Source: a bacterium | GTDB taxonomy: Bacteria > CAIWAD01 | Direction of reading: 5' to 3' | Assembly: GCA_030685015.1 (NCBI GenBank) | Contig: JAUXWS010000040.1 | Coordinates: 1-38,214 of the forward strand | Length of the DNA: 38,214 nucleotides | Shown here: piece by piece, positions 1-38,214 of the stretch | Numbering within the stretch: position 1 is the first letter of the stretch | How the letters are laid out: every line of letters starts with the position of its first letter | Made by a program: the position numbers and the translations under genes | The notes under the pieces: generated by a model | The model's database searches: none | The model's input: only the letters and a program-made list of their open reading frames with translations | Told to the model about the DNA's origin: nothing

Positions 1-51
1 GCCCGCGCCGCCGCCCCGCGCGAGCTGCCCGACCTCCTGCGCGGGGATTGA
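1..51 (+). CDS. C-terminal end of an unidentified protein (partial)
   Basis: Frame 1 is open from the first base and ends at TGA 49-51, giving 16 residues that end in ELPDLLRGD. The stop lies about 54 bases before the ATG of the peroxidase on the same strand, as for the last codons of an upstream gene in the same transcription unit. The piece is too short to identify, and GC-rich DNA often has open frames by chance, so this is only a plausible gene end. Confidence 0.35.
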   Translation, partial: ARAAAPRELPDLLRGD

Positions 52-105
52 GTCCGCGGCGACCTGAGGTCCACAGCCCTGATTCCAGCAGACAGGAGCA
101 CGACC

Positions 106-1145
106 ATGAGACACGCCATCCGCCTGGCCGGCCTGGGCGCCTTCGCCCTCCTCCTCGGTTGCGGTGGCCAGACCCCCGAGCAGCCCGGCGACGGGCAGGC
201 CACCCTCTCCGACAACACGGCGCGCCCCGGGGAGCCGATCCTGCCCCTGCCCCGCACGCCGCCACAGGTGGACCAGGCCAAGGCCGACCTGGGACGCCTG
301 CTCTTCTTCGACCCGCGCCTGTCGCGCAGCAGCTTCCTCTCCTGCAACAGCTGCCACAACCTGGCCACGGGCGGCACGGACATCATGCCCAGCTCCATCG
401 GGCACGGCTGGCAACTGGGTCCCATCAACAGCCCCACCGTGTTCAACGCCAAGTACAACCTGGCCCAGAGTTCTGGGACGGGCGGGCCAAGGACCTCAAG
501 GAACAGGCGGGCGGCCCCGTGGAGAATCCCGGCGAGATGGCCTTCACCCACGAGGCGGTCGTCACGGTGCTGGCCACCATCCCCGGCTACGTGGAGCTGT
601 TCCAGCAGACCTACGGGGCGGTCACCATGGACGCCGTCCAGGATGCCCTGGCCCTCTTCGAGGAGACCCTCGTCACCCCGGATTCCCGCTTCGATCGCTG
701 GCTCTACGGCGATGACGCGGCCATCACGCCGCTGGAGCTGGAGGGTTACAGGCTGTTCAAGGAGAAAGGCTGCGCCACCTGTCACAACGGCATCGCCGTG
801 GGCGGTTCCATGTACCAGAAGATGGGCCTGAAGAAGCCCTATCGGGACACGGGCCTGGGCCGCTTCAATGTCACCAAGAACGAGGCGGACATGTTCGTGT
901 TCAAGGTGCCCGTGCTGCGCAACATCGAGCTCACCTACCCCTACTTCCACGACGGCAGCGTGTGGGATCTGAAGGAGGCGGTGCTGCTCATGGCCGACAT
1001 CCAGTTGGGAATCCCGGTCTCCGGCGAGGAGGCGGACAAGATCGTCGCCTTCCTCAAGACCCTGACCGGGCGCCAGCCGGAGGTGCTGATCCCCGCGCTG
1101 CCCCCTTCCGCCCCCAATACGCCGCGACCGGACCGCGCCCTGTAG
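106..1145 (+). pseudogene. Di-heme cytochrome c peroxidase lipoprotein (MauG/CcpA family), frameshifted
   Basis: Family members are periplasmic enzymes that reduce H2O2 with electrons from c-type cytochromes. The ATG at 106 follows an AGGAG ribosome site. The first part has a signal peptide with a lipobox ending LLLGC (Cys19) and heme site CNSCH (Cys80, Cys83, His84). The frame then shifts at about 469: residues up to NLAQ are in frame 1, while FWDGRAKDLKEQ and the second heme site CATCH (771-785) through to the stop are in frame 3. The junction carries AGAG at 467-470 where one AG would keep NLAQ-FWDGRA in frame, so a 2-base duplication explains it. Both heme sites and the rest of the fold are intact apart from this, so the lesion is recent or a sequencing or assembly error. 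A terminator follows the stop. Confidence 0.85.
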
Positions 1146-1172
1146 CGCCCAGCGGAGCCTCCGACCGACCGG

Positions 1173-1198
1173 GGGCGGCCACGCGGCCGCCCTTTCTC
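1173..1198 (+). terminator. Rho-independent terminator after the peroxidase
   Basis: GGGCGGCC (1173-1180) pairs perfectly with GGCCGCCC (1185-1192) around a 4-base loop and is followed by TTTCTC. It sits 27 bases after the peroxidase stop and just before the end of the convergent EamA gene. The pyrimidine tract is short, so efficiency may be modest. Confidence 0.6.
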
Positions 1199-2057
1199 AT
1201 TCTCCGCGCCGGGCGGCCCACCACCCCCGACCCGTCACCGCGGCCAGGACAAGCAGCCCGCCGGCCAGCGCCCGCGGTCCCGGCACCTCGTGGAGCAGGA
1301 GGGCCACCCAGACCGGGTTGAGCACCGGCTCCACGGCGGCGGCCAGCGCGCCGGTGGCGGCGCGCGCCCGGCGCATGCCCAAGGCGTAGCAGAGGTAGCC
1401 CAGGCCGAACTGGCCCACCCCCAGCCCCAGCAGATGCGGCCACTGGCCGGGGGGAGGGGGCTGGCCAATCCACCAGGGCGCCAGCGCCAGCGCGGCCAGG
1501 CCGCAACCGAGCAGGGGGACGCGCAAGGGGTCGCGGCCCGCCTCGTGGCGCAGGGCCAGGATGGTGCCGGCGAAGCTGAGCCCGGCGGCCAGGGCGAGCA
1601 GGTTGCCGGCCCCCGACCCGCCCCCCAGGCGCTCCGAGAGCAGGAGGGCGAGACCGCCGAAGGCCAGGGCGACAGCGGCCAGGTCGGCCCGCCGCACCGG
1701 CTCCTTCAGCCACAAGGCGCCGAAGAGCAGCACGTAGACCGGCGCCGTGTACTGGAGCAGGATGGCGTTGGCGGCGGTGGTCAGCTTGGTGGCCGTCACG
1801 AAGCAGATCGTGTTGAGGGCGAAGCTGGCCGCGCCCAGCCAGAGGCCCCGGCCGCGCCAGGCGGCGGCGGGCGGGGGATGGCCCCTTCCGCTTCCGAGCA
1901 GGGGGCGAAGCGCCAGAAGGAAGAGGAAGGCGATGAGCGAGCGCCAGCCGGCCAGGGCCGGCCCCGCCACGTCGATCTCCTTGATCAGCCAGCCCCCCGT
2001 CGACCAGAAGAGGTTGGCGGCGAGGAGCAGCCAGAGGGTGCGGCCGGCCTGGCTCAT
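1197..2057 (-). CDS. EamA/DMT-superfamily transporter
   Basis: The 286-residue protein is almost entirely hydrophobic, with about ten membrane segments arranged as two EamA repeats, which is the usual length and plan of drug/metabolite-type exporters in the inner membrane. The N-terminus (WLLLAANLFWSTGGWLIKE) is the typical first helix, and the second repeat begins near GNLLALAAGLSFAGTILAL. Substrates of the family include amino acids, nucleosides and other metabolites; nothing here shows which. It is the last gene of the minus-strand series that includes the GH13 amylase 87 bp upstream, and it converges on the peroxidase gene. A second EamA gene lies at 8227-9108, but the two are clearly different subfamilies. 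Confidence 0.85.
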   Translation of the reverse strand: MSQAGRTLWLLLAANLFWSTGGWLIKEIDVAGPALAGWRSLIAFLFLLALRPLLGSGRGHPPPAAAWRGRGLWLGAASFALNTICFVTATKLTTAANAILLQYTAPVYVLLFGALWLKEPVRRADLAAVALAFGGLALLLSERLGGGSGAGNLLALAAGLSFAGTILALRHEAGRDPLRVPLLGCGLAALALAPWWIGQPPPPGQWPHLLGLGVGQFGLGYLCYALGMRRARAATGALAAAVEPVLNPVWVALLLHEVPGPRALAGGLLVLAAVTGRGWWAARRGE

Positions 2058-2144
2058 CGGGGCGGAGGGGAGAGGGTCCCCGCCCGCCGGCGAGGCGGCG
2101 GCCCGCTCAGGCGCATGTCGTCGCCTCCCCCGGCGCCACCGGAA

Positions 2145-3482
2145 TCACCGCTCCCCCGTCGAGCGCCAGATGCTCCAGCCCCAGGGGGGCAGCTCGAGCC
2201 GCAGGCGGCCCGCCAGCTCGCTCAGACGCCCGTCCTCCCACTCCCGCCAGGATCCGGTCAGGAGCGGATCCTCCACCTCCAGGTCCAGGGGGTCGGCGCT
2301 CAGGTTGACGGCGCAGAGCAGGTGCTGGCTGGCGTCCAGGCGCAGGAAGCTCCAGGCCGGGCCACGGCTGAGGCGGCGATAGCTCTCCGCCCCCGCCTCG
2401 GCGCGCCAGAGGGCGGGACTGGTGTGCTTGAGGCGGTTGAGCGCGGCGAACAGGGCGGCGCGCGGATGCCCGCGCCAGGGGATCTCGTCCTTCTCGAAGA
2501 AGGAGAGGCGGTGGGACAAGCCCGCCTCCTGGCCGCTGTAGATGAGGGGCATGCCGGGCAGGGTCCAGCACAGCACGCTGAAGGCATCGGCGGCGAGGCC
2601 CAGGCGTTCGTCCTCCGTGCCGTTCCAGCTGTTCTCGTCGTGATTGGTGGTGAAGCGCATCTGCAGGTGGCCGGCCGGCCAGCGTTCAGCTTCGCCCGCC
2701 ACCAGGGAGTCCAGGCGCGCCACGCTCGCCTCGCCTTTCATGTAGGCGTTGCCGGCCCGGTGCAGGTCCCAGGCGTAGCTCATGTCGAAGGGGCCGGCCA
2801 GGGCCGGATCGTCCCATTCGGCCAGCATGAAAACCGGCTTGACCGCCTCCAGTCGCGAGCGGGCCTCCTCCCAGAACTCGGTGGGCACCATGCCCGCCAC
2901 GTCGCAGCGATAACCGTCGATGTCCGCCTCGCGCAGCCAGAAGACGAGGGATTCGATCATCCAGGCCCGCAGGTCGGGCCGCTCGTAGTCCAGGTCGACC
3001 ACGTCGCTCCAGTCGTCCACCGGCGGGCGGGGCTGGCCGTCCTCGCCGCGGGTCAGCCACTGGGGATGCTCCCGGACGATGGGGTTGTCCCAGGCGCAGT
3101 GGTTGGCCACCCAGTCCAGGATGACCCGCATGTCCAGGGCGTGGGCGGTGGCCACCAGCCGGCGCAGGTCCTCCCGCGTGCCCAGGTCCGGGTTGACGTC
3201 CCGGTAGTCGCGCACCGAATAGGGGCTGCCCAGGCCGCCCTTGCGCCTCTCCTCGCCGATGGGATGGATGGGCATGAGCCAGAGGATGTCCACCCCCAGC
3301 TCCCTCAGCCGCGGCAGGTGTTCCTGGAAGGCGGCGATGGTGCCCTCCGGCGTGTACTGGCGCAGGTTGACCTCGTAGATCACTTGGCGGGCGGGGTCGG
3401 CCGGCGCGGGCCAGGAGGCGGCGGGCTTCACGGCAAGGCAGGCCGCGGCCAGGACGGAGGCCATCCACAGGGTGGTTCGCAT
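2145..3482 (-). CDS. Secreted GH13 alpha-amylase family enzyme
   Basis: Predicted to hydrolyse alpha-1,4-glucan outside the cytoplasm. The chosen ATG (3482) has GAGAGGAG 6 bases upstream and opens a signal peptide (MRTTLWMASVLAAACLAV); an open frame runs further upstream but overlaps the aminotransferase. After the signal peptide the (beta/alpha)8 barrel starts with QVIYEVNLRQYTPEGT. The conserved GH13 regions are visible: DWVANH, DGYRCDVAG (nucleophile Asp), FMLAEWDD (acid/base Glu) and TTNHDENSWNG (third Asp). A short beta-domain with AVNLS follows and the protein ends in PPWGWSIWRS, common at amylase C-termini. Its 445 residues are a compact single-enzyme size with no starch-binding module. 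With the GH57 enzyme at 9148-12210 it implies external starch or glycogen use. Precise specificity (amylase, maltogenic, or dextrin-active) is not decided. Confidence 0.9.
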   Translation of the reverse strand: MRTTLWMASVLAAACLAVKPAASWPAPADPARQVIYEVNLRQYTPEGTIAAFQEHLPRLRELGVDILWLMPIHPIGEERRKGGLGSPYSVRDYRDVNPDLGTREDLRRLVATAHALDMRVILDWVANHCAWDNPIVREHPQWLTRGEDGQPRPPVDDWSDVVDLDYERPDLRAWMIESLVFWLREADIDGYRCDVAGMVPTEFWEEARSRLEAVKPVFMLAEWDDPALAGPFDMSYAWDLHRAGNAYMKGEASVARLDSLVAGEAERWPAGHLQMRFTTNHDENSWNGTEDERLGLAADAFSVLCWTLPGMPLIYSGQEAGLSHRLSFFEKDEIPWRGHPRAALFAALNRLKHTSPALWRAEAGAESYRRLSRGPAWSFLRLDASQHLLCAVNLSADPLDLEVEDPLLTGSWREWEDGRLSELAGRLRLELPPWGWSIWRSTGER

Positions 3483-3619
3483 GGCGTGCTCCTCTCGTTG
3501 TTGCGTTGGCATGCCCCCCCCGGGCAGCACGGGCCAGGCGGGGCTGGCGACAGGGTCAAGGGGAAGTGCTCTTTGTAAGCAATCTGCATGTTTGTCCTCG
3601 TCCTGTCTGTCCGGGGTGC

Positions 3620-4819
3620 TCAGGCGCTTGGCCCGGCCTGCTCCAGCAGCCCGCCCAGCGCCCGCTCCAGCCGCTCCAGGTCCGCCTCGCGATTGTAGGG
3701 CTGCAGGCTGAGGCGCAGGACGGCCTCGCCCTGGAATTCGAACAGGGGCACCTCCACGCCGGACCCGGCGAAGAGCCGCTCGTGCAGCTCCGCCGCCCGG
3801 TGGGCGGGGCAGGCCGCCGGCGGCAGGCCCAGGGCCAGCATCTGCAGACCTTCGTCGCGGGGGCCGAGGCGGCGCGCCCCGAAACGCTCCTCCAGGCGGT
3901 CCCCCCAGGCCTGGAGATGCTCCCGGCAGGCCGCGGCGCGCTCTTCCCAGTGCCAGGCCCGGCGGAACTCGAGGGCGGCGGGCAGGGCCAGCCAAGCGGT
4001 GGGATCGCACGTGCCCGACCATTCCAGCTCGTCGAGGAAGGGATCGCGCCGCTGGGCGGGGGGCCGGTTGGTGTGGCCCCAGCTCACGACGAGGGGGCGG
4101 ATCCAGTCCCGCGCCCGCTCCCCCGCCCACAGGAAGCCGCAACCCTTGGGGGCCAGCAGCCACTTGTGGCAATTGCCGGCGTAGATGTCGGCGCCCAAGG
4201 TGCCCAAGTCGAGGGGAATCTGTCCAGGGGCGTGGGCCCCGTCCACCACGCTGATCCACCCGCGGCGGCGGGCCAGGTCCAGCAATGCATCGATGGGCAG
4301 GCGCAGGGCGGTGGGGGAGCTGATGTGGCTGAGGAAGATGGCGCGGGTGGCGGGGCTGGCCGCCCGCTCGTAGGCGGCCGTGACGCGGGCCGCGTCGCGG
4401 ACGGGGAGCGGCAGCGCCACGCGTCGCAGGCACAGGCCGCGCCGCCCGGCCTCGGCCTCCCAGCAGCGCAGCAGGGCCCCATATTCGTGGTCGCCCACCA
4501 GCACCTCGTCCCCGGCGGCCAGGGGCAGGCTGCGGATGGCCACGTTGAGGGCGACGGTGACGTTGGGCTGGTAGACCAGCTGGCGCGGGGCGGCGCCCAG
4601 CTGGGCGGCCAGCGCGGCGCGGGCCTCGGCCAGACAATCGGGCAGGCGGCGATGGAGGAAAGCGACAGGTTCCCGCTCCAGCTCCGTGCGCAGCTGGCCC
4701 TGCCGCGCCAGCACGGGGATGGGGCAGGCGCCGAAGGAGCCGTGGTTGAGGAAGGCCATGTCCGGATCCAGCAGGAACTGGCCGCGCAGGGCGGGATCGC
4801 CCCAATCCTTCGAACTCAT
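3620..4819 (-). CDS. Class V PLP aminotransferase (isopenicillin-N epimerase-like)
   Basis: A 399-residue fold-type I PLP enzyme. The N-terminus FLNHGSFGACPIPVL is the hallmark of the class V subgroup containing isopenicillin-N epimerase and cysteine-desulfurase-like proteins. SVVDGAHAPGQIPLDL carries the PLP-binding Asp and His, and ADIYAGNCHKWLLAPKG contains the Schiff-base Lys. The family covers epimerases, desulfurases and hercynylcysteine lyase-type enzymes, so the substrate cannot be set from sequence. The ATG at 4819 lies 29 bases after the methyltransferase stop, with only a weak purine-rich ribosome site. Its neighbours (methyltransferase, pyrophosphatase, heme lipoprotein) are closely packed, suggesting co-transcription but not a common pathway. 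Confidence 0.85.
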   Translation of the reverse strand: MSSKDWGDPALRGQFLLDPDMAFLNHGSFGACPIPVLARQGQLRTELEREPVAFLHRRLPDCLAEARAALAAQLGAAPRQLVYQPNVTVALNVAIRSLPLAAGDEVLVGDHEYGALLRCWEAEAGRRGLCLRRVALPLPVRDAARVTAAYERAASPATRAIFLSHISSPTALRLPIDALLDLARRRGWISVVDGAHAPGQIPLDLGTLGADIYAGNCHKWLLAPKGCGFLWAGERARDWIRPLVVSWGHTNRPPAQRRDPFLDELEWSGTCDPTAWLALPAALEFRRAWHWEERAAACREHLQAWGDRLEERFGARRLGPRDEGLQMLALGLPPAACPAHRAAELHERLFAGSGVEVPLFEFQGEAVLRLSLQPYNREADLERLERALGGLLEQAGPSA

Positions 4820-4848
4820 GACACCACCCACGCTGCTTGCACCCGTGC

Positions 4849-5586
4849 TCAGTCCTGCCCGCCGCCCGCCACCGGGCGCTGGTCGACACCCACCGCCAGG
4901 AACTGGGTCTGGCCCTGGTAACCGTCCCGCTCCAGCCGCCGCCGCAGCCCGGCCAGGCGGGGCCGCAGCTCGCCCAGTCCCGGGCGGGCCAGCTGGGCCT
5001 CCAGTTTGTCCATCGTCTCCACCACGGCGGAGGGCGCCCGCTCCTCCGCCCGCGGCGGAGGCCAGCAGATCCAGCGCCAGTCCAGATCCAGGTCCGCCAA
5101 AAGGGCGCGCAGCTCCCGCAGGCGCAGGGTGGGGCGGTGCCAGAGCCCCCGTCGCCGGTCCAGGGCGGCGGCCAGATGGTGCAGGTCGCGGTGGACGCGT
5201 TGGGCCGCGCCCAGCCCGTCGGCCAGGGGTTCGCTCAGGATCAGGCGGCCGCCCGGTTTCAGCAGGGCGGCGGCGGCGGCCAGCGCCCGGCCCGGAGCGG
5301 GCAGGTGATGGAGGGAATAGGAGCAGGCCACCGTGTCCAGGCTGCCCGGCCGGAGGGGCGGGCGGGCGGCGTCGGCCTTGAGGGGCAGCGGTTGCGGTTG
5401 CACCTGGACCCGGCACTCCGCCAGCTGTCCCCGGTCCCGGTCCAGGGCCAGCCAGGCCCGTGCCCGGCCCAGGGCGGCCAGGCGTCCCAGGAATGCGCCG
5501 CGGCCGCTGGCCAGGTCCAGGCAGCAACCCCATTCGCGACCGTCCAGGAGGCTGGCCAGCGGATCATGGCCGGGCTCAGCCGCCAT
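4849..5586 (-). CDS. Class I SAM-dependent methyltransferase
   Basis: A 245-residue cytoplasmic methyltransferase of the Methyltransf_11 type. Motif I is [11 protein letters not shown] near residue 22, the acidic end of strand 2 is LALDRDRGQ, motif post-I/II is [17 protein letters not shown], and [10 protein letters not shown] follows. A C-terminal part rich in Arg and Trp ([10 protein letters not shown]) may bind the substrate, which is unknown. Its ATG (5586) overlaps the last 11 bases of the pyrophosphatase gene, so translation is likely coupled. The remote match to small-molecule or quinone methyltransferases does not support a specific name. Confidence 0.75.
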
Positions 5587-6187
5587 ATTCCTCCGCGTAG
5601 TCGGCCATGGCCGCCTCGACCACGCGCAGGGCCTGGTCCACGTCGTAGATCTGCTCCACGGAGATGTCGGACTCCTTGCCGGGAATGAGCTTGTAGGTGG
5701 CGAAGTAGTGGCGCAGGCGCTCGATCAGCACCTGGGGGACATCGGCCAGGGTCTCCGCCCCGCCCCAGATGTTGTCGTTGGCCAGCACGGCCACGATCTT
5801 GTCATCCGCCTCGCCCCCGTCCACCATCTGGATGCCGCCCACCACCTTGGCCTGCAGGATGACCTCGCTGCGGTTGACCGGACGCTCGCTGATCACGCAG
5901 ATGTCGAGGGGATCGCCGTCCCCCCGGGAGGCAAGCGGCGAAAGGGCCCCCACCCGGCGACCGCAGTAGGTGCGCGGGATGAAGCCGTAGAGCGCCGGCG
6001 GCTGCGAGGACGTGCGCTGGGGGCGGTCCACGCGCAGGTAGCCCGTCGCCTTGTCCACCTCGTACTTGACCAGATCGAAGGGCGTGATCTCGATGTAGGC
6101 GTTGAGGCGGCGCGGGGGATCGGGACCCACCTCCAGCCCGTGCCAGGGATGGGGACGCCAGCGGTAGAAAGGCGGGGGGAACTTCAT
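5576..6187 (-). CDS. ppa: Inorganic pyrophosphatase, family I
   Basis: Hydrolyses pyrophosphate to two phosphates in the cytoplasm, driving biosynthetic reactions. The signature [10 protein letters not shown] supplies the metal-binding Asp residues; upstream [17 protein letters not shown] and [10 protein letters not shown], and downstream [18 protein letters not shown], match family I. At 203 residues it is slightly longer than the ~175-residue bacterial enzyme, with extra sequence at the N-terminus (HPWHGLEVG) and around [12 protein letters not shown]; such longer forms occur in the family. The start (6187) overlaps the stop of the heme lipoprotein gene in an ATGA arrangement, and its own end overlaps the methyltransferase start, so three consecutive genes look translationally coupled. 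Confidence 0.92.
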
Positions 6188-6849
6188 CGCTCGTCCTTCT
6201 CCTGTTGGGGGTTCTGCCCGGGCGCGCCCGGCAGGTCGGCCAGGTCCCGCGCCGCCAGCTCCACCCGCACCAGCCCGCGCCAGTCACCCTCGGCGTAACC
6301 GGTGGCCTCGTCGGCCGGGTAGCGCGCGGCCAGAAGCTGGCGCAGGGTGTCGGAGAGGGCGGCCGGGTCCCCGTGACAAGCCAGGCAGGGCGCCCCCATG
6401 CGCACAGGCTGGTAGAGGCGGTAGCGGCGGGTGCCGTCCCGCTCCAATCGCTGCACCCAATCCTCCGGGAGGGAGCCCGTCCTCTCCAGCTCCCGCTCGA
6501 AGTGCTCCAGCGCCAGCAGATCCCATTGGTCGGGGGCGTTGGCCGGGTTGCGCAGCCGGCGCGACATCCGGCGCAGCTCGGCCGGCGGTGTTCCGCCCTG
6601 GCCGATCTCCGCCGTCAGGGCCTGGGCCCGGTTGGCGCACAGGTCGATGGCCCGCAGCGGCCCCCCTTCCTCCAGGGCGGCCATCAGCTCGGCCCGCAGC
6701 CGCACCTGCAGCTCGGTGGCGCGACGATGGGCCCAGGGCCTGACCTGGGCGATCTCCTCGGGTGTGGCGGGGCCGGGCGTGGTGCGCTCGCAGTCTGCCA
6801 GCAGGGCGAGGGCAAGGGGAATGGCCACAAGCAGGAAGCGTGGTCGCAT
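6184..6849 (-). CDS. DUF3365 (Tll0287-like) heme-c lipoprotein
   Basis: A 221-residue exported protein with one covalent heme site, CLACH (Cys155, Cys158, His159), and the characteristic [11 protein letters not shown] segment at residues 100-110 that identifies the DUF3365/Tll0287-like sensor domain. Such domains are periplasmic and often found alone or fused to kinases, where they may sense redox or gas ligands. The ATG at 6849 follows AAGGAG; a longer frame starting 27 bases upstream is less likely. The N-terminal helix ends LALLADC, resembling a lipobox, but Asp at -1 is not canonical, so lipidation is uncertain. It overlaps ppa by ATGA. No fused kinase or regulator lies nearby, so the role is unassigned. 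Confidence 0.85.
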
Positions 6850-6951
6850 GACAGGCTCCTTGGTTGACGGCGGCAAGGTAGCATGGCCGATCGGCCTCCT
6901 GCCCGCCTTCCGGTCGGAGTACGCCGCTGCTGGCAGTGCCGCGGCGGGTCC

Positions 6952-8073
6952 TCAGCGGACGGAGCGGTAACCCCCCGGCCGGCCGCGGGGCGAGAAGACC
7001 AGCTGCCAGAGCTGGTTGCGCCGGGCGCGGAAGGCGCCGGCGCAGGAGAGGAGGTAATAGCGCCACATGCGGCGGAAGCGCTCGTCGTAGCGCTGCCCGT
7101 CCAGGCGGGGCCAGGCCCGCTCGCAGTTGGCGTGCCAGGCCATCAGGGTGCGGTCGTAGTCAGGTCCGAAGCTGTGCCAGTCCTCCAGCACAAGGAGACC
7201 CTCGGCCGCCGCTGTGATCTGGGCGGCGGAGGGCAGCATGGATCCGGGAAAGATGTGGCGGCCGATCCAGGGATCGGTGTGGTGCACGGAGCGGTTGCCG
7301 CCGATGGTGTGCAGCAGCAAGAGCCCGTCCTCGCGCAGCAGGCGGCGCACGGCCAGGAAGAAAGCGCGATGGTTGCGCCAGCCCACATGCTCGAACATGC
7401 CCACCGAGACGACATGGTCGAAGCTCCCCTCCAGCCGCCGGTAGTCCTCCAGCCGGATCTCCACGGGCAGGCCCCGGCAGCGTTCGCGAGCCAGCTCGGC
7501 CTGGCGCTCGGCCAGGGTGATGCCGACCACCTGGACGCCGTGGCGCTCGGCGGCCCAGCGGGCGAGGCCGCCCCAGCCGCAGCCGATGTCAAGCAGACGC
7601 TGGCCCGGCCGCAGCCCCAGCTTGCGGCAGCACAGCTCGAGCTTGGCCTCCTGCGCCTCCTCCAGGGTGGCCGCCCCCGCCTCCCACCAGGCGCAGGAGT
7701 AGATCATGCGCGGGTCCAGCATGGCTTCGTAGAGGTCGTTGCCGATGTCGTAGTGGTGGCGGGCGCCGGCCCGGGCGCGCCGCAGCGACTGCATGTTGAG
7801 CAGGCGCGCCTTGAGCGAATCGGCCAGGCGGCCGGCCGAGGGGACGCGCTCATCCAGCCACGCCCCCAGCAACCGATGGAAACACTCGTCGAGCGCCGCG
7901 CAGTCCCAGGCGCCCTCCACGTAGCTGTCGCCCAGGGCCAGGGAGCCGCCGGCGAGCAGGCGGCGGGGCAGGCCGGAATCATGCAGGCGGATGTCCCAGG
8001 GGCGATCGCCGTCCAGGCGCAGGTCGGCCGTGTCCAGCAACTTCTGCAGCAGATGGCGGGCGGCGGCGCTCAT
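6952..8073 (-). CDS. cfa: Cyclopropane-fatty-acyl-phospholipid synthase
   Basis: Transfers a methylene group from S-adenosylmethionine to double bonds of membrane phospholipid acyl chains. The protein has 373 residues (E. coli enzyme 382). It has the N-terminal lipid-binding domain (LALGDSYVEGAWD), the family motif HHYDIGNDLYEAMLDP, SAM motif I LLDIGCGWGGLARW, the segment SVGMFEHVGWRNH, and the C-terminal FSPRGRPGGYR. The start at 8073 has a near-perfect AAGGAGG ribosome site. It is preceded by a 153-bp gap with no recognised signal and followed by a 102-bp gap before the DUF3365 gene. Cyclopropanation usually supports survival in stationary phase or under acid stress. Confidence 0.93.
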   Translation of the reverse strand: MSAAARHLLQKLLDTADLRLDGDRPWDIRLHDSGLPRRLLAGGSLALGDSYVEGAWDCAALDECFHRLLGAWLDERVPSAGRLADSLKARLLNMQSLRRARAGARHHYDIGNDLYEAMLDPRMIYSCAWWEAGAATLEEAQEAKLELCCRKLGLRPGQRLLDIGCGWGGLARWAAERHGVQVVGITLAERQAELARERCRGLPVEIRLEDYRRLEGSFDHVVSVGMFEHVGWRNHRAFFLAVRRLLREDGLLLLHTIGGNRSVHHTDPWIGRHIFPGSMLPSAAQITAAAEGLLVLEDWHSFGPDYDRTLMAWHANCERAWPRLDGQRYDERFRRMWRYYLLSCAGAFRARRNQLWQLVFSPRGRPGGYRSVR

Positions 8074-8226
8074 GTGGATCCTCCTTCCGCCCGGCGCGGC
8101 ATTCCCGTCATGTGTCGCGGGTCCACGCGGGCGGCGCAAGCATGGGAATCCTGGACCAGGATTTCCAGCGGTCTTGCGCTGTCGTCCAATGGCCGGTGTG
8201 TCCCGCCCATCATCGCGCCCCTGGAC

Positions 8227-9108
8227 TCAGGATGTGCTGAGCAGGGCCACGCCCAGCACGGCGAGCAAGGCGCCCGCCCAGGCCAGCGGCCCGGGCCGGC
8301 GTCCAGCCAGGGCGGCCAGCAGCATGGCGAAAAGGGGGGCGGTGGAGAGCAGGGACTGCGCGACGCCCGCCGGCAGCTTGGCCAAGGAGACCTGCTGCAG
8401 CCAGATGCCCAGCCAGGTGCCCAGCAGGGCCGCCCCCGCCACCCGGACCCACAGTCCCCGGCCGCCCGGGGCCAACAGCGTGAAGGAGGGCCGTCCCAGC
8501 CAATGCCAGGCCAGGAGCAGCCAAGCCTGTCCGGCGGCCAGGCGCAGCATGGCGGCGAGGGCGGGGTCGAGGCCGCCGCCCTGGAGGGCCGCCCGCGCCA
8601 GCACCATGCCAACGCCCTGGCCCGCCGCCGCCAGCAAGCCCCAGCGCAGGGCGGCGCGCGGCACGCGGCCGGCCGGTTCCCGGGCGGACATGCCCAACAC
8701 GGCGGCCGCCACGCCAGCCAGGGTGAGGGCCAACCCCAGCCAGGCGAGCGGCGCCAAGTTCTCCCGCAGGGCCACCCAGGAGAGACCGGCCGCCGTGGGA
8801 GCGGCCAGCAGCTCCATGAGCAGGGTGCGCCGGGTGCCCAGCGCGGCGAGGGCGCGGAAGTAGGCCGTGTCCCCCATGCCGATGCCGATCACGCCCGACA
8901 GGCCGAGCAGCGTCACGGCCGGCAGTCCCGGCCAGTCATGGGCGGCCTGGGTGAAGGGCAGGGTGGCGGCGAAGAGGAGGAGGGCGCAGCCGCCCTTGGC
9001 CAGGTTCAACTCCAGCGGCGGCACCTGGCGACCAGCGCCCTGGAAGAGCCGGGTGGCCGTCACCCAAAGCAGGGCGGCACCCAGGGCGGCCAGCACGCCC
9101 GTCGTCAT
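8227..9108 (-). CDS. EamA/DMT-superfamily transporter
   Basis: A 293-residue integral membrane protein with about ten hydrophobic helices in two EamA repeats. The first repeat includes LNLAKGGCALLLFAATL and IGIGMGDTAYFRALAALG, the second LRWGLLAAAGQGVGMVLAR and QQVSLAKLPAGVAQSLLST. The GMGDTAYFRAL motif marks a subfamily different from the EamA gene at 1197-2057. The substrate is unknown. It lies between the GH57 amylase (39 bp upstream) and cfa (153 bp downstream). Its closeness to the amylase suggests shared transcription, but nothing links it to sugar export. Confidence 0.85.
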   Translation of the reverse strand: MTTGVLAALGAALLWVTATRLFQGAGRQVPPLELNLAKGGCALLLFAATLPFTQAAHDWPGLPAVTLLGLSGVIGIGMGDTAYFRALAALGTRRTLLMELLAAPTAAGLSWVALRENLAPLAWLGLALTLAGVAAAVLGMSAREPAGRVPRAALRWGLLAAAGQGVGMVLARAALQGGGLDPALAAMLRLAAGQAWLLLAWHWLGRPSFTLLAPGGRGLWVRVAGAALLGTWLGIWLQQVSLAKLPAGVAQSLLSTAPLFAMLLAALAGRRPGPLAWAGALLAVLGVALLSTS

Positions 9109-9147
9109 GCCCTGAACTCCGTCCGCAGGCCGGTGGGCATGGGTTGG

Positions 9148-12100
9148 TCAAGGGCGCGCGTAGACGGCCCGCGCCCGGTAGAAGCGCCGCGCCAGGGTCG
9201 GGGCGGCGGGGTCGGTCCACCACGTGTCCGGCGTCAGTACCAGATGTTGCCAACCCTGGCCGTCGCTCGAGGCCTCCAGGCGCACGCCCGTGCAGAGCCA
9301 GCCGGCGGGCGGCGCCGGAGCCACCCATTCCAGGCGCATGGTCCCGTCGGCCAGTCGGGTGATCTGCAGCTCCACGGGGGAGAAGGTGGGCGAAGCCAGC
9401 GGGAAGGCGACCCATTCTCCCGCTTGGAGATGGCCGTCCCCGTCCAGGGTGGGCGGCGCCTGGAGCTGGAGGACGCCGCCGTTGGGCGTGGTCCAGGCCC
9501 CCAGGGCCAGCCAGACCGTGTCGGGCAGGGCGCCGAAAAGGGCGGCCGGATCGAGGCTGCCTTCGAGCACGGCGCCGCGGGCCTGGGCGGGGGCGCCCGC
9601 CCCCGTGTCGAACCAGCCGCTCCACCCGTTGTCCACCTCGTTGGCCAGGTAGGCGCCCCAGGCCGCCGCCTGGCCCGCCTTGGCCCAGGGCGCCGGCTGC
9701 GGGGCGCCGGGCGGTGCGGCCAGGAAGAGGAAGTGGTCGCGCCCGGCCTGGGCCGGCGTCCCCGCCAGGTAGAGGCGGCTGCCGTTCCAGCCCGCCCACA
9801 GCTGCAGGTTCTCCGCCTGCGCCACGAGCTGGGCGGCGGCGTCCAGCTGGCCGTCCATCGCCCAGTCGGCGGCCGCGCCCTCCACCGGGACATGCCAGTC
9901 CTGCCCGCTGTTGTTGTCCCAGTGCCCCAGGTTGTCGTGGAAGACGAAATCAACCTGCTGCGCTCCCACCGGCAAGGTCAGGGTGATGCGCCAGGCGGCG
10001 CTGTCCGCCGCCCAGGCCATGGGCGCGTCGCTGACGCCGCCCCAGTTGTTGAAGCCGTAGTGCAGCCAGATGGGATCGGTGGCAGGGGGCAGGGGTCCAC
10101 CCTCCACCCGGTATTGGATGGTGAAGGCCTGTCCCGCCTGGCCCGGCCGCGGCCACCAGGAGACGCGCCCCCCCTCTCCTCCCCCGCCCTGGCCCTGGCC
10201 CGTGCCGATCCAGGTGTGCAGGATGGGGCTGCGCCTGACGTGGCCGCGGCTGTCCCGCGCCTCCACGAAATAGTCGACGAGGAGCCCCCCTTCCTCCACC
10301 AGCTCGGGCTCCGTGACGTGGAGCCAGTACTGGTCGGCGATCACCGTGGGCATGACGAAGAAATCGATGTTGGGATCGTTGTGGACATTGCCGGCGGGAA
10401 AGGCCCTCTGGTGCATGGGCAGCTGGCGCCAGGACCCCACCTCGGGTCCGCCCGCATAGGTCTCATTCTGGTGGCTGGCCAAGGGGTTCTCCCCGTCGGC
10501 GTCGATGCGGTAGTGGAAGGTGACGCTGTCCACGCCCGACACGTCGTGGACAAAGGTCCAGACCCAGAAGTCGCGGCTGTGGAGAGTCTGCTGGTAGCCC
10601 CAGAGGCTGCCGAAGCCCACCGCGCCGGGGTTGTGCGGGTGCTGCTGGGGCAGCCAGATGGTGGGCGGCGTCTGGTCCAGGGCGCCGTCGCCGATCACCT
10701 GGGCGGCGTGGGCCACGGCCGTGTTGCAGGCGACGGTGGCCTTGACCTCCATGTCGAGGGCGGCACCGTAGTACATGTAGCCGCTCTCGAGGGCGGGCAG
10801 GAAATGGTGCCAGGCCAGCTCGGCGGACGAGGCGGGATGGGCCGCCGGGTCCATCACGGCGGCCGGGTCCACGTCCCCGTCGATCTGGGCGGCGGTGGAG
10901 ACCAGATTCTGCGCCGCCGTGATCACGGCCCAGTTGCGGATGTCCTCGGCCCAGCCCCCGGCCATGTCGAAGCGGCCGTCGGCTCCCACCGGCGGCCAGT
11001 TCCAGTTGATGAAATCCGGGCTGCCGAAGTCGCCGTCGGCGTTGACCCAGCCGCCGTCCTCCACGTGGACGATGTCCTGCGGGGAGACGGGATGGTCGGC
11101 CAGGTACTGCTGCACCACGGTGGGCGTGTGGCCCGCCGCCACCGCCGCGGCGGTGAAGCCGGGCACGCTCTGCATGTAGTAGGAATAGCCGCCGCCCCAG
11201 GCGTTGTCCCCGTCATGCCCCAGCACGATGAGGAGGGGCTGCTCCGGCTCGCTGTGGGGAGCCACCTGGGCCACGTCCTCCAGCCCGTACATCTGGTAGC
11301 CGTCCTGCCAGCTCATGGCCATCTCCATGGGCACCACCGTGAGGGTGCTGACCGCGCCGCTCGCCGGGTCGATGTGCTGGGCTTGGTGCGGCCTCATGGC
11401 GAAGGGCACGGCGTTGGTGGGTGTGCAGTCGCGGCTGATGGTGCGGCTCCACCAGTGGGCCTGGGGCGGGTTGAGCTGGTCGGCCCGGTTGGGCGGGTCG
11501 CAGTTCTCGCCCCCGGTGCCCAGCACCAGCGGGAAGTCGGCGCAGGCGCGGCTCAGATGGTTGTTGGGGACGAAGGACCACTGGATCCCCTCCGCGGCCA
11601 GCACGGGGATGATGCGCGTGCTGAAGCACATCTCCGGCGGGAAGAAGCCCTGGGAAAGGCCGGGCGCGGCGCCCCAGGCCCGCTCGTGGGCCAGCTTGGC
11701 GATGCGGATCTCCATGCGCAGCGCCTCCTCGTCAAGGAGGGGCGCGATGCTGTGGTGGTAGGGCGTGAGGACCTGGTCCAGGCGCGGGAAGCCGCCGGGG
11801 GTCGTCCAGCCGCGGGCCTGGCGGATGGGCTGGTTCCAGGCGGGACTGTAACCCAGGGCGCCCGCCGCCCCCAGGGAGGCCACGTTGTCGATCAGGCAGC
11901 CGGCGTAGCTGACTTGCGCCCCGCTGAGCGGCCCGCTCATGGCGGCGATGGCGTCGCGCATGCGCCACTGGTAGGCGGCCACCCGGTCGGCCACGCTGAA
12001 GATCTGCGCCACGTCGTTCTGCGGATGCGCCGCCCCGGCGTTGCGCCGCTGGATGGACTCCCAGGCCGTCTCCACCGTGGTCGGATGGAGGGCCGAGGGC

Positions 12101-12210
12101 TGCGGCCAGTAGATGGGCTGTTGCTGGTGCCAGTGGTAGGTGGTGTAGACGGCGGCGCCGGCGGTGGCGGCGCAGACCAGCAGGATTGTCAGGGCGATGG
12201 ATCGGCGCAT
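9148..12210 (-). CDS. Secreted GH57 alpha-amylase-type enzyme with CBM25-like starch-binding domain
   Basis: A 1020-residue exported enzyme. The ATG at 12210 follows an AGGAG site and opens a signal peptide (MRRSIALTILLVCAATAGAA). GH57 hallmarks follow: HWHQQQPIYW (residues 26-35), LTPYHHSIAPLL, GFFPPEMCFS, and VLGHDGDNAWGG, which probably holds the catalytic-site Asp. A WWPRPGQAGQ to DWHVPV segment of about 95 residues, with LHYGFNNWGG and VFHDNLGHWDNN, resembles CBM25 starch-binding modules. A DOMON/CBM9-like stretch (MDGQLDAAAQL) and a fibronectin-like C-terminus follow. The family hydrolyses alpha-glucans (amylase, amylopullulanase, 4-alpha-glucanotransferase). No C-terminal sorting tail is visible. 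It is transcribed away from dnaK, whose terminator lies just upstream. The catalytic nucleophile Glu was not located with certainty. Confidence 0.85.
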   Translation of the reverse strand: MRRSIALTILLVCAATAGAAVYTTYHWHQQQPIYWPQPSALHPTTVETAWESIQRRNAGAAHPQNDVAQIFSVADRVAAYQWRMRDAIAAMSGPLSGAQVSYAGCLIDNVASLGAAGALGYSPAWNQPIRQARGWTTPGGFPRLDQVLTPYHHSIAPLLDEEALRMEIRIAKLAHERAWGAAPGLSQGFFPPEMCFSTRIIPVLAAEGIQWSFVPNNHLSRACADFPLVLGTGGENCDPPNRADQLNPPQAHWWSRTISRDCTPTNAVPFAMRPHQAQHIDPASGAVSTLTVVPMEMAMSWQDGYQMYGLEDVAQVAPHSEPEQPLLIVLGHDGDNAWGGGYSYYMQSVPGFTAAAVAAGHTPTVVQQYLADHPVSPQDIVHVEDGGWVNADGDFGSPDFINWNWPPVGADGRFDMAGGWAEDIRNWAVITAAQNLVSTAAQIDGDVDPAAVMDPAAHPASSAELAWHHFLPALESGYMYYGAALDMEVKATVACNTAVAHAAQVIGDGALDQTPPTIWLPQQHPHNPGAVGFGSLWGYQQTLHSRDFWVWTFVHDVSGVDSVTFHYRIDADGENPLASHQNETYAGGPEVGSWRQLPMHQRAFPAGNVHNDPNIDFFVMPTVIADQYWLHVTEPELVEEGGLLVDYFVEARDSRGHVRRSPILHTWIGTGQGQGGGGEGGRVSWWPRPGQAGQAFTIQYRVEGGPLPPATDPIWLHYGFNNWGGVSDAPMAWAADSAAWRITLTLPVGAQQVDFVFHDNLGHWDNNSGQDWHVPVEGAAADWAMDGQLDAAAQLVAQAENLQLWAGWNGSRLYLAGTPAQAGRDHFLFLAAPPGAPQPAPWAKAGQAAAWGAYLANEVDNGWSGWFDTGAGAPAQARGAVLEGSLDPAALFGALPDTVWLALGAWTTPNGGVLQLQAPPTLDGDGHLQAGEWVAFPLASPTFSPVELQITRLADGTMRLEWVAPAPPAGWLCTGVRLEASSDGQGWQHLVLTPDTWWTDPAAPTLARRFYRARAVYARP

Positions 12211-12337
12211 GGGGGAGCACTCCTGGCTTGCCCGCGCAAGGTGGGGAGTATGGCGTGAAAATGGAAGACGGCCGGACCCGGTCGGCGGGCCTGACACCGG
12301 CGCTACGGCCGGGTTTGCGCCTCGATGCGAGCATCAG

Positions 12338-12367
12338 AAAAGCCCCCGCCGGATCGCGGCGGGGGCT
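12338..12367 (-). terminator. Rho-independent terminator after dnaK
   Basis: On the minus strand an 11-bp GC-rich stem (AGCCCCCGCCG at 12367-12357 pairing with 12351-12341) closes a 5-base loop and is followed by a run of T residues at 12341-12338. It begins 25 bases past the dnaK stop and separates dnaK from the GH57 gene. Confidence 0.85.
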
Positions 12368-12391
12368 GAACGTGTCGCTGGGCGGCGCGCG

Positions 12392-14335
<1,944 letters not shown>

Positions 14336-14793
14336 ATATCCTTCCTCCATTTTGTTCAGCACACATGGGATGGCAAGGGACGTGCCAGATCAAGCATTGC
14401 GTATTTCGGTGTGATGGAAAACGGAGATTCATGATTCATCTGATGACCAGTCCAGGTTTGCACGACCGCCTGTCATCATCAAGTCAATTTGGCAGGCCTT
14501 CCTCCTGATGTGGCACAATCTGGCAGCAGCGCCTCCTGTTGCGATGAGGGGACAGGCAAGGGACTTTCCCATCGGATTGGATGGGATTGTCCTGCTCTTG
14601 GATCGGTGGGGGGAGGATGTCAACAAAAACCAGGCTTCGGGCGGGAACCTGAGCCAGCGCTTTTCCGTTTGGCCGCGCGCTCCCCATGACGCCCTTCGAA
14701 GGGCGGGTGGGGGGAGGTGGGAGGGCCCGAAATGTTCTGAATTGGGCGCGAGACAAATGGACGAACCGACGCGGCCGAAGACCATTCAGGTAC
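14336..14793. other. Gene-free region between dnaK and the lytic transglycosylase
   Basis: 458 bases with visibly lower GC than the genes around it. Apart from the dnaK ribosome site and heat-shock-like promoter at its left end, it has only minor features: a direct repeat of GATTCAT near 14428-14440 and a perfect 16-base palindrome CGCCCTTCGAAGGGCG at 14690-14705, which has no T run on either strand. Short open frames on both strands show no ribosome sites or recognisable protein features. I see no RNA gene in it. Confidence 0.5.
14363..14394 (-). promoter_or_regulatory. Candidate sigma-32-type heat-shock promoter of dnaK
   Basis: On the minus strand CTTGATC (14394-14388) and TCCCATGT (14370-14363) are 17 bases apart. 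They match the known sigma-32 consensus (CTTGAAA and CCCCATNT) at 5 of 7 and 7 of 8 positions. Transcription would start about 20 bases before the dnaK ATG. No CIRCE inverted repeat (TTAGCACTC/GAGTGCTAA) was seen in the upstream region, which agrees with sigma-factor rather than HrcA control. This is inference from the match alone. Confidence 0.4.
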
Positions 14794-15720
14794 TCAAGGT
14801 ACCCAGCCCACTGTCCAGGCAAGGCGCAACACCGCGTCCACATAATCCCAACAATGGTTGTAGCGATGGATGGCCATGCGCCGCTTGTGCTCCGTCAACT
14901 TGCCCCGCCAGCCATTCTCCTTTAGATAGCGCCCCACGCTGAACACGGCATCTGGAAACCCGCCCAGGGCGACATGTCCGTCCCCGTCGCCGTCGTCGCC
15001 ATAGGCCGCCAGACTGGTGGGCATGAACTGGGGCAATCCGATGGCGCCGGCAAAGGAGCAGGGCAGGTCATGCCAGTCCTCCACCGGAATGCTTCGGGCC
15101 AGCGTGCGCAGCTCCCGCGCCGCCCAGGCGGCCCGTTTGGCGGCGCGCTTCTCCAGCACCTCGGCCAGTTCCCGACGGGACCTGGTTCCGCCGAAGCGCT
15201 GCTCCCGCGCCTCGGCCGTGTCCAGCGCCGCCGGGCTGAGGGCCTCCTCGTGCAGGAGCAGGGTCATGAAGAGGTCGGGGGCGCGGTAGTGGCCCTGATG
15301 CTCGCCCAGCCTTGTCTCGATCATGAGGATGGCGGCGATCACCTCCCGCGGCACGCCGTGCCTGTGCTCGGCGGCGGCCAGCAGGTCCCGTTCATCCCGC
15401 AGGAAGCGACGCAGTCGATCCACCGTCGCCTCCGTGAAGAAGTGGGAGTAGTCCCCCGAGGATTCGCCATAACTCAGCTTGAGCAGCAGGCGACCCGGGT
15501 AGCAGCGCATGGTGTCCAGGCGCAGGCCGGCCACCAGCTCCGCCTCCAGACCCGCCCGCGCCAGGCGGTGGCGCAGCGTATCCTGCTCTGCACGGGTGAA
15601 GACGCGGTGGGGCACGGGCGGCAGGGTCGAGGCGGGCGGCTGGTGTGGATCCACCTGGGGCGCGGCCGCCAGTTGGAAGAGGAGCGGCAGAAGCAGCACG
15701 GGGACAAGCAGACGCTTCAT
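14794..15720 (-). CDS. mltB: Lytic murein transglycosylase B (MltB/SLT_2 family)
   Basis: Cleaves the MurNAc-GlcNAc bond of peptidoglycan with formation of anhydro-MurNAc, in the periplasm. The 308-residue protein has a signal peptide (MKRLLVPVLLLPLLFQLAAA) without a lipobox. The catalytic segment is AAILMIETRLGEHQGHYR, whose Glu is the family acid, and SFAGAIGLPQFMPTSLAAYG is the diagnostic MltB motif. The C-terminus NHCWDYVDAVLRLAW also fits. An ATG 9 bases upstream (15729) would add three residues; neither start has a strong ribosome site. The gene begins within 15 bases of the kinase stop and is probably co-transcribed with der and the kinase. Unlike E. coli MltB it appears to be soluble rather than a lipoprotein. 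Confidence 0.9.
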   Translation of the reverse strand: MKRLLVPVLLLPLLFQLAAAPQVDPHQPPASTLPPVPHRVFTRAEQDTLRHRLARAGLEAELVAGLRLDTMRCYPGRLLLKLSYGESSGDYSHFFTEATVDRLRRFLRDERDLLAAAEHRHGVPREVIAAILMIETRLGEHQGHYRAPDLFMTLLLHEEALSPAALDTAEAREQRFGGTRSRRELAEVLEKRAAKRAAWAARELRTLARSIPVEDWHDLPCSFAGAIGLPQFMPTSLAAYGDDGDGDGHVALGGFPDAVFSVGRYLKENGWRGKLTEHKRRMAIHRYNHCWDYVDAVLRLAWTVGWVP

Positions 15721-15730
15721 GAGGCCCATT

Positions 15731-16663
15731 TCACTTGCTTTTGGTCGCCGGCCGGTGGTCGTCCACCGGAGAGAGCGCATCCAGCTTGGCCAGTCCCACC
15801 CCGGCGCAGGCGAGGCCGGCCATCCGCGCGGCCACGGGCAGGGCCTCCTCCACCGGCCAGCCGCGCCCCAGCGTGGCCAGCAGGGCGGCGCCCAGCACGT
15901 CGCCACAGCCAGTCGTGTCCCGCACCTGGGACGGTGCCCAGGCCGCCTGTCGACGCAGTCCGGACCCGTCGGCATAGAGCAAGCCGGCGGCCCCCGCCGT
16001 CACCACGACCCTTCGGCATCCCGCCTTGCGCAGGCGCAGGACCAGGTCGGCCGCATCCTCCAGGCGACGGGGCGGACGGCCGGTCAGGCTGCCCGCCTCG
16101 ACCAGGGTCATTTGCAGCAGGTCCAGCTCCTGCACCCAATCGAAGGCGTGCGGCACCTGCCGCAGGCGGCGGGGGCGACCTTCGCGCCAATCCAGGCTCA
16201 GCGAGTGCCAGTCCAGTTGCAACCAGCCGCCGGGATGACGCCGCCGCCACTCGTCCCGGAAGGAGCGCCAGGTCTCCAGCGCCACATCCCGGCCCGAGCT
16301 GCAGTTGAGCAGGAAACGCGGACAGGCCAGGCCCGGCTCCAGTTGCCCGCCGGCCAGGGGCGGCAGGCGCAGTTCCGCCACTTCAGGCTTGTCGGGCCGG
16401 CGGCAATCCAGGGTGATGTGATTGCCCCGGCCCGCCACGGCGCACAGGCCTTCCAGCGCGCAGCCGGTGGTGGCGAACACGGGGGCGTAGTGCGGCGCGT
16501 CCTCGGCCGCCAGCCAGGCCAGCGGAAGCAGGCGCTCGCCGGGCATAAGGCGGGCCAGGGCGAGGAGGCTGTAGCACAGCCCGCCGGCGGCCACCGTTGC
16601 CTGCGGTGCTTCCGCCAAACCGTGCAGCAGGGTGTCCAGGTTGAAGGTGCCGGCCAGGGCCAC
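15731..16663 (-). CDS. PfkB-family carbohydrate kinase
   Basis: A 310-residue ribokinase-fold protein. The C-terminal PfkB signature is clear: VRDTTGCGDVLGAALLATL, containing the anion hole and catalytic Asp; its GCGD replaces the more common GAGD. VVVTAGAAGLLYADG is the preceding ATP-site strand. The N-terminal half is divergent but has GTFNLDTL and an internal AAGGLCYSLLALARL segment where sugar-binding residues normally lie. The substrate cannot be predicted. Translation probably starts at a GTG 20 bases after the der stop, with a weak GGGCGG site. It lies between der and mltB, apparently in one operon, so a role in cell-envelope sugar recycling is possible but only suggested by context. 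Confidence 0.8.
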   Translation of the reverse strand: MALAGTFNLDTLLHGLAEAPQATVAAGGLCYSLLALARLMPGERLLPLAWLAAEDAPHYAPVFATTGCALEGLCAVAGRGNHITLDCRRPDKPEVAELRLPPLAGGQLEPGLACPRFLLNCSSGRDVALETWRSFRDEWRRRHPGGWLQLDWHSLSLDWREGRPRRLRQVPHAFDWVQELDLLQMTLVEAGSLTGRPPRRLEDAADLVLRLRKAGCRRVVVTAGAAGLLYADGSGLRRQAAWAPSQVRDTTGCGDVLGAALLATLGRGWPVEEALPVAARMAGLACAGVGLAKLDALSPVDDHRPATKSK

Positions 16664-16682
16664 GCCGCCCGCGCTGAGCGGA

Positions 16683-18326
16683 TCAGGCGCGATCGTCCTC
16701 GTCCCCGTCGCTCCAATCGTCTTCCAGCTCGTCCTCGTCGGGATCGATCAGCTCTTCCTCGTCCGGATCGAAGGGGGCCTCCACGTCGGGATCCCAGATG
16801 AGCGGATCGGCCTCCGGCCCCTCCACGTCCGGGTCCTCGTCCTCGTCCGGCTCATAACCGGGACGCCAGCGCTGGCCGGGCGTCTCGCCGCCCCCCAGGC
16901 CGAAGTCCTCCTCATCCTCCCGGCCGCGCTTGCGGCCGTCCTCCGCATGCAGGCTTTCCTCGCGCATGGGCATGTCCTCCGGCGCTATGGGTCCAAAGGC
17001 TCCCTGGAATTCGCCGCGCGAGCGGAGGTCAAGCCTCACCGGCACCCCGCGCAGGTCGAAGGCCCGCCGCAGGCGGTTCTCCAGGAAGCGCAAGTAATGA
17101 TGGTCCACATGATCCGGGTGGCTGCAGGCAAACACGATCCAGGGGGGATCGTTCCGCACCTGGCGCACCGCGCTGATGCGCACCCAGCGTCCCCCGTGGG
17201 AGGCGGGCGGCCGTCGTTCGATCTCCGGCAGCAGGGCCTGCTCCAGCACGGCGCGGGTCAGCTTCACGCGCTGCCGCTGGTGAAGCTCCCAGGCCAGGTC
17301 GAGCAGCCGGCGGGTGCGCTGGCCGGTCAAGGCGGAGATGAAGACCACCTGCACCCAGCCCAGGGTCGGGATCTTCTCCCGCAGCCGCCGCTCGTGGTCG
17401 CGGGCCGTGTTGGTCGCCTTGTCCGCCACCAGATCCCACTTGTTGACGGCCAGCAGCACGCCCTTGCGCGCGGCGATCGCCTCCTCCAGCACCTGGATGT
17501 CCTGGTGGGTGAGGCCCTCCTCGGCGTCCACGAGCAGGATGCAGACCTCCGCCCCCGTGATGGCGGCCTGGCTGCGCAGGGTGGCATAGAACTCCACATT
17601 CTCCTTGACCCGCGTGCGGCGGCGCAGGCCGGCCGTGTCGACCAGCACGTAGCGCCGGCCGTTGTGGCGGACCACGCTGTCAATGGAGTCCCGCGTCGTG
17701 CCCGCCACCGGGGTCACCAACACGCGGTCCGCTCCCAGCAGCCGGTTGACGAGACTGGATTTGCCCACGTTGGGACGCCCGATGATGGCCACGCGCAGGT
17801 CCCCCTCCAGGCCCGCTCGACCGCCTTCCGGCAGCAGGGCGACGAGGCGGTCGAGCAGGTCGCCGCTCTGGCGGCCGCTGATGGCGGAGACGGGCTGGGG
17901 CTCGTCCAGTCCCAGCTTCCAGAACTCGGCGGCCTCCAGCTCCAACCGCTCGTTGTCGGCCTTGTTCGCCACCAACAGACAGGGCTTGCCCTTGTCCCGG
18001 ATGTGGCGGGCCAGCAGTTGGTCCGTCTCCGTGATGCCGGTGGTGGCATCCACGACCAGGAGCACAAGATCCGCCTCGTCCAGCCCCATCTCCACCTGCT
18101 CGCGGATGGCCACGTCGAAGAGGTCGTTGCCCTCGGGCACGAAACCGCCCGTGTCCATGAGCATGAACTCGCGCCCGCCCCAGGCCGCCTCGGCGTAGTG
18201 GCGGTCCCGCGTCACACCCGGTTCGTCATGGACAATGGCCTTGCGGGCGTGGATGAGGCGGTTGAAGAGCGTGGACTTGCCCACGTTCGGCCGCCCCAGC
18301 ACCGCCACGATCGGTTTCGACCTCAT
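16683..18326 (-). CDS. der: Ribosome biogenesis GTPase Der (EngA) with a long acidic C-terminal tail
   Basis: Tandem-GTPase factor for 50S subunit assembly. The ATG at 18326 follows AGGA and gives MRSKPIVAVLGRPNVGKST. G domain 1 has GRPNVGKS (11-18), DTGG (58-61) and NKAD (121-124); G domain 2 has GRPNVGKS (183-190), then DTAG and NKWD. A KH-like domain ends near residue 448. The last 99 residues are an extra tail very rich in Asp and Glu (for example DPDEEELIDPDEDELEDD), bringing the protein to 547 residues against about 435-490 for most Der proteins. The tail is low-complexity and probably disordered. It keeps an open frame through to a normal stop, and the kinase gene starts 20 bases later. 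Confidence 0.95.
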   Translation of the reverse strand: MRSKPIVAVLGRPNVGKSTLFNRLIHARKAIVHDEPGVTRDRHYAEAAWGGREFMLMDTGGFVPEGNDLFDVAIREQVEMGLDEADLVLLVVDATTGITETDQLLARHIRDKGKPCLLVANKADNERLELEAAEFWKLGLDEPQPVSAISGRQSGDLLDRLVALLPEGGRAGLEGDLRVAIIGRPNVGKSSLVNRLLGADRVLVTPVAGTTRDSIDSVVRHNGRRYVLVDTAGLRRRTRVKENVEFYATLRSQAAITGAEVCILLVDAEEGLTHQDIQVLEEAIAARKGVLLAVNKWDLVADKATNTARDHERRLREKIPTLGWVQVVFISALTGQRTRRLLDLAWELHQRQRVKLTRAVLEQALLPEIERRPPASHGGRWVRISAVRQVRNDPPWIVFACSHPDHVDHHYLRFLENRLRRAFDLRGVPVRLDLRSRGEFQGAFGPIAPEDMPMREESLHAEDGRKRGREDEEDFGLGGGETPGQRWRPGYEPDEDEDPDVEGPEADPLIWDPDVEAPFDPDEEELIDPDEDELEDDWSDGDEDDRA

Positions 18327-18444
18327 GCAAACGTCCTGTGATTGAACCGCGACCCGTCCGTGCCCGGGCCAAGGTAAGGAGTGGAAGACGACATGATCGC
18401 GACTTGCCCCGTGCAGTGGATCTGCATTTTCGGGCAAAGGGTGC

Positions 18445-18473
18445 TTGCATGGTTGGTCGGCAACTGGTAGAAT
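18445..18473 (+). promoter_or_regulatory. Sigma-70-type promoter of the plus-strand RNA
   Basis: TTGCAT (18445-18450) and TAGAAT (18468-18473) are 17 bases apart, matching the -35 at 4 of 6 and the -10 at 5 of 6. Transcription would start near G18480. No plus-strand protein gene follows, but a foldable segment and a terminator do. Confidence 0.55.
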
Positions 18474-18479
18474 AGGCCC

Positions 18480-18661
18480 GTCTTTCGACCGATAGCAAAA
18501 CAGAACACTCACAGCATCAGATGACCCCGGAGGTTGACGATCCCTCGCCTCGTCGCGAGTGACAATAAGCTCCTTCTTTTACTGCTTTACATCCCCACAA
18601 AGCAGGTTTTAGGGCACAATCGGAAGGGCTGACCAACCCAGGTCGGCCCTTTCGACTTTTT
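18480..18661 (+). ncRNA. Candidate non-coding RNA, about 180 nt, 6S-RNA-like architecture
   Basis: The segment lies between a good promoter and a terminator on the strand opposite to all neighbouring genes and has no credible ORF. Pairings read from the sequence: CCGAT (18489-18493) with ATCGG (18619-18623) and AAAAC (18497-18501) with GTTTT (18606-18610) form a closing stem. GGAGGTTG (18529-18536) pairs with CAAT (18563-18566) plus CTCC (18570-18573), and CTCGC (18544-18548) with GCGAG (18555-18559), forming an apical arm. CTGCTTT (18582-18588) pairs perfectly with AAAGCAG (18599-18605) as a side hairpin on the 3' strand. A closing stem, a large central bubble with a 3'-side hairpin, and a terminal arm is the known plan of 6S RNA, which binds RNA polymerase. 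The length also fits. The 6S identity is inference; an unrelated small RNA is possible. Confidence 0.5.
18624..18661 (+). terminator. Rho-independent terminator of the plus-strand RNA
   Basis: AAGGGCTGACC (18624-18634) pairs with GGTCGGCCCTT (18641-18651) over 11 positions with one G-T pair, around a 6-base loop, followed by TCGAC and TTTTT (18657-18661). It works only on the plus strand, where no protein gene precedes it, and so marks the end of a non-coding transcript. Confidence 0.7.
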
Positions 18662-18835
18662 GGAGCGCAGCTGTGTCATCGCCCCAGCCAACGCTTGCTT
18701 GAGCCTGACGACCCCGCGTGTCCCGCAGCTTATCTGCACATGCTGCCACGTTGCGCTGCGACAACTGCGACGACCGGTCGCGGCGGGGGCGCGCATTCCC
18801 CAAGGACCCAAGCCCGCTTGGCCGCATGAAGGTGG

Positions 18836-18871
18836 AAGAGAAAAGGCCCGCATCCATTCAGATGCAGGCCT
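18836..18871 (-). terminator. Rho-independent terminator after apaG
   Basis: On the minus strand AGGCCTGCATC (18871-18861) pairs with GATGCGGGCCT (18854-18844) with one T-G pair and a 6-base loop, followed by TTTTCTCTT. It starts 23 bases past the apaG stop and insulates der and the RNA region from apaG transcription. Confidence 0.8.
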
Positions 18872-18894
18872 GTCGATGTTCTATTCATAAATCT

Positions 18895-19305
18895 TTAGGA
18901 GACGCCCTCCAGCTGCTCATCCTCCTCCGCGACCAGGTAGAAGCGGCCGATCTCCACCGGGAAGGCTTCGCCCTGATCGTCCAGCACATGGAAGGATCCC
19001 TCCATCGTGCCGAAGGAGGAGCGGATGGGACAGAAACTGGTGTATTCGAAGGATTCGCCCGGCTCGAGCACGGGTTGCTCGCCCACCACCCCGATGCCGT
19101 CCACCACCTCCCGGTTGCCATCCGTGTCGATGATCACCCAGTGCCGCGACGCCACCATGACCGTGCGTCGGCCCAGATTCTCGATGAGGATGCGGTAGGC
19201 ATAGACGTATTGGCTGTTGTCCGGATCCGAGTGTTTGGGCAGATAACGGGGATCCGCCAACACCCGGATCTCCCTGGTCACACGTTCCGACGACTTGTGT
19301 CCCAT
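18895..19305 (-). CDS. apaG: ApaG family protein (Co2+/Mg2+ efflux-associated, DUF525)
   Basis: Small Fn3-like beta-sandwich protein of 136 residues. The family core is present: VYAYRILIENLG, SRHWVIIDTDGNREVVDG, GVVGEQPVLEPGESFEYTS and GTMEGSFHVLDDQGE, which are the most conserved ApaG segments. In enterobacteria apaG accompanies apaH and ksgA; mutants are affected in magnesium and cobalt handling, but the biochemical role is unsettled. The ATG at 19305 (MGHKSSERVTREI) is chosen for family length and an AAGGA site 10 bases upstream; a start at 19341 would add 12 residues. The gene stands alone, with a terminator behind it and no apaH or ksgA in the window. A third possible start further upstream would give 172 residues, too long for the family. 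Confidence 0.9.
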   Translation of the reverse strand: MGHKSSERVTREIRVLADPRYLPKHSDPDNSQYVYAYRILIENLGRRTVMVASRHWVIIDTDGNREVVDGIGVVGEQPVLEPGESFEYTSFCPIRSSFGTMEGSFHVLDDQGEAFPVEIGRFYLVAEEDEQLEGVS

Positions 19306-19422
19306 CCTGGCCAGATCCTTTCCGTTCCAGGCGTGTCGCATGGCAGGTCGCGCGTCCGGCGCTTCAAGCACGGACCGCGAACGGGGCCCAAGGAAGGGGC
19401 TGGGCCGCTTCAATCCAAGCCC

Positions 19423-19451
19423 GGATCCTGTTTTTGTTCAGACAGGAATCC
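19423..19451. other. Bulged stem-loop downstream of the PorV-like gene
   Basis: GGATCCTGT (19423-19431) pairs with ACAGGAATCC (19442-19451) with one bulged A and a 10-base loop. It lies about 20 bases after the stop of the last gene of the long minus-strand operon, where a terminator is expected, but has no T run following on the minus strand. It may protect the transcript end or terminate weakly. Confidence 0.35.
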
Positions 19452-19469
19452 CGCCACCCCCTCATGGGA

Positions 19470-20486
19470 TCAGTGGAAGAGCAGGCCGGCGGCGAGCTGG
19501 TGGGTCGCGGCCAGGCGCTGCTGGGTGGTCCAGGCGTAATCCAGGGTCAAGGTGCGGCCGCCGGCCAGGGGCAGGCGCAGGCCCAGGCCCAGCGCATGCT
19601 GTTCCAGATCCCTCCTGAGGTGCCGGCCGGCGCGCAGCAGCACGCGCTCCTGCCAGGCGTACTCCAGCCCCAGGCGCAGGTTCTGGCGGTTGTCGTTGGG
19701 GTGCTCGATCTGCAGGGCGCCATCCAGGCGTTGCAGGCCCTTCCGCCACAGGCGATCGTGCAATCCGGCCCGGAAGACGAGCGGTAGTTGGAATTCGCCT
19801 GTCTGCAGATGGGCGGGACGGCCATCGCCGGCCTCCACCAGCAGGTCCTCCCCTGACAGCTGAAGGCGTGGTCCGAAGTTGGCCACCGCCAGGCCCAGGG
19901 TCAGGTCGCGCCAACCCGTGTCCAACAGGAGGCCCAGGTCGACGGCGGCCCCTTGCGCCCGCTCGCGGTGGAGATCCTGGCGGATCCAGCGCACCAGACC
20001 GCCCCAGGCCAGCCGATCGGTCAGACGGGTGGCGAGACCCAGCCCCAGGGCGATGTCGCCCGCTGAATAGCTCTCGCCGGTGCCGTCGGGCTGCTCCAGG
20101 GTGGTGATCTCCTGCTCGGGCACCTGCAGCCAAGCAAGGCCCAGGGTGAGCGTGCTGCGGGCGCTGAGCGGCCGCGAGCCGAGCACCTGGCCCAGGCTGA
20201 TCTGGGCGAAGCGTCGCTCCTGGGAGAACTCCAGCGAGTTCTCCAGCGAGCCGGCCGGACCGGCCGGATTGATGAGCAGGTTGCCGGCGCCGGCCCAAGC
20301 CGGTTGGTGGCCGCCGGGCAGGGCCACCGTGGCTCCCGCCAGGCCCGCCGCGCGCGCGTCGGCCGCCAGCTTGAGGAACGGGGCCCCCGTCGTGCCGGCT
20401 CGACGGAAGCCATCGGCCGGCTCCGCCCACACGCAGGCAAGCAGGATGGCGGCGAGAGGAGCCAGTCGCTTCATGGGCCGCCTCAT
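19470..20486 (-). CDS. PorV/PorQ-family outer-membrane beta-barrel protein
   Basis: A 338-residue exported protein with a signal peptide (MKRLAPLAAILLACVWAEPADG) and the typical PorV/PorQ opening: GTTGAPFLKLAADARAAGLAGATVALPGG, with NLLINPAGPAGS for the usual WNPAGL region. Alternating hydrophobic strands follow to the end, finishing LAAGLLFH, as for outer-membrane barrels. PorV in Bacteroidetes is the T9SS shuttle that carries cargo to the attachment complex; the wider family also contains barrels of unknown use. The start at 20486 overlaps the previous gene's stop as ATGA; a start at 20474 (MKR) is equally possible. Position directly after a protein with a sorting-type tail supports a secretion role, though the sequence alone cannot tell PorV from related barrels. 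Confidence 0.75.
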   Translation of the reverse strand: MRRPMKRLAPLAAILLACVWAEPADGFRRAGTTGAPFLKLAADARAAGLAGATVALPGGHQPAWAGAGNLLINPAGPAGSLENSLEFSQERRFAQISLGQVLGSRPLSARSTLTLGLAWLQVPEQEITTLEQPDGTGESYSAGDIALGLGLATRLTDRLAWGGLVRWIRQDLHRERAQGAAVDLGLLLDTGWRDLTLGLAVANFGPRLQLSGEDLLVEAGDGRPAHLQTGEFQLPLVFRAGLHDRLWRKGLQRLDGALQIEHPNDNRQNLRLGLEYAWQERVLLRAGRHLRRDLEQHALGLGLRLPLAGGRTLTLDYAWTTQQRLAATHQLAAGLLFH

Positions 20487-23446
20487 CGGATCACCAGGAA
20501 GCGGCCGGTCTGCTCGCGGCCGCGTCGGTCGCTCACATGGAAGACGTAGAGCCCGTAGGCGACGTGTTGCCTGTCGGCGTTGCGCAGGTCCCAGGCCAGC
20601 GTGTCGCTGGCGGGGTCGTCATGCTCCAGCGTGCGCACCCAGTCTCCGGCCACCGTGTAGATGCGGAGCGTGCAGGCCCCGGGCAGTCCCGTGAAGTAGA
20701 GGCGGTGCCCCCCGCTCCCCGCCTCCGCGACATGGCCCGCCACGTAGGGATCGGGCACAGCCCGCACATGCAGACCCGGCGGCGCCGCGGCGGGAGCGGG
20801 CGGATCCGTCCGGAAGGAATAACGCAGACCCTCGCGCAGCGGTTTGTTCGTGAGGATGGTGAAGACGTCGCCGGGGCGGGGCGGCAGGCCCCGCAGGGTG
20901 TCGCCCCGTGCGTCCAGCGCCCAGTCGAAGTTGTTCGTCTTCAAGAGCAGCTCCGCGGCGCAGGGGATGGCATCCGATTCGCGCAGGATGAGGGCGTCCG
21001 TGTAGGTCTCCCAGCCGCGGCGCTGGCGGCTGCCGGCCAGCCCCCCCGGCGCCAGGTCCCAGCCCAGGGGGCTGAGCAGCTCCAGGTTGGGGAAATAAAG
21101 GCGCAGGTCCTCCACCCAGACATGGGCGCTGGCATCCAGCCACTCCCCGCTGTCCACCGGGCGGCGCCAGACACGGATGGGGGCCGGGCTGGGCGGACCG
21201 GCCAGGGTCGTGTCGAGCCCCGTGTAGTAGTAGAGGAAGACCGGCAGCGCCGTCTCTTCGCCGGCCAGGGTCACCTCGATGCGCCAGTCGTCCGCCCCCA
21301 CGACGTACTCGGGATATTCGTTGACCAGGTTCGTCCGCTTCTCCATCCACCAGTCGAAGGTGCAGGGGCTGTCCTCATTCCAGCCCAACGACCTGGACCC
21401 GGGCGCCACGTCGCGGATGCCCAGTCGGAAGCCCGCGGTGACGGGCAGCGGCGCTTCGCCCGCCGTCGGCACGCGCTGTCCCTGGAAGACGGTGTCCTGC
21501 TCCGCCACGCGGATGAGGTGGAAGCGCGCCACCGAGTCCCCCGCCGCCGGGGCCAGGAACTCCAACAGCCAATCATCGGCGGGCAGCGCCCAGGGGTCCA
21601 CCACGTCCAGGGTCACGGCGGCGTCGCAGATCCCCGCCTCCGGCTGGAGGATCCGCACACCCTCCACCGGCATCCACTGGTCGCTGGCCACCGCCCCCGG
21701 CACGAGGGAGACCGTGTGCAGATCCAGCGGCGAGCGGCCCAGTGGATTCTCCAGGCTGGGCAGGTGCGCGCCCGCGGGCGCATCCTCCTGCCCGGTGCTG
21801 TAGGCCGTCACGCAATACCAGGTCTCCCGGCCCTCCACCAGCCCCGTGTCCGTGAAGTGGTGGGCCAGGCCGCTGTCCGTCCCCAGGTGGGTCGGGCCGT
21901 TGGGGTCGGGACCGCGGATGCCGTCCACCCGGTCGAAGGTGGCCAGCGGGACCCAGGCCACCCGGCGGCCGTGCGCGTCGGTGATGGGCGCTCCCCAGCT
22001 GGCGCCCTGGTCCAGGCTGCGGTAGACGCGGTAGCCCTCGAAATCATCCGCCCCTTCGCTGGGCAGGGCCTCCCACCAGAGGCGCGCCCCGCCGGGCAGG
22101 GCCCGGCCCGCCACCCGCGGCATGGGCGGCGCGCCCGGGCCGGCGTAGCGCGTGCGCCAGTACATGTCCCAGGCGGTGGCCAGCTTGTCCCGCAGGTCGT
22201 CCAGCCCGGGCTGCCCCGGCGCCTGGCCGCCCTCCCCCAGCAGTACCGTGCAGGCGCTGACCACGCTGTCCCCCGGCGCCAGGCTGAAGGGACCGCTCAT
22301 GACGAAAAAGTTGAGACGGCTGCCCGCCCCGTAGGCCTGGGTCAGGGTGCCCTCGTCGCAGGCGTCGATCCGGCCCCGCCCATCGGGGGAATGGAAAAAG
22401 CTGCCCGGATCGTCCAGCAGGTCCGATTGGGAGCTGATGACGGCCCACTGGCGGGCGTCGGTGTCGGGCCGGCGGTCGGCCTGGAAGTGGTGGAAGTCCG
22501 TCACGCCCAGGTGGCGCGGCGTTTCCGTCACCAGCAGGGCGGGAAGGCCGGGCGGCCGCTCGTTGCCGACCCAGGCGCCGTCGTTGCGGGCGTTGACGTC
22601 CCAGACGTAGACGACATCGTTGCCGCGGCCGAAGGGCAGACCCAAGTCCGCCGTCGAGAGCAGGCCGATGCGGTCCACGAAATCGAAGTCCGGACGGAAG
22701 GCCGCGTAGTAGCCGGCGTAGAGGGAGTCCAGGGTGCGGTCCGAGCGGTTGTGAATCACGCTGCGCCAGCTGAGGTGGTGGTCGGCGTAGGGCCGGCCGT
22801 AACTGTAGCCGGATTGGCGCACCTCCAGCCCCAGGGCGCCGCGCGGGTTCTCCCGGTCGTCGAAGACGGCCCAGCTGTCGCCGTCGCTGGTGAACTCGCC
22901 CGGCACCTGACGCCGCGGGAAGGCGGGGTTGGGCACGGGCGTGACGTACTCCTCGCGCCAGGCCCCCGGCCAGCCCGCCGCCGGCCAGGTCTCGGGCAGA
23001 TGCGAGTGGGCCAGGAAGGGGGTGCCGTCGGTGGCGCGCAGGGCGCCGCTGAAGAGGCCGCCCAGGCTGCCCGCCGCCGGCGTCCAGTCGCGCAGGCCGG
23101 TGGTGGAGTTCAGGCAGCTCTCCACCACGTTGCCGGGCGCCGCCACCACCAGCCCCAGCCCAAAGGAATAGTGCGTCTCGTCGTTGGCGTCGGAGGGCCA
23201 GTGCAGGCTCTGGCTGCCCCACATGTGGTAGTCGCTCATGTTGCCGAAGTTCGAGGCATAGTTGCCCAGCTCGCCACGGTCCTGCACGGCGATGGCGTTG
23301 TCCCCCAGCTCGGCCGTGCGGCGCAGGGCGGCCAGCACCTCCTTGCGCGGCACCTGGGGCAGCAGGTCATGGCAGCGCAGGCAGTCCCCGCCGTGGGCGG
23401 CCACGGCCAGCAGCGGCAGCAGGACCAACGCGGGCATGCTTCTCAC
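20483..23446 (-). CDS. Large secreted protein with N-terminal CxxCH, Fn3-like region and FlgD-like C-terminal domain
   Basis: I do not recognise a specific function for this 987-residue protein. Translation starts at a GTG (23446) with GGAGG placed over the receptor gene's stop; a signal peptide (PALVLLPLLAVAAHG) follows. Immediately after it is CLRCH (Cys22, Cys25, His26), a heme-c-type motif. The next 350 residues are an Asp- and Trp-rich domain with no clear relative. Residues from about 410 include a fibronectin-like segment (GGARLWWEALPS, FEGYRVYRSLDQG). The C-terminus VRAVPDPYVAG, CTLRIYTVAGDWVRTLEHDD and AYGLYVFHVSD is the FlgD-like/T9SS-type tail that ends many exported proteins of FCB bacteria. 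It sits between a TonB-dependent receptor and a PorV-like barrel and overlaps the latter by ATGA. Confidence 0.8.
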   Translation of the reverse strand: MRSMPALVLLPLLAVAAHGGDCLRCHDLLPQVPRKEVLAALRRTAELGDNAIAVQDRGELGNYASNFGNMSDYHMWGSQSLHWPSDANDETHYSFGLGLVVAAPGNVVESCLNSTTGLRDWTPAAGSLGGLFSGALRATDGTPFLAHSHLPETWPAAGWPGAWREEYVTPVPNPAFPRRQVPGEFTSDGDSWAVFDDRENPRGALGLEVRQSGYSYGRPYADHHLSWRSVIHNRSDRTLDSLYAGYYAAFRPDFDFVDRIGLLSTADLGLPFGRGNDVVYVWDVNARNDGAWVGNERPPGLPALLVTETPRHLGVTDFHHFQADRRPDTDARQWAVISSQSDLLDDPGSFFHSPDGRGRIDACDEGTLTQAYGAGSRLNFFVMSGPFSLAPGDSVVSACTVLLGEGGQAPGQPGLDDLRDKLATAWDMYWRTRYAGPGAPPMPRVAGRALPGGARLWWEALPSEGADDFEGYRVYRSLDQGASWGAPITDAHGRRVAWVPLATFDRVDGIRGPDPNGPTHLGTDSGLAHHFTDTGLVEGRETWYCVTAYSTGQEDAPAGAHLPSLENPLGRSPLDLHTVSLVPGAVASDQWMPVEGVRILQPEAGICDAAVTLDVVDPWALPADDWLLEFLAPAAGDSVARFHLIRVAEQDTVFQGQRVPTAGEAPLPVTAGFRLGIRDVAPGSRSLGWNEDSPCTFDWWMEKRTNLVNEYPEYVVGADDWRIEVTLAGEETALPVFLYYYTGLDTTLAGPPSPAPIRVWRRPVDSGEWLDASAHVWVEDLRLYFPNLELLSPLGWDLAPGGLAGSRQRRGWETYTDALILRESDAIPCAAELLLKTNNFDWALDARGDTLRGLPPRPGDVFTILTNKPLREGLRYSFRTDPPAPAAAPPGLHVRAVPDPYVAGHVAEAGSGGHRLYFTGLPGACTLRIYTVAGDWVRTLEHDDPASDTLAWDLRNADRQHVAYGLYVFHVSDRRGREQTGRFLVIR

Positions 23447-23459
23447 GGGCGCCCTCCTC

Positions 23460-26012
23460 TCACCAGGACCATTCCACCCCCACCCGCGCCTGGCGCGGCA
23501 CCTCCACCCGGGAGGGATCGTGCAGGGCGTCCGGCGTGGAGCCGATCAGGCCGCGCGGATCGTGGAAGGGCTTGCCCGTGGCCGGGTAGACCATCACCAC
23601 GTTGCGCCGGTCCAGCAGGTTCTGCACGGCCAGCCAGGCTTCCAGGCGCCCGCCGCCCCAGTCGCCCGCCCAGCGCAGGGCGGCGTCGCTGCGCAACGTC
23701 CAGGGCCGCCGGGCGGAGTTGGTGGGCACCTCGACCCCCACGTCGATGAAGGGCGTGTAGGGGAGGCCGCTGCCAAGCTCGGCCGCCAGCTCCAGCCCCA
23801 GGCCGCGGGGCAGGGCCAAGGTCAGGCGGCCCGCCAGGTCGTGCGTCTGCTCGTAGTCCAGCGGGAACTCGTTGAACTCCTCCTCCTCCCCCGCCCGCGC
23901 CAGGATGAGGCCGCTCTCCGGCTCGGCGGCGTTGCCGCGCGCGCTCATCCAGGTGTAGTCCAGGCGCAGGTGGCCGGCGCGGCCCAGGGCGCGGCTCCAG
24001 CTGAGGTCGATGCCGCGCACGTTGGCATAGTCCGTGTTGTGGTGCACGACCAGCCGGCGCGTGTATTGGATCACCTCGCGGGTGGAGAGCAGGTCGCGCA
24101 GATCCTTGTACCAAGCGGCGAGGCCCAGGCGGCCACCCTCCCCCAGGCGCCGGTTGAGGCCCAGCTCCCAGGTGGTGGTGCGCTGCGGCTTGACGCGGGG
24201 GTTGCCCACCAGGGGCACGAGGGCGTGGTCCAGCTCCAGCGCCCGGTTGCCATAGAGGGCGGAAAGCGGCGCGAACTGCGTGAACTCGCCCCAGGAGGCG
24301 CTCAGCACGGCCTCATCGCCGAAGGGGAAGGCGAGGCCCAGCCGCGGTGAGAGGGACCAGCGGGGATCCACCGGCGTGAAGTCGGCGGGCTCCACGGCGC
24401 CCTCCCTCTCCACGAAGGGCTGGAGGGGATCGGGCAGCCAGTCCACGGCGGGATCCTGCCAGTCCAGGCGCAGGCCGGCGTTCACGACGAGGTGGGGGTA
24501 TTCCAGCTTGTCCTGCAGGAAGAGGGCGCCCTGTAGCGGCCGGGCGTGCACGCGGTCGTCGAAGTACTCGCGGCTGGCCGGTCCGGACCAGACGTTGTGG
24601 ACGGTGCGCGCCGCCAGGTCGTCCCGGCGCAGGTCCAGGCCCGTCTTCCATTCGTGGTGGGGTCCGGCCTGCCAGGCCGCCTCGGCCCCCAGCCTCCACT
24701 GCTCGATCCCACGCCGGGAGAAGGTGGGGGAATGGCCGGCCCGGTAGAAGTCCTGCTCGGCGCGCCAGGTGGGCCGCTCCCACTGGTCCAGGGGCAAGGG
24801 CTCGCCCGCTTCGTCCAGCACGCCCCGCCAGGCGTGGTGCCGCTGCCAGGCCAGGCGCAGCGTGCCCATCAGGCGCGGCGTCCAGTTGTGGGTGGCCACC
24901 GCCTGCCAGCGGTCCTGGCCCCGCCGCTCGCGGGACTGGTGGGCGGGCAAGTACTTCCAGGCATGCAGGTAGACCATCTCCTCGGCGCGGGTCCGCTCCC
25001 AGGAGAGGTCGATCCGCCCCTTCCCCAGCGCCCGCCCCAGGCCCAGGCGCAGATCGCCGGCGCGCAGGTAGCCGTGGGGCAGATGGCTGTCCTCACCCTG
25101 GGCGAGCAGGGCGAGGCGCCCCTCCCAGCCGGCGGCCAGCGGTCCGCCCAGACCCACCTGGGCGCGGCCTGGCAGGTCCACGAGAAGCTCTCCCGGCCGC
25201 GCCGCGCTCAGATCCCGCCAGGAGCGCTTCCGCCACTCCTCCTCGTCCGCCACGCCGTCGAAGGGATGGGAGCGGCGCCAGGGGGAGGGAAGCAGACCCG
25301 CGCTCTCATGCCGGACGAGGAAGGTCGGGCGGGGGGCGCCCTGGCGGGTGACGATGTTGACCACGCCGCTCATGGCGTCGCCGTACTCGGCGTTGAAGGC
25401 GCCGGCCACCAGCACCAGCTCCTGGACCTCCTCCTCGTTGAGCAGGCCTTGCCAGGCGCCGCTCCAGGGATCCTGCACCTCCATCCCGTCGATCATGATC
25501 TTCAACTCCCCGGCCCGGCCGCCCCGCACGTGCAGCTGCCCCCGCTCGTCGCGGGTCAGTCCCGCCTCCAGGGCGAGCAGGCCGTCCAGGCCGCGCACGG
25601 GGCTGTGCTGCAGGGACTCCCCGTCCAGCACGCTGACGCGGGAGCCGCGTTCCAGGGGGCGATCCAGGCGGCGGGCGTGGACGGTCAGCTCGGAGACCAG
25701 TTCGCCGGGGGACAGGTCCAGCGCCAGGCGGCAGGTCTCGCCCGACACGATCCAGGCCTCGGCCAGGACCGGCGTGTAGCCCAGGTGGCTGACCCGCACG
25801 CGGCGCAGGCCGGGGGGAAGTCCCAGCAGGATGATGGTGCCGTCCAGGTCGGCGGCGGCGCCCATGGTCGGGTCCAGGCAGTGCAGGTGGGCGCCGGCCA
25901 GGGCCCGGCCCTCGCCCGTGACGCGCACGACCAGCTTGCCGCCGCCGGCCGCCCGTGCGGGTGTGGCGGCCAGCAGGCCGATGAGGAGGCAGACCAGTGG
26001 AATCACGCCCAA
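23460..26012 (-). CDS. TonB-dependent outer-membrane receptor with carboxypeptidase-like N-terminal domain
   Basis: An outer-membrane active-transport receptor of about 850 residues. A signal peptide (PLVCLLIGLLAATPARA) is followed by a CarboxypepD_reg-like beta-sandwich (GKLVVRVTGEGRALAGAH to LSHLGYTP-type strand), then the plug (LDGLLALEAGLTRDERGQLHVRGG, IMIDGMEVQDP, FNAEYGDAMSGVVNIVTRQG), then a long barrel ending RQARVGVEWSW, with a terminal aromatic residue typical of barrels. The substrate is unknown. The frame opens at TTG (26012); an in-frame GTG at 26006 is as likely, and no strong ribosome site favours either. The next gene's ribosome site overlaps this stop. Receptors of this layout in FCB bacteria often work with surface lipoproteins, but no SusD-like partner is present here. 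Confidence 0.9.
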   Translation of the reverse strand: MGVIPLVCLLIGLLAATPARAAGGGKLVVRVTGEGRALAGAHLHCLDPTMGAAADLDGTIILLGLPPGLRRVRVSHLGYTPVLAEAWIVSGETCRLALDLSPGELVSELTVHARRLDRPLERGSRVSVLDGESLQHSPVRGLDGLLALEAGLTRDERGQLHVRGGRAGELKIMIDGMEVQDPWSGAWQGLLNEEEVQELVLVAGAFNAEYGDAMSGVVNIVTRQGAPRPTFLVRHESAGLLPSPWRRSHPFDGVADEEEWRKRSWRDLSAARPGELLVDLPGRAQVGLGGPLAAGWEGRLALLAQGEDSHLPHGYLRAGDLRLGLGRALGKGRIDLSWERTRAEEMVYLHAWKYLPAHQSRERRGQDRWQAVATHNWTPRLMGTLRLAWQRHHAWRGVLDEAGEPLPLDQWERPTWRAEQDFYRAGHSPTFSRRGIEQWRLGAEAAWQAGPHHEWKTGLDLRRDDLAARTVHNVWSGPASREYFDDRVHARPLQGALFLQDKLEYPHLVVNAGLRLDWQDPAVDWLPDPLQPFVEREGAVEPADFTPVDPRWSLSPRLGLAFPFGDEAVLSASWGEFTQFAPLSALYGNRALELDHALVPLVGNPRVKPQRTTTWELGLNRRLGEGGRLGLAAWYKDLRDLLSTREVIQYTRRLVVHHNTDYANVRGIDLSWSRALGRAGHLRLDYTWMSARGNAAEPESGLILARAGEEEEFNEFPLDYEQTHDLAGRLTLALPRGLGLELAAELGSGLPYTPFIDVGVEVPTNSARRPWTLRSDAALRWAGDWGGGRLEAWLAVQNLLDRRNVVMVYPATGKPFHDPRGLIGSTPDALHDPSRVEVPRQARVGVEWSW

Positions 26013-26031
26013 CCCCGACTTGGCAAGGCAA

Positions 26032-26056
26032 GCCCCGGGCCGCGGGCGTCCGGGGC
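26032..26056 (-). terminator. GC-rich stem-loop between LamG-like and receptor genes
   Basis: GCCCCGG and CCGGGGC (26032-26038 and 26050-26056) can pair around an 11-base loop in the 53-base gap. On the minus strand it is followed by TTGCCTTG rather than a T run, so it may be a weak terminator or a processing or stability hairpin that tunes expression of the receptor downstream. Confidence 0.25.
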
Positions 26057-26065
26057 CTACCAGGA

Positions 26066-27061
26066 TCAGCGGAGCAGCGAGAGGCGGACGCTGTGATGTC
26101 GCGTGCCGTCCTCCGCGCTCAACAGGTAAACGCCGGAGGCCGCCGGCAGGCCGTCGTCGCCCCGGCCGTCCCAGGTCAGGCGATGGTGGCCGGCCGGGAG
26201 GGAGCCCGCGGCCAGGGTGCGCACCAGGCGGCCCCGCAGGTCGTGGATGCGGGCGCTCACCCGGGCGGGCGCGGCGAGGGACAGCTCCACCTGCACGGCG
26301 GGGTTGAAGGGGTTGGGCCAGGGGGCGCCCAGGGCGAGTCCGGCCGGAACGAGGGGGGCGGGTGCCACGCTGGTCTCAGCCTCCACCAGGACGTCGTCGA
26401 AGACGAGATGCCCCGCGAGATCCATGAAATCGAAGTAGTAGACTCCGAAGCCGCCCGTGGCGATGGTGGCGTCCTGCTGGGTGCCATCGGGCAGGGACTG
26501 GCCGTCGATGGTGCAGGTGATCTGGTCCCCCTCGAAGGTCATGGCCAGCTCGTGCCAACCTGCCTCGGCGGGATAGAGCGCGCCCAGCTCGGCCATGGTC
26601 CAGATCTTGATCGTCTGCATGCTGGCCCCCGGCTGCCAGCGGCGAAGCATGAAGCGCTGGTCGCCCATGCCCGTGTCCACCGACAGGTCGGCGACGAAGG
26701 CGTAGAACTCCCAGGCGCTGCCCTCCTCGCCCACGATCTCATGGGCGCGGCCCACGATGCCGCGGAAATGGGTGGTGCCCGGCACGAGGTGGACCTGCGC
26801 CGAGACCGTGTAGTCGACCAGCTCCGGCGCATCGACGATGAGGGTGCCCACGCCGCCGCCAGAGAGGTCGTTGCCCAGCTTGCCCACGAAACCGTCGCCG
26901 CTGGGGTTGCCGGTCATCCAGTCCACTTCGATCTGGTTGGCCTCGCTGCCCCAGGTGCTGATCCAGGTGAGATCCGGCGTGCCGTCGCTGAAGCCCTCCT
27001 GGTAGACCAGCTCGGCCCGGGCCAGTCCCGCCGCCAGCAACATGAGAATCCAAGCTTTCAT
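26066..27061 (-). CDS. Secreted LamG/DUF1080-like protein with FlgD-like C-terminal domain
   Basis: A 331-residue exported protein with a signal peptide (MKAWILMLLAAGLARA). Residues 17-230 look like a concanavalin-type beta-sandwich: ELVYQEGFSDGTPDLTWIS at the start, WHELAMTFEGDQITCTIDG in the middle, and VFDDVLVEAE at the end, a pattern shared by LamG and DUF1080 domains that often bind carbohydrate. The tail begins PWPNPFNPAVQVELSL and continues with TWDGRGDDGLPAASGVYLL, the FlgD-like fold used as a C-terminal sorting domain in FCB bacteria. No catalytic residues are apparent. It starts 32 bases after the S8 protease stop and is clearly in the same unit. Confidence 0.75.
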   Translation of the reverse strand: MKAWILMLLAAGLARAELVYQEGFSDGTPDLTWISTWGSEANQIEVDWMTGNPSGDGFVGKLGNDLSGGGVGTLIVDAPELVDYTVSAQVHLVPGTTHFRGIVGRAHEIVGEEGSAWEFYAFVADLSVDTGMGDQRFMLRRWQPGASMQTIKIWTMAELGALYPAEAGWHELAMTFEGDQITCTIDGQSLPDGTQQDATIATGGFGVYYFDFMDLAGHLVFDDVLVEAETSVAPAPLVPAGLALGAPWPNPFNPAVQVELSLAAPARVSARIHDLRGRLVRTLAAGSLPAGHHRLTWDGRGDDGLPAASGVYLLSAEDGTRHHSVRLSLLR

Positions 27062-27093
27062 GTTCTTCCCTTTCCCAGTGGTGTGCCGGGCGC

Positions 27094-29601
27094 TCAGGGC
27101 CGCCAGACCACCGACTGCCGGTGGCGTTGGCTCCCGTCGTCGCCCACGATGACATAGACGCCTCCCGCCGTGCCGGCGGGTCGCCAGGTGACCATCTCCC
27201 CCGGCCGGGCCTGCCCCAACCCGGCCACCCGCTGGCCGGCCAGGTTGTAGACGGCCAGGGAGAGGGGCCGGCTGCCTTCTCCCCCCACCTGCACGTGCAG
27301 GACAGGATTGAAGGGGTTGGGCCAGCAGGCCAGCGCCGGTCCGCTCGCACGCGGCCGCGGGGCGCCGGGCAGGCTCTCCTCCTGGTCCAGCAGGATGGCC
27401 AGCACCTCCGCCAGGGAGGCGGCCCAGGCCGGCTCCCCGTTGACCGCCTCCAGCCCGAAGGAGAGCAGGTCCAACCGGCCGTCCGGGGAGCGCACCCCAG
27501 CGGCGCGCTGGGGATCCTCCGCCGCCCAGGTGAAGAGCACCTGACCGCCCGCCGCCTGCAAGGTCTGCGGACTGGTCTGGTTGCCCGCCCCGCCCGATCC
27601 CGTCAGCAGGAGATGCAGGTCCGCCACCGCCGGAACGGCGGGATCGCCCCAGACCTGGACCGAGGCCGGCTCCTGGGCCGTCGTCTGCGCGCCCGCCACC
27701 TCCGCCAGGAAGGCCGGACTGAGCGCCTGGGCCAGCCGCTGGCCGCTGAGCAGGACCCGGCCGCCGCGGGCGAGGAAGGCGCGCAGGCTGTCCTCCAGCT
27801 CGGGTTCGAAGGCCGGTGCCAGGTCCGATCCGGTGAAGAGGATGAGCTGGCTGGCCCTCTGCCAGGGCAGGCCCGCCGCCCCTTCCCAGGCCAGGCGATG
27901 CAGCTCGGCGGCGCGCCCCTGGCTGGACAGGGCCTCAACATACCAGCCGAGGTGGCTCCAGTTGTCTGATGAATCTCCCTCCACCAGGAGCAATTCCGTG
28001 ACACCGCAGGGGGCGGGCAGGGCGCCGCGCCAGAAGAGGTCCGGACCATCGCGCAGCTCGCCTTCCAGCCAGGGATCGGCCAGGCCCTCGCCCGTCCAGG
28101 TCAGCTCGACCTCCACCGTGTCCGTCGCCCAGGGCGGCAGGAAGCCGACCGGGACCTGCTCCGTCCACAACTCCAGCCGCGGATCGCTCCCGGCCAGGTG
28201 GAGCACGCCGTCGGCCATGGGCAATGCCCCCATGTGCACGGCGACAAGCAGGTGGCCCGCCACGCCAGCGGGCAGGCGCCCCGTCTCCGCCGCGCCCAGC
28301 ACCTCGAGCCAGGCCTCCTCCTGCAGGACGCGGCCGGCGTGGAGCCGCCCCCCGCCCAGGCCCTGGCCCGGCAGGGGATCGGCCGTCTCGACCAGGCGCG
28401 CCAGCACCTGGGCACCCGTCCACTGGGGATGGGTGGATTTGAGGAGAGCGGCCACCCCCGCCGCGATGGGCGTGGCCATGCTGGTGCCGCCCATCATGCC
28501 GTAGCCGCCGCCGCGGGTGGTGGAGAGGATCTCCGTGCCCGGCGCCGCGATGTCCACCCAGGGGCCATGGTTGGAGAAGCCGGCCCGCTGGTCGCTGCGA
28601 TCGGTGGCTCCCACCGCGATCATGTGGGGATAGGCGGCGGGATAGCTGGGCAAGGTCGAGGCCTCGTTGCCAGCGGCGGCCAGCAGCACGACCCCCTGGC
28701 CGTGCAGGGCGCTCACGGCGTCCTGCCACATCATGCTGAAACCCGATCCGCCGAAACTCATGGATACGATGTCGGCCCCCGACAGCGCCGCCAGGAGCAT
28801 GCCCTCCAGCCCGTGGCTGACATAGCCCATGCCGTCGTTGCCCGTGTAGCCCGCCCGGATGGGCAGGATGCGCACGCGCGGCGCCGGCGAGGCGACGCCG
28901 ATTCCGTTGAAGCCCGTCGCCGCGGCGTCGCCGGCACAGTGGGTGCCGTGGCCGTTGAAATCGTCCGGGTCGTTGTCGGCGGGGGCGCCGTCCTCCCCGG
29001 GCCAGAGCTGGTCCGCCGGCAGATTGACCAGATCCCAGCCCACCCCGTCGTCCACGTAGCCGTTGCCGTCGTTGTCCACGCCGTCGAGGTCGGCCGCCGT
29101 CCACCAGCCGTCCCCGTCCAGGTCCTCCCCGGGGTTGACGCGGATGCTGGCGGCCAGGTCCTCGTGGTCCCAATCCACGCCCGTGTCGACGATGGCCACC
29201 ACCACCTCGCGGCTTCCCTGGCTGCGGCGCCAGGCCTCCGGCGCGCCGATGCGGGCCAGGTGCCACTGGGCGCGCAGGGCGGGATCGTCCGCCGACCAGG
29301 CGCCGGTGCGCAGCAGGGGGACGGGCTCGGCCCGTCGCACGGCGGGATGCCGGCGCAGGCGCTCCAGCAAGGCGGGATCGTCGTCCCGGGGACGTGCGCG
29401 GCGCCAGCCCGCAAAGCCCAGCTTGTCCAGCAGGACCGGCGCGATGAGCGGCTCGATGGCCAGGCCGGGGAAGTCCGCGGCGAGGGAGGCCTCCCGGCCG
29501 GGATCGAGCTCCAGATAGAGGTCGGGGCTCCAGGGCGGGGCGCACCAGCCGGCGGCGGTCGCGGCCAGCAGGCCAAGCAGGGCCAGGTCAATGCGTCGCA
29601 A
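27094..29601 (-). CDS. Secreted subtilisin-like serine protease (S8) with C-terminal sorting domain
   Basis: An exported endopeptidase of 835 residues. The catalytic triad is visible: Asp139 in VVAIVDTGVDWDH, His218 in FNGHGTHCAG and Ser374 in GGTSMATPIAAG, with Asn312 (AAAGNEAS) for the oxyanion hole. Between Asp and His is an acidic insertion (LDGDGWWTAADLDGVDNDGN) that looks like a calcium-binding loop. A middle region of about 350 residues follows, then the tail CWPNPFNPVLHVQVGG with GGVYVIVGDDGS at the end, the FlgD-like/T9SS-type module. Translation starts at a TTG (29601), chosen because GAGGAGGG lies just upstream and MRRIDLALLGLLAATAAG is a proper signal peptide. It overlaps the SH3 lipoprotein gene by 14 bases. 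An N-terminal propeptide-like stretch occupies residues 25-105. Confidence 0.92.
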   Translation of the reverse strand: MRRIDLALLGLLAATAAGWCAPPWSPDLYLELDPGREASLAADFPGLAIEPLIAPVLLDKLGFAGWRRARPRDDDPALLERLRRHPAVRRAEPVPLLRTGAWSADDPALRAQWHLARIGAPEAWRRSQGSREVVVAIVDTGVDWDHEDLAASIRVNPGEDLDGDGWWTAADLDGVDNDGNGYVDDGVGWDLVNLPADQLWPGEDGAPADNDPDDFNGHGTHCAGDAAATGFNGIGVASPAPRVRILPIRAGYTGNDGMGYVSHGLEGMLLAALSGADIVSMSFGGSGFSMMWQDAVSALHGQGVVLLAAAGNEASTLPSYPAAYPHMIAVGATDRSDQRAGFSNHGPWVDIAAPGTEILSTTRGGGYGMMGGTSMATPIAAGVAALLKSTHPQWTGAQVLARLVETADPLPGQGLGGGRLHAGRVLQEEAWLEVLGAAETGRLPAGVAGHLLVAVHMGALPMADGVLHLAGSDPRLELWTEQVPVGFLPPWATDTVEVELTWTGEGLADPWLEGELRDGPDLFWRGALPAPCGVTELLLVEGDSSDNWSHLGWYVEALSSQGRAAELHRLAWEGAAGLPWQRASQLILFTGSDLAPAFEPELEDSLRAFLARGGRVLLSGQRLAQALSPAFLAEVAGAQTTAQEPASVQVWGDPAVPAVADLHLLLTGSGGAGNQTSPQTLQAAGGQVLFTWAAEDPQRAAGVRSPDGRLDLLSFGLEAVNGEPAWAASLAEVLAILLDQEESLPGAPRPRASGPALACWPNPFNPVLHVQVGGEGSRPLSLAVYNLAGQRVAGLGQARPGEMVTWRPAGTAGGVYVIVGDDGSQRHRQSVVWRP

Positions 29602-29923
29602 TGGTGCCCTCCTCGCCCTGGGCCAGACGCAGCACGTCCTGGGGAGCCCAGCCGACCAATCCTTCCCGTTCCAGCCTGAGCCAGATGCGGCCCGTCTCGT
29701 CGGTGACGCGCTCCGCCACCCGGGCGCTCTCGTGTTCGCCCAGCTTGCCCACGAAGGCGCCGCCCGGCTCGTCCAGGAGCGGCATGTCGCCCGCCATCGT
29801 CTGGACCTGGCGGCCCACCCAGCCGGGGGCGGGCAGGATGCCACCCTCCGGCCGGCCGCCCCCGCAACCCAGCAACAGCAGCATCAGGATCAGCAGGGGC
29901 CATCCCCTTCTCCGCTCGCGCAT
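29588..29923 (-). CDS. SH3-domain lipoprotein
   Basis: A 111-residue lipoprotein. The ATG at 29923 follows AAAGGA; MRERRRGWPLLILMLLLLGC has a positively charged start and a lipobox with Cys20. The mature part is one bacterial SH3 domain: MPLLDEPGG, FVGKLGEHESARV, IWLRLEREGLVGWAPQDVLRL, the usual WxxV/GWxP pattern. Such domains bind peptidoglycan peptides or proteins. Its last codons overlap the TTG start of the S8 protease, so the two are probably made together, and the lipoprotein could anchor or guide the protease. That link is context only. The longer frame beginning at 29998 overlaps the kinase and is unlikely. Confidence 0.75.
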   Translation of the reverse strand: MRERRRGWPLLILMLLLLGCGGGRPEGGILPAPGWVGRQVQTMAGDMPLLDEPGGAFVGKLGEHESARVAERVTDETGRIWLRLEREGLVGWAPQDVLRLAQGEEGTIATH

Positions 29924-29990
29924 GACAGGTCCTTTCCTCAGTGCCTGGGAGGCGCCGGTCCGGTCTTCCCTTTCCGCCGCTCCTCCCCTC

Positions 29991-30974
29991 TCATCCATGG
30001 AATTCGTTGAGCCGCATCAGCTCGTCCGGCTTGACGGGCACGGCGCCCAGTTCGCCGCAGACCTGCGCCGCGCACAGGCTGGCGAAGCGGCCGGCCGTGG
30101 AGAGCTTGTAGCCCTGGACGCGGGCCAGCACCAGGGCGGCGATCACCGTGTCGCCGGCGCCGGACACGTCGACAATGGCGCTGCGCAGGGCGGGCAAGTG
30201 GGTGAGGCGTCCCTCCCCGTCGAGCAGGGACATGCCCTGGGCGCCCCGCGTCACCACCAGCTCCCGGCCGCCGCTGCGGGCCAGGAAGTCGCGCAGGAAG
30301 GTCTCCCACTCCGCCTCGCCGGCCGCCCCGCGGCCCAGGGCGCCCAGGAACTCCTTCTGGTTGGGCTTGAAGAGGTCGACGGCCCCGTAGGCGTGGAAGT
30401 TGGCCTGCTTGGGGTCCACCGCACTGAGGACGCCGGCGGCGCGGGCCGCCTCGCGCAGGGCGCCGATCAGCTCCGGTTCGAGCACGCCCTTGTCGTAATC
30501 CTCGCAGATGAAGGCGTCCAGGCCGGGGAGGGCGGCCAGCATGCGTTCGAGCAGTTCCTGGCGCAGGGCGGGACGCAGGGGCTCGGCCCGCTCCTCGTCG
30601 ATGCGCACGACGTGCTGCTCGTGGGCGATGATGCGCGTCTTGGCGGTGGTGGGGCGCTCCTCGTCGCGCAGGATGCCCTGGGTGGAGATGCCCGCCTCCC
30701 GCAGGAGGGCCAGCACCAGCTCGCCGGCGGGGTCGCCGCCCACCACCCCGAAGGGCAACACCTCCGCCCCCAGGGCGCGCAGGTTGTGGACCACGTTGGC
30801 GCTGCCGCCCAGGCTGTGGCTGCGCCGGGCCACCGTCACCACCGGCACCGGCGCCTCGGGACTGATCCGCTCCACCCGGCCCCATAAGTAGCGGTCCAGC
30901 ATGAGATCGCCCACCACGGCCACGCGCTTGCCCATGCAGCCGGCCAGGATCCTGTCCAGATCAGGCAGAAGCAT
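29991..30974 (-). CDS. hldA: D-glycero-beta-D-manno-heptose-7-phosphate kinase (HldA/RfaE1 type)
   Basis: Phosphorylates heptose-7-phosphate to the 1,7-bisphosphate for LPS inner-core heptose synthesis. The 327-residue protein is a stand-alone kinase domain of the bifunctional HldE type: GKRVAVVGDLMLDRYLWGRVERISPEAPVPV near the N-terminus, SLGGSANVVHNLRALG for substrate binding, VDPKQANFHAYGAVDLFKPNQKE, and DVSGAGDTVIAALVLA with the catalytic Asp. The adenylyltransferase half is missing, so HldC should be encoded elsewhere. The ATG (30974) follows GGAG. Its 5' end is duplicated just upstream (see 31119-31330). Residues 12-14 are GCM where the truncated copy has SYA, so the working copy is itself altered at a loosely conserved place. 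It begins the long outer-membrane operon. Confidence 0.93.
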   Translation of the reverse strand: MLLPDLDRILAGCMGKRVAVVGDLMLDRYLWGRVERISPEAPVPVVTVARRSHSLGGSANVVHNLRALGAEVLPFGVVGGDPAGELVLALLREAGISTQGILRDEERPTTAKTRIIAHEQHVVRIDEERAEPLRPALRQELLERMLAALPGLDAFICEDYDKGVLEPELIGALREAARAAGVLSAVDPKQANFHAYGAVDLFKPNQKEFLGALGRGAAGEAEWETFLRDFLARSGGRELVVTRGAQGMSLLDGEGRLTHLPALRSAIVDVSGAGDTVIAALVLARVQGYKLSTAGRFASLCAAQVCGELGAVPVKPDELMRLNEFHG

Positions 30975-31084
30975 CGCGCTCCATCTCTCTTCTTCTTGCC
31001 GCCCGTGTCTGTCTCATGGCATGGACCGGCTTACGATCGGATCCTCCCGCCCTCACGCATGACCAACAACGAGCAGGGTTCGAT
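30872..31084. repeat. Duplicated segment, copy A (5' end and leader of hldA)
   Basis: This copy covers the first 34 codons of the intact hldA and about 110 bases upstream. It matches 31119-31330 at a constant offset of 247 bases. The part up to about 31003 differs at 7 of about 131 positions; the rest is diverged to roughly 60 percent with one indel. It ends where a GATATC array begins. Confidence 0.9.
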
Positions 31085-31105
31085 ATCGATATCGATATCG
31101 GTATC
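31082..31105. repeat. GATNNC hexamer array A
   Basis: Three GATATC units (31082-31099) and one GGTATC (31100-31105) adjoin the end of duplicated copy A. The same GATNNC hexamer pattern makes up the much longer array that follows copy B, so the two arrays have a common origin or the same slippage-prone seed. Confidence 0.8.
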
Positions 31106-31118
31106 GGGGCTATCAATA

Positions 31119-31330
31119 CCACCCGGCCTCATAAGTAGCGGTCCAGCATGAGATCGCCCACCACGGCCACGCGCTTGCCCGCGTAGCTGGCCAGGATCTT
31201 GTCCAGATCAGGCAGAAGCATCGCGCTCCATCTCTCTTCTTCTTGCCGCCTGTGACGGTCCCATGGCGCGCATTGACTTACGATAGGATTCTCTTGCCGT
31301 CAAGCATGATCAACTCGAGAAGGAATCGAT
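31119..31330. repeat. Duplicated segment, copy B
   Basis: Second copy of the hldA 5' region, upstream of copy A on the minus strand. It retains the GGAG ribosome site and ATG. On the minus strand it has TTGACG followed 17 bases later by TAAGTC in the diverged part, a weak promoter-like pair whose -35 is not kept in copy A. Confidence 0.9.
31129..31221 (-). pseudogene. Truncated 5' copy of the heptose kinase gene (30 codons)
   Basis: The ATG at 31221 and its ribosome site are preserved, and the frame encodes MLLPDLDKILASYAGKRVAV and on to LMLDRYL, then stops at TGA (31131-31129) exactly where the intact gene has TGG for Trp31. One G-to-A change therefore ends it, and homology stops a few bases later. 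The coded peptide differs from HldA only at residues 8 and 12-14. It is most simply a dead remnant of a tandem duplication, but a translated leader peptide in front of hldA cannot be excluded. Confidence 0.75.
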
Positions 31331-31531
31331 CCCGATAGCGATCCCGATAGCGATCCCGATAGCGATCCCGATAGCGATCCCGATAGCGATCCCGATAACG
31401 ATCCCGATAGCGATCCCGATAGCGATCCCGATAGCGATCCCGATAGCGATCCCAATAGCGATCCCGATAACGATCCCGATAGCGATCCCGCTAGCGATCC
31501 CGCTAGCGATCCCGATAGCGATCCCGATAGG
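31328..31531. repeat. Tandem array of 17 twelve-base units (GATCCCGATAGC)
   Basis: Seventeen head-to-tail units start at 31328 and end 12 bases before the rumA stop codon triplet (31544-31546). Most units are identical; variants have GATAAC, CAATAGC, GCTAGC, and a final GATAGG. Each unit is two GATNNC hexamers and carries one GATC site. On the minus strand one frame reads as repeated Gly-Ser-Leu-Ser, but there is no start signal or gene to support translation. It is a simple-sequence array likely to vary in copy number. Confidence 0.95.
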
Positions 31532-31543
31532 ATTGCCAGGGGA

Positions 31544-32962
31544 TCAGACGTCGCGTTCAAATGACGCCACGGTCTCCACGTGGAAGGTGTGGGGGAACAT
31601 GTCCACCGGACTGAGCCGCGTGGCGTTGTAACCACCCGCAGCCAGCAGCGCCGCGTCGCGGGCCTGGGTGGCGGGATTGCAGCTGACGTAGACGATGCGG
31701 CGCGGAGCCAGCTCCAGCAGCGGCGGCACCACCTTGGGATGGAGCCCGCCCCGGGGCGGATCCACCACCACCGTGTCCGGGCGGGGCAGGCGGCCCTGGC
31801 GCAGAAGCTCCAGCACGTCGCCGGCGTGGAAGTCCACCCGGTCGGACAGGCCGTTCAGGGCGGCGGCCCGCCGGGCCGAGGCCACCGCCTCGGGCACCAG
31901 CTCCACGCCGGTGACATGGCGCGCCCGTCCGGCCAGGAGCAGGGCGATCGCCCCCGTGCCGCAATAGAGGTCCAGCAGCTCGCCCGGCGCCTCGCCCAGA
32001 TGGTCGGCGGCCAGGGCGAAGAGGCGCTCCGCCTGCTCGGTGTTGGTCTGGAAGAAGGCCGGGGGCTCCAGCTCGAAGAGCAGGCCGCCCAGGCGCTCCC
32101 GCAGCAGGCCGTCGCCGTGCAGGACGCGGTCGAGGCGGCCGGTGGCCACTTGGCCCTGCCCCTCCTGCACGGTGTTGACAATGGTGGAAATCAGCCCGGG
32201 ATGGCGCTCCAGCAGGTCCGCCGCCAGCCGGGCGGCCCGCTCGTCCCCGGCGCGGGACGTCACCAGATTGACCATGCGCTCCCCAGTGCGCCGGCTCTCC
32301 CGGATGACGACGAAGCGCCAGTAGCCCGTGTGGCCGCGCCAGTGCCAGACCGCCTCGCGGCCGCCGCCCTGGTCGGCCACGAAGCGACGGATGGTGGCCA
32401 GCAGGGGCGCTGTCCACTCCGTTTGGAGGTGGCACTCTGTCAGGTTGAAGACCTTGCTGTGGATGCCCGGCACGTGCTGGCCCAGGCCAAACTCGCCCTC
32501 CGCCTCCGCCGCCCGGTCGGACAGCCAGGGCAGGTCGGAGAAGCCGAACTCCATCTTGTTGCGGTAGTGGAAGAGCGAGGGGGCAGGCAGGATGGGATCC
32601 ACCCGCGGCGGCAGGCCGCCGCCGATGCGTCGCCAGGCCTCCACGGCCATGCTCTCCTTCGCGCGCAGCTGGGCCGGGTAGTCCAGGGTCTGCAGGGGAC
32701 AGCCGCCGCAGACGGCCTGGTGGCCGCAGCGGGCCTCCACCCGGTCCGGCGAAGCCTCCACCAGGCGGCGCAGGCGGGCCTCGGCGTGGCGCCGCCGGCC
32801 GCGCAGCGTCTCCACCTCCACCCGGTCCCCCGGCAGGGCGCCGCGCACGAAGACCACCTTGCCCGAGGCCAGGCGCCCCACCCCCAGTCCACCGTGGGCC
32901 ACGCCCTCGATGCGCACCAGCTCCCCCGGCCTGTCCGGGTCGGATCCGGCGGGCTCCATCAT
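31544..32962 (-). CDS. rlmD: 23S rRNA (uracil-5)-methyltransferase, RumA/RlmD family
   Basis: SAM-dependent RNA m5U methyltransferase of 472 residues. The N-terminal TRAM domain (LVRIEGVAHGGLGVGRLASG to VFVRGALPGDRVEV) binds RNA. Cys79, Cys85, Cys88 and Cys177 (RCGHQAVCGGCPLQ and NLTECHLQ) are the expected 4Fe-4S ligands. The catalytic domain has FFQTNTEQAERL, LLDLYCGTGAIALLLAG (SAM motif I), VVDPPRGGL and IVYVSCNPATQARD with the nucleophilic Cys. Whether it modifies U1939, U747 or a tRNA is not decidable here. Its start overlaps the clpC stop as ATGA, so translation is coupled. The stop is only 12 bases from the 12-base tandem array. Confidence 0.9.
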   Translation of the reverse strand: MMEPAGSDPDRPGELVRIEGVAHGGLGVGRLASGKVVFVRGALPGDRVEVETLRGRRRHAEARLRRLVEASPDRVEARCGHQAVCGGCPLQTLDYPAQLRAKESMAVEAWRRIGGGLPPRVDPILPAPSLFHYRNKMEFGFSDLPWLSDRAAEAEGEFGLGQHVPGIHSKVFNLTECHLQTEWTAPLLATIRRFVADQGGGREAVWHWRGHTGYWRFVVIRESRRTGERMVNLVTSRAGDERAARLAADLLERHPGLISTIVNTVQEGQGQVATGRLDRVLHGDGLLRERLGGLLFELEPPAFFQTNTEQAERLFALAADHLGEAPGELLDLYCGTGAIALLLAGRARHVTGVELVPEAVASARRAAALNGLSDRVDFHAGDVLELLRQGRLPRPDTVVVDPPRGGLHPKVVPPLLELAPRRIVYVSCNPATQARDAALLAAGGYNATRLSPVDMFPHTFHVETVASFERDV

Positions 32963-35457
32963 CCCTGGGCCGGCTCGTCGGCGGCGGGCTGGGGCTGACC
33001 TTCCGCCACGTCCATGGCCGGCGCGGCGGGGCGGTCCTCCACGAAGGCGAGTTCGCCCTCGCGCACCGTCACCACCACCGTGCCGCCCGCCGTGAAGCTG
33101 CCTTTCAGCACCTCCTCGGCGATGGGGTCCTCGATGCGGCGCTCGATGATGCGGCGCAGCGGCCGCACGCCCGTGGACGGGGACCACCCCTCCTCGACGA
33201 GCAGCTCGATGGCCTCCTCGCTCAGGGTGATCTGGAAACCGCGGGTGCCCAGCCGCCGGCGCACGTCCTCCATCATCAGGCGGACGATGCGGGTGACAGT
33301 CGGGCGGTCCAGGGTGCGGAAGACGATGAGGTCGTCGATGCGGTTGAGGAATTCGGGCCGGAAGTGGCGCTTGACCTCCTTCATGATGTCGGCCCGCATG
33401 CTCTCGTAGCCGGGCATGGCGCCGCCCGTGCCGCCGAAGCCGATGGCCGACTCATTGGTCAGCTCGCGCGTGCCCATGTTGGAGGTCATGATGATGATCG
33501 TGTTGCGGAAGTCCACCTTGCGGCCGGTGGAGTCGGTCAGGCGCCCGTCGTCCAGCACCTGCAGGAGCAGGTTGAAGACCTCGGGGTGGGCCTTCTCCAC
33601 CTCGTCCAGCAGCACGATGGAGTAGGGGCGGCGGCGCACCTTCTCCGTCAGCTGGCCCCCCTCCTCGAAGCCCACGTAGCCGGGCGGCGCGCCGATGAGG
33701 CGGCTCACGGCGAACTTCTCCATGTACTCGCTCATGTCGACGCGGATGAGGGCGTGCTCGTCGCCGAAGAGCACCTCGGCCAGCACCTTGGCAAGCTCCG
33801 TCTTGCCGATGCCGGTGGGACCCAGGAAGAGGTAGCTGCCGATGGGCCGCTCCGCGCTCTTGAAGCCGGCCCGGCTGCGGCGGATGCCCCGGCAGAGGCG
33901 GTCGATGGCGTCCTCCTGCCCGATGATGCGGCGGCCCAGCGCCTCGTGCAGCTTGAGCAGGCGGCCGGATTCGTCCAGCGTGACGCGCTCGACGGGAATG
34001 CCCGTCATCTGGCTGACCACGTGGGCCACGTCCTCGGGCCCCACCTCCACGGCGCAGGCGGTGCGCTCCTTCTCCCACTCCTCGCGGGCGGCGCGCAGCT
34101 CGGTCTCGCACTTCAACTTTTGGTCGCGGATCTCGGCGGCCTTCTCGTAGTTCTGTTGCTCGACCATGGTTTCCTTCTCGTGGGTGAGCTGCTCGATGCG
34201 CTCCTCCAGCTCGAGCAGGCGCTCGGGCACGACGATGTGGTTGAGGTGGATGCGGCTGCCCGTCTCGTCCAGGACGTCGATGGCCTTGTCGGGCAGCATG
34301 CGGTCGCTGATGTAGCGGTCGGAGAGGATGACCGCCTGGTGGATGGCCTCGTCCGTGTAGCGGATGCCGTGGTGCTCCTCGTACTTGGCCTTGAGGCCCA
34401 TCAAGATGCCCACCGTCTCCTCCACGCTGGTGGGCTCCACCATGATTTTCTGGAAGCGGCGCTCGAGGGCCCCGTCCTTCTCGATGTACTGGCGGTATTC
34501 GTCCAGGGTGGTGGCGCCGATGCACTGCACCTCGCCGCGGGCGAGGGCCGGCTTGAACATGTTGGAGGCGTCCAGGCTGCCGCTGGCGCTGCCGGCGCCC
34601 ACGATGGTGTGCAGCTCGTCCAGGAAGACGATGATGTTGCGGTGCTTCTCCAGCTCCGCCATCACGCTCTTGATGCGCTCCTCGAACTGGCCGCGGTACT
34701 TGGTGCCGGCCACGAGGGCGCCCAGGTCGAGGGCGACGACGCGCTTGTCGTAGAGGATGCGGCTCACCTTGCGCTCGATGATGCGCAGGGCGAGACCCTC
34801 GGCGATGGCCGTCTTGCCCACGCCCGGGTCGCCGATGAGGACCGGATTGTTCTTCTTGCGCCGGGAGAGGATCTGGGCCACGCGCTGGATCTCCCGCTCG
34901 CGGCCGATGATGGGGTCCAGCTTGCCCTCGCGGGCCATCTGCGTCAGGTCGCGTCCGAAGTGGTCCAGGGCGGGGGTCTTGCTCTTGGGCGCGCCCGGCT
35001 TCCCCTCGACGACGGGGGGCGCCGCGCCCGAGATGCCCTCCACCTGCTCGCGGATCGTCGTGTAGCTGATGCCGAAACTGCCCAGCACCTGGCCGGCCAC
35101 GCCGTCGTCCTCCTTGGCGATGGCGAGGAGGAGGTGCTCCGTGCCCACCTGCTCGGCGTTGAAGCTGCGCCCCTCGAGGAAGGTGGCCTTGAGCACGCGC
35201 TCCGCCTTCTTGGTGAAGGGGATGTTGCCGATCTTCATCAGGTTTTCGTTGGATTCGACCCTTTCCAGGATGCGCTCGCGCACCAGCGGGGGGTCGGCGT
35301 CCAGATTCTGCAGGATCTGGATGGCGGTTCCCTCCCCCAGCTTGATGATGCCAAGCAGGATATGCTCGGTGCCGATGTTGTCGTGGCCCAGGCTGAGCGC
35401 CTCCTCGCGGGAGAACTGGATCACCTTCTGCACATGGGCCGAAAACTTGCTGTTCAT
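32959..35457 (-). CDS. clpC: ATP-dependent Clp protease ATP-binding subunit ClpC
   Basis: AAA+ unfoldase that feeds proteins to ClpP. The 832-residue protein starts at an ATG with GAAAGGAAG upstream. It has two Clp N-repeats ([20 protein letters not shown] and [16 protein letters not shown]), AAA domain 1 with [13 protein letters not shown] and [13 protein letters not shown], a middle domain with a UVR motif ([17 protein letters not shown]), AAA domain 2 with [12 protein letters not shown] and [14 protein letters not shown], and a C-terminal D2-small domain. An acidic Ala/Pro-rich extension of about 25 residues ends in PAADEPAQG. The UVR motif and N-domains separate ClpC from ClpA and ClpB. 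It follows the DUF255 gene by 39 bases and is coupled to the RNA methyltransferase. Confidence 0.96.
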
Positions 35458-35496
35458 GCCACTTCCTTTCTGGGCGCGGGTAGCGGAAGATAACAC

Positions 35497-37641
35497 TCAG
35501 GGGACCGGCTGGCCGCCCTCCCGTCCTCCAGCCAACTGGCGGGCCAACGCTGCGGCCGACTCCACCTCCGCCAGGCAGTGGCTCGGACCGCAGAGGCGCG
35601 CCCGGGACCGGGCTCCCTGGCGCGGCGCGAGCAGCAGCCCGGGCAGGAAGCATCCCTCCAGGCCGCGCAGCAGCTCCTGGCGCGCCGCCTCGTCGGGTCC
35701 TTCCACCTCCAGCAGGCGGGCGCGGCCGCCGTCCAGCAGGTCCGCCAGGAGCATGGCCTGCCCGCCGCCCAGGGAGCCCCGCGCCGCCAGGCCCGCCACC
35801 AGGCGCGCCGCCCGCTCCTGGAAGTCCGGCCGATCCAACAGCCGGCCGAGACGCAAGAGATTGCCTGCCGCCATGGAGTTGCCGCAGGGCAGGGCTCCGT
35901 CGTGCTCCTCCACCGGGCGCTGGGGCAGGTCCGAGGGCGCCCGGCACATGCGGTAGAGCTCCAGGCCGGGATCCCAGAAGAGGCGGTCCTGCTCCTCCTG
36001 GAGGGCGGCCGCCTCGCCCAGCCAATCCCGCCCGCCCGTTTCCGCCTCCGCCAGGCCCAGCAGGCCGCGCACAAGGAAGGCGTGGTCGTCGAGCAGGGCG
36101 GGGATGCCCGCCTGTCCGGGCCGTCGGCAGTGGAGCAGCCCCTCTCCCCCGCGCCAGCCGTCCAGCAGGAATTGGGCGGCCCGGCGGGCGGCCGCCAGCC
36201 AGTCCGGGCGCGCCAGCTGGCGTCCACCCCGGGCCAGCGCCGCGATCATCAGGCCGTTCCAGTCGGTCAGCACCTTGTGGTCGCGGGCAGGGCGCGCGCG
36301 GCCGCTACGCAGCTCCAGCAGGAGCCGCCGCAGTCCATCCCGGCGCCGCAGGAAGTCCTCCGGTGCCAGTCCCAGGCTGTGGGCCGCCAGCGCGGGCGCT
36401 CGGCCGGGATGCAGGACGTTGCGGCCGCGGAATCCCGCCCCGCCCTCCGGCGGCCAGTTGCCCTCCTCGCCCAGGCTCCAGGCCGCGGCGGCCAGCGCCA
36501 GATCCTCGGGCGACAGCCTGTCCCGCAAATCCTGCCAGTCCCAGACGTAGTAGCGCCCCTCCTCGCCCTCGCTGTCCGCGTCCTCGGCGCTGTGGAAGCC
36601 GCCGCCCTCGTCAACCAGGTCCCGCACGACGTAGTCCAGGGTCTCGCCCAGCGCCTCCTCCAGCTCGTCTGCTTCGGCGGCCAGCCGGGCGGCCTCCGCT
36701 CCGTCCAAGCCAGCCAGGGCGCTCGCCGCGGCGGCTCCATCGGCCAGGGCCAGGGCCAGCATGGCCTGGTCGTAGAGCATCTTCTCGAAGTGGGGGATGC
36801 GCCAGGCGGCGTCGGTGGAGTAGCGGTGGAAGCCGCCTGCCAGCTGGTCGCGCAGGGCGCCCCGACTCATGGCGAGCAGGGTGTGGAGGGCCATGGCCAA
36901 CCAGCGGCCTCCCTCATCCGGGCGCGGCGCCTGCCTCTCCTCGTCCCAACCAGCGCGCAGCAGGAGGAGCAGGGTATGGGGCGAGGGGAACTTGGGCGCG
37001 CCGCCGAAGCCCCCATGCCGGGCGTCGTAACGGGCGGCCAAGTGCCGGCAGGCCTCGGTCGCGGCGGCTTCGGCCAGGGACCTCAACTCCACCGCGCCAT
37101 CATCGCCCCGGCCGCGCCGGGTCGGGCCATGCCAGGCGGCGAGGGACTCGCCCAGCTCGCCCGCCAGGGTCTCCAAGCGCCCCCGCTCTTCGGCCCAGAG
37201 ACGGCTCAGCTCGGCGCAAAGGCGGTCCACGCCCGGCCGGCCACCGCGGCTGCGCGGCGGGAAGTAGGTGCCGGCATGGAAGGGCAGGCGCCCGGGGGTC
37301 AGGAGCACGGTGAGCGGCCAGCCGCCGGAGCCGGTGAGGGCCTGGCAGACGCCCATGTAGAGGTGGTCCAGGTCGGGCCGCTCCTCGCGGTCCACCTTGA
37401 CGCAGACAAAGGTCTGGTTGAGCAGGCGGGCGATGGCGGGGTCGGCGAAGGACTCGCGCTCCATCACATGGCACCAGTGGCAGGCGGCGTAGCCCACCGA
37501 TAGAAAGACCGGCACATCGCGCCGCCGCGCCTCGGCGAAGGCCTCGTCGCCCCAGGGAAACCAGTCCACGGGATTGTGGGCATGCTGGCGCAGGTAAGGG
37601 CTGGCCTCCGCGGCCAGGCGGTTGTCGGGGAAGTCGCTCAC
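35497..37641 (-). CDS. DUF255 thioredoxin-fold/six-hairpin protein (YyaL/spermatogenesis-associated 20 family)
   Basis: A 714-residue cytoplasmic protein. The N-terminal thioredoxin-like domain is diagnostic: [36 protein letters not shown] with Cys54 and Cys57, and [15 protein letters not shown]. The C-terminal two thirds are an (alpha/alpha) barrel like that of N-acylglucosamine 2-epimerases and glycosidases ([74 protein letters not shown]). Biochemical activity of the family is unknown. Translation starts at GTG 37641 after AAGGAAAGGA. CHWCH resembles a heme site but belongs to the thioredoxin loop and the protein lacks a signal peptide. It is the first gene of the clpC unit. Confidence 0.9.
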
Positions 37642-37783
37642 TGGGTCCTTTCCTTGGCACGGGTTGGGTCGTGCTGGCGGCAAGATAGGGGTGGCGGCGG
37701 GGGGCTGTGTCGGCCAAAGGTCAGGGGGAATCGACTGGATCTTATCTGAGGTCGGCGGCGAACAGGTGTCTGACATCACGGAC

Positions 37784-37824
37784 AGGTGTCCGACCATGGG
37801 TCGGACACCTTGGCAGTTGTTGCC
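37784..37824. repeat. REP-like hairpin unit 1
   Basis: AGGTGTCCGACC (37784-37795) and GGTCGGACACCT (37799-37810) form a perfect 12-bp stem with a 3-base loop ATG, followed by a small GGCA/TGCC hairpin (37812-37824). The compound structure recurs 190 bases away, which fits REP/BIME-type elements that are moved by RAYT transposases in many bacteria. No transposase gene is in the window. Confidence 0.7.
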
Positions 37825-37973
37825 TCCTGGATGTACTGCCCTCCGCCAGGACAGCCGGCGACGAATGCGTCTCGCCAGAGCCGGAGAACCTGCCGGCGGG
37901 CGGGTGTCGAGCCGGGCAGGCGAGTTGTCACCCCATGTGGGGAGGTGGCCGGGTGGTGTCTGCACCTGCGATC

Positions 37974-38014
37974 AGGTGTCCGACCCATGGTCGGACACTT
38001 CGGCAAGGATTGCC
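37974..38014. repeat. REP-like hairpin unit 2
   Basis: AGGTGTCCGACC (37974-37985) pairs with GGTCGGACACTT (37989-38000) with one G-T pair around the loop CAT, followed by GGCAA/TTGCC (38002-38014). It lies in the same orientation as unit 1, with the loop complemented, and has the same two-hairpin plan. Confidence 0.7.
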
Positions 38015-38104
38015 GCCCCATGTGGATAACCCGCCAGGCCGTGTCAAACAGGGGACAGGCAGCGGACAGTCCACAGACTGTCCATGGCGGTCGGACCAAC
38101 ATCT

Positions 38105-38132
38105 GACCACTGACCACCGACCACCGACCACT
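38105..38132. repeat. Four 7-base direct repeats (GACCACY)
   Basis: GACCACT, GACCACC, GACCACC and GACCACT follow head to tail immediately downstream of the truncated minus-strand gene. A short slippage-type array with no evident function. Confidence 0.8.
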
Positions 38133-38135
38133 GCC

Positions 38136-38214
38136 CTACCTCAGCAGCGTCACCGTCCTCGTCTGCGCCCGCCCCGCCGCCTCCAGCGTGACCAGGTAGA
38201 CGCCGCTGGCCAGG
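38136..38214 (-). CDS. C-terminal end of a secreted protein with a sorting-type tail (partial)
   Basis: The last 25 codons of a gene that enters from the right edge, ending at TAG 38138-38136. They read LASGVYLVTLEAAGRAQTRT and then VTLLR. SGVYLV, a hydrophilic turn and a final VTLLR strand are the end of the FlgD-like/T9SS-type C-terminal domain also found at 26066-27061 (which ends VRLSLLR) and 27094-29601. The rest of the protein is outside the window, so only export and sorting can be suggested. Confidence 0.7.
   Translation of the reverse strand, partial: LASGVYLVTLEAAGRAQTRTVTLLR

Follow-up and report, generated by a model that had tools for sequence, protein, structure and literature searches.

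Among described RNAs, those closest to the locus reported here are 6S RNA, Ms1 and sX13. The free form of 6S-1 RNA from B. subtilis carries a hairpin in the 3′ strand of its central bubble (PMC8876501), and Ms1 RNA of Actinobacteria, restricted to its lineage, at first resembled 6S and turned out to be something else (PMC9130861). sX13 belongs to an established kind of sRNA with C-rich loops, for which Hfq is dispensable and which pairs with G-rich motifs near start codons (PMC3771888). In a 38,214-nt stretch of bacterial DNA (the window), we identified a real new RNA gene that is absent from RNA-family libraries: a small non-coding RNA of ~182 nt on the plus strand (18480–18661), structured and strongly conserved, with homologues in three related genomes (G001, G002 and G003). 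It has a promoter and an intrinsic terminator of its own, and both are conserved. An earlier sequence-only reading had proposed an unannotated plus-strand RNA gene with 6S-like folding at this position; our analysis bears out the gene, and 6S identity as stated is not supported.

The RNA unit is flanked by two minus-strand genes assigned with Pfam, der (start codon near 18325) and apaG (stop codon near 18895), and is divergent to der, in agreement with the orientation opposite to its neighbours that had been claimed for it. Directly downstream of apaG, a minus-strand terminator-like hairpin of 12 pairs (18844–18871) parts that gene from the RNA gene region. The promoter (18445–18473, plus strand) consists of a −35 TTGCAT (18445–18450), a 17-nt spacer and a −10 TAGAAT (18468–18473), directly followed by a GC-rich discriminator, AGGCCC (18474–18479), and from its position we infer an RNA 5′ end at G18480. 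Because the −35 matches the consensus TTGACA at only three of six positions, a generic sigma-70 scan did not report this promoter. A pattern search of both strands of the window found TTGCA[TC]-N17-TANNNT once, and this promoter is common, with exact spacing, to all four near-complete genomes sampled from the phylum (TTGCAT-N17-TATTCT in the sister genus, G003). The −35/−10 pair read earlier is present in the window as described. In the same-class genome G004, the region upstream of the SRP RNA gene on L123 contains TTGCAT, 16 nt and TATATT, which hints that stable RNAs of this phylum may often have TTGCAT as their −35; upstream of the SRP genes of the other genomes, TTGCAT was not clearly seen.

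Our phylum sample comprised five genomes, four of them near-complete: three of one genus (the window genome, G001 and G002, which were compared as congeners) and one of a sister genus (G003). The fifth genome, of the same class and outside the family, is 67% complete, and the RNA had no match in it. A DNA search of 41 genomes matched the RNA in the two congeners and the sister genus, and a pattern search of the five phylum genomes gave exact matches to the linker GCAGGTTTTAGGGCACAA in each of the four that are near-complete. A further occurrence of the linker, on L092 of G003 and with 2 mismatches, lacks the hairpin and terminator and was taken as chance. Among the congeners, the most conserved part of the RNA is an 88-nt 3′ core (18574–18661, plus strand), with 95.5–98.9% identity, as compared with 73–76% for the apical arm, 53–66% for the 5′ segment, 62–70% for the promoter, 76–78% for der, 63–74% for apaG and 20–34% for the spacers on both sides. 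Conservation of the core exceeds that of neighbouring spacer and coding DNA, and a conserved island of this kind between unalignable spacers is, as judged from sequence comparison, the hallmark of functional DNA.

Among 386 genomes, a covariance model built from the 3′ core recovered the four family members at E values of 5e-24 to 8e-20; all other matches had E > 2e-4, and in the five alignments read from among the best of these, the match is confined to the terminator hairpin. By these searches, the RNA is confined to one family within the genomes sampled. It stays beside the der gene cluster in two genera; in the sister genus, an AI-2E-family gene lies between the RNA and der and the flank on the other side is now a DUF3108 gene. 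The intervening gene (L007 2269–2775) matches only positions 183–320 of the 327-position AI-2E transporter profile and is therefore probably truncated or mis-started.

The minimum-energy fold of the RNA is better than that of all dinucleotide shuffles (z −3.8, 0/200 shuffles as good), a surplus owed in good part to the terminator. This Rho-independent terminator (18620–18661, plus strand), which a terminator scan also reports, has 15 pairs at 18620–18655 followed by TTTTT at 18657–18661; the sequence-only reading had correctly seen a terminator with T5 and had underestimated its stem at 11 bp. In the terminator of G003, four pairs are changed on both sides in a compensatory way, where shuffles average 0.9; at least four compensatory pairs were reached in 2 of 500 shuffles, and sliding the partners destroyed the signal. 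The remainder of the conserved 3′ half comprises a pyrimidine tract, a 7-bp hairpin with a C-rich loop, and GGUUUUAGGGCACAA. The hairpin (CTGCTTT/AAAGCAG, loop ACATCCCCAC, 18582–18605, plus strand), present as described earlier, is kept in all four genomes, with six of seven pairs invariant and the seventh open in G003. Its C-rich loop ACAUCCCCAC is invariant in the three congeners and is of a UUUCCU type in the sister genus, where the CCCC is not kept. The linker GGTTTTAGGGCACAA (18605–18619, plus strand), whose first G closes the hairpin, is identical in all four genomes. Both the loop and the pyrimidine tract (CUUCUUUUA) are predicted to be mostly unpaired in all four (0.68–0.91 and 0.76–0.85, respectively).

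The 5′ half is more variable. The apical arm (GGAG...CTCGC/GCGAG...CTCC, 18529–18573, plus strand) is likewise present as proposed and shows one compensatory pair in G001 (CTCAC/GTGAG, G-C to A-U), and G003 has an unrelated arm in its place. The 5′ segment GTCTTTCGACCGATAGCA (18480–18497, plus strand) contains ATAGCA in each of the four genomes, at +13 or +14 (by eye). Its GTCTT is able to pair with AGGGC (18611–18615), an arrangement that the predicted fold prefers together with GACC paired to GGTT. This stem is part of the minimum-energy fold in two of the four genomes (the window genome and G002) and has pairing probabilities of 0.07 in G001 and 0.0 in G003, with variation on one side only. 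The 5′ architecture given here is a prediction from four sequences, three of them close.

As the best explanation for these features, we tentatively propose a structured small RNA, encoded by a stand-alone gene specific to this lineage, that acts in trans, free of Hfq, via its 3′ module, most likely as an antisense regulator. The promoter, the 3′ module, the terminator and the location divergent to der are all conserved. A free RNA of ~180–205 nt would be transcribed from its own promoter and would act without Hfq through the 3′ module, where the single-stranded pyrimidine tract and the C-rich hairpin loop (UUUCCU as the equivalent in the sister genus) would, most likely, pair in several mRNAs with purine-rich ribosome-binding regions, and where the 3′ hairpin, together with the very stable terminator, would expose the loop and shield the RNA. 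Searches for Hfq (PF17209) gave no match over the cut-off in the five phylum genomes, and the control was detected. Since the 3′ module is fixed, the loop and tract are predicted to be largely unpaired, Hfq was not found and sX13 offers a precedent, an Hfq-independent antisense regulator is the reading we favor. An antisense search with the linker TTGTGCCCTAAAAC returned the gene itself and unshared single matches, with no shared target; in that search, GTTTTAG, considered for a CRISPR/tracr resemblance, showed no repeated complement.

The main rival to an antisense sRNA is a highly diverged 6S- or Ms1-like RNA that is predicted to bind RNA polymerase, which we consider unlikely, though worth serious weighing. 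The 5′ end would close on AGGGC, the AUAGCA region would form the 5′ strand of the central bubble, and the 3′ hairpin would lie in the 3′ bubble strand, an arrangement seen in free B. subtilis 6S-1 RNA (PMC8876501). A size of 180–205 nt, the GC-rich discriminator and the stem between the 5′ end and AGGGC in half of the genomes are consistent with such an RNA, and the 6S slot is vacant because no recognisable 6S was found elsewhere in the five phylum genomes. However, the locus (18300–18800) and its homologous loci gave no relevant Rfam match even at E ≤ 10, with neither RF00013 (6S) nor RF01685 (6S-Flavo) matching there at such permissive E-values. In whole-genome searches of the five phylum genomes, RF00013 gave nothing over its cut-off and was detected in control genomes, and the RF01685 search was empty, as it was for the control genomes. 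SRP RNA (RF00169) did not match the locus either, and the true SRP RNA is located elsewhere in all five genomes.

The closing stem invoked for 6S identity (CCGAT/ATCGG, AAAAC/GTTTT) is a string match in the window genome, but it is not part of the minimum-energy fold (−51.5 vs. −58.2 kcal/mol when forced in the window sequence, a cost of 6.7 kcal/mol) and is broken in relatives (CCGAT/ATCGG in 3/4 genomes, AAAAC/GTTTT in 2/4). Neither this stem nor the pairing of the 5′ end with AGGGC is conserved by covariation, and the latter is improbable in G001 and G003; as a weaker alternative closing stem in the predicted folds, it keeps a 6S layout conceivable. A central bubble between two arms, with a hairpin on its 3′ strand, appears in the folds of the window genome and G002 and is absent from those of G001 and G003. 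A central-bubble-like layout is what may stand of the 6S architecture. Conservation resides in the 3′ half with the terminator instead of in a rod with two arms, and G003 has not kept the apical arm. Given the resemblance of the 3′-bubble hairpin to that of 6S-1 and the apparent lack of another 6S, we retain a divergent polymerase-binding RNA as a minority reading.

A protein-binding RNA, serving as a sponge or scaffold with the 3′ hairpin, the GGUUUUAGGGCACAA linker and the terminator as its candidate site, is also improbable in our assessment without being negligible. The near-identity of 88 contiguous nt, in paired and unpaired bases alike, goes beyond the needs of secondary structure, and protein binding could equally explain conservation of the whole 3′ core, terminator included; on the other hand, binding motifs repeated in the manner of CsrB are absent from the RNA, and the proposal comes without a candidate protein. 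It would likewise be somewhat surprising, although it deserves consideration, if the RNA represented the first of a new class of RNAs that bind RNA polymerase and take the place of 6S in this phylum, or if it founded another new class of housekeeping RNA that functions through the near-invariant 3′ module.

We regard it as highly improbable that the RNA is the terminator-bearing leader of a plus-strand gene (an attenuator or a riboswitch). Such a leader could draw on the proposed competition between the terminator and a 5′ pairing of GTCTTT with AAGGGC, and this pairing can be drawn. Forcing it, however, costs 16–22 kcal/mol relative to the terminated fold across the four genomes (18 kcal/mol in the window sequence), and the pairing is weakened in G003; at that cost in the final RNA, the predicted competition could matter only transiently. 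Moreover, the next downstream gene lies on the opposite strand in the window genome, G001 and G003. Reading the locus as a gene for a small protein, or as an element of the minus strand, in place of an RNA is scarcely credible: the ~180-nt segment described earlier as ORF-free does contain a 13-codon ATG frame (18521–18562), but that frame is shifted and not kept in relatives (alignment, by eye), the indels are not multiples of three, and a plus-strand RNA accounts for the T-run, the promoter and the compensatory pairs alike.

The gene adds a well-delimited RNA family, with a promoter, a terminator and a near-invariant 88-nt core, from a phylum near Bacteroidota that has been poorly sampled. 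Searches of the five genomes of this phylum that were examined turned up neither 6S RNA nor Hfq. Binding to RNA polymerase, if it occurs, would put the RNA in the vacant 6S slot; pairing with mRNAs, if that is its mode of action, would make it a regulator that works without Hfq.

With 6S RNA (RF00013) and 6S-Flavo (RF01685), the RNA has in common a length of ~180–200 nt, a stand-alone gene and a possible bubble with a 3′-side hairpin; it differs from both in giving no covariance-model match, in a closing stem that is not conserved and in conservation that falls in the 3′ half with the terminator. Ms1, from another phylum, is longer (~300 nt) and binds core RNA polymerase. Like sX13 of Xanthomonas (PMC3771888), the RNA is stand-alone and carries a hairpin with a C-rich loop, with Hfq apparently uninvolved. 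In contrast, sX13 is 115 nt long and has three C-rich loops, and the likeness drawn here is one of loop type. This loop type is also that of S. aureus RNAIII and the UCCC-loop RNAs, which stand alongside sX13 as C-rich-loop sRNAs.
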